Source: Plicaturopsis crispa FD-325 SS-3 (taxonomy: Eukaryota; Basidiomycota; Agaricomycetes; Amylocorticiales; Amylocorticiaceae). Taken from it: a DNA stretch of 64,000 nt. Position numbers and translations under genes: made by a program. Positions 1 to 64,000 of this stretch are shown here, piece after piece. Numbering within the stretch: the first letter of the stretch is position 1; every line of letters begins with the position of its first letter. Under the pieces are notes generated by a model. That model saw only the letters and a program-made list of their open reading frames with translations, searched no databases and was not told the origin of the DNA. The stretch covers positions 406,128-470,127 of the forward strand of contig KN832570.1 in assembly GCA_000827205.1 (NCBI GenBank), written 5' to 3'.

Positions 1-453
1 TAGGCCATTCAGCGCTATTCTGCCTGTCCGAGAGCGTCAGAGAGTGTAGACTCGAATAGCTTGCACTACAGTGTCCGGCGTAAAGACTAAGATGAAACTG
101 TGCTGAACGTTTGAAGTTGAGTGTACTAGACACTGAAGACAGTGTGTCGCGGAGGCTAATTTTTGGCTAAATCGGACCAAATTGTCATATATTTGTCACA
201 GATTTGCATCCTAATAAATCACGGATCCATATGCGCGACTCTGATAATTCAGCGACGAGCCCGTGTTTCCTCCGCTTACTCCTCTAAGATCGCTCTCAAG
301 CCGACACAGAGCGTTTCTTAAGCTGCTAGCCGTCTACAGTCGCGCTCTATTCGTACTCTCAGCAAACCGCAGCTCTAGCAGACAGGAGGGACACCGTTCA
401 GTATCCACGCAGCGCCTCCAACTAAGCTTGGGATCTAGGGCGGCAAAGTTGCT
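1..453. other. Left edge, no gene recognised
   Basis: No open frame here resembles a known family or shows convincing splice structure. It lies directly upstream of the APH-like gene and probably holds its promoter. A gene reaching in from the left cannot be excluded. Confidence 0.5.
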
Positions 454-2629
454 ATGCATGGCACCTTGACCGACGATAAACAGGTCTTGGAATCGATATC
501 CGAAGGCGTCAAATTGACCGGATCCTTGCTGGAATGGGACTGGGACACCGAACATGCAGATAGGAAACGGGAGGCGAAGGCGGATGCGGCGCTGCATGGC
601 GCGCAGCCCTTTCAAGTGGACAGGCGGCTGCTGAAGGACGTCGTGAGAGAGAAGATGGGCTGCGAAGTCGGGAGGATTACTTTCTTGAGCTCAGGTACGT
701 TTCAGCATAGACAACATGACGAACTTCCGCTAACGAGCGCCTTCACCCCACAGGCACCTTTCATAAGGTAAACACACTGCATGGACGGGAGCTGCAGTAG
801 CTGATCCAGTCATAGGCATACCTTGTAACTCTCACTAGCCGTCGCGAGCTGGTGGCGCGCGTCGCTCGGCGATATATGCCAAGACTGAAGACGGAATCAG
901 AAGTCGCGACGATGCACTACCTTCGCGAAAAGACCTCTGTCCCCGTCCCCACCGTGTATTTCTACGACTCGAACCCATATAATCGGCTCGGGGGTGAATA
1001 TATCTTAATGTCCAAGGTGCGGTGTCTAACGTGACCTTTGCGCGCGCGTAGCTGACGCGTATTGCAGGCTCCTGGCATACCATTGTCCAGAGTGTATCAT
1101 TCCATGTCCAACCAGGAGTTGGTCTCGCTTCTAGAAAACATAGCATCCATTGTCATTCCACTTTTTGCGCATCGTTTCAACCGATTAGGTTCCCTGTATT
1201 CTGGACCGCCCCCCAATGCTGACTCTATTGGCTCATCAACCGCGCCTACACCAAAGGCAACCAGCGCCCATTTCTCATTTTCTACGATGTCGATGACAGG
1301 CATGTCGGGCCCCGCAGAGACGCCGAAGTCTGCGCTGGCGCTTTCGAGGACGAACAGCACGATGGCGATCGAGTTCCACGTCGGGCCGATCATCTCGTGG
1401 CCGTTCTTTGGGTCCGGCCGCGGCGAGCTGATGCATCCCGGGGAGATCAACCGTGGGCCGTGGTCGAGCACATACGCGTATCTGCGCTCCTGCGCCGACC
1501 GTGAGGTCTCGGGCGTGGTCCGCGAGAACGAAGGCAAGGCCGCGCCGCATCGACTGCACCTGGACCCGGACGCGATCCGCGCCTCGCGGCACCCCGGACC
1601 CGGACGCGATCCGCGCCTCGCGGCACCACCACCTGAGAGCGGTGCCCGGGGACGAGAGTGATGAAAGTGATGAGTGGGATCTCGACGAGAGCGAGGGCGA
1701 GTGGGACGGGCCGGGAGATGTGATGTATCGGGACTATCGGCGGATGCAGAGGAGCACCTTCCTCGTCGCGCACATGGCTACGCGGGAGGAGACGGTGAGG
1801 CAGGAGATGAATCGGTGGGTAAATCTCATGGAGAGACTGGGTGTCGCGTCAGATCTCGAGAACGGTGAGACGTTCGGAATAGATCTGCACGATCTCAGCT
1901 TGGAGAACGTCTTTGTCGACGAGCACGACGTTTCCAAAATTGTGCGTAGTCACCCCTCTTGTCCTGACCTCCGTCTGATCCTTCTTCTAGACGTGCGTGA
2001 TCGATTGGGAGTCTACAACGACCCGTCCGCTATGGGCCTGCGCACATCTTCCTGCCTTCCTGGAGTCCAGCCCCTTCACCGCTGACCGCTTCCGCGAAGC
2101 TGTCGCCAAGCTGGCCGTGCCCCACGCATCGCACACGAAGATCCAGTCGTCGAAACTCTCGAAGGACGTCGACGTCGCTGCGTTGGCGCGCGAATGGCTG
2201 CACTTCGAAGCCGCCGGAACGCGCTTGCGCATGGCGCACCGCTTTGTCGAGTGGGACGGGTGGGAGGAGGGCCTCATCGACACCATCCTCGGCCCGGAGG
2301 ACGAGGAAGAAGAGTGGTTTAAGGACGTCGACGCGGACGCGGATCACTTCCTCTGTGCGGGCAGCCCGCCACTCTCGAAGTCGAGCGACAGCGAGGAGAG
2401 CCCCGTGGAGACCATCCTGGTGGCGTCCCTGAAGCGACGGAAGGCGGAGGGTGCACGGCTGCCCTTTGCGAAGGAGAAGGAGAAGGTGCAGATGCTCAAT
2501 ACCACTGGCGACATCTGCGGCGGGCGAGGCGGCGAGCTGGGGCGCCGGCTGGAAGCCTGGCTGACTGTTGGCGGCGCCAAGCGTCCGTCTGGCGAGGTTG
2601 ACGGCGACTACGATGCTGAGGCGGAGTGA
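454..2629 (+). pseudogene. APH-family (aminoglycoside phosphotransferase-like) gene broken by a 34-bp tandem duplication
   Basis: The spliced product resembles fungal APH-domain proteins, kinase-fold enzymes of mostly unknown substrate. Exons read as 454-694, 754-767 (a 14-nt microexon), 816-1016, 1068-1941 and 1991-2629. Phases agree at every junction and give the glycine-loop-like run FLSSGTFHKAYLVTL. Further on come a lysine-containing strand (ELVARVARRY), the phrase GEYILMSKAPGIPLS, a catalytic-loop-like GIDLHDLSLENVFVDE, and VIDWEST, the usual APH metal-binding segment. In exon 4 a 34-bp unit (1562-1595) is repeated at 1596-1629. Since 34 is not a multiple of three, the frame shifts; both frames contain DPDAIRASRH. 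Without the second copy the frame would be open to the stop at 2629. So the gene is either a recent pseudogene or carries an assembly error. The family call is firm; functionality is doubtful. Confidence 0.72.
1562..1629. repeat. 34-bp perfect-period tandem duplication inside the APH-like exon
   Basis: Two adjacent 34-bp copies (1562-1595 and 1596-1629) differ at one base near the end. Each contains ggacccggacgcgatccgcg. The length is out of frame, so it disrupts the host gene. Confidence 0.92.
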
Positions 2630-2960
2630 TGGGTGCAGCCTGTCGCCGTATTTATTCCCCGGATATAGAATGGGTAGCCTACAGTGACGCGCATGCTAAT
2701 AGGTTGGATCACGACATGTACAAGTGTACTACTACCTATACTTAACGAACACATCGATTTACGCATTTCTTGCACTTCTTGCTGGTCGGTTATATTAGGT
2801 TGCAGGTTGTAAACTGGTCTGTAAGCTGTAAGTACATTGAACCACAACTCCCAGTGTGGTGCGACCTAAGGCGTGTCGGAGGCGTGCGCACGGATTCCGC
2901 ACTACAGGCCTGAGGCAAACCCGGGCCCATTCGTACTTCATCTCTTTCCAGCACCTCGAT

Positions 2961-5629
2961 ATGCAGCACACTACGGGTGCTCTGATTCCTATCCGCGCAG
3001 CATCTCCTGCGGGCCCCGACTGGCAGCCTATATTCCATCTCTCGAACCAGGTTGTGCTGTACAATCCTACGTCCCATGCACTGTCTATTCGCCGGTCCTC
3101 GCCCACGCCAACGCTGCGGAACTGTCCGTACTGCCATCGACCGCTGCGCACCGACGAGGACGAACGCGATGCGGACGCAGACGCGGAAGAGTTCGTGCGG
3201 CACGAAACGGGAGAGGGCATGAGTGCGCGTGCACACAACTACTTCCAGCTGCTCGCCGTCGCGAACGAGACCCTGTCCAGACCGGGATCGCCTCCGCCAT
3301 TAGAGGACGAAGGAGGTACTGAGCGTTCAGGGAGACGAAGAAGGCGCAGCAGCAGCGGCGCAGGACGCACGGGTTTTGGGCCAGATGCCATGGCGGAGGG
3401 GTACTTCAAGGCGTTCTTCCAGGAGGAATACAAGCTTGGGATGGGTGCCAATGGCAGCGTGTATCTCTGCCAGGTAAGTACGGCAGTGTAGCATTTTCCC
3501 CCGAGCCAGGCTTATAGCATGCGACAGCATATGCTGGACGGAAATCCTCTGGGTCACTTTGCGGTGAAGAAAATAGCAGTAGGGGAATCGCACGCGTACT
3601 TGCTCAAGATACTGCGCGAAGTGCGCCTGCTCGAGCGCCTCCACCATCCGCACATAATTACATACCACCACGCCTGGCTCGAGACGTGCCAGTTCTCAGC
3701 ATTCGGCCCAAAGGTCCCGACGCTTCAGTAGGTGTAGTCCTTGCTTTCTTGAAATCGCGCCGCTAAACGCTTCCGCCTATGCAGCGTACTCATGCAATGG
3801 GCCGAGGGCGGCAGCCTTGACGACTTTATTGCGGTTCGCCTCGGCCAGTCCACGTCCAGTCATCCCTTCCACCACCACCCGCCCTCCTCGGAAGACAATC
3901 CTTTGCTTACACCCGCGAATTCGACGCCGTCCTCCACCCCTACCCGCGGCATGTCCAGCCGCACCAACGGACACGGCCCCAGCGCCGAGGATAGCGGCGA
4001 CGACCGCGCGGCCCGCATCCGTGCATTTCGTGCGATTCAGCGCGCGCCCCCGGATCAGCGCGAGCAGCTGCGGCGCGAGTTTGACAACAGGTATAACAGC
4101 AGCGGGAGGTACGTCCCAGCGCACGCACTGCCTAGTGCGCACTCACGTCGCCGCGCTCTAGCCAAAAGCCGACATGGACCGCGGTGCACCTCCTCAGTGC
4201 GGAGGAGGTCCACAGCCTCTTTCGCGACGTCGTGGAGGGGCTCGCTTTCCTCGTAAGTATGCATGCTCGAGCTGCCTTCCCCATGTGCACGCTGAAATTT
4301 CCCCCAGCACGACAAGTCGATCTTGCACCTCGATCTGAAGCCGGGGAACGTCCTCCTAACATGGGACGAAGGAAAACTTGTGTACGTTCGACCACCGTGC
4401 ATCCTGAACCAGCTAACTCGCCGCACAACCAGCCCGCGCGCAATGCTGTCCGATTTCGGCACCTCGCGCGACATGCTGCACTCGAGCCGTGCACGCTCAG
4501 GGAACACCGGAACGTGCGTCGTCCCCGCCTCTACTCGCAATGGGAACTGACACGCCCGCGCACTGCCGACTGACACACCCGCATAGGCTCGAGTACACGG
4601 CGCCGGAATCACTCCCCGACCCAGGCACGGGCCGGCTGCAGCAGGTCAGCTCCCAGGCAGACATGTGGTCCCTCGGCATGCTCCTCCACAAGCTGCTCTT
4701 CTTCCGCCTCCCGTACCGCTTCGCGTCCGACGGCGGTGGGGACGCGAGCGAGGGTAGCAAGATGGACCAGCTGGAGAACGAGGTGCGCAGTTATCCCGGG
4801 TGCGTACGTGGGCTGGTGCGAGTGCGGGGGCCTGGGGACTCACGCGTAAGGGCAGGTTCAAGGCGAGCGTGCAGCTGGCGGCCGCGTTCGAGGCGCGCCG
4901 GCTGCCCCGTGCGTATCTCGTGCTCCTCGACGGCCTGCTCAGCGTCGCGCCTGGTGGGCGACCGACGAGTGAGCGCGTCCTGGGTGCCATCAGGGAAGGG
5001 CGGGTACGTGGTCCGCGCTATTTTGATGCATGAAGCCAATGTCTTCCCGGCGGTAATTTCTCACGTTCGCGCATAGTTAAATCCTGTCGCAAATCCGCAG
5101 GAGCCTACGACGACGCTGCTAGTGCCTGTTCCGCAACGCCAGCGTTCTATCTCCCCACGACCGCGCTTGAGCTCAGGCCCCGACGGGGAGCCCACTGCTG
5201 ACCGTGGACGGACGGCGAAGGCACCGACACTGGACGAGGTCATCCCGGATGACTCGGCCAATCTGGACGACGACAGCCACTTCGCGGACGAGAAAGCTGC
5301 TTTGCTCGGCCTCCCGGCGCCCTCAGAACGTCATCCAGGTGGTCTGCACGTCCCCCGAAATATCTTGGTGCGACTGTTCAAGTCGAGCGTCCTCATGGTC
5401 AAGGTATCCTACCGTCTTACACTCCCGCGCCGTATCATGCATGCATGCCAACTCACGTTTCTCGTAGATCATGACCCTCCCCTCGTTCTGCGTAAACGGC
5501 AGTTCCCTACTCTCGGGCGCGTTGATAGGGCTGGCGATCACAGACACACTGTTCGAGGATCTTCGGCTATCTGCTGCCTTGGGGCTGGCACATCTCGCGC
5601 TCACGAGGGTTTTCGGCTGCTTTGCCTGA
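2961..5629 (+). CDS. IKS1: IKS1-type serine/threonine protein kinase
   Basis: Ten exons (2961-3473, 3528-3727, 3785-4108, 4162-4252, 4308-4381, 4433-4513, 4587-4799, 4856-5003, 5101-5403, 5468-5629) give a 702-residue frame with agreeing phases. Near residue 50 is CPYCHRPL, a possible zinc ribbon. The kinase domain opens with GYFKAFFQEEYKLGMGANGSV, typical of yeast Iks1. It has the ATP lysine in FAVKKI, a catalytic loop HLDLKPGNVLL, DFG in MLSDFGTSRD and APE as TAPES. The loop reads HLD rather than HRD, so this looks like a non-RD kinase. A roughly 90-residue disordered insert follows EGGSLDDFI. The last 54 residues are hydrophobic (SLLSGALIGLAITDTLF and following), suggesting a membrane anchor. 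Yeast Iks1 is a poorly understood kinase linked to ion sensitivity. The start was chosen because the first long exon opens there; an upstream in-frame ATG at 2856 is possible. Confidence 0.88.
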
Positions 5630-6310
5630 CCATCGCTTGCTATCAAGCGACGTGCTTATGGACCTGTACTTATACTACTTTACTGGTGAAGCGGAACATG
5701 CAATGCATTCTGGTTCAAGCTTAGCGCTAAGCGAGTGGCTAGTGAAAACAAGTTGAGGGGTGTCAGTGCTCAGCGCTCAGCGCTCTGTCATCGGACCACC
5801 CTGCGATGCCTCTTTTTTTAAGTACCTCTGTGCCAATCTTTATACCTTCTTGTACGCAACGGCCCGCAAAAGAGCTTTAGTAAAAGCAGGTTCCACTGCA
5901 CCTGAACCAGCGAGTGACTCACCAAATGAGCAGGGGGTGCTGTGGAGGTGTGGCCATTGGCCAGGGCTGCAGAAACGGATTGGAAATGCCTTTGCACAAG
6001 GCCGCAGGCGGCTGCGCTCCTACCTGCGCTAGTCAATCTTGGCCATAAGAATATGTTTCCTGATAGTGAAACAGTTGGCTGCGTGCCAACCGCGACATAT
6101 GGGATTCAAGGCCTGAAATTTTGAAAGTCGAAGGGGGCATTGCCAGGCCTTGCAATCGACGGAAAGACGCAGGAAGGGATCTCTCTAGTCGTGCCATGTG
6201 CATGCAAGGTTCATTATTCAAGGTGAATCTACAATACATCAATACAGAGCATGTCTATGAAACACGGTGAGACAGACGGGGAGCACACGGAGAGGAATCC
6301 AGGACCTGCT
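5630..6310. other. Convergent intergenic region IKS1-TOA2, no gene seen
   Basis: It lies between the 3' ends of IKS1 (+) and TOA2 (-). Short frames here have no family resemblance. It most likely holds both 3' UTRs and terminators. Confidence 0.5.
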
Positions 6311-6842
6311 TTACTTCTTTCCCGCTTCGACAGCATCACCGTTCTTGCACGCAATGATCTTTATGCGCGGCGCCGACACCATGTCGTTCTGCTCCATCTT
6401 GAACGACGGGTTCTTGACGATGAACGTCCACACATCGTCGCACAGACGATACGTCTTCAAGTGGCCCTGCGCGCGCATTCGTTAGGCCCATCAGCAAAGC
6501 AGCAAAGCGAGACCCGTGCACACCTTGAGCTGCGCCTTCTGCTTAACACTCTTCACCATCGTGTCCGCGAGGCTTTTGTCGAACTGCAACGTTGTGTAGC
6601 CAGTCAGCCCTCGGCCTCGGCGCCACATGATGCCTAGTGAGTGTGCGCACCTGCTGGAGGACTTTCATGGCGAGCTGGGGGGTGATGGCCCCGCTTGTGA
6701 TGAGCTCGTCGAGCGAGTCTGTGAGCGCCATGCCGATCCTGAATGTGGCGTGTGCCCGCACAATGGGCTATCTGGCGTGAAATGAGCTAAGGAAAGCGAC
6801 ATACGAGGAGCCACGGTAGAACTCGTAGTACATGGACGCCAT
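6311..6842 (-). CDS. TOA2: Transcription initiation factor TFIIA small (gamma) subunit
   Basis: Four exons on the minus strand (6842-6805, 6738-6651, 6583-6524, 6466-6311) give 113 residues, the usual length for this subunit. The product starts [20 protein letters not shown]. It contains [20 protein letters not shown], then [20 protein letters not shown], and ends [16 protein letters not shown]; this matches yeast Toa2 and animal TFIIA-gamma throughout. The N-terminal half forms the four-helix bundle and the C-terminal half the beta barrel that stabilises TBP on the TATA box in the nucleus. The start is the first of two close ATGs; the second (6833) would shorten the product by three residues. 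Nothing appears broken. Confidence 0.96.
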
Positions 6843-7346
6843 GCTGAATTCGCGTTCGCGCTGGAAGGCGACTGGCAGGCAGTCGACGACGACGGAGAAG
6901 ATGAAGGTAGACTTGCAAGCGCTGCGGCCTGCAGCTTGGAGGCGCCTTATGATGACCAATCCCGCCAGTCGTGTGGCGCAAAAAAGTCGCAAAGGGGAGC
7001 CGACATATTGCCTCGGAGGCCGAGGAGTGACTTGGCTCTTGAGGGTAACGCGAAGGTTTATCCAAGTTAACGATTTTCCACCATCCCGCAAAAGAGGCAC
7101 AGTACTTATAGATCGTAACGCCAAAGAAAATAAGATAAGACCGCCCGCACAAATTCAAAGGCTAAGAAGAAGAGCTTGACGACTGGCAGAATGCGTACCA
7201 ACGCGCCGAGGAAAAAAACCGTCGACATGAAGACAAAGTCTCGATTACTCCAACTGAACTTACACTCATAGTAGACTACATATGTATGACAGTACATGAT
7301 AATATACATATTTCAGCCCTTCATCCACTGAAGATACAACGCCCAC
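6843..7346. other. Spacer between TOA2 promoter and F-box gene 3' end
   Basis: No coding signal recognised. It should contain the TOA2 promoter and the F-box gene terminator. AT-rich stretches occur around 7120-7310. Confidence 0.5.
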
Positions 7347-9172
7347 TCACTCCCCCAGGACAGGCGAAAAGAACACCTGCCGATCGTACGTGGGCTCCGT
7401 GCACACCACCTCGTCGATGCGCCCCTCCAGCCACGCCACCACATCCGTGCCGATGCTCGCGCACTCGTACAGCTCGAGCCGCTGCAGGCGCACGGGCGCG
7501 CCGCTCGCCGCGCCCGCGTCCGGGTTGCGCGCCGCGACCATCTGCACGAGCTGCTTCACGCCCTCGCCGTGCGTGTGGCACGACTTCATCGCGAGGCCCG
7601 TCAGTGCAGGGCACAGCCAGTCCTCCCCATCCGCCAGCGCGCCCAGGAGCGGCTCAAACGGCGTCCCGCCCACGCGCAGCGTCCGCAGGTGCCGCAGCTC
7701 CGCGAGGAACGTCCACGAGATCACGATCCCCGAGCCGTAGTACGACAGCGACGTCGCGCTGCCGCCGTACGCGACCGCGAGCGTGGTCAGCGGCGGGTTG
7801 TTCGACCGCACGAGCAGGTTCGTGATCGTGTCCTCGATGGGGTCCCGCGCCTCGATGTCGAGCGTCAGCTGCTCGAGCGTTGGGGCTATCAGTGACTCGA
7901 GTAGTTGCGACAGGAGGTAGTGCCCGCCCATCGACAAATTGGCCAGTCGCGGGAGGGACACGGGCGACAGCGGGAGGATGGCGGCAATTACCGCTGCGAA
8001 ATGTATGGACAGCGAGATCAGGCCTGGGTTAGCAGAGAGAATATGGAGGATGCGGTCGAGGGGAAAATGACCCGTGGGGAGTGCATGCAGAGTGAGCGAG
8101 GTGAGATTGGTCCGGAACATTGGCGACGACCACTTGAACGGCATGTACCGCAGCGTGAGCGTGTCGAGATTCGGTAGCGCAAAAGTAGAGTTTGCAGCCG
8201 CACTCGGCAGCCACAGCCAGTCGGAGTAAAATGCAGGCTCCGCACACGAGACTTCGAACTCCTTCAGCAACGGCGCGTCTCCTGTGGGCACTCGTCAGAA
8301 GTCATCGTGCATCGCAGCGCCCTGTCATGGCGTACCGAGGATGCTCTTGAGCGCGAGAATGCTCGCGAATTGCTTCTCAAAGCGGAACACGAACCGCTCC
8401 CACCGGTGCATCTGCTCCACCAGGTAGTACACCGCGATGTGCCCCCAGTGCATGCCTGTCCGCACGGTGGAATTGCCCGCTTTCTCTCCGTTGCCGCGGT
8501 ACATCGGTGGAGACGGCGGCACGACCACGGGCGTCTGCAAGTGGTGCATCGCTGGAGGGTGCGTCGCGGTATGCCAAAAGGGAGTAGGCGGAGTCGGCGT
8601 CCGCCGCCTCCGAGTCTGCGCTAACTTGGTCTCATTTTTACCGACCTGCAGGAATATCTCGATGTCCAGCGGAGTCAGCGAGCCCGAGCGCTCGAGCCAG
8701 AGGCGGATGGTGTCCGCAGACGCGTGCTGGGTGGTGACGAGCCGAATCTGTCGTGGCGTCAGATGTGCACCGTCGGCATGCGCGCGCGGGGGTCACGTAC
8801 TTTGCTCCAGATGCGCGGCATCGCAAACGTGAGGCGGCGCCAGTGCCTGCACACGCCGCTGAGCACCCACGCCGCACATGCATACTCGTCAAATGCGGCG
8901 TTGAACACGACTCTGACGAGCTCGTCCGGAAGCCGTCTGATCGGTGCTACATATGCCCGTGTTTGGGCGACCGCCTGCTCGACCTGAGACTTTTCCTGCT
9001 GGAGAGCAGCTATAGTGCGCTTGTACGACGAGACAATCTCTGCAAGCGCAGACTCGGTCGTAGCAATACGGCCGGTTAGGCTTTCGAGCTCGGCCAATTT
9101 CGAGGACAGTTCGTGGCGGGCAGACCGCAGCGTGGCCTCGGTAGGCGGTTCTGGGAACTGTGAATAGGGCAT
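7347..9172 (-). CDS. F-box protein with leucine-rich C-terminal region
   Basis: Four exons (9172-8801, 8747-8646, 8534-8336, 8281-7347) join with matching phases into one frame of about 535 codons. Residues 10-60 look like a coiled coil (heptad-like ELSSKLAELESLTGRIATTE). Then comes an F-box: IRRLPDELVRVVFNAAFDE, a Trp-rich SGVCRHWRRLTF and MPRIWSK. This is the classic Agaricomycete arrangement of a short coiled coil before the F-box. The remainder carries LRR-like strands (FALPNLDTLTLRYMPF, LPRLANLSMGG, LRHLRTLRVGG, RLQRLELYEC). F-box proteins bind Skp1 and present substrates to SCF ubiquitin ligases; the substrate here is unknown. Mushroom fungi carry many rapidly diverging paralogues of this type. 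Confidence 0.85.
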
Positions 9173-9474
9173 TCGGTGTAAATTCTGTGTGTCACAGAGC
9201 GGCCCAGAGTGCAGACTTGCATGAACTCGCTATACAGCAGTAGAATATAGCGAAAACAAGGGCTCCAGACTTCAAATACAAGGCGACAAGCTGGCACATT
9301 TCCCCGCACGAAATTGGCGCGGAGTTCGAAAGCATGACCAGGCCAATATTTCGCCTCATAGTGTCCTTGCTCTCGATACTTACCTGCTTCATACACCTGT
9401 GCTTAGCCTGTGCTATTCGTTTTTTTTCCAGTGCTTTGTGAAGGCTTTCGCTCTCCTACCATCTACCAGCAGTA

Positions 9475-10260
9475 ATGAGCGCGTCAGAAATGCCTCAGAC
9501 GCGTCGTTTCGACGAGAATTACTTCGCCAATCTGTCATTCGGTGTCGGTACCCCGCCGCAAACACCCAGTCCCGCAAAGCAGCCATCGACCCCTCGCGGT
9601 TATTTCGCCTTTCCGCCTGGGTCCAGCAGATCTGCTAGGGCCGAGCGCGACCCGCTCACAGACGCGGCAGACGGCAACGAGCGGTCCGGCGAAGCACGGC
9701 GTCCTGGGAAGGGCGGCCTGCCTGCCGACGCAGCGCGGGACGAGCAGGAGGCCAGGGCACGGCATATACAGCGCGAGAAGGAGATCGAGATCGCAAGCGC
9801 AGGCGAGATCGAGTGGGTGCGCTCGGGCGGTGTCCTCCGCGACGCACAGGGGCGGCGGGACAAGGTGCGTACCGCGCAGATCCTCGCGGAGATCCGCCTG
9901 GTGGAGGAGGAGCAGCGCCTCACTGCGGTCTGGGAGGAGCACGAGCGGCGCTGGCGCACACTCCTCGCGTCCCACGACGACGTCCTCACGTTTCGCGATA
10001 TCCCGTGGCCGCTGCACCCGCCCCCGTCGTCCCCCGCCGACCTCGTGCCCGCGAAGATCACGGAATTCCTCCTCGCACCGCTGCGCGTGCGGTCGTGCAC
10101 GGTGTCGAAACGGGATAGGCTGCGGACGGCGATGCTGCGCTGGCACCCGGACAAGATTACGCCGCTGCTCAGCGATAGGGTCGCCGAGGACGACGCGGGG
10201 GCCGTGCGGGATGGCATCAACGTCGTATTCAACGCTTGCCTGGGAGCTCTACACGCATGA
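9475..10260 (+). CDS. NFKBIL1-like / J-like domain protein
   Basis: A single-exon frame of 261 residues. The N-terminal 90 residues are disordered and rich in Pro, Ser, Arg. The middle is strongly charged and helical (DEQEARARHIQREKEIEIAS and following). The C-terminal part has FRDIPWPLHPPPSS, then KITEFLLAPLRVRS and MLRWHPDKITPLLSDRVAED. That arrangement, with a WHPDK J-domain-like signature after an IPWP segment, resembles the C-terminal region of NF-kappa-B inhibitor-like protein 1 and its fungal relatives, whose role in fungi is unclear. It is divergent from the F-box gene, with 302 bp between starts, and convergent with the next gene, with 165 bp between stops. The frame ends in a short Ala-rich tail; a missed 3' intron is possible. 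Confidence 0.62.
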   Translation: MSASEMPQTRRFDENYFANLSFGVGTPPQTPSPAKQPSTPRGYFAFPPGSSRSARAERDPLTDAADGNERSGEARRPGKGGLPADAARDEQEARARHIQREKEIEIASAGEIEWVRSGGVLRDAQGRRDKVRTAQILAEIRLVEEEQRLTAVWEEHERRWRTLLASHDDVLTFRDIPWPLHPPPSSPADLVPAKITEFLLAPLRVRSCTVSKRDRLRTAMLRWHPDKITPLLSDRVAEDDAGAVRDGINVVFNACLGALHA

Positions 10261-10425
10261 TAATGTGCCGTGAAATATCATTCAATCCTGTATTTAATAA
10301 CCATACAATAATACGCATTAAAAAAAGACGATACTCTGCCTCGTACACGGACGCACAAATGCGTGCAGCCTGTACGCATAACCTTGATAAACCGATACTG
10401 AGAAAAAAGCGGGGGCGCGGCAGGC

Positions 10426-13400
10426 TCAAGGCGCCTCCATCTTGACGACATGTTTTCGTGGTTCGAGCCTGAAGCGCTGCTTTGCTTTTGCCTGATGCTT
10501 CTTGATCCGCGCTCTGCACCGGTCGCACATAGCGCCGACAGCATCGTCCGGGATGGCGCGATGACACGACTTCCCAACGCATTGCCGCTGCAACACATAG
10601 TATATCAGAAACCCCAAACTGCAAACGTCAACGAAAATCAAGACCACTCACACTATGCGATCCGCCCACCCCCGCCGCGTCCTGCATCACGACGTCGCTC
10701 GGGGACTCCGACGTCGGGCTAGGAGTGATAGTAGTCGACGCACTTTGCTGGGCAGGCGGCGGTACAGACCTAAACACGGAGAACGACGAGGTCGAACTCG
10801 ACGACATGCTCGGCTGAGGGTCCTTCTGGTGGCGAAAGACCGAGAATGACGAGGTTGGGACGGTGCCCGCCGCGACGTTGGCGTTCGCGGGCTCGGCCGA
10901 CTTCTGTGCAACCTCCTGCGGCTGCGGTGTCTGGCTGGTGGCTTGTGGTTTCTCAGCAGCGTCCGCGGGCTTTTTAGCTGATGCATCTGGTTCCACCGCT
11001 TTCCTACGCTTGCGCTTCCGATCGGTCGTACTATTCGTCGGTGTTTTCTGCGACCAGCAGCAGGTAAGCATTCAAGGGACACAAGCCATGATAATCCGAA
11101 AAACTGTACCGTAGGCTGGAACTCAAGGCGCCGATAGTCACTGGCACTGGCCGGGGGCTTGGGCGGAGCATAGGGCGCCGCGCCGTAAGGCTGCAGCGGG
11201 GTCTGCGAGGTGGGGTTATACTGGGGCCCCGATTGCGCCATGGCATACGGATACGGCCCATAGGGCGGAGGAGCATAAGGATAATGGGCATATGGCTGAG
11301 GCGGGTACGGCGGCTGGGGCTGGCCGGCTGAAGCCGAGGTGCCCGCCTTCGGCGGCGCTGCAGTGTATGGCGGCATATTGTACGGCGGGGGCATGTAGTA
11401 CGGAAACTGGTACGGCGGCTGTCCATAAGGAGGATATGGCGCGGCCCCAGGCAGCGGGGCGCTGCTGGGGGCGGCTGCAGGCTCTTTCTTGGGTTTGGGA
11501 GCCTTCTTGGCACGTTTCTTGCGAGGACGGGGACCCTCAGCGGTGGACTCCGTTTCGGCGGATGCTCCAGCGGTATCGGCTGCCACTATAGATGAGTAGT
11601 AAGATCAGATCCCAGTCCCGTAATGGTAAGAATGTGACGCACGTTCTGACGTGCTTGCTTCGTTGGCGGACGGTGTGTCTGCGGGAAGAGACTGGGACAA
11701 GCAAGGGAAAGATCAAAAACCAAAGGAAAGGCGAATCCAGTTCATGGCATACCTCAGACGTTGCCCCATCAGGTACCAAGGGGTTGGTGAACGGTGCGTC
11801 AGTAGTAGAGTCTCCTTCGGTCTTTGCTTTCTTCGAAGCTTTGCTAGCAGGACGGCGAAGGGCCGGCGACTCGCCCGGCACCGGTTTGCCTTGCTGCCGC
11901 AGGCGCTGGTTCCTCCTTACAATCCTGTCGTTCTCCCTGCACGCATCGCACATCTTCCAGGGCACCGCAGGCGAGAGGAGATTGTAGCACGGCTTCACGG
12001 AGCAGACGTGATTCGTGCGACGCGAGCCACGCGCAGGTGCTGGTACTCCGCTGGTATCGATACTACTCCCGGACGCCTGAGAAACGCTTATGAGTACTTA
12101 GACAGGTTATTGGTGAAGGAAATATGCAAACCTCGTTCTCGTCTTCGTCTGCGGTTTCCCCATCGGCATCATGTTCTAAATCTCTTGGTTCATGCGTGAA
12201 TAGAGGATCGCCTGTCTTGAGCCTCTTCTTCTTTCCTTCCCCGTCGCCTGGTGGGTGTTTAGACTCTTCACGGCTCCTGTTAGGACCGCGCGCCTTGGAC
12301 ACCTTCTCGCGCACGCGCTTCAGCTTACTGTGGTGCCGGTTCTGAAGGCGATGCTGGTCACAGCGCCTGAATAGGTAGTTGCCGGGCAAGAGTTTGTGGC
12401 AGTGGGAGACGGTGCACATGCGCGCAGGGAGGGGGTGACCTTGGTTCATTTCGTTCAGCTGGCTCGGATGGGGCTGCCATTCATCCAAGCTCCGCGCCCA
12501 AGCATCCCATTCTTCCTCCGGAGCTTCTGCGAGGGACTTTGCGCGACACTCAGTTATGCGTCGGGTGAGTGATGGAATTTGGAGGTGCTTACTGGCAGCC
12601 CTGCATCAGCTCTGCGTTTATCCTCAGCCTCCCTAAGTTTCTCCAACTCGGCGTCAGTCTCAACGCGTTCACGCTTCCATTTGGCGCGCTTAGTGATTCC
12701 GTAGGCGCGATACCTATCCCGGCAGGGCTCGCACATCTTGAAAAAGTAGTCCCCAGGCATGATCGTTTTGCATCCTTTCACAGAGCAGAATCGGGGCGGG
12801 TACGACTCGTCTTTTCCTGTGTCCTGTTCGTGGGGAGCGTCGGGGTCCTCTTCCTCTTCGTGCGGCTGGCCGTCGAACGACGGACCGGCACTAGGCGTAG
12901 CATCCTGCGGGAGAGCTGAACTGGAGGCTTGAGACGCGTTGTTGTCTATAGAAAATTGTAGGGGCGGCAATGTGAGGGCACCTGCTAACTCAGAAGTCCG
13001 GGACGCGAAGAGACGCGGGTCTAAGACAGTTGTGGGCCAAGGGGATAGAGAGCCATCTGGTATGTGAGCCGTGTGCTATTCCTAATATTCAGCATTTGAG
13101 AGTGATCGCAGCTAGCTTGGATTGACTTGCCTCTTTCTCGAGACTTGGATCTATGGGAATGTGGGACGGGCCTGCGTCATGTGTATCATGGCCGAGGGAA
13201 TTATTCGGTGTGGGCTGAGCTGGTACCCAAGCTGCGGGCTCCTCTGCATTAGCAGAGACCGGCGCGAGCCCCTGGATGGCATCCTTCTCTCTCTTGCGCT
13301 TTGCACGCTTCGTGCTCGCATAAATTCGATGGCGTCCACGGCAACCCTCGCACATTTTTGTGCCCGAGTCCGGCTGCAGCGTCTTGGAGCATCCCCGCAC

Positions 13401-13628
13401 TGAACACACCCGTGGCGGTCCTGCGTTTGGCATTGACGCAATCGTGTCTGCGACGGGGAGCCCGTCTCCCCTATCGGCATTGGTGCCATTTGCGAGCGTG
13501 CGGTCTGCGGTAGGGGAATCGTTTTGGTTTGTGTAATGGCTCTCGAAGGACAAGGGGAAATAGTCCGTAACGCTCATCGTAATTCCTCCAGGCTCGCGCA
13601 GTCGGACGTTGGGCCAGATTGTAGACAC
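10426..13628 (-). CDS. Multi-module Cys-rich protein with five C-x4-C-x12-C-x2-[C/H] motifs
   Basis: I join eight minus-strand exons: 13628-13127, 13056-12593, 12548-12132, 12076-11753, a 28-nt microexon 11678-11651, 11585-11110, 11047-10652 and 10587-10426. Phases fit throughout, although the first intron donor, the exon-3 acceptor and the microexon are the least certain parts. The product holds five copies of one module: CSVRGCSKTL..KMCEGC, CSVKGCKTIM..KMCEPC, CTVSHCHKLL..RRCDQH, CSVKPCYNLL..KMCDAC and CVGKSCHRAI..AMCDRC. Spacing is always C-x4-C-x12-C-x2-C (His in the third). Each is followed by a Lys/Arg-rich helix such as TKRAKRKRE. Between modules 4 and 5 lies a Pro/Tyr-rich stretch, then a Ser-rich repeat containing SSFSVFR twice. 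Metal binding and a nuclear or nucleic-acid role are inferences from Cys spacing and basic tails. I recognise similar hypothetical proteins in basidiomycetes but no named family. Confidence 0.7.
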
Positions 13629-13842
13629 GAAGAGAGATTGGGATTAGGTTTAGTTCAGACTCAGCCGGTCTAACACTCCAAACTCAGCTCGGCATCGCGT
13701 CGGCACGCCGCAGCCCCAGACACTCTGCACAGAATCGCACGGAAAGATACATGTTACACTGTACACAGTACAAGACGAGTATGAAGGGTTATAGTGAAAG
13801 CACCATCACGGTCTATATATCACTGGTCCAAATTGCAACGCG

Positions 13843-15996
13843 TCAGGAGAAACTGGCGACTGCCGAAGCGACTCTCTCGAGGCCCATCTCCAAGGATGCC
13901 AGCGTCATGGCTGCGGTATCTGGAGCTGAAATGCAATATCTGGTTACGCACTCCTTTTAGAGATTGTGAGCCGTACCTCCTTCCATCTCTGTACGCCATC
14001 TCTCTAGTGCAGTCCGCAACGGGGCCAGTAAATTCGCTTCTACATTCGCAAGAACATCCACATCGCGCACCCTCGTCTACCAGCGCAATCAAATATCTTG
14101 TAAGCGTGCGCAAGAAGAAAGGATTCTGGAGACGCACGCGGTTGCGAGTGTCTCGCTGCAGCAGGACATAATAGAACGAGAGCGCCTCCGCAAGCCGCGC
14201 CGGCTCGCGCGACTCCGACTCGATAAACTCCTCTGCTGAGATCGCACTCGCGAATAGGTCGCGTGGACTGGGCTGCAAGAGGATGGGCGCAAAAGTCTGC
14301 AGCAGAAGCGGGGAGGCGAATACACTCTCGTCCTGCCCGGCAAGCGCACCCAGGACGGCGTCTTTCACCAGCCCGATGCCGGCTACGCGCATCTGCGGGA
14401 ACGCTGCGTCCTCGGAGGTGAGTGTTCGGAGTGCATCGAGTCGTGCGGGTGGAGGGAGCTGGTTAATCGCGAGACCTAGGAGGCGGAAGCAGAGGTGGCG
14501 TGTAGGCGGGTCACTGTGCGCTGAGGCGAGCGGGTCGAGCATGTCGATGAGGGGTATTAGGAGCTCTGGCGAGAGGTTGTTCGAGGAGTGCGCGGCGGTA
14601 TCACGGGGAGAAGGAACAAGCGTCCGAAGGAGCACTGCCAGTGTTTCGTCGAGTCCAATGTTACTCCTCAGCGATGTAAGTATAGCGGGGAACAAGTGGG
14701 TCAGCTGTGCTTGCGAGAGGGGGGATTCTTGATCGTAGGCTAGCAAAATGAGAGCACTCAGTGGCGGACTATCTTCGTCATCAGCTACTGCGTGTAGTGC
14801 GGCTGATGCTTCCTGGCCGGGATGAGCCAATGAGTTTTTGAAAATCAAGATCACCAGGCATCACTCACTGCAGCGTGTTTTATGGTACGCTCACCTTCCT
14901 CCCATCCATCTTTGACCGCAGAGCGGAAAACAAGTCGCGGCATAAGGGTCTCAAATGTGCGCTGCGCAATGCTAGATTGGATCCATCGCGCATTGCTCGT
15001 AATTGTCCTGTCGAGTAAGTTACGGAGGCTCCGCTTTTAATGTAGGACTTTAGCGCGCTGTATACGCAGTATCATCACCCCATCACCCACCTCCAACGTC
15101 ACGTAGTGTTGTTGATCATGGGCAGTGTTAGTCATTGCTGCCACCCATGCGACGGATTTGGAGATAAATTGAGACACGGCAGATATCAAATCGCGTCCTG
15201 AGGATTTCGTAGAGTATGAGGAGGCGAGACCGACGGCAGATTCCAGCCCGTATAGAAGCGAATTGACGGTCTCCGCAGGAGTCTTTTTACCGCGTTCTTT
15301 TAGTCGCGGGATGGCTGCACGAAATATGAGCTTTTATAGTAAGGGACGTGTGGTATGCTTACATGCAGCATACAGGAGAACGAGCCGGATCAGTTGCTCG
15401 GGTGGGGAGACCGCTGTATTGTCCGCTTCATTCTCTGCATCCTCGTCCAGCTCAGAGCTGAGTTGTGACTCTAGGCGTTCAACGGCCTCTTGCACAGCGA
15501 GCATGACCTCTCTCGCATTGCTGCATTCGCCCATCAGAGCTAAAACGCCCTTCGACGACTCGTTGGGGCACGTTAGCAAGGAAGGTAGAACATTCAGTGG
15601 GTCCTAAGCGCATATTGGCCATGTAAATACATGATCGAGGACATTTCAGGGTGGATGAACGAACAAGCAGAGATGCAGACCCAGTCGTTGAGAGGGTATG
15701 CAATATGTCTGCGAGAGTAGATCCTGAATCGGCGTCCGTCGCGGCTGTTGCGATGAGTGAGGATAGACCGTTGGTAGCTGCCTGTGCCGGATACGTTAAC
15801 ACATTAACCTCGTTGAGTTGCAGTGGGCACTATGTGGACATTCTTTATTCATCCCTTCCGAGGTGGATTTTAGAATACTTGACGGCGAGATGGATGCGAC
15901 ATTGAGAGCATTCGACGAAAGGCAACAAGTGCTCACCTCTTTGTCTGGGAGCTGGAGAATACCACCCAAAGTGTCTTTTGCGGTTTTCGGGTCCAT
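13843..15996 (-). CDS. YAP/Alf4/glomulin (DUF1760) family protein
   Basis: Eight exons (15996-15937, 15829-15665, 15603-15363, 15314-15091, 15033-14869, 14812-14071, 14039-13977, 13925-13843) give 580 residues with consistent phases. The product looks all-helical. Runs match the basidiomycete DUF1760 pattern: ECSNAREVMLAVQEAVERLE, PPEQLIRLVLLYA, a SIAQRTFETLMPRLVF segment followed by GWEEGE, LSALILLAYDQE and LDETLAVLLRTLVPS. It ends with ANLLAPLRTALERWRTEM. The family includes yeast Ybp1/Ybp2 (Yap1 binding, oxidative stress; Ybp2 also at kinetochores), plant Alf4 and animal glomulin, an inhibitor of cullin-RING ligases. Which role applies here cannot be read from sequence. A degenerate copy of its 5' end is present at about 17525-17620. 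Confidence 0.75.
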
Positions 15997-16643
15997 CGTT
16001 CGCGATCGGCCCTACGTGAGTGTCTGTAGTGGCCAGGCCTCCAAGTTCTGAAGTTCAATGAAAGGAGAGCTCAAAGGCCGGTCAGATTCAACGGTGTGCC
16101 GCGGGGCTTCAAATACGGACACGTGGCTTGTAGGAACATCTGAATTCAACCAGAACAGCCGCTGCCGAACATCCACGTACGCAGGAACGACACACATACA
16201 CATGAGTCTCTTCGTGAACCCCTCAAGCACCTCGGCCTTACAAGTGCACAGGAATGGACCTGGCCGAAGCGCGCCCGGCAATTTGTAAGACTGGGCAACT
16301 TGAAGCCACAACGCACGGCTCCTACTAGGGCTGCTCAATTCTTAGGTCGGTCGGTCGGTCGCAAAAAGTTAAGTCACGAACAGTATAAGTCATGTGACAT
16401 CTTGCAGTTCTCCCGCTCGATTTTGGCTGGAGACCATCGTTCGGCAACTGTTTCGTAGCGTTCGGCAATGGTGGCAAAAAGCTCCAGATCACGCAGCGCA
16501 TGACCAAACGTGACTTAAATTTTTGCGACCGACCGACCGACCTAAGAATTGAGCAGCCCTACTATAGGCATTTCTTGAGGTCCGTTTGTTTTTGCATCTT
16601 ACACCCCGCGTTTTCTTCTTTCAACGCATCCACCTTCGAAATC
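15997..16643. promoter_or_regulatory. Divergent promoter region glomulin (-) / ABM1 (+) carrying a MITE
   Basis: A 647-bp divergent spacer. Positions about 16040-16150 recur at 17600-17720, and about 16145-16325 recur in part at 19917-20107, so most of it belongs to a duplicated unit. The MITE at 16326-16561 makes up its right half and ends 82 bp before the ABM1 start codon. Confidence 0.7.
16326..16561. mobile_element. 236-bp MITE with 53-bp terminal inverted repeats
   Basis: The left end reads tagggctgctcaattcttag and continues through four ggtc units to gttaagtcacg at 16378. The right end (16509-16561) is its reverse complement with one mismatch. There is no coding frame inside, so it would depend on a transposase elsewhere. 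Flanking 4-mers are ctac (16322-16325) and ctat (16562-16565), a possible imperfect target duplication. The paralogous spacer at 20101-20120 (ctcctataag) lacks the element and gives the pre-insertion site. TAGGG at the tips fits the loose hAT end consensus, but the short duplication does not fit the usual 8 bp of hAT, so the superfamily is undecided. The nearly perfect arms imply a recent insertion. Confidence 0.88.
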
Positions 16644-17448
16644 ATGACAGTCACTGAGATTTGCACGTTCTCAGCATCCGATGCATATCGGACGGACCAG
16701 TCGATCGTGAAGCCATTCGCGCAAACGTTGATCGGCACACCTGGTTTCATCAGGTGGGTCTGTTCCCTAGTTTGGTACGCTGTTCGGTGCATCTCAAGGG
16801 CGGCTACTATAACAGCTTGTACCACGGCCTTCAAGTTGAAGATCCCACCGTCGGATACATATTCATCGGTGATTAACATTCATAAGCATCGGTAGCGCGC
16901 CACAGGCATGCGCACTGTCATTCGATTGCTGATCGACGCGGCCGTATACAGTATGGGAGTCCTTCGAGGCCCACAAGGCGTTGATTGACTCTCCTGCCCA
17001 AGGGCCCATCCTCGATACCCTGAAGCCACTGTTCGCAGGCCAGTTCACCTCCGTCATCCATGCTAAATTCACCACCGACCCCACCGCGGCACTGAGTGCC
17101 CCGACGACCGAATACTTGTTCACCACCCCCAAGGAAGGGAGCTCAAAGGAGGCCCTGAGCGAGATTTTCTCCAAGCTCGCTCTCCGAGACTTCCCCGAAG
17201 TCCTTGGAGCGGCAGACGGACCGTGTATCGAGAGAGACGACACCCTCGTCCTAGTCGTAGGCTGGGAATCTGTTGAGGTATGTATTTTCGCGGTGACCTC
17301 TTTGGCTGCACGATACTGACCCCTCCCCGATGTGCAGGCTCATCGCGCGTTGATGAAGACCGCTCACCCTGACAAGCTCAAAATTTTGGGCACTCTCAGA
17401 GCACAGGGAGACTCCGTTGTCAGGCATCTGAAGTTGTCCAAAGTTTAA
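16644..17448 (+). CDS. Dimeric alpha-beta barrel (ABM-like) protein, copy 1
   Basis: Exons 16644-16753, 16816-16868, 16952-17277 and 17338-17448 (110, 53, 326, 111 nt) give 199 residues. The product has two ABM-type half barrels. The first opens MTVTEICTFSASDAYRTDQS and has YHGLQVEDPTVGYIFIVWES. The second runs from EYLFTTPKEGSSKEALSEIF to VLVVGWESVEAHRAL, each half with the W(E/D)S-x-E-x-H signature seen in this fold. Basidiomycete relatives are small cytosolic proteins of unknown activity; the fold is shared with antibiotic-biosynthesis monooxygenases and heme-degrading enzymes. Copy 2 at 20186 has exactly the same four exon lengths. A MITE lies 82 bp before the start codon and may affect expression. 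Confidence 0.85.
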
Positions 17449-17745
17449 TTCACTCCGATAATGAACAGCATGCCTTGCCGGTCGACGGGTGGCGCTGGTC
17501 AAGGGATAGACGACGTGAAATAGCGCCGAATATCACCCAGAGTGTCTTTCGCGGTCTCCGATTCCATCGTTTCGTTCTTTGTGGGACACTAAGTATGTGT
17601 ATATGTCGTTAGGCCTCCGGGCAATGGACTCAGTGGAAGGAATGCTCGGCCAGTCAGGGTGGGCCGCGGGCTTCAAATATGAGCGGTGGCCACGTGGGTT
17701 GTAGGAACCTGTGCTGTCTGTTATTCAACTTCAAACGGTCAACCG
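17449..17745. repeat. Mosaic of gene fragments: 2OG-oxygenase 3' end joined to glomulin 5' end
   Basis: Positions 17461-17524 match the minus-strand 3' coding end of the 2OG oxygenase at about 21523-21608; the shared runs include tgccggtcga, ggtggcgctggtc and tagcgcc. From about 17525 the sequence instead matches the glomulin first exon and its upstream spacer (about 15958-16150); shared runs include agtgtctt, tccatcgtt, ggcttcaaata and gttgtaggaac. Neither fragment is a functional gene. They mark the junction of a tandem duplication. Confidence 0.82.
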
Positions 17746-18026
17746 GTCACGGTAGACTTCGACTTCGACTGCATTTCTCGTCCCTTGGTCATTGGTATTG
17801 AGCGATCGTACTGTCCAGCAAATCGTTCCCAAACAAAGTCAAGATATCGTGTAGAGGGTAGATGCTCAGCGTGACTCGTACACGAGCGAACCGATCTGAC
17901 GCGCCGCCGGAGAATTCGAGCATTTCTTCGCATTGCACCAGCCTGAGGCAGGTCGACCCTCACACTTGTCCTGGGTAGACGTTTGCGGTACTCGCTACTC
18001 ATCAAGCTTCAAAAAACATTGATACC

Positions 18027-19361
18027 ATGCCCTACGATCTTCTCTCGATAACTGCGCCCATGGTCAATCAAAGTGACCTACCGTTTCGCATCCTCACGCG
18101 CAAATACGGTGCTACGCTTGCCTATACGCAAATGCTTCTGCCGGACAAGATTCTCGACGACCCCGCATATCTAGAGTATCACTTGCGCGACTTGCAAGCT
18201 GACCACGATCCCGTTATCGTTCAGCTTTGCGGAAATGATCCGGAGGTCGTCGTACGCGCAGGCAAAATGTTGCAGCCCTATTGTGATGGAATTGGTGAGA
18301 CTACTCAGCCTGTGTTCAGCATCGCATATGGTCCAGGACTTAGTGTGATTTTTTCGACGCGTTAGATCTTAATCTCGGTAGTGTCGCATCCACTTGACTG
18401 CCCGTGATCCCATGCCAATTTCTTCTTGACACGCAGGATGCCCGCAAGAGCATGCGAAACAGGGTCACTACGGCGCATATCTGCTGCCTCAAAAAGATTG
18501 GCCACTCGTGGAGCAAATCGGTGCGACATTATGGCTCTCGTCGCAAAGTTACACGCCATTCTCAAATGCTTATTCACGCATCCCGCAGTGTCCGCGATGT
18601 CGCACTCGCTCGCGGTGCCGGTATCCACAAAGATCCGCCTTACCCAGCCCGCATCTTCGACACCCCTGCTTGCCGGTCGGCTTGAACACGCGGGCGCGTC
18701 GTGGATCACCCTGCACGCACGACATGTCTCTGCACAGCGCAGAAGACACGGCGCCGCAGACCTTTCGGAGGTCGCCCGCCTCAAGGGGGCTGTCGATATT
18801 CCTGTCGTTAGCAACGGGAACGTGCGGACATGGGACGATGTCGCGAAGAATAGAGCGACGACCAGTGCAGATGGGATCATGGTAGGAGAGGCGTTGCTCG
18901 GGAATCCCGCGTGCGTTCGTTTTCTGTGTTGTACGTCTGCAGCTGCGAAATTCTAACACTATATCGCGACAGATTGTTTTCGGGGACAATACCTGATGCC
19001 GTGGAAATATCCCTCGAGTACCTCGAACTTTGTCGCGTCCATCCTGGAATCGTTGCCCTGCAGAATATGCAGACACATATCCGGCATTTCATTGAAACAC
19101 AATGGCTAGTGACATGTTGTACCTTTTTACCCGTCAAAGGCTGATCTTAGTTCTCTTCTCAGCGCGCGCCGACCGTGGTTCCCCAAGTTCAGGAGTACGC
19201 TGAAAGACTGTCATACAATCGATGACATCGAGGCCCTCCTTCGCACCAAAGTCCAGAGATGGAGAGGCAAACAGCCGCTTGCTAGAGACGATGCGGAAGC
19301 TTCGAGTTCTGGCTCCGATGACGAGAGCGTAATTGATTTTGTGCTGGATCTCAATGACTGA
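18027..19361 (+). CDS. tRNA-dihydrouridine synthase (DUS family)
   Basis: Six exons (18027-18294, 18366-18377, 18437-18520, 18589-18910, 18973-19104, 19163-19361) give 338 residues. The FMN-barrel signatures are all present: APMVNQSDLPFR, LAYTQMLLPD, VIVQLCGNDPEVV, DLNLGCPQEHAKQGHYGAYL with the catalytic Cys, VPVSTKIRL, GASWITLHARHVSAQRRRHG, IPVVSNGNVRTWDDV and ADGIMVGEALLGNP. The C-terminal helical domain has HIRHFIETQC and RRPWFPKF. The enzyme reduces specific uridines in tRNA D-loops using NADPH; the set resembles the Dus1-type clade but the exact position modified is not readable. Exon 2 is a 12-nt microexon. The last intron (19105-19162) starts with GC rather than GT; only this choice keeps phase. 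The gene interrupts a duplicated ABM/oxygenase unit. Confidence 0.92.
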
Positions 19362-20185
19362 TCCGACTCTCAAGGCTGATGATAAGCTAGTGCTCAAGGT
19401 CTTCAGCATCGGGGGTACTGTAGAACTGGGCGATAGATTGGTGAATTGTACAACCGGGCTCGGGCTCGGGCTCGGGCGCGTTTGAGCTCACAGTTTAACG
19501 GTAAGCGCAAATACGCTGTGGTACAAACCTGTTGCTTTATGGTTCAATGCTCTTTAGGATATGGTATCAAGATATTCAAAATGCTGGATGCACTCTCGAG
19601 CCTTGCAAACTGAATGACGCATCTAGAAGAGTAAGTACTCAACCTAACCAGGTAGTTTCGAGGATTTGCTCAATGCAGCCTATTTAAGCTTGTCAGGGGT
19701 ATCGGATTTCAGCGCACGCCCATCCTGAGGCGGCCTGAGTACTTTTGAGTCGTGTATCTACGACCGTTTTGAGTCCGTATTGACATGTTGACAATCGTGT
19801 TGCTGCCGCGATGCTTCTTACAACATAATCCGAATCGATCAGATGCTGAACGTTTGAACAGCCGGCCATCCACGTATGCAGCGGGTCGCACCTAAAGTCT
19901 GTTCACAAACCACTCAGGAACATTTGAACGGCCGCTGCCGGACATCCACGTACGCAGGACCTCAGGCCTCAGGACCCAGGTGCACGAAGCTTATACCACA
20001 GGAGTGGACTCAGTGCACCAGGCAGCCCAGGCTGCTTATGTTTCATAGCATGCGATTTGTCAAACTGACCGACGTGAACGAGCCACCACGCAACGCACGA
20101 CTCCTATAAGTATTCCTTGAGGTCCGTTTGTCTCTGTACCTTCAAGCCCACATTTTCTTCTAACAAGACATCCACCTACGAAATA
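19362..20185. other. Spacer DUS - ABM2 with repeated spacer copies
   Basis: A (gggctc)n-like stretch lies near 19459-19481. A short unit containing gccgctgccggacatccacg occurs at about 19928; a diverged relative lies at about 19853-19890, and another is upstream of ABM1 at about 16158. The last part (about 20085-20185) aligns with the ABM1 upstream region without the MITE. No gene seen. Confidence 0.6.
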
Positions 20186-20988
20186 ATGACAGTCACCGAG
20201 ATTTTGACGTTCCCAACGTCCGAGGCATATCGGACGGACCAGTCGATCGTGAAGCCATTCGCGGAAGCGATAGTCGGCTCACCTGGTCTCATCAGGTGCG
20301 TCTCCTCGTCTCCTCCTTTGATAGGCTGGTCAGTACATCTAAAAGACGGTTATCATCACAGCATACACCACGGGCTTCAAATTGAAGATCCCGCCGTTGG
20401 ATATTTGTTCGTCAGTGAGTATCATCAATAGTCGATGTCCCACTGGCACTGGCATCCGATTGCTGACGGACGCAACCGTGTATCTAGTATGGGAGTCCTT
20501 GGAGGCCCACCAGGCGTTGAGAAACTCTCCCGCCCAGGGGCCCCTCCTCGCCACCCTGAAGCCACTGTTCGCAGGCCCTCCCATCTCCGTCATCCATGCC
20601 AAATTCGGCGCCGATCCAACCGCGGCACTGAACGCCCCGGTAACGGAACTGGTGGTCTCCACCCTCAAGGAGGGGAGCTCCTTTGAGGCCATCAGCGACA
20701 TCCTCACCAAGATGGCTTACACGGAGCTCCCGACCATCCTGGGAGGGGCATATGGACCGGCTGTTGAGATAGAGCGGACATTTATGATGGTCGCAGGCTG
20801 GGAATCTGTTGAGGTACACATGTTTGCGCCCACTTTTTTAAACTCGTGGTACTGACGCGTTCCGTGGTTATGTGCAGGCTCACCGCGAGGTGGGAAAGGT
20901 CTTGACTCCTGACAAGCTCGAGCTCCTTGGCGCGCTCAGAGCACAAGGAGACTCCGTTGTGAGGCATAGCAAGTTGTCGAAGGCGTAA
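20186..20988 (+). CDS. Dimeric alpha-beta barrel (ABM-like) protein, copy 2
   Basis: Exons 20186-20295, 20362-20414, 20488-20813 and 20878-20988 have the same lengths as copy 1 (110, 53, 326, 111 nt) and give 199 residues. It begins MTVTEILTFPTSEAYRTDQS and repeats the two half-barrel signatures (IHHGLQIEDPAVGYLFV with WESLEAH, then MMVAGWESVEAHREV). The two proteins look clearly related across their length, with changes spread along it, so the duplication is not very recent. It converges with the 2OG oxygenase (282 bp between stops), the arrangement that also left an oxygenase fragment behind copy 1. Function unknown beyond fold. Confidence 0.85.
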
Positions 20989-21270
20989 TTAGAAACAAAG
21001 AGCGTTTGTATTGAGACGGTCGAGACGCCGTCAGTGTCAAATTTGTAATCATCGGCCCTGCGCCAACTGTACAGCTGGAAGGAAGGAACAGGATGCTTAG
21101 GATCCTACTTAGCATTCGCAGGAGGTAGGCTCCGAGCGTCAAAACCGACGACAAAAGGCTTAAGAGGTGTCGAGTCAGGCTACTTTTTGTACTAATACAT
21201 TGAGGCTTCATTATTTCAGACCCATCGGCGTCAGTACATTATGAGAATGTAGAAGTATACGCGTCCCCCG

Positions 21271-22892
21271 CTAATTCCAATATTTGACCTTGATCCCCGC
21301 GACCACAGCCTCCAGTTCCGTGCGCTCTGCCCCCTCCCGCACGCCCGCCGCGGCGCTCGAGATCTTGTACCCCTCCTTGAAGATGTGCTCCTGGCGCTTC
21401 CGCACCCACGTCCCCACGTCGATCGGCTCCGCGAACTCCTCCAGCGTCTCGTACACGCCCTCCCGCGCGAGCAGCGGCGAGCCCTTCACGACCTCAACGG
21501 GCACGTTGTTGTTGGGCCGGATGAAAAACAGCACGCCGTGCCGGTCGAGGTGGCGCTGGTCCGGCGGGGGTACAGCGACTCGGTGGATGGACGACTTGAA
21601 GTAGCGCCCTGAGAGCAGGGAGAGGGTGTCCGCAATGTTCACGGTGATCTAGGGGTGCGGGTTTTAGCACAAGTATAATGGGGCAGAAGGAGGACTAACA
21701 GTGCCGGGGACGGCTTTTACCCATCGGTATCGGCCGTCCTTGTTTAGGACCTGCAGCCCGGCAATCGGTTGCTTGAATAGCAGAGTGATACTGCCGAGAT
21801 CGGTGTGCCCCGCTGCATAGCCCAAGTCAGTACGGTATAGCAGGCTTCAGGTCAGTTTATTACTGACTAGAATATAAGCCCTGCGCCTCCTCGTTCACTT
21901 CGTCAGACCTGGCTGAGTACTTCATGTAGCGCATATCTGCGATAACGATTGGCTGAATTTTCGTGGATATAGCACGTATGGACTCACGATCTTCGCCTTT
22001 CACGTCGTACACATGCCGCTTCACGAAGTACTGCTCGTCCTCCAACTCCAGCACGATCGCGAAAATCACGAGGAGCCTCTCGATAACGTTGGTGTGCACG
22101 CGCTTTCCGAACGAAACGATGTCCTCCCAGTTCTTCTGGATCAGTTCGGGGTGTGAGGATGCCGAGGGAAAATCAGCCGTAAATTTCGGGAGGTTGTCTG
22201 GACCAAAAAGGGTTCAATTGATGTGAGTGACAAGGAGCATGTGTACTTACAGACTTCGATGTTATGTCTAGGGTGGTGTTCGGTCACACCAGGTCTTGAC
22301 GAAGGGGAGATGCTCATAAACGCAGGCCTTGAAATGAATGTACGCCGATGACTCACTCGTAGACCTGAGGTCCGTTGTAACCGTTGTACGATGCGGCTTT
22401 GTGGTCCGCAGCGTATTTTAGTTTCTCCTCTGCGGATGCAGTCGATATTAGTCCCGCGGGGAGTTGAAACTTCAGAGGAGAACCTACCGAGAGGCAAGTC
22501 AAAGAACTCGTGGCTGAGCTCAAATTGCCGATCGACCTCCTCTTGGGATATTCCAAAGCCCGTAACGTAGAAGAACCTGTACAAATGTGAGAGCCATAAT
22601 GTTAGCGTAAAGTAGGGCACTGACCCGACATTATGCACGGCGTATTTGAGTTGTTGTGCGAGAGCTTCCTTGCCTCCCGGGTTCTCAAAGGTCGACAAGT
22701 CGAGTGATACAAGCTCGGCCCATTCAACTAGAAATATTGCAGATTAGCGATGTTGAATTTGGAGATGCGTTCAGACTCACGATCTGCTGTTGTTTCCGGA
22801 ATGCTCGAGTAGGGACCGGGAACGGTTCGCGGCTTCACCGACGCACGCGAAACCGGAGACGTTGACCTGGGGGTGGTGGCGACAGGAGACAT
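21271..22892 (-). CDS. 2-oxoglutarate/Fe(II)-dependent oxygenase, isopenicillin-N-synthase-like
   Basis: About nine minus-strand exons, starting MSPVATTPRSTSPVSR at 22892 and ending at the stop at 21271. The N-terminal DIOX_N part has FFYVTGFGISQEEVDRQFEL and SHEFFDLPLEEKLKYAADHK. The catalytic part has MRYMKYSARSDEVNE, the HxD pair in SGHTDLGSITLLF, IADTLSLLSGRYFKSSIHRV with the distal His, and the 2OG-binding-type Arg near HLDRHGVLFFIRP. Iron ligands therefore appear complete. Fungal members oxidise or desaturate small molecules, often secondary metabolites; the substrate is unknown. Its 3' end is duplicated as a fragment after ABM1. The 744-bp spacer to the divergent MFS gene probably serves as promoter for both. 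Confidence 0.88.
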
Positions 22893-23636
22893 GTTCTCTG
22901 TAGTGCGTAGATAGTCGCAAAATCAGCAAACGCGAGACCCTCGTTGGACGAGTCCTTTTGAACGAGGTTTGGTCAGGCGAGAGCAGCCGTTATGCTAGTC
23001 GGCCCGTCATCCTGATTCCGGAATCCTTAGGCTATAGATGACGCCTTTCTCTTGTTTTATGAGCAATACGAGATAGGCATCAAAGTTCATAATCTGAATA
23101 TCAGGGACGACGGAAAACGAACGGAGGAGGACTCGGAGGAAACTTCAACTTGGCGAATTTGAATTCGCATTCCGCGGCATCGGCAACTTCAGAGAACTTC
23201 ATCCCGTTTTGCGTATTTTCTTCCTCTTGATGCTTCAAAGCTTCACGCCTCACGCTTCGTGCTGCTAGTGTAGCTGCCATGTTTCTGCTTCTGTGGTGTC
23301 GCCAGTTCTCACTGATCTTGACATCGTATGCGACAAACGTCGTGGCGCACTTTATAATTCAAGATAACCGGAAGAATCGAGCGCCGTACCTGACTTCAAA
23401 TGCGGAATACTATGCAGTGAGCACGCCTTTTCCCCCTGCAATCATATCATCGTCTTACTGCGCGCGCGATGCTGGGCTGGCAGTGGGATGCGTGTAATGG
23501 TCATGTCAACATCCCCGTGGCCTGTACTGGCTGCAATCTTTTGAAATAAAAGGTATAGCCAGGTAGCGATGATAGGTTCAGACAGTATCTCTTTCCCCGA
23601 CCTGCCTCTGGTACTCCCTCGCGTTCTCTTTCCGTA
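22893..23636. promoter_or_regulatory. Divergent promoter region of 2OG oxygenase (-) and MFS transporter (+)
   Basis: 744 bp between two divergent start codons with no coding signal. A shared regulatory region is an inference from orientation only; no specific binding motif is claimed. Confidence 0.5.
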
Positions 23637-26158
23637 ATGGCAGTTCCCGTCAGCGAGGACACGTCGAGCATCGAGAAAGTCCCAGTGCAGCCCGAAGACC
23701 CTAGCTTTAGCTTGAACGAGGACGTTGCCGCGAAGGTGATTGGTCTTTGTACCCTGTCTCAACGGCAACTCAGCCTTTTTTGCAGTTCCTACGCGAAGTC
23801 GACGCGGATTCATATGCTCTGAAGGCTACCGATGAGACCTATAGGGCTCTCGTTCGCAAGCTAGATCGACGGCTTATCCCTATTCTCTTTGTCACTTACG
23901 CACTGTCAGTATGGCCCGCTGTATCTTGTCATGTTCTCCGCTGACTACATTATTTGCTGCTCATTGCAGTCAGTGTATAGACAAATCTTGTCTTGGATAT
24001 GCATCAGGTACGTCGATACCATCTCATGGTGATCTCGGGCTACAGTACTGATTTGACACCAGTTTTCACTCTCACGGCGGACCTTCATCTGAAGGGGAAA
24101 GAATAGTAAGAGCTTCGTGCATCACTCGCTCCACCATGTATATGCTGAGCAGAAATTGGTTGTAGCTCGTGGCTGAGCTCCCTGTTTTATTTCGGGTACC
24201 TATTCTTCGAGTACCCAACTACTCTCCTCTCCCAAAAGTTCCCGATGGGCAGATTTGTCGGGATTGCTATCATCGTACGTGGAATTTCCCAGTACACCAG
24301 CTCTTTGAGGCGGCTGATCATCTTCTTTGTAGGCCTGGGGTGGAATTCTAATATGCACCGCAGCGGCGCATAATTTTGCTGGGATGGCGGTCCTGAGAGT
24401 CATCCTCGGAGGGTGAGCAAGCATGCGCAATTCCTCGCTCCTGTACTGATGCTCGGCGTCTCTAGGTTTGAATCCCTCATCACTCCGACATTTGTATTGA
24501 TTAACGGCATGTATTATACTCGGAAAGAGCAAGTCCTTCGCACTGGTTAGTTCTCCCGCCCCTCCCCGCTGTATCGTCGTTTAAACTGAGGGTCATGCAG
24601 GCGCATGGGCCGCTGCTAATGGTTTCGGTGCAATGGTCGGCGGCATTATCGCTTTCGGAATGGGCCACGTTAATACTGGAATTTCGGGGTGGAAGGTGCG
24701 TCTATTGGCACTTGCCTCAGCCTCTAGTGCGCAAACTCATTCATCCTTACCTTGCGTAGTGGATATTTGGTCTGCCTATCCGGTTGCATGCCCATTCAAA
24801 AACATACTCACACGGTGTCTCTCGCAGTTATCAACGGTCTAATCACTACACTGTGGGGTACGTCTTGCGTTCTCGAACTGTTGTTTCATCTGACCGAACC
24901 TCCTCATTAGGCGTATATGTCTTCTTCTTCCTCCCCACCTCGCCAATGGAGGCGAATTTCCTCACGGTGGAGGAGAAAGCGCTGGCGGTACACAGGATCC
25001 GTAAAAATCATACTGGAATCCTGAACAGGACAATCAAGTGGAATCAAGTATGTAACATCGCGCTGACACGCTGTGATGGTCGGATATGAACGCCCAAGCC
25101 AATAGATAAAAGAAGCGCTCAATCCGCTACAGGACCCGCAAGGGCTTCTTCTATTCCTCATTATATTTTGCAACGAGGTTCTCAAGTGCGTTGGGCCGTC
25201 TCTCTTGATAACTATGTAGCTGATTTCTATGAATCAATAGCGGTGGCTTCGGTGCATTCGGAACACTGACGATCAAATCGTTCGGGTTCACATCTCTACA
25301 ATCTACACTTATTTATATCCCTCAGGTATGTTGACCTTCATACTATCGCGCAGAGGCGGGGTTTGATGGCGGAGGAATCGCGCAGGGATTTATCAACATG
25401 GTTTGCATCTTCTTCGGGGGATGGCTTGCACAAAAGTTGCCCAACGCACGCATATACGTGTCCATTGGTATGCTGGTGCCCACATTCATTGGCCTTCTGC
25501 TGCAAATCGTGCTTCCACGATCTGACGTTGCGGGCTTACTTGTCGGAGGTCCGTGCTCCCGCTTTGCTGTCCTCACAGGCCTGCGCGTCTGATAACTCGG
25601 GAACCAGTGTATCTATTCCCGCCGTTTGCCACGTGCCTCTTCATATGTCTTTCACTTCCCGGAGTTAATGCCTCTGGATACACGAAGCGCGCTACCCTAT
25701 CCTCCTATGCGTTCCTCGGATACGCGTTAGGAAACATCAGGTACGCACTTATCCCTGAGTCTCATTATCCGGTCAAGTACTCAGACATTGCGCCTTTCTA
25801 CCAGCGGTCCCTTCATGGTGAAGACCGGTGAAGTGCCAGCGTACCGCTCGGTCTTCATTGCCGATATAATTTGCATCGTTCTACAAGGTCAGTGACGCCC
25901 TTTGACATTGAACAATACCGTCTAACTGTGCCATCGTGGTAGGCATCCTCCTTGGCATCCTACGGATCTACTACGTGCGGGAGAACGCAAAGCGGGACAG
26001 GGCTCTGGCCGCTGGGGAGGTGCAGGACAGGCCTGCTGACGAGTTCGCAGACCTGACGGATAAAGAGTGCGTCGCGTCTCGCTGTGCTGACATTTTGAAT
26101 TGGAACTGATAGCGTTCCTCGTCGTCGCAGGCAGCCTGGGTTCAGATATGTTCTCTAG
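23637..26158 (+). CDS. Major facilitator transporter, Dal5/allantoate permease family
   Basis: A many-exon gene that splices into a typical anion:cation symporter (ACS/Dal5) protein of 12 membrane segments. Recognisable parts in order: LDRRLIPILFVTYAL with CIDKSCLGYAS (TM1), SWLSSLFYFGYLFFEYPTTL, LLSQKFPMGRFVGIAII, WGGILICTAAAHNFAGMAVL with RVILGGFESLITPTF, MYYTRKEQVLRTGAWAAANG, GVYVFFFLPTSPMEA, then the second half (NGGFGAFGTLTIKSFGF, IFFGGWLAQKLPNARIYVSI, ATLSSYAFLGYALGNI). It ends QPGFRYVL, the usual tail of this family (final exon ends at 26158). One exon, 24760-24769, is only 10 nt and encodes W-I-F across its junctions. Family substrates include allantoate, nicotinate, pantothenate and related organic anions; which applies is not readable. 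It is next to the 2OG oxygenase and may share regulation. Confidence 0.88.
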
Positions 26159-26751
26159 AGGCTTGCACATGGGCCGATGTTTTACAGCATCTCCATTTCG
26201 TCGCAGGCTGCTCGCAGCAGAACATAGCAACACAGCCACTGCAGATCCGCATCTACGCGAGTGCTTATCGGGATTCGGGCTTCATCAGATTGCTATCAAA
26301 ATGATCCTAAGCACGCACCCTAAGCACGCACTGTGGCGTTACGATTCTGCCATGAATGGCATTAATCGCACTTAGCGCACCTTAACGCCTCCCTTTCAGT
26401 GCCTGCAGGACACGGCACCGATCTACCTGTGGATGGTGAATATTGAGGGTCGTGCGATGCTGAAACACACAGTTCAGCGAAGATGGCAGCTACAATAGGC
26501 AAGTCTCCCGTAACCCGGCTGCGCCGACTACAGCCTTAGGGCGCTCTGGCCCGACACATCCGTTGGCACTTGGTTGCTAACGTCGATGAGCGGCTCATTT
26601 CTTGATGGCGTCCCGGCAACTTTCCTTGTTGCCCGGTCGGACACCATGTGTAAGAGATAGTGATAATGCACATATATATGGACGCGTTGACGGGCGTTAA
26701 CTCATCTCTGCTCTCGTTGACATTCCCCAGGACCTTCAAGCTCGCTGGACG
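26159..26751. other. Spacer between MFS gene and first DUF6533 gene
   Basis: No gene recognised. It holds the MFS 3' UTR and the upstream region of the DUF6533 copy. A 20-bp stretch near 26571 (ggcacttggttgctaacgtc) has a similar run near 41148. Confidence 0.5.
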
Positions 26752-28383
26752 ATGACCACCACCCTTCCAAACGATGTGATCTGGGCACGTCAGTATCTTC
26801 TCATCTGTGCCTGTTTTATTAGGAACTGCTGGCTGACGGGGGACACAAGTAAATGTAGGGAAGCAGTCGCGGATTGCAGCTATGTGCATCCTTGCGTATG
26901 ACCACCGTAAGTTTACATAGGATGGCATTCACGAGAAACTGAACATAACATGCACATTTCGGTCCAGTCTTAACACTTGATGTGGAGGTGAGCAGACCAC
27001 AATTCTGGTCCTGCCAGCGCTTTCTAACCAAGGATGCCGCTATAGGTCGCTTTCGTCTGGTCGCAACGAGCGAGTTTCGGAAAATACCTATATTTCTTTG
27101 TGAGCCCTGCACACGTCTCTTGACATTGACCAAGTCCTGACATCAGTGCTCTAACGCGAAGAATGGATGGCTATCTTTAATATGGCTCGTGTTTGACTCT
27201 GGTGAGCCTTGCAGTTGATGATCGAAGTATTCAATCATTCTAACTGCTACATTTCAGTGCCGCTATCGCCTGGCGGTTATTCGTCTGCCCACCGGTGTAT
27301 AGTGTATCTTATGTGCGACGATATAGTGTGAGTCGGTTTTACATTTTTCTTGCCATGAGAAATGAATCTGATTCACGTCCCAGATCAATGGTTGCAACTT
27401 TGACAGTGCAAAGTCAGTCCCCAGAAAGTTCAGCGCTAATCGTACTTACAACTTGATACTGATACAGTCATCTTACAACTACGGGTCAGCATTCAGTTAC
27501 GTGTTCACGTCCTGGTTGCTGATCACCATTTCGGAGCAGGTATATGCGATTTACGAACGTAGCCGCAAAATGCTTGTATTTTTGGCGGTCATGTGTGCGC
27601 TGGAAATAGGTGCAATGGCCGTGCTAATAGGCATCACCATAGAGAGACTTCAAGGTAAGCGCTAGTAGCCGTGCAGCTCTTGTCTTGTCTTGCACGTACT
27701 TCGGCCCTAATTTCGCGACATGCTATCTAGACCTGCCCGTCGTCTCTGCAGCAACTGGTTGCTCGTACTCCGGACTGCTTCCCGTCTCCTCGCTCTTCTG
27801 GACACCCGCCCTTGTCTTCGAGCCGATCCTGTGTTTTCTCGTCGTGGCCAAGACGTGGAAAGACCTCCCGAAGAGCATATTCTGGGGATACGTTCCGCAC
27901 CTCCCCGCCGTTCTCGCCAGAGACAGCCTGCTCTATTTCTTTGTGTGCGTGCTGTTCGCGTGTGCAGTCAGCGGCCGATTCGCTGACCTGTAGCACGCAG
28001 TGTGTTTGCCAATTTAGTGGCTGCGACCATTATATGGGCACAATACCCGCACTACATTAACGTCATTAATCCGTACGTCCCCCTTCATTTGCCGCGCGTA
28101 TGTACTCAAACATTCGTCGTGTTGATCCATCTGCAGATGGGCGTCTGCCATACCCTCCCTCCTCGGCTCAAGGCTCTTGCTCAACATGCGCGAGCGGATG
28201 CTGCAGACGGACGTCATCACGAACAGGAACCTGCCGATACCCATGCACGATACCCAAGTCTCGACGCTCAGAGCGAGGCAGACTCAGACCGTCCAGTCGG
28301 TGCAGTATATGGAGGACGGCGAGTTGTTGGAAGAGGAGATGAAGTTTGAACCGAATAGGCCCGATTATGGCATGGGAGCATAA
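26752..28383 (+). CDS. DUF6533-type multi-pass membrane protein, array copy 1
   Basis: The start MTTTLPNDVIWA is spliced to LNVGKQSRIAAMCILAYDH, the family N-terminal signature. Following exons give LLTLDVE, FGKYLYFFNGWLSLIWLVFD, CDDIVSMVATLTVQ, ILQLRVYAIYERSRKMLVFL, GCSYSGLLPVSSLFWTPALV, FEPILCFLVVAKTWKDLPKS, LPAVLARDSLLYFF, ATIIWAQYPHYINVINPWAS and LLGSRLLLNMRERMLQTDV. Hydrophobic segments suggest about seven membrane helices. DUF6533 proteins are widespread in Agaricomycetes in tandem families and have no assigned function; receptor-like roles are only speculation. Exon order and intron positions match copies 2 and 3. The first intron acceptor (after acacaag) is weak and was chosen by phase and by comparison with the other copies. 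Confidence 0.82.
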
Positions 28384-29384
28384 GACCTCGGTGTCGGCCT
28401 ATAGAGCCTCTGGCTTGTTCGGGGCGCGCAGGCAGTGTTGTATGTGGGGACAGTGTTGTACTACCTGTGTAGTGAGTCTGCAGATCGCTTTGCTTTGGTC
28501 TCGCTTATCATTATTTGAATCTTATTGTACAGCTGTAGATTCGCGTATATCCTGGCTGTATGACGGACGCCATTATTTAACTTATTATCTTGACAGCTAC
28601 GAGTACTTTAGATTTTGAAGACATCGGAAAACATCAAGTGGACGGTAGCCATTCGCGCGAGAGCCACGTGCGCGACATAATAATTTCCGTCCATGATTGA
28701 ACTTGTCGTCATACGGCCAACAAAGTACTGAAATTTCATACAGCACTCGCCGTATTCAAGTTCAGTTTTATGGTTGGCGCACACAGCCAGCTGGCATGCA
28801 ATCCTGTCACGGCGAAACGATCCGGGGCGCTGGCATTCCTGCAACATCGGAATGCTATGGCATCCTTCGGCGGCCCGGGTCCATGTATGGGTCCCACGAA
28901 GATGTCTATTCGCCTTCGCCGAAAGTGAGTGCTTTGAAATTTGTTACTTATTGGTGCATTCGGAGGCCGAGAGATACTGACGCCGTTCTCGGCCTTTGAG
29001 TCAAGGGTTCTGTCAAGACCTACTGGGTGGCCGCGTACCGTCGCCCGTTGACGTTGGATCCTAATCGTCGACATTCCACGCCTGCTCCCTTGCATACTCT
29101 CCATTTCTATCGCACATCTATCTATCCATCTCGTCTCTGATACGTTTCATCGGATCGGTGAGAGAGTTAGACTTTTTTGACTCGTAGTTCCCTAGCTGAA
29201 TGGCAATGCCGGCGTAATTTGACAGGCACTGCACCACTGCAGATCATCCTTCTCTCAGTCTCTGTGCTTCGATACCCCTTTATAACGCATATATAGAGAA
29301 ACCAAGGTTGGAGTCCTGCAGGTCTGTCCGTCTGTTATACTACTAAGTTCGTTGGTTTGGAATATTCGAATAATTGGAGGAGCC
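28384..29384. other. 1-kb spacer between DUF6533 copies 1 and 2
   Basis: No recognisable gene or remnant of a further DUF6533 copy. It contains the copy-1 3' UTR and the copy-2 promoter. Short frames on both strands show no family resemblance. Confidence 0.5.
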
Positions 29385-30928
29385 ATGTCTGCGTCATCGG
29401 CAACTCTTTCTCTCGAGTTCATACGAGCGCGTAAGTCCCTTCTCGTTGAGTTTGAGACTGATGGCAGGCTCAACAATGCTCAGTTGATGAGGGAAAACAA
29501 TCGCGGATAGCTGCAATCGCTCTCTTGGTCTATGATCACTGTTAGTCTCGTCTTTCTGCTATAAAAATTGACTCACGTTCTATTGCAGTTCTGGTCTTCG
29601 ATATGGAGGTAAGGATGCGGGAGGACGGAGAGAGTGGTCTCGCTTACCAGGATTGATAGGTACAGTACGTATGGTCCCAGAAGTGGACCTTTGGGAAATA
29701 CCTGTATTTCTTCGTGAGTTCATTCCTCTAAATCATTGCATTCACTTACAAACTTTCGCGAACAAAGAATGGATGGCTTGCACTCCTCTGGCTCATCTTT
29801 GATGCATGGGGTATGTCATTCACAGGATCTTCTTAGTGTGTAAATACTCAGATCTTATCAACACAGTTCCATTTTTCCCTGGACCAGCGCCTCCAAGCGG
29901 TTGTGTCACTTATCTCATAGTCGACGATATAGTGTAAGTATTCACGACCCATCGTGTTCTATGCGCCTCTGATCTGAGCGAATGGCTCTGGCAGAACCGT
30001 TGTCACGACGCTGACCGTACAAAGTCAGTCTACGCGAACAAGCCCTGCTCTCCGGAAAGCATATGCTGACGTTCTGAAATGACTGCATAGTCATATTACA
30101 ACTGCGCGTACGTGCCAGGTTGGCTCAATATCGACGATCGATTGCTCTAACGACGTGTTTACCAGATATATGCGATTTACCAGCGCAATCGCAAATTACT
30201 AGTCGCTCTTTTGGTTATATGTACTGTGGAGATCACAGTTATGGCGGTTTTAATGGGGAAGACCATGGTTGAGCTTCGGCGTGAGTATGACCGTCGAGGT
30301 TGTAGACATGCTATACACATTATACTTACTGTAGCCAACAACAGGTCTTCCCGTCATTGCTACAAACACCGGATGTGCCTACACGGGCCTTCTCCCTACT
30401 TCGTCGCTCTTTTGGACGCCTGCGTTGATTTTCGAGCCGATTTTGTGCCTGTGCGTGGTCGTGAAGACATGGAAAGACCTGCCGCGCGGAATAATATGGG
30501 GCCCCGCGAAGACGCTGCCCGCCGTCCTCGCAAGGGATAGTTTCATGTATTTCATAACGTACGCCTGCGCCGTTCCGCCTTCGTCGCATGCGCGGGTTCT
30601 AAACTACCGCCGCACTCGCGTTTGTCAGCGTCTTTGCTAGCTTGCTCGCAGCGACCATCATATGGGCCCACTATCCACACTACATCAACCTTATCAACCC
30701 GTGCGTTGAACGTTCCTGCCCTTATCCACCTGCGAGCGGATCTAAGTACGCTAATACTTTAACAGTTGGGCGTCAGCCATCCCCTCGCTTCTTGGGTCGC
30801 GGCTTCTCCTCAACATGCGCGCGACGATGCTGGAAACGGAGGTATTGACGACCAAGGGCATCGGGATGCCGATGGACGACGATACTATTACGCTCCCGCC
30901 GCTCGTGGCGGCGAACGCCCAGGCATAA
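29385..30928 (+). CDS. DUF6533-type multi-pass membrane protein, array copy 2
   Basis: It starts MSASSATLSLEFIRA, joined across an intron to LDEGKQSRIAAIALLVYDHF. Then come YVWSQKWTFGKYLYFF, NGWLALLWLIFDAWVPFFPG, TYLIVDDIVTVVTTLTV, ILQLRIYAIYQRNRKLLVAL, GCAYTGLLPTSSLFWTPALI, FEPILCLCVVVKTWKDLPRG, LPAVLARDSFMYFITVFASL, ATIIWAHYPHYINLINPWAS and LLGSRLLLNMRATMLETEV. The C-terminal tail is short (about 35 residues) and ends LVAANAQA, much shorter than in copies 1 and 3. Likely seven membrane helices; function unknown. All parts needed for a full-length product are present with acceptable splice sites. Confidence 0.82.
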
Positions 30929-32016
30929 CGCGCCCGCGCGGTTGGCGCATGGGGTGCACGATGTGCATGCGTCATTGCAAAGAACTTTCAATCAAGAGAT
31001 TGGGCGCTGTTCGATCATCTGATGTCGACGAGCGTCGGGCACTGGCAGGCAGGGCCTGGCAGGGCAGGTTCCTGGATGGCTTGAAAATCTCCGTATTTCT
31101 TTGCCTGGGTTTTTCTTCCCAGATATACACGTGTCCCAAGTTGGCGCCGGCAATGCACCAGCACTGGACCACTGATATGAGTATCCATTTTACTGTACTC
31201 TTTTGTTGATGATGTCGCGAATGAAATTCTTGTGATCCTCAGAGTCGCTCGGAAGGTCCAACTTTAGAGCATCCTTTATGGAAATCTCGGTCGTACAGCC
31301 GACAAACGTTATCTAATTCCTTGTGAGAGCAATGTGCGAGACGAGAAAAAACTGAGTGGCATCAGACTGGATCTTACCGGTGCAATGCCGCTGAACTCGA
31401 AACCTGTAAAATTATTGCCAAATCGGGCACTTGCGTTACACGTAGCGTGTTTTCCGGCTGGCTGCTCCCTCGGTTACAGGGTACCGCAAAAGTGGCGACT
31501 GCAAGCGTACGAATTGCAACGTTGCCTTGATCTTGCTCCTTTCTGTCCAGATATCACCAGCTCCTGATGCCAACGACTCCAGAGCATAGTATATCACAGA
31601 ACTGCAGAGTACAGGATCAGAGGTCAAGCACATGAGCTATCGTGCGCTATCGTCTTTAAGATTTACCTACCATGAATCAGGGCTCGTTTACAAACGTTGA
31701 AACGGCGAGGTGAGGCGGTACCGCCTACACATCATGATAAGTCGAGCGACTAGTCGTATGCAGCTGTCAAATGAAAAATGTGTACCATCAGGTGCAGCTG
31801 GGGACCTTATAACTGTGCAGTTCTCGGGCGCTCCCCATCAATCGGAGGCTCTTGAAGAGGCTCGTGGGTAGACATCTGCAGGATCTGGTCGTCGGATCGC
31901 ACGTGTTCCTTCTTCGCCTTGCAAAAACAGGCATATAACAGTTGCCCGGTGGATTGTGAAATGTGATGCTCGTTGTCCTATCTTTCTAACCTCCTACGCG
32001 CAGTACAGTGCCCAAG
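30929..32016. other. 1.1-kb spacer between DUF6533 copies 2 and 3
   Basis: I find no supported gene. The stretch contains several short frames without recognisable motifs. The copy-3 promoter should lie in its right end. Confidence 0.5.
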
Positions 32017-33669
32017 ATGTCTGCGTCAACGCTTCCTATCGATGTCATTAGAGCGTGTATGTTTCGTTCTGCTCGTGCGGGTATTGGATTGCAGCTGATC
32101 ATCGCGTTCTCCGTCGCAGTGAACGTTGGAAAGCAGTCACGGCTGGGGGCTCTCGCGTTACTAGCCTACGATCACTGTGTGTACCGCCCTTTTTTCTCTT
32201 TGCCACCATCTAATTTTTTTCCTTCCAATGCAGTCTTGACCCTTGACACCGAGGTCCGTCGTATCGAGTCAGCTGACCCTGCAGTCATTGACCAAACTAA
32301 ATTCTTCGTAGGTAAATTATGTGTGGTCGCAAAGATGGAGCTTTGGAAAGTACCTGTACTTTTTCGTAAGTCCTGTCCCTTCTGATGCTGAGCGCGCGCG
32401 CGCGCAGGGTCGCGATACTGACCTGATTAATTTCCAGAATCGATGGCTTTCTCTTGTATGGCTCGTCTTCGACTCAGGTATGCATTGCCTGGATCCTTTG
32501 CTGCTGTTATCTGACACATTGCACTATAGTCCCACTGGCTCCGAGCGGCATTGTGTCCTCGAAAGTCTGTATAATTTATCTCATGATGGACGACATCATG
32601 TATGTGCCCCTGAAATCTGGAAGACAAACATCAGACTGACGGCATAATCCAGTACCCTGACAGCTACCCTTTCTGTACAAAGTTTGTTCACTTCATTTAC
32701 TTCTGGGAAAGTTGCTGCAGCTGACCTTTCGCTCCCCGATACAGTTATCTTGCAACTGCGCGTATGTGTAGCCACCTCCCCGAGATAGTCAGCATTTCTA
32801 ATAGCACAAAATGATGCAGGTGTACGCAATTTACGAGCGTAGTCGCAAGATGCTTATTTTCCTCTTGGTGATGGTCACCCTGGAGGTGTCAATCATGGCA
32901 GTCCTCATCGGGATAACGATTTCACGCATCGCTGGTGAGTAACCTCTGTCCCGGAAGCCCTGCACTATTCACACATTCACAGGTCTCCCGGTCATATCAA
33001 CAAAAACTGGGTGTTCATACTCTGGTCTTTTGCCTGTGTCCTCGTTATTCTGGGTGCCTGCGCTTATATTCGAGCCGGTATTGTGTTTCCTTGTGCTTGC
33101 ACGGACATGGAAGGACCTTCCGAGGGGGATTATCTTCGGTCGTGCACCAAATCTACCCGCTGTTCTTGCACGGGATAGCATATTATATTTCATCTTGTGC
33201 GTATCTTTCGCTCGCTCGCTCTGACGCCACTAAGTACTTATCCGCGACATATCCCAGGGTTTTCATCAACTTGCTCGCTGCCACGATCATTTTCGCGAAT
33301 TTCCCGCATTTCATCAACGTTATCAACCCGTGCGTCTGTCCTTTACTCTCCTGGGAAGCTGAGTGCTGATATCGCGGTTGCTGCAGATGGGCGTCTGCGA
33401 TCCCGTCGCTGCTCGGCTCGCGGCTTCTGCTCAATATGCGTGAGCGGATGCTGCAGACCGAGGTCATGACGAACAAGGAGCTCGGGCTACCGTCCGGGAC
33501 GGAGGACTCCGTCGCTACACTTGTTGCTGGGTCCAATCCACGGCACAGCCACTACCGCAACCAGAGCCGCAGCTATGGTGTCTCGACGGATATCGGGAGC
33601 GTGGAGATGAAGTCCTTCGTCGAGATGCAGTCTCCCGATGCACGGTATGACTACACGCCGCGCCGATGA
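32017..33669 (+). CDS. DUF6533-type multi-pass membrane protein, array copy 3
   Basis: It starts MSASTLPIDVIRA, joined to LNVGKQSRLGALALLAYDH and LLTLDTEV, then FGKYLYFFNRWLSLVWLVFD. Later exons give VYAIYERSRKMLIFLLVMVT, GCSYSGLLPVSSLFWVPALI, FEPVLCFLVLARTWKDLPRG, LPAVLARDSILYFI, ATIIFANFPHFINVINPW and LLGSRLLLNMRERMLQTEVM. The tail is about 75 residues and hydrophilic. One intron (near 32400) contains a (gc)n run. Of the three copies this looks closest to copy 1 in the C-terminal half. Role unknown; membrane location inferred from hydrophobicity. Confidence 0.82.
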
Positions 33670-34157
33670 GGCATTACACTCCTCTTCCGACGGGGTCTGG
33701 TATGTGTGTTGTACGACTGCTCGGTGGTGGACGCTTTTTGATTCAAATCACTCACTGGTTGAATTTCTGCGGCCTGGACTGTACATTGTGTGTATAGTGG
33801 GTGTACCTTCATTTTACCCTTTTGCGTTCTTGCATTGTTACACCATGGGCTAGTGATTAGATGAAAGAATGCCTGTACTTGTATCGATATATCCCTACGA
33901 ATCTGATATCCTGCTTCATCAACGCGACCGTGTGCAAGTGCCAGGTCAATCACTCGGAAGCCAAAGATCTTGGGGCGTCGAGGTGCTCCCGCTTCCATCT
34001 CATGTACCTTGTTGCAGATTGCAACAGAGATTGCAATACACTCATGTCCACTAGCACATGTAGAGTACTTGTCATTAATGGTGCGTCCATATACTTGCTT
34101 AGATAGTGTTCTACTCTATGCTAAGTTGCTTGTGAATCATGATGCGGACGGTGAGCA
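33670..34157. other. Convergent spacer DUF6533 copy 3 / FAP1
   Basis: 488 bp between two stop codons. No coding signal; expected 3' UTRs and terminators of both genes. Confidence 0.5.
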
Positions 34158-37100
34158 TCATACATCATCCTCCCAATCGTCCGGAACACCCTCCGCCGTA
34201 CGTGAGGCATCCTGTGGTGTCGGAGTTGGGGTCGGGGAGGGCGCAGCAGATACGCGAGGTGCGGAAGGCCGGCCATTTCCAAGGCGCGGGGCTGAGCTCG
34301 AGGGGCCGGTGCTCGCGGGCCGAGATGGGGCGGTCACAACGGATGTCCATCCTCGCGCACCTCCAGGGGCGGGCTGGGCGGAGGATAATGGTGCGCCTCG
34401 ACCTGCCGGTGCGCGGAGGTCTGTTAGTTTCCCTAGACTCGAGCCGGCGAATGACGGTATGCAGCTTGAGAGGGGTGGTACAGGGATCCGAGTATCAATG
34501 CGCCGGATGAGTTGTACGCTGCATTCAAGGATTAGTATGATAGATGGCAGCATAGGTTATCGAAAAGTACTGACCTGCGGTGAGGTTCTTGATCCACCAT
34601 CTGAGTGTCCATTCTGTATACAGCCGCAACCTGATCGGAGGTCAGTACTCAGTAGCGGTGTTCACGACGATGGGAACATACGTCGTGCACAAACTTCCTC
34701 CGGTCAGGGGGCATATGTGGGAGCACTTGTGTTTTTCTGTCAGACGCGATGAAGCTGCATGTGATTTGCACCGTCAGCACACAGTGAGCTCAGGGAAATG
34801 TGTATATTACGCACTCCGCGAATGTTTTCTCCACCAACGACAGGAACTTGACGTTTGCCCGAGCAAAGGCGGTCAGCTCATCGTCCCACGTAACCGCCTT
34901 CTCGCGGCTCTGCGTGCTGATGCCCAGCGCATCCGCGAGTCTGGCGTTCCGCTTTGCAACGCTACATTCATTGGAGCAACGAATTTGCTGAGTAGCTTCG
35001 CGACCTGCAGGATTCGCTGTGCTCCGCCCACATTTGACGGCTTGACGAATGCGTCCGCAGGGGCAGGTCAGCGTGATGAGGGAGGAGCAGGGCTCTGCCT
35101 CAGAGCATGAGCCGGGGGCATGGCAAGGGAGAGTGCAAGGATGTTGCGCAGGCAAACTATTTCATAGAGTCAGTATGTATCGTTCGGTAGCCCTGGAGAG
35201 AAACCGCACCAGAGTTTCCGTGCCTTTCCGCACGGCGCGGTACAGGTGCCACAATCATCACCATGGCATAGTTTTTCGCAGCGATGAAATCCGCACGCCA
35301 TCAGTCTATAGAGACAGGAATGAACGACCGCCTCTTTACAAGACTATCTTCGGTAAGTGTAGACATACCTTCCACATACGGTGCCACACGAGACCTTCTC
35401 TTGTGAGCAGCGCACATTTGGCACACTGCGCTTGCCGCATGCACATGTTTTGCTAGTTAGGAACGGACAAGGTGGGCATGGTGCTGGATCTTCGTGGCAC
35501 GAATGCTGCGTGCTAGGATGGCCGCAGGGCGGTGGAGGACGCGAGCAGGGATAGGTGCAATTGATACGAGTTCCGCACGGTATTGGAGGCTCCAGAACGG
35601 TGCGCCCACAATAGCAGATCATCTGTATAGTGCGGTCTCTGGGTAAGCGTCAAAACATGGAATTGGACGGCGCTACCACTTACCTCTTCGAATGAGCTCC
35701 GCAGACAAGGAGGACACGGCCCTTTGTGATCACGTTCCTCGCAATGATGATTACCACACCCGAGCACTTTTCCACAAACCAGATCGCATGCATGCAGACC
35801 CGTGTCGTCCATCGCGTTGTCTAGCACTGTGCGCTTCTTGCCCTTGCCCTTCGTAGCAGATGCCAATGATGCCAGCGGGCAGCACACGCGGTTGCATCTG
35901 TGTCTGCCGCACGAGCGCAGCGCAGTGCACTGGCGGTCGCATAGAATCTCGTCGGTCTCAGGGGCATCGTTCACTTCAGAGCATTGGACCTCTCTGCTTG
36001 TGGCGCCGCAGCGACACGGTCGCACAAGCATGATCGTGCACGGCGGGCACGCGCCCGTATGACATTTTGCAGAGCAGACGTGCTCGCAGCTTGCGAGAGG
36101 TTTCATGCACGTTGACGTGCAGGTCGGGATTGGATCGGAGCAAGACGTACGCATTAGAATGGCGCCTGACGGGAAATACACCGAGTCGGACGGGAGTAAC
36201 GCGTGTTTCCCGCATGGACAGTGAGTTATGACCGAAGGGGAACGCGGACAGGGCGGTGGAGAAATCGACGGCGGATGACACGGTTTTTTGCAAGCATGTT
36301 TGCCGCAGTCGAAAGGTCTGGCACGAATATTATCAGCAACATCAATGGACGAAGTAAGCACACGCACCGTTCGCATTCATTCTCACACTGGAACCTGCCT
36401 AGCCATTTCTGCCCCGAGATTTGGCATGGCTTTTCCTCTCCGTCGCCGCATCCAACTTGCCGTTCGACTTTGCCGCAGTAACATTTGGCCCTCTCAGTTA
36501 CATCACATGGAGCACACGGCCCAGGATGGCAGACTTGCGTGCAACTGTGATTCCCGCACCCAAGCTTCCTACCACATACCCGATGACAGGATAAGTCAGA
36601 CTCTACGCCAGACTTGCCGTGTGTGAGATGTGCACATTTAAATGCGAGAACCTGTTTTGTGCAGTAGCACGGCATTTCCGTCGTGACCTGACACGGTGGA
36701 CATGGACCAGGATGACAAGCGAGAGGGCAAGGATGCCCGCATGGACGTGGCCGAGAGCAGGGATTCGCGCATGAATGGGGAGTCGCAAGCCGCGGGGGTT
36801 TCGGCTCTGGAGTCGCGCCGCAGAAACATCTATCCGCACCCTTGTTTTAGCGAGATCAACGCGATAATTCGCAGAGCGAAAACTTACCGATAACCGTTGG
36901 GAACAATCAAGCGCTTGGCCTGGCACCCTGGGCAACGCCATTCCCCTGGCCTATCTTCGCCGCGAGCGCGCCAAGCATCCGCAAGCTCCTTGACGCTCTT
37001 TCCTGCCCAAGAACGAATGCATTTGAGGTGGAAAGTCGTCCAGCAGCATTGTGCCGTCTCCACATTGTCGCGAGAGGAGGATGGAGAACATGACCACGTC

Positions 37101-37627
37101 GGCTGCGCCGGATGAAGAGCAGCAAAGCAAATCGGACAGTCAGGATATGGGGCCGTACTCAATGCGCGAATGAGAGATGACGTGAGATCATCTGGGCCAC
37201 CACCGCCACCATAGCGGTGACCTTCGCCTACCCTTGACGGTTCCAAGGTAGAGGGAGCCGATGTCGGGGTAGACAAGCCTGGGTTGAATTTACCGCGTCG
37301 GCCTCCTCGTCCTCGTCCATTTTTCGGCTCTACCCCTCCATCAGCACGTTCTCCGGCAGCATCGTGGCCACCGTTCGCGTCAGAGGCAGGGGGAGCACGA
37401 GGGTTTTGCGGGCCTCTCCGGCGCCTGCCTCTCGTCCCTCCTGTATTTAAAGAGGAAGGACTGGCATCATTGCCTTGCGCTGCAGCTGCCGCGTTGGAGC
37501 CGTTTGCGCGTGGCCTTCTTCGCCCAGCAGGACGGGCAGGGGGAACCGATTGACCAGCCGGGGTCGAAGCAGGTCCGGAATTGGGCTGCCTGCGCGCGTT
37601 CGGCGGAGCGGGACCGCTGGTCTCCAT
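34158..37627 (-). CDS. FAP1: NF-X1-type zinc-finger protein, FAP1 homologue
   Basis: The minus-strand gene opens METSGPAPPNARRQPNSGPA. The first 150 residues are disordered and rich in Arg, Gly and Pro. A RING-variant follows: CPICFAALHPAQPTWSC, QCCWTTFHLKCIRSWAG and WRCPGCQ. After an intron (36888/36829) come repeated NF-X1 fingers, including CGHPCPLACHPGPCPPC, CGNHSCTQVCHPGPCAPC, CGKHACKKPCHPP, CEHVCSAKCHTGACPPC, CGNHHCEERDHKGPCPPC and CGHPSTQHSCHEDPAPC. The C-terminal part has an R3H-like segment (KFVHDVCSHRRENRYSVL) and a Pro/Ser-rich tail ending DDWEDDV. Yeast Fap1 binds the rapamycin receptor FKBP12 (Fpr1); animal NFX1 is a transcription/ubiquitin regulator. RING plus NF-X1 plus R3H is the family's full layout. 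The exon joins in the 34.6-35.5 kb part were not traced one by one. Confidence 0.92.
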
Positions 37628-37971
37628 CCAGGAGGGACCCTAGGTGATGCAGAAGATAGAAAGAAAACGTAGTCCGTCTGTACGATACAGTAGTAAGTCT
37701 TCAGTGATACAGGTTCTTGGTATGTGGTAGTGGAGAGCAAGCCGATAACTACAAAGTATTTCTGCAAGTGACGCTTGACTGTAGCGGTCCCGAAGTTCAA
37801 GCGGCGCTTCAAGAAATTGTAATCATTTTGTAGTCTTCTTGGAATCTGGATACAATCGGAGTTTCAATTATCACTGAAGCGTCGCAAAGCCTTCAACGAC
37901 CGTCCACGACTCCCACCGTCTCCGTCGCACCGGGCAACGTCGAGCAGAACACACACGGTCACTGCGACGCA
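37628..37971. promoter_or_regulatory. Divergent promoter region FAP1 (-) / DUF7137 gene (+)
   Basis: 344 bp separate the two start codons, with no coding signal. Bidirectional promoter use is inferred from orientation. Confidence 0.55.
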
Positions 37972-38742
37972 ATGGCATCCCACCCTACCATCAAGCCTGT
38001 GCCTGTCACTAAGCGCCAGCAGCAGCAGTCGCAAACGCAATCGCAAACGCAGTCGCAGTCGCAGCAGTCGCAGTCGGCGGCGGGCTCGGGCTCAGCCTCA
38101 GCCTCAGCCTCAGGCTCCAGCTCGTCCTCCATCTCCATCCCTCAAACTGCAGCTGCAGGCGGCATAACGCTCACGCAACCACCACAGACGTCCACCTCAT
38201 TCTACAAAATCGCGTCGGGCCAGCCCATCACATTCGGCTGGAACTTCACTTCTGTCCTCGTTAACAACACGCATCTCACGGTCTCCGCCATCTGCGACAA
38301 CGGGAACACGTACCCCGTGGGCCCCACAGATGGCGTGATAGCTGGAACGGCGACGAGCGTAGTGTGGGATCTATACAGCTACAACCAGGCGCACTCCAAT
38401 ACGCCGCTCGCGCAGGCGAGTTACACCCTGAACATCTGGGGTGACCTGGGGCGCAACGCTGCGCGCGCCCCAGGCTACATGTCGCCCAACACCGCCTTAA
38501 AATTTGCACTCTACACGCCGCAGCCGTACACGCCGATTTCCAGTGGTAAGTAACCGTCTCAATGGTGGCGGACGGAAGCGCTTATATGCTATGCAGGTTG
38601 GCAGTGTACCGGTTGCTCGGGATCGGTTTCGGCGTACGCGGCGCATCCTGCGTTTGCTGGCATCATTGCGACGCTTGTTATCATGCTCATCACAGGCTTT
38701 GGCCTCCTGCGTAACTTCTCCCGGTTCGCCATGACGTCCTAG
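37972..38742 (+). CDS. DUF7137-like protein with C-terminal membrane segment
   Basis: Two exons (37972-38545, 38597-38742) give 239 residues. Residues 15-50 are a low-complexity Gln/Ser then Ser/Ala/Gly tract encoded by imperfect trinucleotide repeats. A beta-rich domain follows: GGITLTQPPQTSTSFYKIAS, ITFGWNFTSVLVNNTHLTVS, TSVVWDLYSYNQAHSNTPLA, ASYTLNIWGDLG and FALYTPQPYTPISSGW. After a CxxC (WQCTGCSG) the C-terminus has one clear helix (AFAGIIATLVIMLITGFGLL). This matches fungal DUF7137 proteins, cell-surface or secretory-pathway proteins of unknown role. Odd here: no N-terminal signal peptide is visible before the Gln-rich tract. Either the C-terminal helix acts as a tail anchor or an upstream exon was missed. 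Confidence 0.75.
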
Positions 38743-39239
38743 GTGTCCGGTCTAGGTTGCACATCGTCCTGCGCGCCAGGATGGATCCAATGCCGCGCGA
38801 AGGCTAGGTGTAGCGGGAGTAATGGACTGTTGGACTTCAGGATATGGGTAATTGTGCTGCTATTGCGCTTTCATTGCTGTTTATGGATTTTTGGTTTGGA
38901 CTTTGTTTCTCTGACGAATCACGCATGGGATCTATGCATACACACTTAATCGCATCCGTTCTTTTTACGCATGGACATACATTTCATAGGACCTTAGAGA
39001 TTCTCACCTACCTTCCCGCTCACGATCATCCCCACATACTTTACATATGTATCCGCGATTAATGCATGCAGAGGATCCTTGTCTTCATGAACGCCACAAT
39101 CCTGAGTAAGTATGGCCATTCTACTTGCAGTGGGCAGCTATCCACTTGTTTCAGGAGACTCGATTCAAGAGTTCCAAGTGCTCGATACTGGTGGTATATA
39201 GATGTGCAATGTACAAATTGGCAATATTGTTATCATAAC
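38743..39239. other. Convergent spacer DUF7137 gene / GST-like gene
   Basis: 497 bp between stops. No gene seen. Confidence 0.5.
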
Positions 39240-40687
39240 TCACAGCTTACTCTTCCCTGCCTTCGAGACGACAAACCCACCGCGCGGAAAGTGCACCCGC
39301 GTCGAACCACCCGCGCCTTTCCTTTCGACCTCGATCACGACCTCGTCCAGGTCGACGTGCGCGAGCACGCCCTCCGTAGGCACCTTCCCCGTGTCGTCGG
39401 GTACCACATGAACACGGTCGCCCAGCCGTAGACCCGTCGCTTGTGCGAATATCGCGTCCTGTGGGAGCTCTCCTGCGACGAATGGAGCGGGGGCCGGGGC
39501 TGAGAAGATGAGGGACGCGGCCTCGTCGCCGGATATCTCGGTGAACGGTGCGGCATTTGATGCGCGTCGGTCGGCGAGGTATTTGGCCATCCTGTCCGCC
39601 CACTGTGTTTGCCAGTATCAGTGTCTACAGGGCGAGTGCTACGAGAGGGAGAGGTACTGACAGCAATTGTCTTCGGGAAGAGAGTGTTGTCGAGCACGGT
39701 GTTGGCGGTACCATTTCCACGCAGAAATTCGATGACGCAGTACACACTCGCATCGACGAGGCCTGGATCTGGATCACGCAACGCATCGTCAGGTCAGTGA
39801 CCACGGACAAGATTCGCGACTGCTTACATTCCGTGTCCAGGATCCAGTCTCGGGAATCTGTTAGCTGCTCTTCGAGGGGTTTCTGTACGGGACCGATCTC
39901 AGCTACGCAGTCCTTTCGTGTGCATTGTACTTACAAGCTGCATGGCTAATCGACTGAGCGCGGAAGGCTGTGCGGCCATCATCGACGCCGCGTCAATCGG
40001 CTTGCCGTCAGGACCTCCCGAGTATTTGCCACGGTCAACGAGAAACGCTTTGGGAAGCTACATCCCCGCAGTAATCAGCCAACTGACGACTACAAGCCCA
40101 GCAGCACGAATTGACAGACCTTCGTCCACGGAAGGCATGCGGCAGCCAGGCTGAACAGAGGCTTTTCCGCCCAGTACCCTGCGATGAGCTTCTGCACACC
40201 CGTGTCCCGCGCGCCACCGCCCTTGCGCGGGGGATACACGCTTGGGTAGCCGGCGCTCTCCGGGAACGCGTTTTCGAGCGCGGTGGCGATCGCGGCGGTG
40301 TCGCACCATATGTCCGCGCCGATGGCGACGACGGGAATGCGTCTGTAGTCGACGCCCAGCTGCTGCAGCTGGGGCCGGGGCGGTATAGGCGCGACCTGCG
40401 TACGACCGTGGGTTATTTCTGGGACGTGTGTGGCGAGTTGGGTATATAACGCACCATGACCTGCTTGTGGGGGATCCCTTTGATAGCCAGGATGTGGTCT
40501 ATCTTGGATGAGAACGGTGACCCATGGTCTGAATGGCGTTGTTAGTGAGCAGCAATCCTTCCAATAAACGCGATATCATTACTGACATCTACATATCGTT
40601 TTGTTTTTGGATGGGTCAGAACCTCGTCAGCTAGAGGTACCAAGTACGTAGACATTTCGCGAACCTGTAGAGAATCACTTCGGGCAT
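39240..40687 (-). CDS. Glutathione S-transferase-like protein with C-terminal DUF7962-type region
   Basis: I read the start MPEVILYRFAK at 40687, then an exon with HGSPFSSKIDHILAIKGIPH and KQVM, then VAPIPPRPQLQQLGVDYRRI, PVVAIGADIWCDTAAIATAL and AFPESAGYPSVYPPRKGGGA: the thioredoxin-fold GST N-terminal domain. Helical exons follow (FLVDRGKYSGGPDGKPIDAA, ALSRLAMQL, KPLEEQLTDSRDWILDTE, GLVDASVYCVIEFLRG, WADRMAKYLADRRASN). The end is a beta-rich segment: FAQATGLRLGDRVHVVPDDT, VLAHVDLDEVVIEVERKGAG, VHFPRGGFVV. That three-part order is typical of a basidiomycete GST-like family whose substrates are unknown. The first exon/intron join is the weakest part of the model. A candidate catalytic residue is not obvious. 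Confidence 0.82.
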
Positions 40688-42438
40688 GTTTCAAGAACTG
40701 CGACCGCTAGTGTCCCTGAGCACTCCCTCTGGTACTATACGTTTCCTGTTCATGTGATAATGTTAACGGATTCAGCTTCGCGAAAGCGGTCTGAATACAA
40801 TGTACATTACCTGTGCTAAACAAAACCAATGGAGTTGTGACACCCGGCTAAAGCTATTGCGCAGCCTGCTCAGATATTAAGATGTTTCAGCAACACGGAG
40901 GGCTGAAGCAGAAGCTCTGAAGGATGACCGCTTCGCGGAAGGCCACAAATGACGCAGGCATCCCCACGGGGAATTTGATTAGATTATTTCGACCGGGCAA
41001 TGTGTACCCGGCATACGCGGTGCCTCGCATTGACATCAGAGAGCACCATGAGCTTGCCGTGTGCTGGAAGAACAGGTGACAGGTCTGAGAAAGTTGAGCG
41101 CTGGATGCCAACTGGCAGCGAACAAATTGCGCTGGAGCCAACTGGGAGCACTTGGTTGCGACGTCGATGCGCTTCCGCGACGTGCAGACTCGTGCAGACA
41201 AAGAGAACTCGTCCAAAGCACCGAAAATTGATTCCACTGACAGAAATCAGGGACAGTCTGAGGTGAAAAGAGGTTGTCGAGATTGATGGTCCCTTGCTAC
41301 AGCCTGCAGAGGATTCCAATTTTCGTTACGGTCGAAAGCAGAGAGTCAAAGACCGCGACAGAAATTCTACAGACAATCTGTTCCGACAGGCGCACCGACG
41401 AAAGCCGACGAATACAGCCGCGCCGCCCAAACGCGTTACGCATGTCCTCGTCCGACTCGGACTCGTCTTCATCCCACCGACACCGCGGTCTCCATTTTGC
41501 GCCGCGACACGTCGCCGAGTGTCGTTTCATGATGAAACATTTCATGGGACACCGTCCATCCGACGCACGAACGGCACGACGTCCCTGCGTAGAAACATAT
41601 TTCATGGCACGAGTGGCGTCGGGGGCAAGGGTAGAATTTCCAGATTCCAGAATCTAAGTGCACTAAGGCTTATAAGGATATCGGCGCCAAGCGTTTACTA
41701 GGGACTAGTGACTTGTCCGACTGATTGAATGCACTACTGATAACATACTGATAACATAGCATCGATCTGCAGCTTTCTTCGATCGAGTTGATGCCGGCGA
41801 CCAGTCGGCGACCGTCGACCACCAGTTGACCTTGGGTGGCGGTGTAATCTGGTTAGCCGAAGCTAGGCGACGTCGATCCTCGCTGGCGACTCCTCCCAGC
41901 TCATCATCTCCTCGCTAAACACGCTCAGGCCTGAGATTGCCCCGCAGCTAGCACCAACATGGCTTCGACGTTGGAGAGTCGGCTTTCACCTGACGTGCAT
42001 TGGCGATGTCTACTGCAGAAAAGAGGGGAAAAAGTGAGTGGCCAGGAGATGATGCAATAATCGCACTTAGCGCCGTGTTTCATGAAAAGGTACCGCACGA
42101 GCAGGCAGGCCTCCTTGAAGCGCCCATATCTCCTTGCAGCCAGCAACTTCGGTCGCACTCGCACAGCCAGGGTGGCGTCGCGGTATCTGTAGCCTGATCC
42201 GTACACCTAGGAGGCGCCCTGTAAGCACCCATGCGTGTTGAGACCATGCAGTAGTTTGCCGGGGGACACCGCATTTTTATTCGCTAAAGATATGCGAAAC
42301 GGTGACATAGAATTTTCCTCTGCTCCTGCTTGGCTCCTGCCTTCCTTCCATTATTTTTATATCCTAGCATCGTTGACTGGTTCGACTCTTCATACCCCCC
42401 TTTGACTTTTCTCCTGCGTCACTCTTAGCAGCCTCGTT
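40688..42438. other. 1.75-kb gene-poor stretch
   Basis: No gene, RNA gene or mobile element I can support. Short frames occur on both strands without family motifs. Around 42383 ggttcgactcttc looks T-loop-like but no tRNA fold surrounds it. The right end should hold the promoter of the Pro-rich ORF. Confidence 0.5.
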
Positions 42439-43857
42439 ATGCACTTTCAATGGCCACTCCCACCACGGACGCACCACAGAGATGTTGAATCTGCCATAGG
42501 AACGGCCCCCTTGCGCACGCGTTCAAACCCCCAACCAAGCACCAGCCAGCTCGTTCTTCCGCAGAAAAAGGCGCATATCCGCTCGCCATCCATCCCCCCG
42601 CGAACCGCTGGCCCACCAGAGGCAACTTTACCACCCGTACCATCCCATGACGCGCACACGAGGCAGATCAGTCTGTCTGCTCCCACACGCGTGCGCCCAT
42701 CCACACCCGTTGATCCTGCTGCCGGAGTAAAGTCGGGGGTCCTAGTCTCCAACGCGACAAAGCCCGCGCAATCACCCCTTGTGGGTGGGTATGCAGCGCG
42801 CAGGGACGCCTCGTTACTTCCTCCACTCATGGCGCGTCCACCTGCGAGCAGAAAAACAGGCGCAACACTCCCCCTCCCTCGCGTGATGAGGGCTAATAGT
42901 GGGACTGTGAGGCCTTTGCCAGCCATTCCCCTCCCTCAGACAGCACGCACACCTCTTACAGCTGGCTCGCCTACCCCGCCGCAGCCCCGCGCATACATGG
43001 CCGGGGCACCACTACGACCAACTGTGTCCACGCCGTCTGCGGATCCTCCCACAACGCACATTCGGCGACCGAGCACCGAAAATTCGGACGAGAGCACTAG
43101 GCGCAATCTGCCCAAGTTGCCCCCACCCCTCCCGCGCACGGCATCTGACGCTGCGAAGGAGGAACAGCTTCTCCAGCCTCCACCTCCGCCATACCAGCGC
43201 AGGGACCCCAGCCCGCCTCGTCCGACTCCGCTTGCGTTGGCTACGAGCCCCGAGCCGAGTCCGACGTCTTCGTCCCCCGACATCATCATGTTCTCCGCCG
43301 AGGCTTTCAACCAGTCGGACTTCTACGACTTCACGTCCCCGCTGGGTGAATGCGCGACGGACTCCTTCGAGAGCGACGCGTACGACGTGGGCGTCCCGCA
43401 CTCTGCTGCGGGCTGGACGCCCGCGGACTACAACACCCCGGCGCTGGAGAACTGGAAGGAGATTATCGAGAGCTCGAAGCCGTCGCGCGCGGCCCACCTG
43501 TCGCGCGGCCAGCTGACGGCCCCGCTGTCCTCGAACAGCGGGGACACGACTCTCAATGGGGCGGACGAGGAGGTGAAGCACTCGTCGCCGGATGTGGCCC
43601 TGCGCCGGAGAAGCAGCTTGCCGCGTATTGAGGGCACGGGCGCGCTGCTCAGCCCCCCGGCAAAGCGGCATACGCGGAACATTTCAACGCCGGACCTGGC
43701 GTCCTGGTGCACGCCGCCCGCGTGGGGGACGGAGGACGAGATGCATGGGGAGCAGGAGCAGGAGTGGGCGGATGTGGTGCGCGCGCTGGCGGAGAGAGGC
43801 CCTTGGAGCGGAGGCAGGCCCCCCAAGAGACATGGCTTCATTAATTCATCGTTCTAG
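42439..43857 (+). CDS. Proline/serine-rich, mostly disordered protein of unknown function
   Basis: A 472-residue intronless frame, much longer than chance frames nearby. Residues 1-280 are Pro/Ser/Thr/Arg-rich, with SH3- or WW-ligand-like stretches such as KLPPPLPRTAS and QPPPPPYQRRDPSPPRPTPL. Around 285-380 is a less biased acidic-aromatic region (IIMFSAEAFNQSDFYDFTSP; WTPADYNTPALENWKEIIES) that may be a folded motif or an activation-type segment. The C-terminus has phosphosite-like RRRSSLPRIEG and KRHTRNISTPDLASW, a WADVVRALAERGPWSGG helix and ends FINSSF. I do not recognise a named family. Its codon use resembles nearby genes. A signalling scaffold role would be a guess. Confidence 0.65.
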   Translation: MHFQWPLPPRTHHRDVESAIGTAPLRTRSNPQPSTSQLVLPQKKAHIRSPSIPPRTAGPPEATLPPVPSHDAHTRQISLSAPTRVRPSTPVDPAAGVKSGVLVSNATKPAQSPLVGGYAARRDASLLPPLMARPPASRKTGATLPLPRVMRANSGTVRPLPAIPLPQTARTPLTAGSPTPPQPRAYMAGAPLRPTVSTPSADPPTTHIRRPSTENSDESTRRNLPKLPPPLPRTASDAAKEEQLLQPPPPPYQRRDPSPPRPTPLALATSPEPSPTSSSPDIIMFSAEAFNQSDFYDFTSPLGECATDSFESDAYDVGVPHSAAGWTPADYNTPALENWKEIIESSKPSRAAHLSRGQLTAPLSSNSGDTTLNGADEEVKHSSPDVALRRRSSLPRIEGTGALLSPPAKRHTRNISTPDLASWCTPPAWGTEDEMHGEQEQEWADVVRALAERGPWSGGRPPKRHGFINSSF

Positions 43858-44288
43858 GTTTCGAGGACGTCAACTATCATTTTCTGTGCATTCGCATTCG
43901 CATTTTCGTCACCAACACGCATTGTTAAGTACCTGCTTTATAACAAAATGTCCATACGCACGCACATACTAATTATTGCAATGTACATCATTCTACACAA
44001 TACCGACGTGTTCTCGACTTTATAGCAGTCCTTCCTTGAGAGCAGACGCAGCGCGAAGCGGCTGAGGGCATGTCACCATCGGACGATGAGGCCGACATTG
44101 ATTTATTTCAAGTCAACTGACTGATTTGTTATCACAGGCCACGATCACAGGCTCCTAGGGAAGCGCTCGACGCTACGATAGGTGCTCTCGTATCTTTATC
44201 TATCGTGTGGGAGGCGCTTCGAGACTTGGATAACAGCGGAGAGCGCGTACTCTCATGACTCCCTCAACCTCCTTCCACGCCCATCGCT
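43858..44288. other. Spacer between Pro-rich ORF and amidase
   Basis: 431 bp with no coding signal; contains the upstream 3' UTR and the amidase promoter. Confidence 0.5.
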
Positions 44289-46300
44289 ATGTGGCTCCCT
44301 TGGGACTCAGGTCATCGTCGTGCTTGGTGAGTCGGAAAGCCATTTTCTCATGAGGCATGCATTTACGAGCACCATCTGCGACAGCGCTGTGAAGCAAAGA
44401 GAACGTGAGACCCGAATCACAGAGCTCGCACCCGCATTCCACGAGGCGCTCACCGAGAAGGACCGTGATGTCCTCCAGAGACCCGTCAAAGCCATAGTCT
44501 CTGGCGTGCAGAATGGAAGTATCGATCCACACGACGTTCTACTGGCCTATAGCAAGCAAGCACTAGCAGCGCATGCGGCGACGAACTGCCTCACGGAGGT
44601 TATGATCGCTGAGGCGGAATCGAAGGTTGCTCAGGGCGTCAACCGAAAGGGTCCACTCGCGGGCATGCCTGTCAGCCTGAAGGACACCGCGGGTGTGGCG
44701 GGCTGGGACTCGGCCATCGGATTCTCGGCCTGGGTGCACAAGCCGGTTAAGGAGGACTCCGCGCTGGTGCGTCTCTTGCGCGATGCAGGCGCTGTCCCAT
44801 TTGTCAAGACGAATATTCCGATCACGCTGCTGTCCTTCGAGTCCGCGTCGGACCTTTTCGGGGCTACCACGAACCCACACAAGGCGACGCACTCGCCCGG
44901 TGGCAGCAGTGGTGGTGAGGCGGCACTACTAGCGTATGGTGGATCGCGCATCGGCATTGGCACAGACGTAGCTGGCTCTGTTCGTGTCCCGGCTCATTAT
45001 TCCGGCGTGTATACGGTCAAGGCGTCGATGAACCGATTCCTCAAAACTGGTGGGGGAACGAGCATCGCGGGACAAGAAGGTGTTCCTGCGGTTTACTCCC
45101 CGATGACTAGGACCCTGGAGGACCTCGAGACGTTCTGGAAGGCTATCTTCAGCATGGAGCCCTGGAAGTATGATCACACTGTAAGCGACTCCATAGCGGA
45201 AAGGATGCAAATCATGACCTTGATGATATCACAAATAGGTGCTGCCCCTACCTTGGCGAAATATTGACCTATCAAATGCAAAAACATTGAAGTGGGGCGT
45301 CATGTGGACAGATGGTTCGTTAGGTTTCCTGCTGCTCAATAGCTTGCCAACAATAGTATACAGGTGTTGTGACGCCCTCCCCTGCATGCGAGCGTGCGTT
45401 GCGCGAGGTGGTGACTGCGCTACAAGCTCATGGCCACCAGGTTGTTGCAATGTAGGTCTGAACACCACCCTCCGATTCGAGTCCACCGTGTCTCACAGAA
45501 ACGCCAGTGACCCTCCGTCTCCCTACGAGGCACTCAAAGTCGCATCGCAGCTTCTTCTCGCCGACGCAGGCGAGTTACGGTCGCGCCCAGAGATCACGGA
45601 GACCATTGACGTTTTCGTACAGGGAAAACTGCCGTCAAACCGATGGTCAAAGGTGAATCAAATGATCCGGGTGTGCGCCAGGCCCTCTTGATGTTCAAAA
45701 CACCCCGCTGGATGAAACACCTCTACGCGTGGTACCTCCGGCATATTCGCGGGGACGAGTTGTACGCCGGCCTCATCGAGACGTGGCACGAGAAGACCGT
45801 CGCTGAGTTTTGGGCTCTCGTCGCCCAGCGTGAAGATTACCGGAAGCGCTGGTTTGACATGTGGACAGATGAAGAGCTCGACTTCGTCCTGACGGTGCCG
45901 AATGCACTTCCTGCCGTGCCGCACGGTGGTATGAAGGAGGGCTTCAAGTCATGCGGATACACGTTCTTGTTCAATCTGGTGCGCCTGTCTTTCCAAGCCT
46001 TGTTTCGAATAAGAAACGTTCCGGTCCTGACGCAAGTTTCAGCTGGATTATGCTGCCGGAGTGCTGCCCATCACTCATGTAGACCGGTCGCGCGATGCGC
46101 TGCCTCCGTCTTTCAAGGCAAAAAATGCAATCGAGGCCGGGGCATACAAAGCATACGATGTCGACGCTATGCACGGGCTACCCATTGGTGTCCAGGTGGT
46201 AGGGCGCCGGCTCGAGGAAGAAAAGGTCCTAGAGGGGATGAAAATCGTTCAGAAGATTATGGTCGAGGAGGGAAAGGGCTACAACTTGCTGAATGCATGA
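44289..46300 (+). CDS. Amidase-signature enzyme (fungal acetamidase/FAAH type) with an apparent frameshift
   Basis: Exons read 44289-44326, 44385-45180, 45239-45314, 45364-45451, 45508-45978 and 46043-46300. It starts MWLPWDSGHRRAC. The Ser-cisSer-Lys triad of the amidase signature is present: Lys in GMPVSLKDTAGVAGWDS, the cis-Ser/Ser region in HSPGGSSGGEAA and GIGTDVAGSVRVPAHYSGVY. The C-terminal part has PNALPAVPHGG and ends MHGLPIGVQVVGRRLEEEKV. Family members hydrolyse short-chain or fatty-acid amides in the cytosol. In the fifth exon the frame moves by one base near 45636-45642: before it reads IDVFVQGKLPSN, after it MVKGESNDPGVRQALLMFK. The only intron that would bridge the frames is about 36 nt, too short. 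One lost C is the simplest explanation, so this is either a recent null allele or a sequence error. Confidence 0.82.
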
Positions 46301-46640
46301 GTATGAATCATTTGCTTTGGTAAAACGCAACGGAATGGCCTCCATATGTACTTGTACCAAGCGGAGATGGTAGAGAGCGACGAAATTCAACTTTTTCTAT
46401 TTGGTTTGCGAAGTCCCCCTGATTACTACCTTCCTATTTCGGACAGATGTGCAAAGGAAGCCAAGCAAATGATTTCACCGATTCTTCTCCGCATCTCTCT
46501 AGATCTCTCTACCACCTTCCACCAACTGCATAAGCAGACGGACGGAAAACAACACGCGTACAACCTATCTTCCGGATATACGCTCGTCTCTTATCACTCC
46601 AAACCAATATCAGGCATATCCTCAAACCGGGCGAAGTGCC
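46301..46640. other. Spacer amidase - SET/MYND gene
   Basis: 340 bp without a supported gene. Promoter of the following gene expected at the right end. Confidence 0.5.
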
Positions 46641-48832
46641 ATGTCGTTTTCCAATCTAAAAAACGCAAGGCAATCCAAACAGTCGAAATCGTATGTGAAT
46701 ACACCATCCACGTCAGGAGCCAGCGTCACATCCACAGCAGCGACAGCACCCGTATCTGAAGGCTCCAAACCCGAAGAAATATCTGCTTCTGGTCTATATG
46801 CGTCTCTACCGCTGCACATTGCAATCCGCGCGACCGAGGAAACTGGACGAGGACTGTACGCAAAGCAAGCACTTAAAGCCGGTAAGTTCTGCATTTACGA
46901 ATTAACGCCGCGTATTGGGCTGATGTACTTTAGGCTCTGTACTCATCTCGACGAAGCCACATGCATCAGCACTTTCTACTTTGTATCTAGAATCCCACTG
47001 CTCCTCGTGTGCAGCGCCCGGAACTGCCACAGGACTCAAACGGTGCACACGTTGTCGGACGGTACTATACTGCAATGCTGTACGTCTTTCTGTTTTTTTG
47101 AGGTCCATGTTCGCTCCCTGAGTACTTTGCGCCAGACATGTCAAAATCTCGATTGGTCGATACATAAACACGAGTGCCAGGCACTTCAGAAATGGGCAGC
47201 AGCAGCTCCTTCCCCGGAGGTGGCAGTACCCAACGACGCAGTGAGATGCCTCGGTCGAATATGCTGGAGAAAACGCGCCAAGGGATCGGATAGTATCTGG
47301 GTAGGCTCTATCTCTGCTAAGTCAGATCTTGTGGGAGACTAAACTTTTCGAAGGCCAGAGAAATAAATGCAATGCAATCTCGTGCGTTGGTGGTGACCAG
47401 TTCATGCCTTGAGTAGTACTCATCTGCATTACAGACAGAGCATCTATCCCTGCTTCCGCGCAGCAAAAATATACGCACCTAGCTCACTCGCTAGTCCGCT
47501 ATCTTGGCCTGTCTTCACCTGAGGAGATCGCAGAATTCGGCTTTGCATCTCCTGGAGACCTCGTGGATATCATATCGCGAGTAAGTCTTTTCTGACCCAC
47601 TTACTTTGGGTGACCCTCTCTGACATTCTTCGTTAAGTTTATCACCAACTCTTTCACGCTGACCTCTCCGTCCTTGACACCCCTCGGTGTATGTGTATCC
47701 CCTCTGGTGGCATTGATCAACCATTCTTGTGACCCAAATGCCGTCCTTGTGTTTCCCCGTGCGTCGAACGACCCGTCGACACAAGAGCCACTAATGCAAG
47801 TCGTCGCCATCCGGGACATACTCCCGGGGGAGCAGGTCCGCACACTTTAGTTCGAAATGCTTGCTGTCTCTGATATCTCGTTCTTTTCCGGGACAGATCC
47901 TAACAGCATATGTCGACACAACTCTTCCACGGACGCTCAGGCAGCAGGCTCTCAAAGAAGCGCAGAACTTCACATGTGCATGTACATTATGTGCTCACCC
48001 GCCGCCCGTGGATCTGCAGGAGGTCATCTGGTGTCCAAAAACATGTGGCGGGATGTGTCCGCTGCCCACCGAAGGTATGGCCCCTACTCTCGCACCTGAT
48101 GTGATAGCGACTAATACATACATCCAGAAAATGATTTGGTTAGATGCACGAAGTGTCAGGCTGTCGTTGCCGACACGGATGCAGTCCTCGACGCACTCCG
48201 GGTTGGCCAAGAGGCACTCGACAAAGCTACATCCCTGCAAAATTCCGGTATGCCCCTCCCACGACGCGCCCTATCTCTCTACTATGCTTACTACGGCTAC
48301 TGCAGATCCAACACATGCGCACAGATTAACCTCCAAAATGATCCCGATACTGACGTCGGCACGGATCGTCCCGTCGTCGCACCCTCTACTTGGTCTGCAG
48401 CGGCTGCATCAGTATCTGCTCATCGCAACACTCTCGGACGGGTGCACGCAGGAGAGGCTCGACGAGGCCATCCAGGTAGCGAGCAAGAGCGCTGCGGGGA
48501 TATCGAGCATCCTCGCCCCGGGGCATCCTATCCGTGCCATCGAGCTCGCGGAGCTCGGAAAGCTGCTTGCCGTCGACGAGCCAGCGCCTGCCCAGCCTGG
48601 CCGCCCACAGGACTTTCCGCCGTCTGGGCCCGCCCGGCTGAAAATGGCGCTCGACACGCTTATTCGCGCGCGGGCGGAGTTGCTGATCGCGTTTGGCGGC
48701 GTGAACGAGGGTGGGCAGGTAGGGCGGGAGGTCCGCGAGAGCATAGTGGCGCTGGAGAAGGAGCTGGGTGTGTGGAAGCAGGGCATAAAGAATGCCATCG
48801 AGGACATACCCAAGCCAACGAAGAGTCGTTGA
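46641..48832 (+). CDS. SET and MYND domain lysine methyltransferase (SMYD-like)
   Basis: A multi-exon gene starting MSFSNLKNARQSKQSK. The split SET domain begins with HIAIRATEETGRGLYAKQAL and KAGSVLIS. It is interrupted by a MYND zinc finger: CSSCAAPGTATGLKRC, CRTVLYCNATCQNLDW and HKHEC. An exon giving REINAMQSHRAS leads to THLAHSLVRYLGLSSPEEIA. The catalytic SET motif VALINHSCDPNAVLVF is followed by VAIRDILPGEQILTAYVDT and a post-SET Cys cluster (FTCACTLC, then CPKTCGGMCP and CTKCQ). The C-terminal helical (TPR-like) region has LLGLQRLHQYLLIATLSDG, GHPIRAIELAELGKLLAVDE and VREVRESIVALEKELGVWKQ-type helices, ending TKSR. This is the SMYD2/3-like layout. Such enzymes methylate histone or non-histone lysines with S-adenosylmethionine; the substrate here is unknown. 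All key motifs are intact. Confidence 0.92.
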
Positions 48833-49049
48833 ATGTATCATCGCTGCCCCACTGTTGTACATGAGTTAAATGTTCCAACATCTAGTCGTGTTGCTTAACA
48901 TCGAAACTAGTACAGGAGATCGCGAGCAGCCTTGAATGGGAAGCATGTGGATATCGATATAGAGAAAGAGATGGTCAGAATGAGCCGTAAACAAGAAAGG
49001 AGTGGACAGGATATCATGACAGAAAACACACACAAGACACAGGGCGCCC

Positions 49050-50229
49050 TCACTCGCCCTTGGTCTTCCGCTCGATGACCTCGACCCACTTTCGAGGGAA
49101 CCACCCCTCCCGACCCTCGCGTGTGCGTCCTTTCCACCACTCGCTCTCGCCCTCCATACGCGGGTCGATCTCCGCGCCCGTCGTCGGATCGAGCTTCGCC
49201 ATGATCGCAACGATCTCGCCTTCCTTGAGCGCGAGCTCCGACGGCGTCGTCGGCTGGAAGGCGTACAACGCCCGTGCGAAAGTGAGCTGCGAGGGGTCGA
49301 GGGGTGGGAGGGCTGCCGCGGGCGGGGGCGCGCGTGTAGCGAGCACACGGATGAGTCGGTGCATGGCATACGGGACACCGAATATTGCAAGGAGGAAGAT
49401 GATGAGTGGCTTTTTCGAGGCCTTCGGCGGGGGTGGGCCCTGGGTCAGAGTGTCAGGACATAAAGTGAAGAATATTAAATATTGAATTTACCTGCAATGG
49501 CTTCCCCGCGACGAAATCCTTGAACTCGCCGTGCATAGGCGTAGACGACCTCCCCCTGAGCACGTCCCGCATCCATCGGACGAGGCCGAACAAACCGAGA
49601 ACACCGCCCAGCGCGTCCCTAAGCTGGCCAAACTGGTCGACCACGCCAACCATGGCAAAGAACGACGAGTGAGTGGCCATGAACGTGCTCTCGAGCATTT
49701 GCGCAACACCCGAAAAGGTTTGCACGATGGACTGGAGGAGCGCGAAGGTGTGCTGCGTCGTCGATTCGAGCGTCTGCGTGAGCGAGGGTTGGCCGTTCGG
49801 GCCCATCATGCCCATCCCAGGCATTCCACCGTACATGCCGCCCCCATACATGCCACCGCCATACCCACCCATACCGCCATATCCACCGCCATATCCACCC
49901 ATTCCCCCATAAGTCCCCATCCCACCGTACCCACCGCCCATTCCCCCATATGATCCGAGACCACCATACGACCCCATTCCGCCATATCCGCCCATCCCAC
50001 CACCAATTCCACCCAAGCCTCCGTACCCGGCTGTACCGAGACGGTTATATGGCGATGCCGTAGGTAACGCTGGCGCAGAAAGAGCAGCTGGCCGTTCGGG
50101 TACTGCTGGTGCCGAAGATGTCGAGGCCGACGGTGCTGCCGACTGCGCTGGCGCTGTTGGCATCGACGATATAGGAGCGGCAGCAGCAGCGCCTCCGGCC
50201 CTTTCCCAAGGTTTTGGCGGTGAAGGCAT
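49050..50229 (-). CDS. PEX13: Peroxisomal import protein peroxin 13
   Basis: Two exons (50229-49492, 49439-49050). It starts MPSPPKPWERAGG, the conserved N-terminus of fungal Pex13; an in-frame ATG further up (50352) is less likely. Residues about 70-150 form a Gly/Tyr/Met tract of GGYGGM-type repeats, the YG-rich region now linked to a phase-separated import gate. Then come LTQTLESTTQHTFALLQSIV, FGQLRDALGGVLGLFGLVRW, a membrane helix (KKPLIIFLLAIFGVPYAMHR) and a C-terminal SH3 domain: ARALYAFQPTTPSELALKEG, EWWKGRTREGREGWFPRKWV. The SH3 binds Pex14 and Pex5 during matrix-protein import at the peroxisomal membrane. It is convergent with the SMYD-like gene (217 bp apart). No sign of damage. Confidence 0.95.
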
Positions 50230-50597
50230 CGTCTTCGTCGTTGTCGTTGTCGACGTCGGTGAACAAGAGGTTTTGGCGTCTGAGTCTGTGATATTTCCCC
50301 TAATTGTTGCGGGGGAAGTTCCGAGTTCCGACAGAAAACATGAGCGCCACAATTAGTTCGTGAATTTCAATTTCAAGCTCTCATCTCGACTTGCTGACGC
50401 TGTCTTCAAACTGGCTGAAAGGGCGCTACTCTACAGCGAAGGGCGCGTTTGAAGCTGCATTTTAGACCGTCATATGGAGGCCTATGCTTGCCTATAAATT
50501 TCCTCAAGTCGCAGTGTCTCGCGGATGCCTCCAGTAGCATCAGCCATAGCTATCCAGTGGATTACATGGCCACCTTCAAGGCTTCAACATCTCCGAC

Positions 50598-51155
50598 TCA
50601 TTGTCCAGATAACCAGTTCTTTGGCCTCCTCCAATTCCTCAATAGCGATGTATCCGCGCGACTTTGTGGCGTTTCAACAGTGGCAGAGGTGCTTCCTGGG
50701 ACCCTTTTCTTGGGGGAGGAAAACGATTCGAGTGGGTCCCCGGCGCCTCTCTGAAATGCGGCTGGCAAAGTCACCGGCTCCATGGCTGCGCTGGACGTCG
50801 CAGGCTTTGCCTTTGTCGTCTCGAAGGCGCCTTGTCCTGCCCGACGGTCCTTCCGAATCGACGCCTGCAATCCCTCCCGTCCCGCCGTAGAGGCAGAACT
50901 GGCGGCTGGGGTTCTGCCGACACCCTCTGTTCTGCAAGTCATGGCAGTGGGTCTGTAGCGCCGGTCGTCTCGGTGCGCCTGTGACCCTCCAGTGGCGGAC
51001 GATGGCTTCTTTGGATCGGCACCGGGACGTCGCGAGACTTGTTCGCCCTTTCCTTGGACTGGCCTCCTGGCAGCTAGCGGCTGTTCTTTCTTGGCCTTGG
51101 TTCCGTCGTTGTTTCTCTCTTTGGCCTTGCTGCGCTCTACTTTTCCTTGCCTCAT
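50598..51155 (-). CDS. Possible basic low-complexity protein
   Basis: A minus-strand frame of 185 residues starting MRQGKVERSKAKERNND at the first ATG. It is rich in Lys, Arg, Ser, Pro and Ala (for example TKAKKEQPLAARR) with no hydrophobic core. No family recognised. Frames of this length and bias can occur by chance in GC-rich DNA, so coding status is doubtful. It lies upstream of PEX13 on the same strand, with its stop 369 bp before the PEX13 start. Confidence 0.25.
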   Translation of the reverse strand: MRQGKVERSKAKERNNDGTKAKKEQPLAARRPVQGKGEQVSRRPGADPKKPSSATGGSQAHRDDRRYRPTAMTCRTEGVGRTPAASSASTAGREGLQASIRKDRRAGQGAFETTKAKPATSSAAMEPVTLPAAFQRGAGDPLESFSSPKKRVPGSTSATVETPQSRADTSLLRNWRRPKNWLSGQ

Positions 51156-52775
51156 CGATGTTGCGGAGGGTCGCACCGCGTCTCGTTAGGCCACCGTCAA
51201 CTTATACCCATTTCTTGCCTACTCGTTCCTCGTCTTCCTGCGAACCTTGAAAATACGCCGACTTCAAGACAAGAATTACTATTGTGCAAGAACAGGGCCT
51301 CGGTCGCTACGGCGCTTCTCATCTGTTTTGTTCTGTTTTTGCATTTTAAGCAACTGTGGCTATGGTCGCAAACGAACGCCGTACCATATCGGACACATAT
51401 TTGGAGAGAGATAAGGCATTTCCACGAAGGCACGGCCGTCGAAGCCGTCGGTGTTTTCCCCTCGCGCTCAACGCCCTAACGCCACATAATCTGATATCTT
51501 GCTCTCGAACTTGACATCTGGTGCGTCCCTTTATTCCAACCGTGTGAAGCGTTAGCACATTTTCAGGTTTTAACCTTATGCTGGAGCATCCTCGCACATG
51601 CAGTATATGCGTGCCCTCGTCTCAGCACCCCTGCGGCATCCCGACGGCGGCCCTTCCACTCCATCCATCGTGCGCTATACTTGGTCCTCACCGCACTTTC
51701 TCCTCCTCCCTCCCCTTTGCAACGTACCCTCAGCACCGATATCACCGGTGTGACCAGGGCGGCTTCGCAGAGTTGCAAGGCTCACTTGTGAATTGGAAAT
51801 TGCCCGAACTTCGCGAGTCTGCATTCGAGTCTCGTTCACGGCTTGTTTCTCTGGTCGGTGTCCGGGCGTACGGACGATACACGCATGCTCTCGCACGGCT
51901 TGCGTTCCCTGTTCGTCCCCCGCGTGACAGACTCCGCGGTCGGCGGGCGCACCATCTCAATATACTTTGCGCCGATGTCCCGTGGGACCTATCCACGCTC
52001 TCCCGCGCACCTGGGCTTCTGTGTTGTCTCATCCCTGGCGCCTCAGCAGACTGCGTTCTCCTACCCATCGTTACGAGGTTTATTCGCCGTCAGCCGGGTC
52101 GGCCATTGACAGGCATATCAACGACACCCCGCTCAATACTTGCTCAATCGCTGCACCGGTCAGGTCCCCGCTGTTGACAGCCCGAGTTGACAGTCCGATC
52201 GTGATGCATATGGTGCACCTGCGTTTATGCTTTTGATGCACCGGTCTTGAACCGTTCGCTTTGTGGCTTGTGACCGCACAATATGGTCTTGCGGGTGCTG
52301 CATCCGGGGAGGACGCACGGCCTCCGAGCCCTTCGTGTCCCTTACCAGTGAGCGTCAAGATCAACCGTTGCGCGTCGTTAGCGGGAAACCCTTCGTCGGT
52401 GCAAGTTGCGACAAGGCGACCGACAAAGTTCTCTTCGCCGATGGAACGCTTTACGTGCGAGCTTTGCAAATATGTCGAACTGGGAAGTGGACTCGTTATA
52501 GCATAGTCCTCACTATGTATCCTAAATACAAATACATGAACAATAGAATCAGTCGTCGCTGTCATACAAACAAAAAGATAGGTCGGTCGGGTATGATAGG
52601 TAGTAGAATTCGGTACAGAACTGCAAAACCAACTAAACGAATGTAAGTAGTGGGAAGAAGACTCGAGTGTGCTGGGTTGTTCGGGATGTGTATGCGGCCT
52701 CCGTCGGGGGGCGCGATAAGGTCGTGTGGGGGGGCCTTGGCGAGGTAGTATATGTCCCGTGCGTGCGTTGCCAGC

Positions 52776-52892
52776 TCAGCACACAAACACCGCCATGTGC
52801 GACTCTCGGGGCTGCTTGCGACGCTTCTTCGCGTCGGCGCTGCTGCTAGTGGTGCTCTTGCTGTCGCCCGATGAGCTAGAGCTGCCGGACAT
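52776..52892 (-). CDS. Possible 38-residue small protein
   Basis: A minus frame starting MSGSSSSSGDSKSTTSSS, then DAKKRRKQPRES and ending HMAVFVC. The Ser-rich start followed by a compact KKRRK basic cluster is more structured than the surrounding frames. The terminal Cys is not a CaaX box, so it is not a pheromone precursor. Translation and function unknown. Confidence 0.25.
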   Translation of the reverse strand: MSGSSSSSGDSKSTTSSSADAKKRRKQPRESHMAVFVC

Positions 52893-53762
52893 GGTGGACG
52901 TCGAGTCCTATGGTTACACAACATGCATCATGAGCTAGCGGTTCGGAAGCGCAGTTCTGGTGTCAACACGTACCGATGCCCACGAGGTCGCGCTCATGTT
53001 ATCCGACGCCACCGGTTTGTGTCTGCGAAGGAACGTGGAGGATATCGCAGATACCGCTGTATGTACACCTGTGGGCCAAATTGCACTGTCAGTTTCGACA
53101 CTTCCATCGCAAGCCGCGTCTACACGCACCATTTGACGCGGAATTGGTCACTCTCGAGGCGGCGGTCATGTTTGGAGGGATGTAAGACCGTCGGTGCGGG
53201 CGCGATGGGGGGAAAAGATAAGGATACAGAACCTGCCGTGTCTGTCTCGTGGTACTTATATATGTGGGTCCAGCTGTGTTTACATACGACCGTGACTTCC
53301 TGGATGCGGCCGCGGTCGTACCGCATTCGAGCAAACTCAATCCAGGAAAGAGGAAAGAAGACGCTCGCCGGGGCTGCAAGTAACTTCCCGAGTCACACGG
53401 CCAGCCCTGTAAATAATTTGTTGCGATCCGCCACTGATTTCGATACTTATGCGACTGGAACTGCGGTCATACTAGGATAACGGATACATAAGTTTGGACA
53501 AGGTTTGGATAGGGTGGGTTAGTTTACCGGACAGGGATGAAAGCACGGAAGGGGTCGCGAGGAAATAATATTGTCCAAACAACCGCCGTGCGGTGGAGGA
53601 CGCAGGGACGTCACCTGTTGTTGATGAACTAAGACCAGGGATGCTGGTGAAGGGTATTAGTAGCCTTGGGCATACTATTGTCTAGAGACACATCGTGGAA
53701 TAATACAAGTAGGGATGTACCAGTTGACATACACAATACCGAGAAAGTCCTAGACAGCAGGG

Positions 53763-55137
53763 TCAAAATGCCATTGCTACAGGACCCAGCTCGATGTTGA
53801 TTTGCGACGACTCCCTGGATCTGTCCCGGTGGTGGTCGTACGGATTCTGGATGTCATTGTTAAAGCGAACAGAGCTGAAGGCACTGCTCCCCTTCCTGCT
53901 CGTATTCTCTTCGGACGAGATGGACAGCAGTTCCATCAGCCCGGGGCGGACATTTCGCCGGATGGGCACAGCTCCGTGCGGCGTTCGGGAGAGGTCAATT
54001 GTCCCTATGGACTCGCGTGCCTCCGGGTCGTATGACGAGCCCATGCGAACCCGCACGATCAGCAGCGTCGGTGCGATTCCCTAAACAAGTAAGGCGTCTG
54101 TCTGAGTATAAAGGTATTGATTGTCAAGGAGATGTTCCGGGCGCACATATATCTGGAGCGCAGCAGGGACAACTACGTTCTGCGCAGGATGCCCAATCGC
54201 AAAGAGCACGACAAAGACGAGCTGCACGGCGAGGAAGAGCATGCCGGACTCGATGAGCACACCCATCGCGACTCTCGTGCGGTTTCGCGTCGTGTATGAT
54301 TGTAATATCCGTGTCTGCTGCGAGATGTGCCATATTCGCCCTACGATCAACAACGTCACAAGGAAGTTGAGGCAGAGAGATAGGGCGAAAGCCGTTGTTC
54401 CGAGGGGAGCGACGGAGGCTGGTGCGAATGGTGCGGTAGGGGCCGTTTCAAACAAGATACCGAGACCAGCCATAGCGCATGCTGTAGTGTACATGATAGA
54501 TAAGCCTAGGAAAGATGCGGAGTAGTATTGTGGATACGCGCCTACGGATGCTAATGCGAGCACTACAGGTAGTGCGACAACGCTGTAACGTTCCCCCCAT
54601 AATCTCCAGCAGCGATAGATCTATGAACCGATCATCATGAGCAAAATTCATCTTCACATGCCGGCGGCTGTGATATCATGCTCACCAGTATACATTGCCC
54701 GAGAAAATCGGTAATGCTGAAGAGTACATCGTCTGCAAACAACTCAGTCGTCTCGTTGGAGATAGACACTACGCCGGGCTCCAGAATCTAAAGCTCGAGT
54801 TCTGTCAACTGTGTACCAGGACATATCGGGTTTCAGACGTACGAGCCCTTTGTATTTGTTGGAGAAGTTGAGACCAAAGTGTGCGGTACAACATGCAAAC
54901 AGCAGGCATGTTGCTATAGTCAACGCCGCGTTGATAGGTTTCCCGTTTGGCCGACCCAGGAGCACCGTCAGCGCCAGCGCGAACAACACGGTGTACATGC
55001 CTGCAGCAGGTATGCATACACGTGGAAAAACGGTCAGCTAATCGATGCCATCTAGTATCCACCCTGGAGCACGCACCGTAGATGATCGCCTCCACCACGA
55101 ACCCCAGGAAAGCGCCTTGATCTGCGGAGAACGGCAT
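53763..55137 (-). CDS. Seven-transmembrane protein of the basidiomycete hypothetical membrane family
   Basis: The start MPFSADQGAFLGFVVEAIIY at 55137 joins GMYTVLFALALTVLL (exon from 55000). Further exons give LLFACCTAHFGLNFSNKYKG, ILEPGVVSISNETTELFADD, LFSITDFLGQCILIYRCWRL, WGERYSVVALPVVLALASVG, a Thr/Ala/Gly-rich helix near FLGLSIMYTTACAMAGLGIL, FALSLCLNFLVTLLIVGRIW, RVAMGVLIESGMLFLAVQLV, VVVPAALQIYGIAPTLLIVR and a hydrophilic tail with SSEENTSRKGSS ending GPVAMAF. The loop after TM5, with IWHISQQT, and the final QIYGIAPTLLIVRV are hallmarks of a large, uncharacterised Agaricomycete 7-TM family. A receptor or transporter role is not shown. The N-terminal start fits homologues better than an alternative small exon at about 55690. 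Confidence 0.82.
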
Positions 55138-55850
55138 ATGCAGGGATGGTGAGCGTCGACACCAGGCAGCAGGGAGTGTGATGTGGGTGGGTGGGTGGGC
55201 TCGACCGACGACTTTCCCACTTAAGCCTCGATGTCGCGGACAATGAGAGCGGGCACTCGCCCTCGTACGTTGGAATGACTACTCGCAAAGGGCCCGAGCT
55301 GGCGACAGGCCAGGGCAGCGCCTCTGCGATTGGCAGCTGCCCGCATTGGAAGTTTCATAGGGCGATGGCATATGGCAGTCGCACAGTCGCGAGCTTATCG
55401 TGAGTGCCTGACTGTGAGATGGTGGCGTTCGTTTGGACACGCTCGTTATTTTGATAAGTATATCCCCTTCTACACAAGAATTGGTTCCGCTCTGCATGAG
55501 ATGCAGATAGGTATTAGTGAATGAGCATTTGGGAGGGCGCACCAGGAGAAGGTGGCAGAGACTCTTACGATGTATGATAGTCCGAAGGTACGGAAGATAC
55601 AAGTACGAGTCAGATAAGTAGCAGGCTTGAAGCTTGAAAGATGCTTGGCACGATTATGCTGAGAGCGCTTACACCGGCCGCCTCGCGAGAAGCCATCTTG
55701 ATTTCTGCCGTCCGGGGGCAGGTGGGACCTGAACTAAAAATGTATTATTTGTGTCAATAGCTTGTACAATCCAAGATAACTTCAACACTTCGTGGCAACA
55801 ACAGAACTCGAAATCCAAATAGTCCTGAGAACAAAAGGCAGAGCAAAAAT
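55138..55850. other. Spacer between 7-TM gene start and fimbrin 3' end
   Basis: 713 bp, no supported gene. A short minus frame near 55694 (MASREAAG followed by gtgtaa) could be an alternative first exon of the 7-TM gene, but would need a 0.5-kb intron. Confidence 0.45.
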
Positions 55851-58188
55851 CTACTGCGCGATACTCATCAAGCTGCCGACAAAGGTGAGGATCTATGTGG
55901 GGGAAGTAAGGGAGGATAAGATGACGAGTGAACGAGCGTATAGAGATCAAAACGTACCAGGCGTGGCCGGACGTCTACAATATCTTCAGGGACCAGGAAG
56001 ATTAACGCGTTCATCTTCCTCGCAATGGAAATCGCCAGTTTCGCTGGAACAGGGTCAGATGTGGATGCGGGATAACTACAGCGGCTACATACCGTTCTGC
56101 CGGCGGTCCTCATAGCTTCCACTCTCGCTGACGTTGATGATCAGAGTTGGGTCGACGATACCGGGTCTCAATGCCTCGAGCAGGTCAAGGAAGAACAGCC
56201 CAGTGGTGATGGACGGATCCTTGAATGATCGGATGGGCCGCACAGAGGGCTTCGCCTTTTGTGCGGTGGTGTTTGCCCACTTCAGCATTTCTGTGTCGCT
56301 GATGGGGCGGCCCTGGCCCGACTTTGATAGTGATGTAAGTGTCTTTGTGATGTTCATCCTGCAGCAATGTTTAGAATGGACATCAGCGGGCAGAGCAGGT
56401 GAGCAGATAGGCAGGACTGACCGCATTAGCTGCCATACAAGACCGAGGACGAGCGTCTTCGAGCCGTCCACTATATCGGCACCCTGGATACCCACTAGAT
56501 GCATCCCGTTCTGTTTTCCGAGATCGACAACGTAGTTTGTGTTTTCCACGGCCTTGAAACGCGTCAGCTTGGCTTGGTTAGGCGTAACACCCGTCTCCTC
56601 CTCTTCCTCGCCTGCATCCCCCGTAAACGCAGGCTCGATCGGCCCCGCCTTTGGTTTGGACACTCGGCGCCAGATGACTGAGCCGGGGATGATCTTGTCG
56701 AATGCTTGCAGGATGATGAGCCCGTCCTTGAGGTTCTCGAACAAGTTGTGGACGCCGGGCTCGACACCGAGGGAGTTTAGCCAAAGCGTGAACACGCGCG
56801 CTTCGCGCTCGCCTTCGGCGTCGAAGTCGTCAACCGCACCGTAATCCTTCGCCTCTTGCTCATCGAGAGGCTCAAGGCTTGGCCATGTGTTGAATAGATT
56901 GGCGACGAAGGCCAAGTTCAGGCGGGGGTTGCCAGAGACGAGCGACGAGGGGGTCAGGTACTTGCGGCATCCGATGTTGGCTGCATTTTGGAGGACCTGC
57001 AGGGATATCATACTGATGAGTATGAGCAGGGCGTGATTTAGGGTGTATCAGACCTGTTCGGCGCGTTGGCGAAGATCGCGCGTCTGGAGGGGTGCGGTGG
57101 AGCATTCGTCTGGCTTAAGCTGGTGCAGTAGAACGGTGTAGTTTTCACCGTCCGACACGTCTCGGCTAAAGTTGTTCACTCTGGATAAAACGCAGGTCAG
57201 GAATTGCAGTGGATACCATGTGAATGCAGTGCACACCTCCGTTTCCAGCCCGCTGCTTTAAGATGGTAGTTAAACCAGCGCAACAAGATTTGGTCGGGAG
57301 TCAACCGCAGGAGGTCCTCGATTGTCTCACCCTCCTCGCAGAGTCTGTAGAGCTCTGGGTGGAGCTTGATGTCGACTTGCGCGAGTAGGCCCCTGCGTAT
57401 AACCTGCCAGATTAATCCGAGGATAAGATGCTCGCGACCCTCTGCTAGATCGGAGGAACCAATGTTGACGACGGAACATCCAATCGCCTTGGCAGAGGTG
57501 ATGACGATGTTGTTGTTCTCGGTAATCTGGAACGCGTTCAGCGCCTTGCGCGCGGTCGGCTTGTTGAGAACACGGCTGTCGATTGTGTCCGGCACGGAGT
57601 CGTTAATGAGCTTGCACAGGATGAGACCGTCACGGCATTCGTCGAAGAGCTGCATGGTGTCCGTCGGGATGGGGAATCGCGAACCGATGTCGGGGTCGTT
57701 CTCGAGCACACCGTTAATGTGATTTGTGAACTCGGCCCTTTCATCCTGGTTGATCGTGTGGCTCGTATTGGCATTGGCACCCTGGACTGTCACCTTTCCT
57801 GCCTTCGTGGGCAGAACCGATGTTTGGCGTGACGATCGTAGTTTGACGTTGAGCTGGGTAATTGTGAGTGGCGACTTCGACGCGTTATGTGCAGCCTGCG
57901 CACCTCGACCCAATCTTCGAGTTCCACCTTGCCACTCGCATCGACGCTGACATTCTTCAAGGTTTCTCGGGCACGGTCGTAGGACTCGCCACTAGCTTGC
58001 AGAGCGTGAAGAACAGAAGGCTTGTCGACGCGACCAGGGGTGTCGGTGTCGAGAGAGCTTCGTACTGGACGTAAGCCGGCGATTCAGGCCGCGATAAATT
58101 ACAGGACTCACTTGAATCTGTTTATCAACTCGAACATCTCATCTTGAGACACCTCTGGATACTTTTTCTGCAGGCGAATGGCTTGCAT
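55851..58188 (-). CDS. SAC6: Fimbrin, actin-bundling protein
   Basis: The minus-strand gene starts MQAIRLQKKYPEVSQDEMFE, followed by an EF-hand-like region (SLDTDTPGRVDKPSVLHALQ; YDRARETLKNVSVDASGKVE). Four calponin-homology domains follow. CH1: FPIPTDTMQLFDECRDGLIL, KLINDSVPDTIDSRVLN, EGREHLILGLIWQVIRRGLL. CH2: LRLTPDQILLRWFNYHLKAA, then VSDGENYTVLLHQLKPDECS. CH3: REARVFTLWLNSLGVEPGVH, LFENLKDGLIILQAFDKIIP, TLVLGLVWQLMR. CH4: DTEMLKWANTTAQKAK, TGLFFLDLLEALRPGIVDPT, AISIARKMNALIFLVPEDIV, ending ILTFVGSLMSIAQ. This is the complete fimbrin/plastin layout. The protein cross-links actin filaments in patches, cables and the cytokinetic ring and supports endocytosis. The acceptor of exon 2 is the least certain join. 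Confidence 0.95.
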
Positions 58189-58284
58189 TGTGCTGGTTGT
58201 TGACGAAGGAGAGGAAATAGGGAGCGTAGCCACGAAATCGGAAGTCCATTTGTTTCGGTTTCCGAGTTTCTTGACTGACGCAGG

Positions 58285-58482
58285 ATGGCTGCGCACCGTC
58301 ATCACCATTTCGTCTTGTATGCTGTGCTTTTCGGTCTTGGCTTTACCGTCGGCTCTACCTTGGATTTCTGGCGATGCTCTCCGGATGGACCGTGTCTATA
58401 TATGCATCGGAATGTCGCTGCGCAGCAGGACGCAGCCAAGACGCAGCAGCGTCTGACTGAGCTGACGGCGAAATCTGGGTGA
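58285..58482 (+). CDS. Possible 65-residue single-pass membrane protein
   Basis: The frame starts MAAHRHHHFVLYAVLFGLGF, continuing into TVGSTLDFWRCSPDGP, then a charged helix (NVAAQQDAAKTQQRLTELTA). A short N-terminus, one helix of about 18 residues and a coiled-coil-like tail is a believable small organellar or ER membrane protein. It is divergent from fimbrin with only 96 bp between start codons. No family recognised; it could also be the first exon of a longer gene or chance. Confidence 0.4.
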   Translation: MAAHRHHHFVLYAVLFGLGFTVGSTLDFWRCSPDGPCLYMHRNVAAQQDAAKTQQRLTELTAKSG

Positions 58483-59062
58483 AGGGCTATGCTGAATTGT
58501 CTATTTCGATTGGCAAACTCGGCACTACTGAGGCCAGCCTGCATCCTCGTGGTGCGGAGGACACAGTATCTCATATGTTGAGGAGTTGGTGTGAAGTGAG
58601 TGTTTCACGGTTTATCGATAACAGCGTGAACTGATTTCACCTTCTCCGTAGCTTTCGCCGTATCCACTAAATGTCCATATCGGCAGCTTGCAGTCGACGA
58701 CGTGCTTGTATGGCCTGACACTTCCTCGCTGAGGCTCGACTTCTAAGCAGATATGATATTGCTCTATGTATGATGGTCCATCCCCGCTCGTCCTCCGGCA
58801 CCTGCGCGTGCGCGATGCGCACTGCGGGCAGGATGTCATCGTGTACACTATCGCCTTACCTTTGCTTGGGCCAAATCGGACGCACCAGGCGTCAGGCTAT
58901 ACTCTATATCCTATGGACCATTGCGAAGGCGCCGCTACAATTCCAGAATCTAGGGACACGCTACACACAGAATTACACGGTCGATTATAACAGTACAACA
59001 GATGCGATGGACGAAAACAAATAGCGAATAATCGATAACAATACTCAGGCCTTCCCTGTCTC
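58483..59062. other. Spacer downstream of small ORF, before polo-like kinase 3' end
   Basis: 580 bp with no frame of recognisable character. Confidence 0.45.
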
Positions 59063-62000
59063 TCAGTCTTCCTCGAACAAGTCCACGAATTGTTCAAACA
59101 CTTTCATCCTCTCCCCTACCAACTTACCCCCGCGCCCCAACCTGTATCGTTTCGCGACGTCGTTCACTGCGGTCAGCTCAACCCACTCTTCATCGGAATC
59201 TACGTCCAGGATAGTGCCATCTATGAACATGACGCGGTAGCGACCACCTTGGCTCACGTGTGATCCATGGCGAATGCACCATCCGACGTTTGGGATGCAT
59301 CGCGTCTACAGCAACCCCGGAGTGTGCTCGGCCGTCATGATACTCAAGTGCCGAGAGGACGTGGTGTTCGCGCCGGGTGGTGGAGCGAAAGATTCTACGG
59401 TCGATGCTAGGAATTTGGCGTCTGAATCCTGTGCGATCATCGCCGATTTTTGCGACTGCTCGAGTACCAATCCCTCGGCTTTGATGACCACTGGTACAGC
59501 AGTGCTGGCGAATTTCGCGGTCGTCGATGGTGAATAAGGTTTTTCGGTAACGGAGTCTGTCTTCGGCGACCGCGCAGCCGCTTGTGGCATTGTCTCGACA
59601 GTCTCGCAAATGCGTAGGAATTGCACCAAAGAAGCCATGCCCTTTCCTTCCACACCGACGTCCGCAAACGGCAATCCCCCAGCGCCAACCGTCTTCCACT
59701 GCATAGTTTTCTTGGTCCATTCGCCGCCCTCGCAGGACTGCATGGGAACATATCTGGCGATCTCGACCTCTGGCGAGTCCTGTCGACGTGACAGCCGTAT
59801 GCGCATCGTCGCTTGCTGCGGCGCACCCTTCGTCGTGGGCTGCGTCTGGGCGTGCACTGAGGACGGAGGTGGGGAGAGGATCTCGATGTCTGCGTGCGGC
59901 CCGTTCGCCATCAGCGTGCACCTTGCCTCCGGCGTCCACATGACGAGCTGTAACATCCGTGTATATATCAGTTAATGGCATTGCTATCATTCATGATTGA
60001 CCGAAATACCTGAGGTGTCTTTTGCTTAATCTGCTCGACCGCGCGCTTGGCGGCACTATATCGCTTCCAGTAACTCTGGGGCAGGGTGTTGAGAGTGTAA
60101 ATGGCGGACGGTTCGATTAGGCAGCATGGTGTGCTAAGGTGCGGCGCGCTGTATACTTTGACCTACGCCGGCATAAATACGTTACCACCGCGAAGAAGGA
60201 GGCAATGTTTACCTCGAGGCCCTCTCGGTCAACAACAAACACCTCGTCGCCCTTCCGATGTTTCCGTCTCTCGCCTTCACGGAGGTCGACAAGCACGGCG
60301 AGTGAGGGCAAAATCATCACCTGGCCTCCGAGTAGTTTGATAGTTTGCGGTGTCAGGAGATACGCCGTGAATGGTGTCGGGCGGCTGCTGACAATGTGTG
60401 GCGTCGGGGTAGCAGAGCGCGGAGCTGCAGGGATGTCGGGAGACGGCTCTGGCAGCTTGGCAGTGGGGATTGAAGGTACTGGGATTACACTAGCCGCGGT
60501 TGTGGCTATATTTTCGCGGGGTTGGACACAAGGAGAGTCGTCTTCGAGATTAATATGCAGTGGCTTCAGAGGCTGGCGCCGCACAACTGGTTTAGAGACC
60601 AAGGACGGTTGTTCTTTCGACAGTGCTGTCAAGCTGGGAGAGGGGGTCGCACTATCGGCTACAAGAGACGGCGTCGCGCTGGACGAGAACATGCGGCGCG
60701 GTCGGGATAAGGACGCCAACGACGCAAATTCGGTCGATATGGACACTGCGCGACGGGTCGGTGGGTCTGGTATGATTCCTCGTGCGGGATCCGAGACGAT
60801 ACGACGTGCTGGGACATCCACACGCAAGATGTCGCGGAGTTGGGCATTGGGACCCATTTTCTTGACCACGAGTTCCTCAAGGGCATCCTTTAGTGGAAAA
60901 TGGGGCTTCTCGTATCCAACTGGCTTCGTGGTAGGAGTTGGCGTTGGACGGACCCGATTGGTCCGTAGCTGAAGGGGCACACGGTCTACCGGTTCTGAGG
61001 TCTTCGAAGCCCGGTTCGTGGATAATGGGTACAAGTCGTTTTCTTTCCCGTTGGAGGAGCTAGGTGCGCTGAGTGGTTGGATCGGTAATGAGGAATCAAA
61101 AAAGTCGTGGAATGGAATACTGTGGAGTGCAATACGTTTCGAAGGATCCTGTTCCATGAGATGAGCTAACGAAATACGGAATTCGTGATCGGTCGACATA
61201 CCGCAAGTAAATCTGAAATGAGGCTTTGTGCTTGTTGGGAGAGATTGGACGAGGGCAGGTCGCGCATAATAAACACGTCGTCCTTAGTGGGAAATCCCTC
61301 AGAAATGACGCGAAATAGATATATCTCACGGGCCAGACTCACTTTGGAGAGAGATGGTCCACTGGAAAGGCAGGTGAAAATCAAGCGTCCAAGTGAGTAC
61401 AAATCTGCTGAGAACCTGTATGGCAGCGTGTCCTGGGTCAGATGTATCTCGCTCAAAGATATAGCGGCATGCAACCTACGAGGGGTCGTGATTCATTAAC
61501 GTTGTCCCACTTACTCTCGACGCCGACCCAAATCCAGACAATTTCTGGAAGCCACATATACTTCAGTACAGCTCTTAGCAACGAGTCGAAGAAAACACTC
61601 ACGACGCGATAATCATTCGTGAGCAAAACATTCTCTGTGCGGATATCACCGTGGACAACAGACTCTTGATTAAGGTATAGGAGAGCATCCACCAAGCTCT
61701 TGGCTATCCCGCGGACCTCGTTCTCTGTAAAAAATGATGGATGTCGCGATTGAAGATAGCAGTGTAGGGTTCCATGAGAGCAGAGCTCGAGGACTTGGTA
61801 CTCTGCATGCGGCGTGGAGAACACGGAATGGAGCGAAACGATGGTGGGATGGTGCAGACTGAGATACAGAGCAACTGACGAAGTGCTTCTTTCGTCTTGA
61901 TGGAATACTTGAATACGTGGTGTCTAGCCAGTAAGAAATATTGGCCTGAGCATCTCGACGGCTTATATGGTATCGATATGCACCTTCTTGAGTGCTATCT

Positions 62001-62204
62001 TGCGATTCCGGAGACGACCACGCTTGCACAAGGCAACATAGACGGTCGCCGTGCTGCCATTACCAATCTGTTCAAGTACGTCGTAGTTCTGTCCAAGTAT
62101 TCAGCAAGATACACCATTGCATGCTATGGGTCAAAGACCGTACTTACCTCGATTCCATCTGACATCTGCTGGTCTCTATCATCGAGGTTACCGGATATCG
62201 GCAT
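59063..62204 (-). CDS. Polo-like (PLK4/Sak-type) kinase with degenerate active site
   Basis: The start MPISGNLDDRDQQMSDGIE at 62204 joins a kinase N-lobe: NYDVLEQIGNGSTATVYVAL and RKIALKK with the ATP lysine. The next exon gives VFHQDERSTSSVALYLSLHH, VFSTPHAEYQVLELCSHGTL and ENEVRGIAKSLVDALLYLNQ. The catalytic loop is VVHGDIRTENVLLT (HGD instead of HRD). The following exon reads KLSGFGSASR, so the DFG aspartate is Gly. The activation segment is short and lacks a clear APE before YRFSADLYSLGRLIFTCLSS; the lobe ends DPSKRIALHSIPFHDFF. After a long linker come polo-box-like parts: FTAYLLTPQTIKLLGGQVMI, NTLPQSYWKRYSAAKRAVEQ, GMASLVQFLRICET and a final segment VGWCIRHGSHVSQGGRYRVM plus FIDGTILDVDSDEEWVEL. 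PLK4 drives centriole duplication in animals; mushroom fungi lack centrioles, so another role is likely. The activation-segment and last-exon joins are uncertain. Confidence 0.68.
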
Positions 62205-63041
62205 GATTCCCAAGAGTCAGAACAAAGATAGTAGGATGATTAGAGTGATTATAAGTTCATTGAGAGAGAACAGAGGATAGCGCTTGAGGCGGACATGAAA
62301 GAACGAAACAGAAATTGAGACGCGATGCGTCCAACGCGTTCTGCCAATTGGGCACGTGGATTTCTTCGGGTCATGCCGATGATTTGAGACTCCGCGAATA
62401 TGCGCGGTTTCATTTTCACGTCGTTCACCAATCGTTCACCACAAGTTCATTCTGACTAGAACTACGAAGCACCAGTTCCTGCTAATGGAGCGGCCAAAAA
62501 ACGATGGTGGTGGTCGTAGGTAGCGTTTTCACCCAACGCATGAAATATTTTTCGACTGACTGACCATGCCGTTCCTCCCCACAGAGTCGCTTAGGATGGG
62601 AATCGGTAACACTGTACCGGTTCAAGATATTGAGGTGGAGTGGTGCATCGAATTGCAGCTCATGAAACCCCTTGAACTCCCCTACCGGATGATACGCCCT
62701 AATTCTCACAAAATGTCTCAACACTTGACGCGCCGAAGAATCAAATTCACCCGGAGTGGAGACCTTGCCTGACCCGTCTAACCGAGGGTTCTCTTCTCAA
62801 AGTACTACCCGTGAAGCTATGAAACTACTCTCACATCTGAGCGGCCTCTGGTAACCGTACCTCCTATCTCGAGCGAGCGATGGTATAAATGCCCAACAAA
62901 CTTGCAAGGGGAAAGCCATTGCGACAACCACCCTCAGCCGCATACCTCCAAAGCAACTACCGGTCAAAAGGTGCATTCACATCTGTTGTATATAAAATAA
63001 AGTACCTGACATTAACACTCTTGATCACCAGCTCAGTTGCG
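62205..63041. promoter_or_regulatory. Divergent spacer polo-like kinase (-) / tyrosinase (+)
   Basis: 837 bp. Two TATA-like elements face the tyrosinase gene: tataaat at about 62884 and tataaaataaa at 62991. The second lies about 50 bp before the ATG, which would leave a very short leader. The rest shows no gene. Confidence 0.6.
62991..63001 (+). promoter_or_regulatory. TATA-box candidate for the tyrosinase gene
   Basis: The sequence tataaaataaa ends 40 bp before the start codon at 63042. Strong TATA elements are typical of highly inducible fungal genes, in keeping with a secreted or developmentally regulated enzyme. Confidence 0.5.
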
Positions 63042-64000
63042 ATGTTCTCCAGCCTTTCCAAATTGTCCGCGTTGGTCGCCGTCCTGGGGATCGCGTCCAC
63101 CGCCGACGCGTCCCCGACGTGCACCAAGCCCGCCGTCCGCAAAAACTGGAACACCCTCTCCAAGCCCGAGAAGACGGACTTCCTCAACTCCATCAAGTGC
63201 CTCGCCAAGCTTCCGCACAACCCCGCGCTGAAGACGACGTTCAACCCCGAGGGCCTGCCCAAGCGCAACGAGTCCGGCAGCTTCTACGACGACATCATCT
63301 TCATGCATATGGACATCAGCCCGCCGATGCACACGCAGGGGCTCTTCCTGCCATGGCACCGCTGGTACATCAACGCGTTCGAGGGCGCGCTGAAGGACAA
63401 GTGCGGCTTCAAGGGCACGCTGCCGTACTGGGACTGGACGAAGGATGCGGCTGACTTTGAGCACGCGTCCGTGTACATGGACGATGATGAGGAGAGTGGC
63501 TTCGGTGGATGGGGCGACCCCAAGCAGGACTTCCAGATCACGACCGGCGCCTTCAAGGACTTCGTAAGTAGTTCGACATTGCGCGACGGCGGCCTTTACT
63601 AAATAGTAAACCCGCAGCACGTTTCGTACCCCAACTACCACCGTGTCCGCCGCAACTTCACGCTGCAGCCGTACTTCCCCCTTAGCCGCTCCGAGTACCC
63701 GATCGCCGACCTCAAGGCCAACGAGACCTTCTCGGCCACTGAGGTGCAGCGCATGATTGGCGACTTTGACGGCGACTACCAGGCGATGTCGCAGTACATC
63801 GACGCTGAGCAGGGCGCGCGCTGGGCGGTGCACTTGATTGCAGGCGGCGACTTTGCGGACGCTTGCCCGACCAACGCCGTTGGCTGCACCCCGGACACCA
63901 AGTGGTCCGCCAACGACCCGCTGTTCTGGATCCACCACGCTTTCCTCGACAAGGTGAGCATTTGATACTCATTGTGAAGGCTCATGCTCAGTGTCCTTTC
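63042..64000 (+). CDS. Tyrosinase-domain copper oxidase, 3' end cut by window
   Basis: Exons 63042-63563 and 63618-63953; a third intron runs into the window edge. The start MFSSLSKLSALVAVLGIAST has a clear signal peptide, probably cut after ADA before SPTC. The CuA site shows IIFMHMDISPPMHTQGLFLP followed by WHRWYI, giving the expected His residues, then LPYWDWTKDA. The CuB site starts with ARWAVHLIAGGDFAD and NDPLFWIHHAFLD with the HH pair. This is the short secreted tyrosinase/catechol-oxidase-like type common in basidiomycetes and ascomycetes, as opposed to the long intracellular melanin tyrosinases. It would oxidise phenols to quinones outside the cell. The third CuB ligand and the C-terminus should lie beyond the window or have been passed in exon 2. 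Confidence 0.93.

What the first reader, a model, noticed from the sequence alone, without database searches (positions are those of the whole stretch)
10426..13628. Protein with five exactly spaced C-x4-C-x12-C-x2-[C/H] modules, possibly an undescribed zinc-binding repeat
All five modules keep the spacing 4-12-2 without exception, and each is followed by a Lys/Arg-rich helix. The hydrophobic positions also recur (C-[ST]-V near the first Cys; K-M-C before the third). Such invariance with little other identity points to a metal-coordinating fold. The combination with a Pro/Tyr-rich low-complexity region suggests a nuclear scaffold. I cannot name a described domain with this spacing.
Basis: partly seen in the sequence, partly recalled or inferred. 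Interest (0 to 1): 0.75.

Follow-up and report, generated by a model that had tools for sequence, protein, structure and literature searches.

The report
Five-fold zinc-module protein, fungal family
A fungal gene encodes a protein carrying five copies of a small, probably zinc-holding unit that matches no named domain in the libraries searched, is shared with other genes and probably with a dead jumping gene of the same genome, and most likely grips DNA or chromatin.

Summary
On the minus strand (13577-10426) eight exons give a 913-residue protein with five C-x4-C-x12-C-x2-[C/H] modules; all 19 cysteines lie in them. 100,000 shuffles never gave two modules. The module-bearing frames have no Pfam match at E<=10, and a five-module profile hits 0 of 177,635 distinct PDB sequences. 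AlphaFold models module 2 confidently (pLDDT 94.9): short strands around the first Cys pair, then a long helix starting at the second. A decayed, MULE-like remnant on C3 has one module at its head, though its own frames match no Pfam family. Modules 1-4 sit one per exon with phase-0 introns, suggesting exon duplication. Best reading: a multi-finger, probably DNA-binding nuclear protein. Zinc binding is strongly implied; DNA binding and the transposase link are inferred. Orthologues in other fungi could not be tested.

The parts
13131..13577 (-). exon 1, ATG at 13577; holds module 1
   Evidence: donor GCAAGT (GC-AG intron)
13341..13406 (-). module 1 CSVRGC-x12-CEGC
12593..13075 (-). exon 2, phase 0 on both sides; holds module 2 and long charged helix
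12722..12787 (-). module 2 CSVKGC-x12-CEPC; AlphaFold model pLDDT 94.9
12132..12536 (-). exon 3, phase 0 on both sides; holds module 3 (acceptor AAAG, less usual)
12351..12416 (-). module 3 CTVSHC-x12-CDQH (Cys3His)
11753..12076 (-). exon 4, phase 0 on both sides; holds module 4
11939..12004 (-). module 4 CSVKPC-x12-CDAC
11643..11691 (-). exon 5, 49 nt linker exon
   Evidence: least certain exon
11110..11585 (-). exon 6, basic patch then Pro/Tyr-rich low-complexity stretch
10652..11047 (-). exon 7, KRKRRK basic patch and Ser/Thr/Pro-rich linker
10426..10587 (-). exon 8, module 5 and stop
10516..10581 (-). module 5 CVGKSC-x12-CDRC

Best explanation
This is one fungal gene for a 913-residue, probably nuclear protein with five mononuclear zinc fingers of a family for which no Pfam match was found. 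Each finger is a C-x4-C knuckle between two short strands, then a loop and a long basic helix whose first turn carries the C-x2-[C/H] pair; one zinc per module would be held by four ligands. The fingers probably arose by duplication of single-module, phase-0 exons and act together to hold DNA or chromatin, with the Lys/Arg-rich helices as the contact surface and the Pro/Tyr- and Ser-rich region as a flexible linker or interaction stretch. The same finger is used by a cluster of sister genes and, probably, at the N-terminus of a MULE-like transposase remnant, so it is most likely a DNA-binding unit shared between host genes and transposons. Shown: module repetition, lack of stray cysteines, homology among the window modules, B5/B6 and most C-x2-C modules, secondary structure of the model of module 2. 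Inferred: zinc, nucleus, DNA contact, the tie to the transposase and the direction of any exchange.
For: Modules and gene model. Chance control. All Cys in modules. Leave-one-out and Cys-fixed shuffles: with the window profile, sister modules B5, B6, C3, D1, D2, E1 are reached by 0 of 500 shuffles each, B4 by 1, B3 by 2, F1 (C3 remnant) by 5; the C-x2-C profile, built without window modules, scores window modules 1-5 above shuffles (2, 0, 0, 0, 0 of 500). hhalign of the five window modules against six C-x2-C modules: probability 97.4 over 39 columns. Model of module 2: mean pLDDT 94.9, strands or bridges at 7-8 and 17-18 on either side of C9-C14, helix 28-69 with C27 just before and C30 in its first turn. 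Own-genome hits with single modules. Transposase remnant: module in the first frame, transposase-like piece downstream on the same strand; that piece matches the C13 element with 30.0 bits against a shuffle maximum of 20.8 (0 of 1000); the C13 element scores 28.4 bits for PF10551 MULE, cut-off 27.6. Modules 1-4 one per exon with phase-0 introns. In sister gene B the best-scoring single intron is phase 0 in 4 of 6 module-to-module intervals; for the other 2 no single intron joined the frames, and one of the 4 (B2-B3) is open unspliced too.
Against: No metal, DNA-binding, localisation or expression data. Foldseek against PDB gave no match at E<=0.001. The C3 remnant's six frames match no Pfam family at E<=1, the PF10551 search of the genome did not list it, and its transposase piece found the C13 element only at E 0.114 in the genome search. 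Of 3 MULE-type loci seen, only this one carries a 4-12-2 module; the C13 element's N-terminal Cys4 motif (C-x2-C-x23-C-x2-C) is not significantly similar (415 of 500 shuffles reach it with the window profile, 53 of 500 with the C-x2-C profile). With the window profile B7, B1 and B2 are no better than shuffles (213, 361, 160 of 500) and C1, C2 only weakly so (13, 38); with the C-x2-C profile B3, B4 and B1 are no better than shuffles (418, 344, 357 of 500) and B2 and B7 are weak (43, 12). The window gene does not show the C-terminal domain of its sisters, so function may differ.
Confidence: 0.6

Rival explanations
1. The modules are zinc-stabilised protein-protein or RNA-binding units of a nuclear scaffold or condensate protein, not DNA fingers; the Pro/Tyr-rich stretch does the assembling.
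For: Pro/Tyr-rich exon 6 and Ser-rich exon 7; the helix after module 2 is very long and mixed-charge, as in interaction helices.
Against: Strong net positive charge after all five modules; a module stands at the head of a MULE-like remnant, a usual place for DNA-binding domains.
Confidence: 0.25
2. The module is a remote member of an already described treble-clef group (XPA/Rad14-like, HNH-associated or GATA-like finger) that the sequence libraries miss.
For: Weak library hits: TIGR00598 rad14 E 0.071 on exon 2, HNH endonuclease phrog_144 E 0.034 on exon 1 and 0.3 on exon 2, DUF2116 'probable treble clef' in 3 of 17 modules, best E 0.02; the helix start carries C-x2-C as in treble clefs.
Against: The rad14 hit has 12.8 bits against a cut-off of 113.15; the model's DSSP shows no hairpin between knuckle and helix.
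Confidence: 0.3
3. The five modules belong to two or more neighbouring genes that the frame-compatible splice model joins by mistake.
For: Module 5 is separated from module 4 by three exons without modules; one intron is GC-AG, one uses an AAG acceptor and exon 5 has only 49 nt.
Against: All seven introns are 55-64 nt, all phases agree, no stop between; modules 1-4 are in adjoining exons with phase-0 introns; exon GC3 0.64 against 0.38-0.52 GC in the introns.
Confidence: 0.08

Closest known systems
Treble-clef zinc fingers (GATA, nuclear receptor, XPA and others)
   Same: Zinc knuckle first, second ligand pair at the start of a helix; one zinc per unit; basic helix
   Different: Knuckle is C-x4-C in this gene; the model has a loop instead of the primary beta-hairpin; no significant sequence match
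CW/E7/Ash2L-type mononuclear zinc sites (as described in passages of PMC4999995)
   Different: No sequence or Foldseek match to them appeared here; long basic helix; several copies
MULE transposases with zinc-finger and FAR1-like domains
   Same: A module stands at the head of a MULE-like remnant (C3) in this genome
   Different: Window gene shows no DDE, SWIM or FAR1-like part, and no shared inverted 14-mer was found in the flanks tested
Plant EFFECTOR OF TRANSCRIPTION proteins (passages of PMC6585611)
   Same: Variable number of short Cys/His repeats reported to bind zinc and DNA; lineage-specific regulator
   Different: Plant-specific, with a GIY-YIG domain; no sequence relation was tested here

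Membership tests
Treble-clef zinc finger | zinc knuckle, loop, primary beta-hairpin, helix; two ligands from knuckle, two from helix N-terminus (definition from passages of PMC4999995) | tested here: inconclusive
   DSSP of the model has short strands around the knuckle and a helix with the second ligand pair at its start, but only a loop between them; coordinates and side-chain geometry were not seen; Foldseek found no match at E<=0.001
GATA finger | C-x2-C-x17/18-C-x2-C (recalled) | tested here: not met
   All five modules are 4-12-2; no Pfam match of the module-bearing frames
Zn2Cys6 fungal regulator | six Cys binding two zincs (recalled) | tested here: not met
   Four ligands per module, no other Cys in the protein; no Pfam match
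XPA/Rad14 | TIGR00598 above its cut-off of 113.15 bits | tested here: not met
   12.8 bits on exon 2
MULE transposase | MULE (DDE) domain in the protein | tested here: not met
   No match to PF10551 among the 7 frames that hold exons 1-4 and 6-8; the 16 residues of exon 5 were not scanned; PF10551 places in the genome do not include the window
MULE transposase | terminal inverted repeats around the gene | tested here: inconclusive
   No shared inverted 14-mer and one 11-mer between 8401-10430 and 13571-15600; only exact words in that span were tested
Module family shared by window gene, C5 cluster and C3 remnant (unnamed) | C-x2..4-C-x11..14-C-x2-[CH] followed by a basic stretch, scoring above Cys-fixed shuffles | tested here: met
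   Window modules by leave-one-out; with the window profile B3-B6, C3, D1, D2, E1 (at most 2 of 500) and F1 (5 of 500); C1, C2 weak; B1, B2, B7, G1 not; with the C-x2-C profile B3 and B4 also not
Any Pfam domain | match above gathering score | tested here: not met
   0 of the 5 module-bearing frames match at E<=10; 17 modules one by one, best E 0.0028 (whose family table gives no scores or cut-offs)

The most novel reading that the evidence does not exclude
An undescribed zinc-finger family of mushroom-lineage fungi, exchanged between host genes and MULE-type transposons, that has grown by single-exon duplication into multi-finger host proteins; the window gene would be a transposon-related, domesticated multi-finger chromatin or transcription regulator comparable in origin to the plant factors FHY3/FAR1 (called transposase-derived in the abstract of PMC6000157 listed).
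Probability: 0.35. Interest if true: 0.65.

Novelty: new variant of a known kind. Interest (0 to 1): 0.42.

Why it matters
Much of the gene-regulatory machinery of mushroom-forming fungi is unnamed (own judgement). A zinc module without a Pfam match, repeated in several genes and present at the head of a MULE-like remnant, would add a DNA-binding family to annotation and give a testable case of transposon-host exchange of DNA-binding domains in fungi.

Tried and rejected

Literature: listings (two found no paper); passages only of PMC6446971, PMC6585611, PMC4999995, PMC5604158, PMC3998117, PMC12730594. None of the listings or passages seen names this module; the library holds open-licence papers only. 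My recollection that similar proteins are common among hypothetical proteins of mushroom-forming fungi comes from no call and could not be tested: no collection of fungal genomes other than the window's own genome was at hand.

Full report
What is there. The stretch 10426-13628 holds, on the minus strand, a gene that can be read as eight exons, 13577-13131, 13075-12593, 12536-12132, 12076-11753, 11691-11643, 11585-11110, 11047-10652 and 10587-10426, giving 913 residues (a first set of borders did not close). All seven introns are 55-64 nt; the first is GC-AG and the second has an AAG acceptor. The five modules start at residues 58, 246, 351, 470 and 863. Nineteen of the twenty ligands are Cys, one is His, and the protein has no other cysteine. 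Shuffling the protein 100,000 times gave 38 pattern matches and never two together. Third codon positions of modules 1 and 2 agree in 36% of codons against 69% and 67% at positions 1 and 2: the peptide, not the DNA, has been kept.

The repeat is a true family within the gene. Leaving each module out in turn, a profile of the other four scores it above Cys-fixed shuffles (0, 0, 0, 0, 2 of 500 shuffles reach it). Modules 1-4 occupy one exon each and the four introns after them are phase 0, as expected from duplication of a symmetrical exon. In sister gene B the best-scoring single intron is phase 0 in 4 of 6 module-to-module intervals; the other 2 gave no single-intron solution, and one of the 4 intervals is open unspliced as well.

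No named domain. The five module-bearing frames match nothing in Pfam at E<=10. Of 17 family modules scanned singly the best hit is a double zinc ribbon at E 0.0028. PDB sequences give nothing convincing. NCBIfam and PHROGs give only weak hints of XPA and HNH-type fingers and a family of unknown function.

Structure. With 17 aligned modules, AlphaFold gives module 2 a mean pLDDT of 94.9, pTM 0.61. DSSP marks strands or bridges at residues 7-8 and 17-18, on either side of the C9-x4-C14 knuckle (that they pair with each other is my inference), nothing regular at 19-27, and a helix at 28-69 with C27 just before it and C30 in its first turn. This would suit one tetrahedral zinc per module. I saw secondary structure and confidence only, not coordinates. 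The topology resembles a treble clef without its primary hairpin, or the hairpin-turn-plus-helix sites described for CW, E7 and Ash2L in passages of PMC4999995. Foldseek against PDB found nothing at E<=0.001. Only module 2 was modelled.

Relatives. Only the window's own genome (G000, 33.2 Mb) could be searched for eukaryotic relatives. It holds at least four sister genes on contig C5 between 372 and 390 kb: B (locus L006) with seven Cys4 motifs, four of them 4-12-2, one 4-14-2 and two beginning C-x2-C; C (three full C-x2-C modules, minus strand), D (two) and E (one). Scored with the window profile, 6 of 15 non-window modules are reached by no shuffle (B5, B6, C3, D1, D2, E1), B4 by 1, B3 by 2, F1 by 5, C1 by 13 and C2 by 38 of 500; B1, B2, B7 and the C13 element's motif are not distinguishable from shuffles. 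The C-x2-C profile, built without window modules, scores all five window modules above shuffles (2, 0, 0, 0, 0 of 500), as it does B5, B6 (0, 0) and F1 (2), but not B3, B4 or B1 (418, 344, 357 of 500), and B2, B7 and the C13 motif only weakly (43, 12, 53). So spacing 4-12-2 is a variant, not the rule, and gene B's outer motifs are diverged or unrelated. Sister genes B, C, D and E share a second, unnamed domain after the modules (B against the C/D/E profile 0 of 1000 shuffles); the window gene does not show it.

Transposase link. Near the end of contig C3 (locus L026:4975-6600) a 4-12-2 module (F1) opens a series of same-strand frames interrupted by stops, of which one (L026:6247-6465) resembles the transposase of a C13 element (30.0 bits, shuffle maximum 20.8, 0 of 1000), although in the genome search the match had only E 0.114. 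The remnant's own six frames match no Pfam family at E<=1, and the genome search with PF10551 lists two places, not this one. The C13 element scores 28.4 bits for PF10551 MULE with cut-off 27.6 when the genome is searched, 26.8 when its frame is scanned, and has a sub-threshold SWIM hit (E 0.028). A third MULE-type locus (C5:422915) scores 24.8 bits for PF10551, under the cut-off, has a sub-threshold FAR1 hit (E 2.7e-5, 25.2 bits against 28.1), and I saw no module in its minus-strand frames over 60 aa. The link module-MULE thus rests on one decayed locus of three MULE-type loci, with F1 itself reached by 5 of 500 (window profile) and 2 of 500 (C-x2-C profile) shuffles.

Mechanism. Four ligands per module and a following stretch rich in Lys/Arg (7-10 of 24 residues) suggest a structural zinc holding a basic helix, used in several copies. 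Nucleic-acid binding is the likeliest use, and a nuclear regulator the likeliest protein; neither is shown. The Pro/Tyr-rich exon 6 and Ser-rich exon 7 look like flexible linkers. The flanks tested share no inverted 14-mer, so the gene does not look like a mobile element now.

Verdict. Its zinc-fold idea is well supported, its 'exact spacing' as a hallmark is not, and its nuclear scaffold is one of several possibilities. The finding is an unnamed zinc-finger family with an interesting spread inside one genome. Whether it is undescribed everywhere could not be settled: the searches and the passages read name no such module.

Noticed in passing
L023/L024/L006 (G000 C5:372383-389900): Cluster of at least four genes with C-x2-C or C-x4-C zinc modules, followed by a shared unnamed C-terminal domain (F/L-x-G-T-Y-S-[IL]-[VI]-A in three of them, then C-G-G-T-V ... 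S/T-H-P-L ... G-Q-K).
   Followed up: partly
L026:4975-6600 (G000 C3, near contig end): Decayed MULE-like transposase remnant with one 4-12-2 module at its head; several stops; no Pfam match of its own.
   Followed up: partly
L028 / L030 (G000 C13:897127-897354 and surroundings): MULE transposase in long open frames, with an N-terminal C-x2-C-x23-C-x2-C motif and a sub-threshold SWIM hit.
   Followed up: partly
L032 (G000 C5:422915-423109 and surroundings): Second MULE-type locus (24.8 bits, under the cut-off) with a sub-threshold FAR1-like domain.
   Followed up: partly
window 9475-10260, + strand: Neighbouring open frame whose C-terminal part holds a WHPDK stretch reminiscent of J-like proteins (recalled); no Pfam match at E<=0.01.
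   Followed up: no
window 13820-14860, - strand: Frame matching PF08568 (YAP/Alf4/glomulin family), E 5e-07, above its cut-off.
   Followed up: no
BFVD fold matches of the module: Several giant-virus proteins (Barrevirus, Edafosvirus, Tupanvirus) align closely with the module model though with E above 0.4.
   Followed up: no
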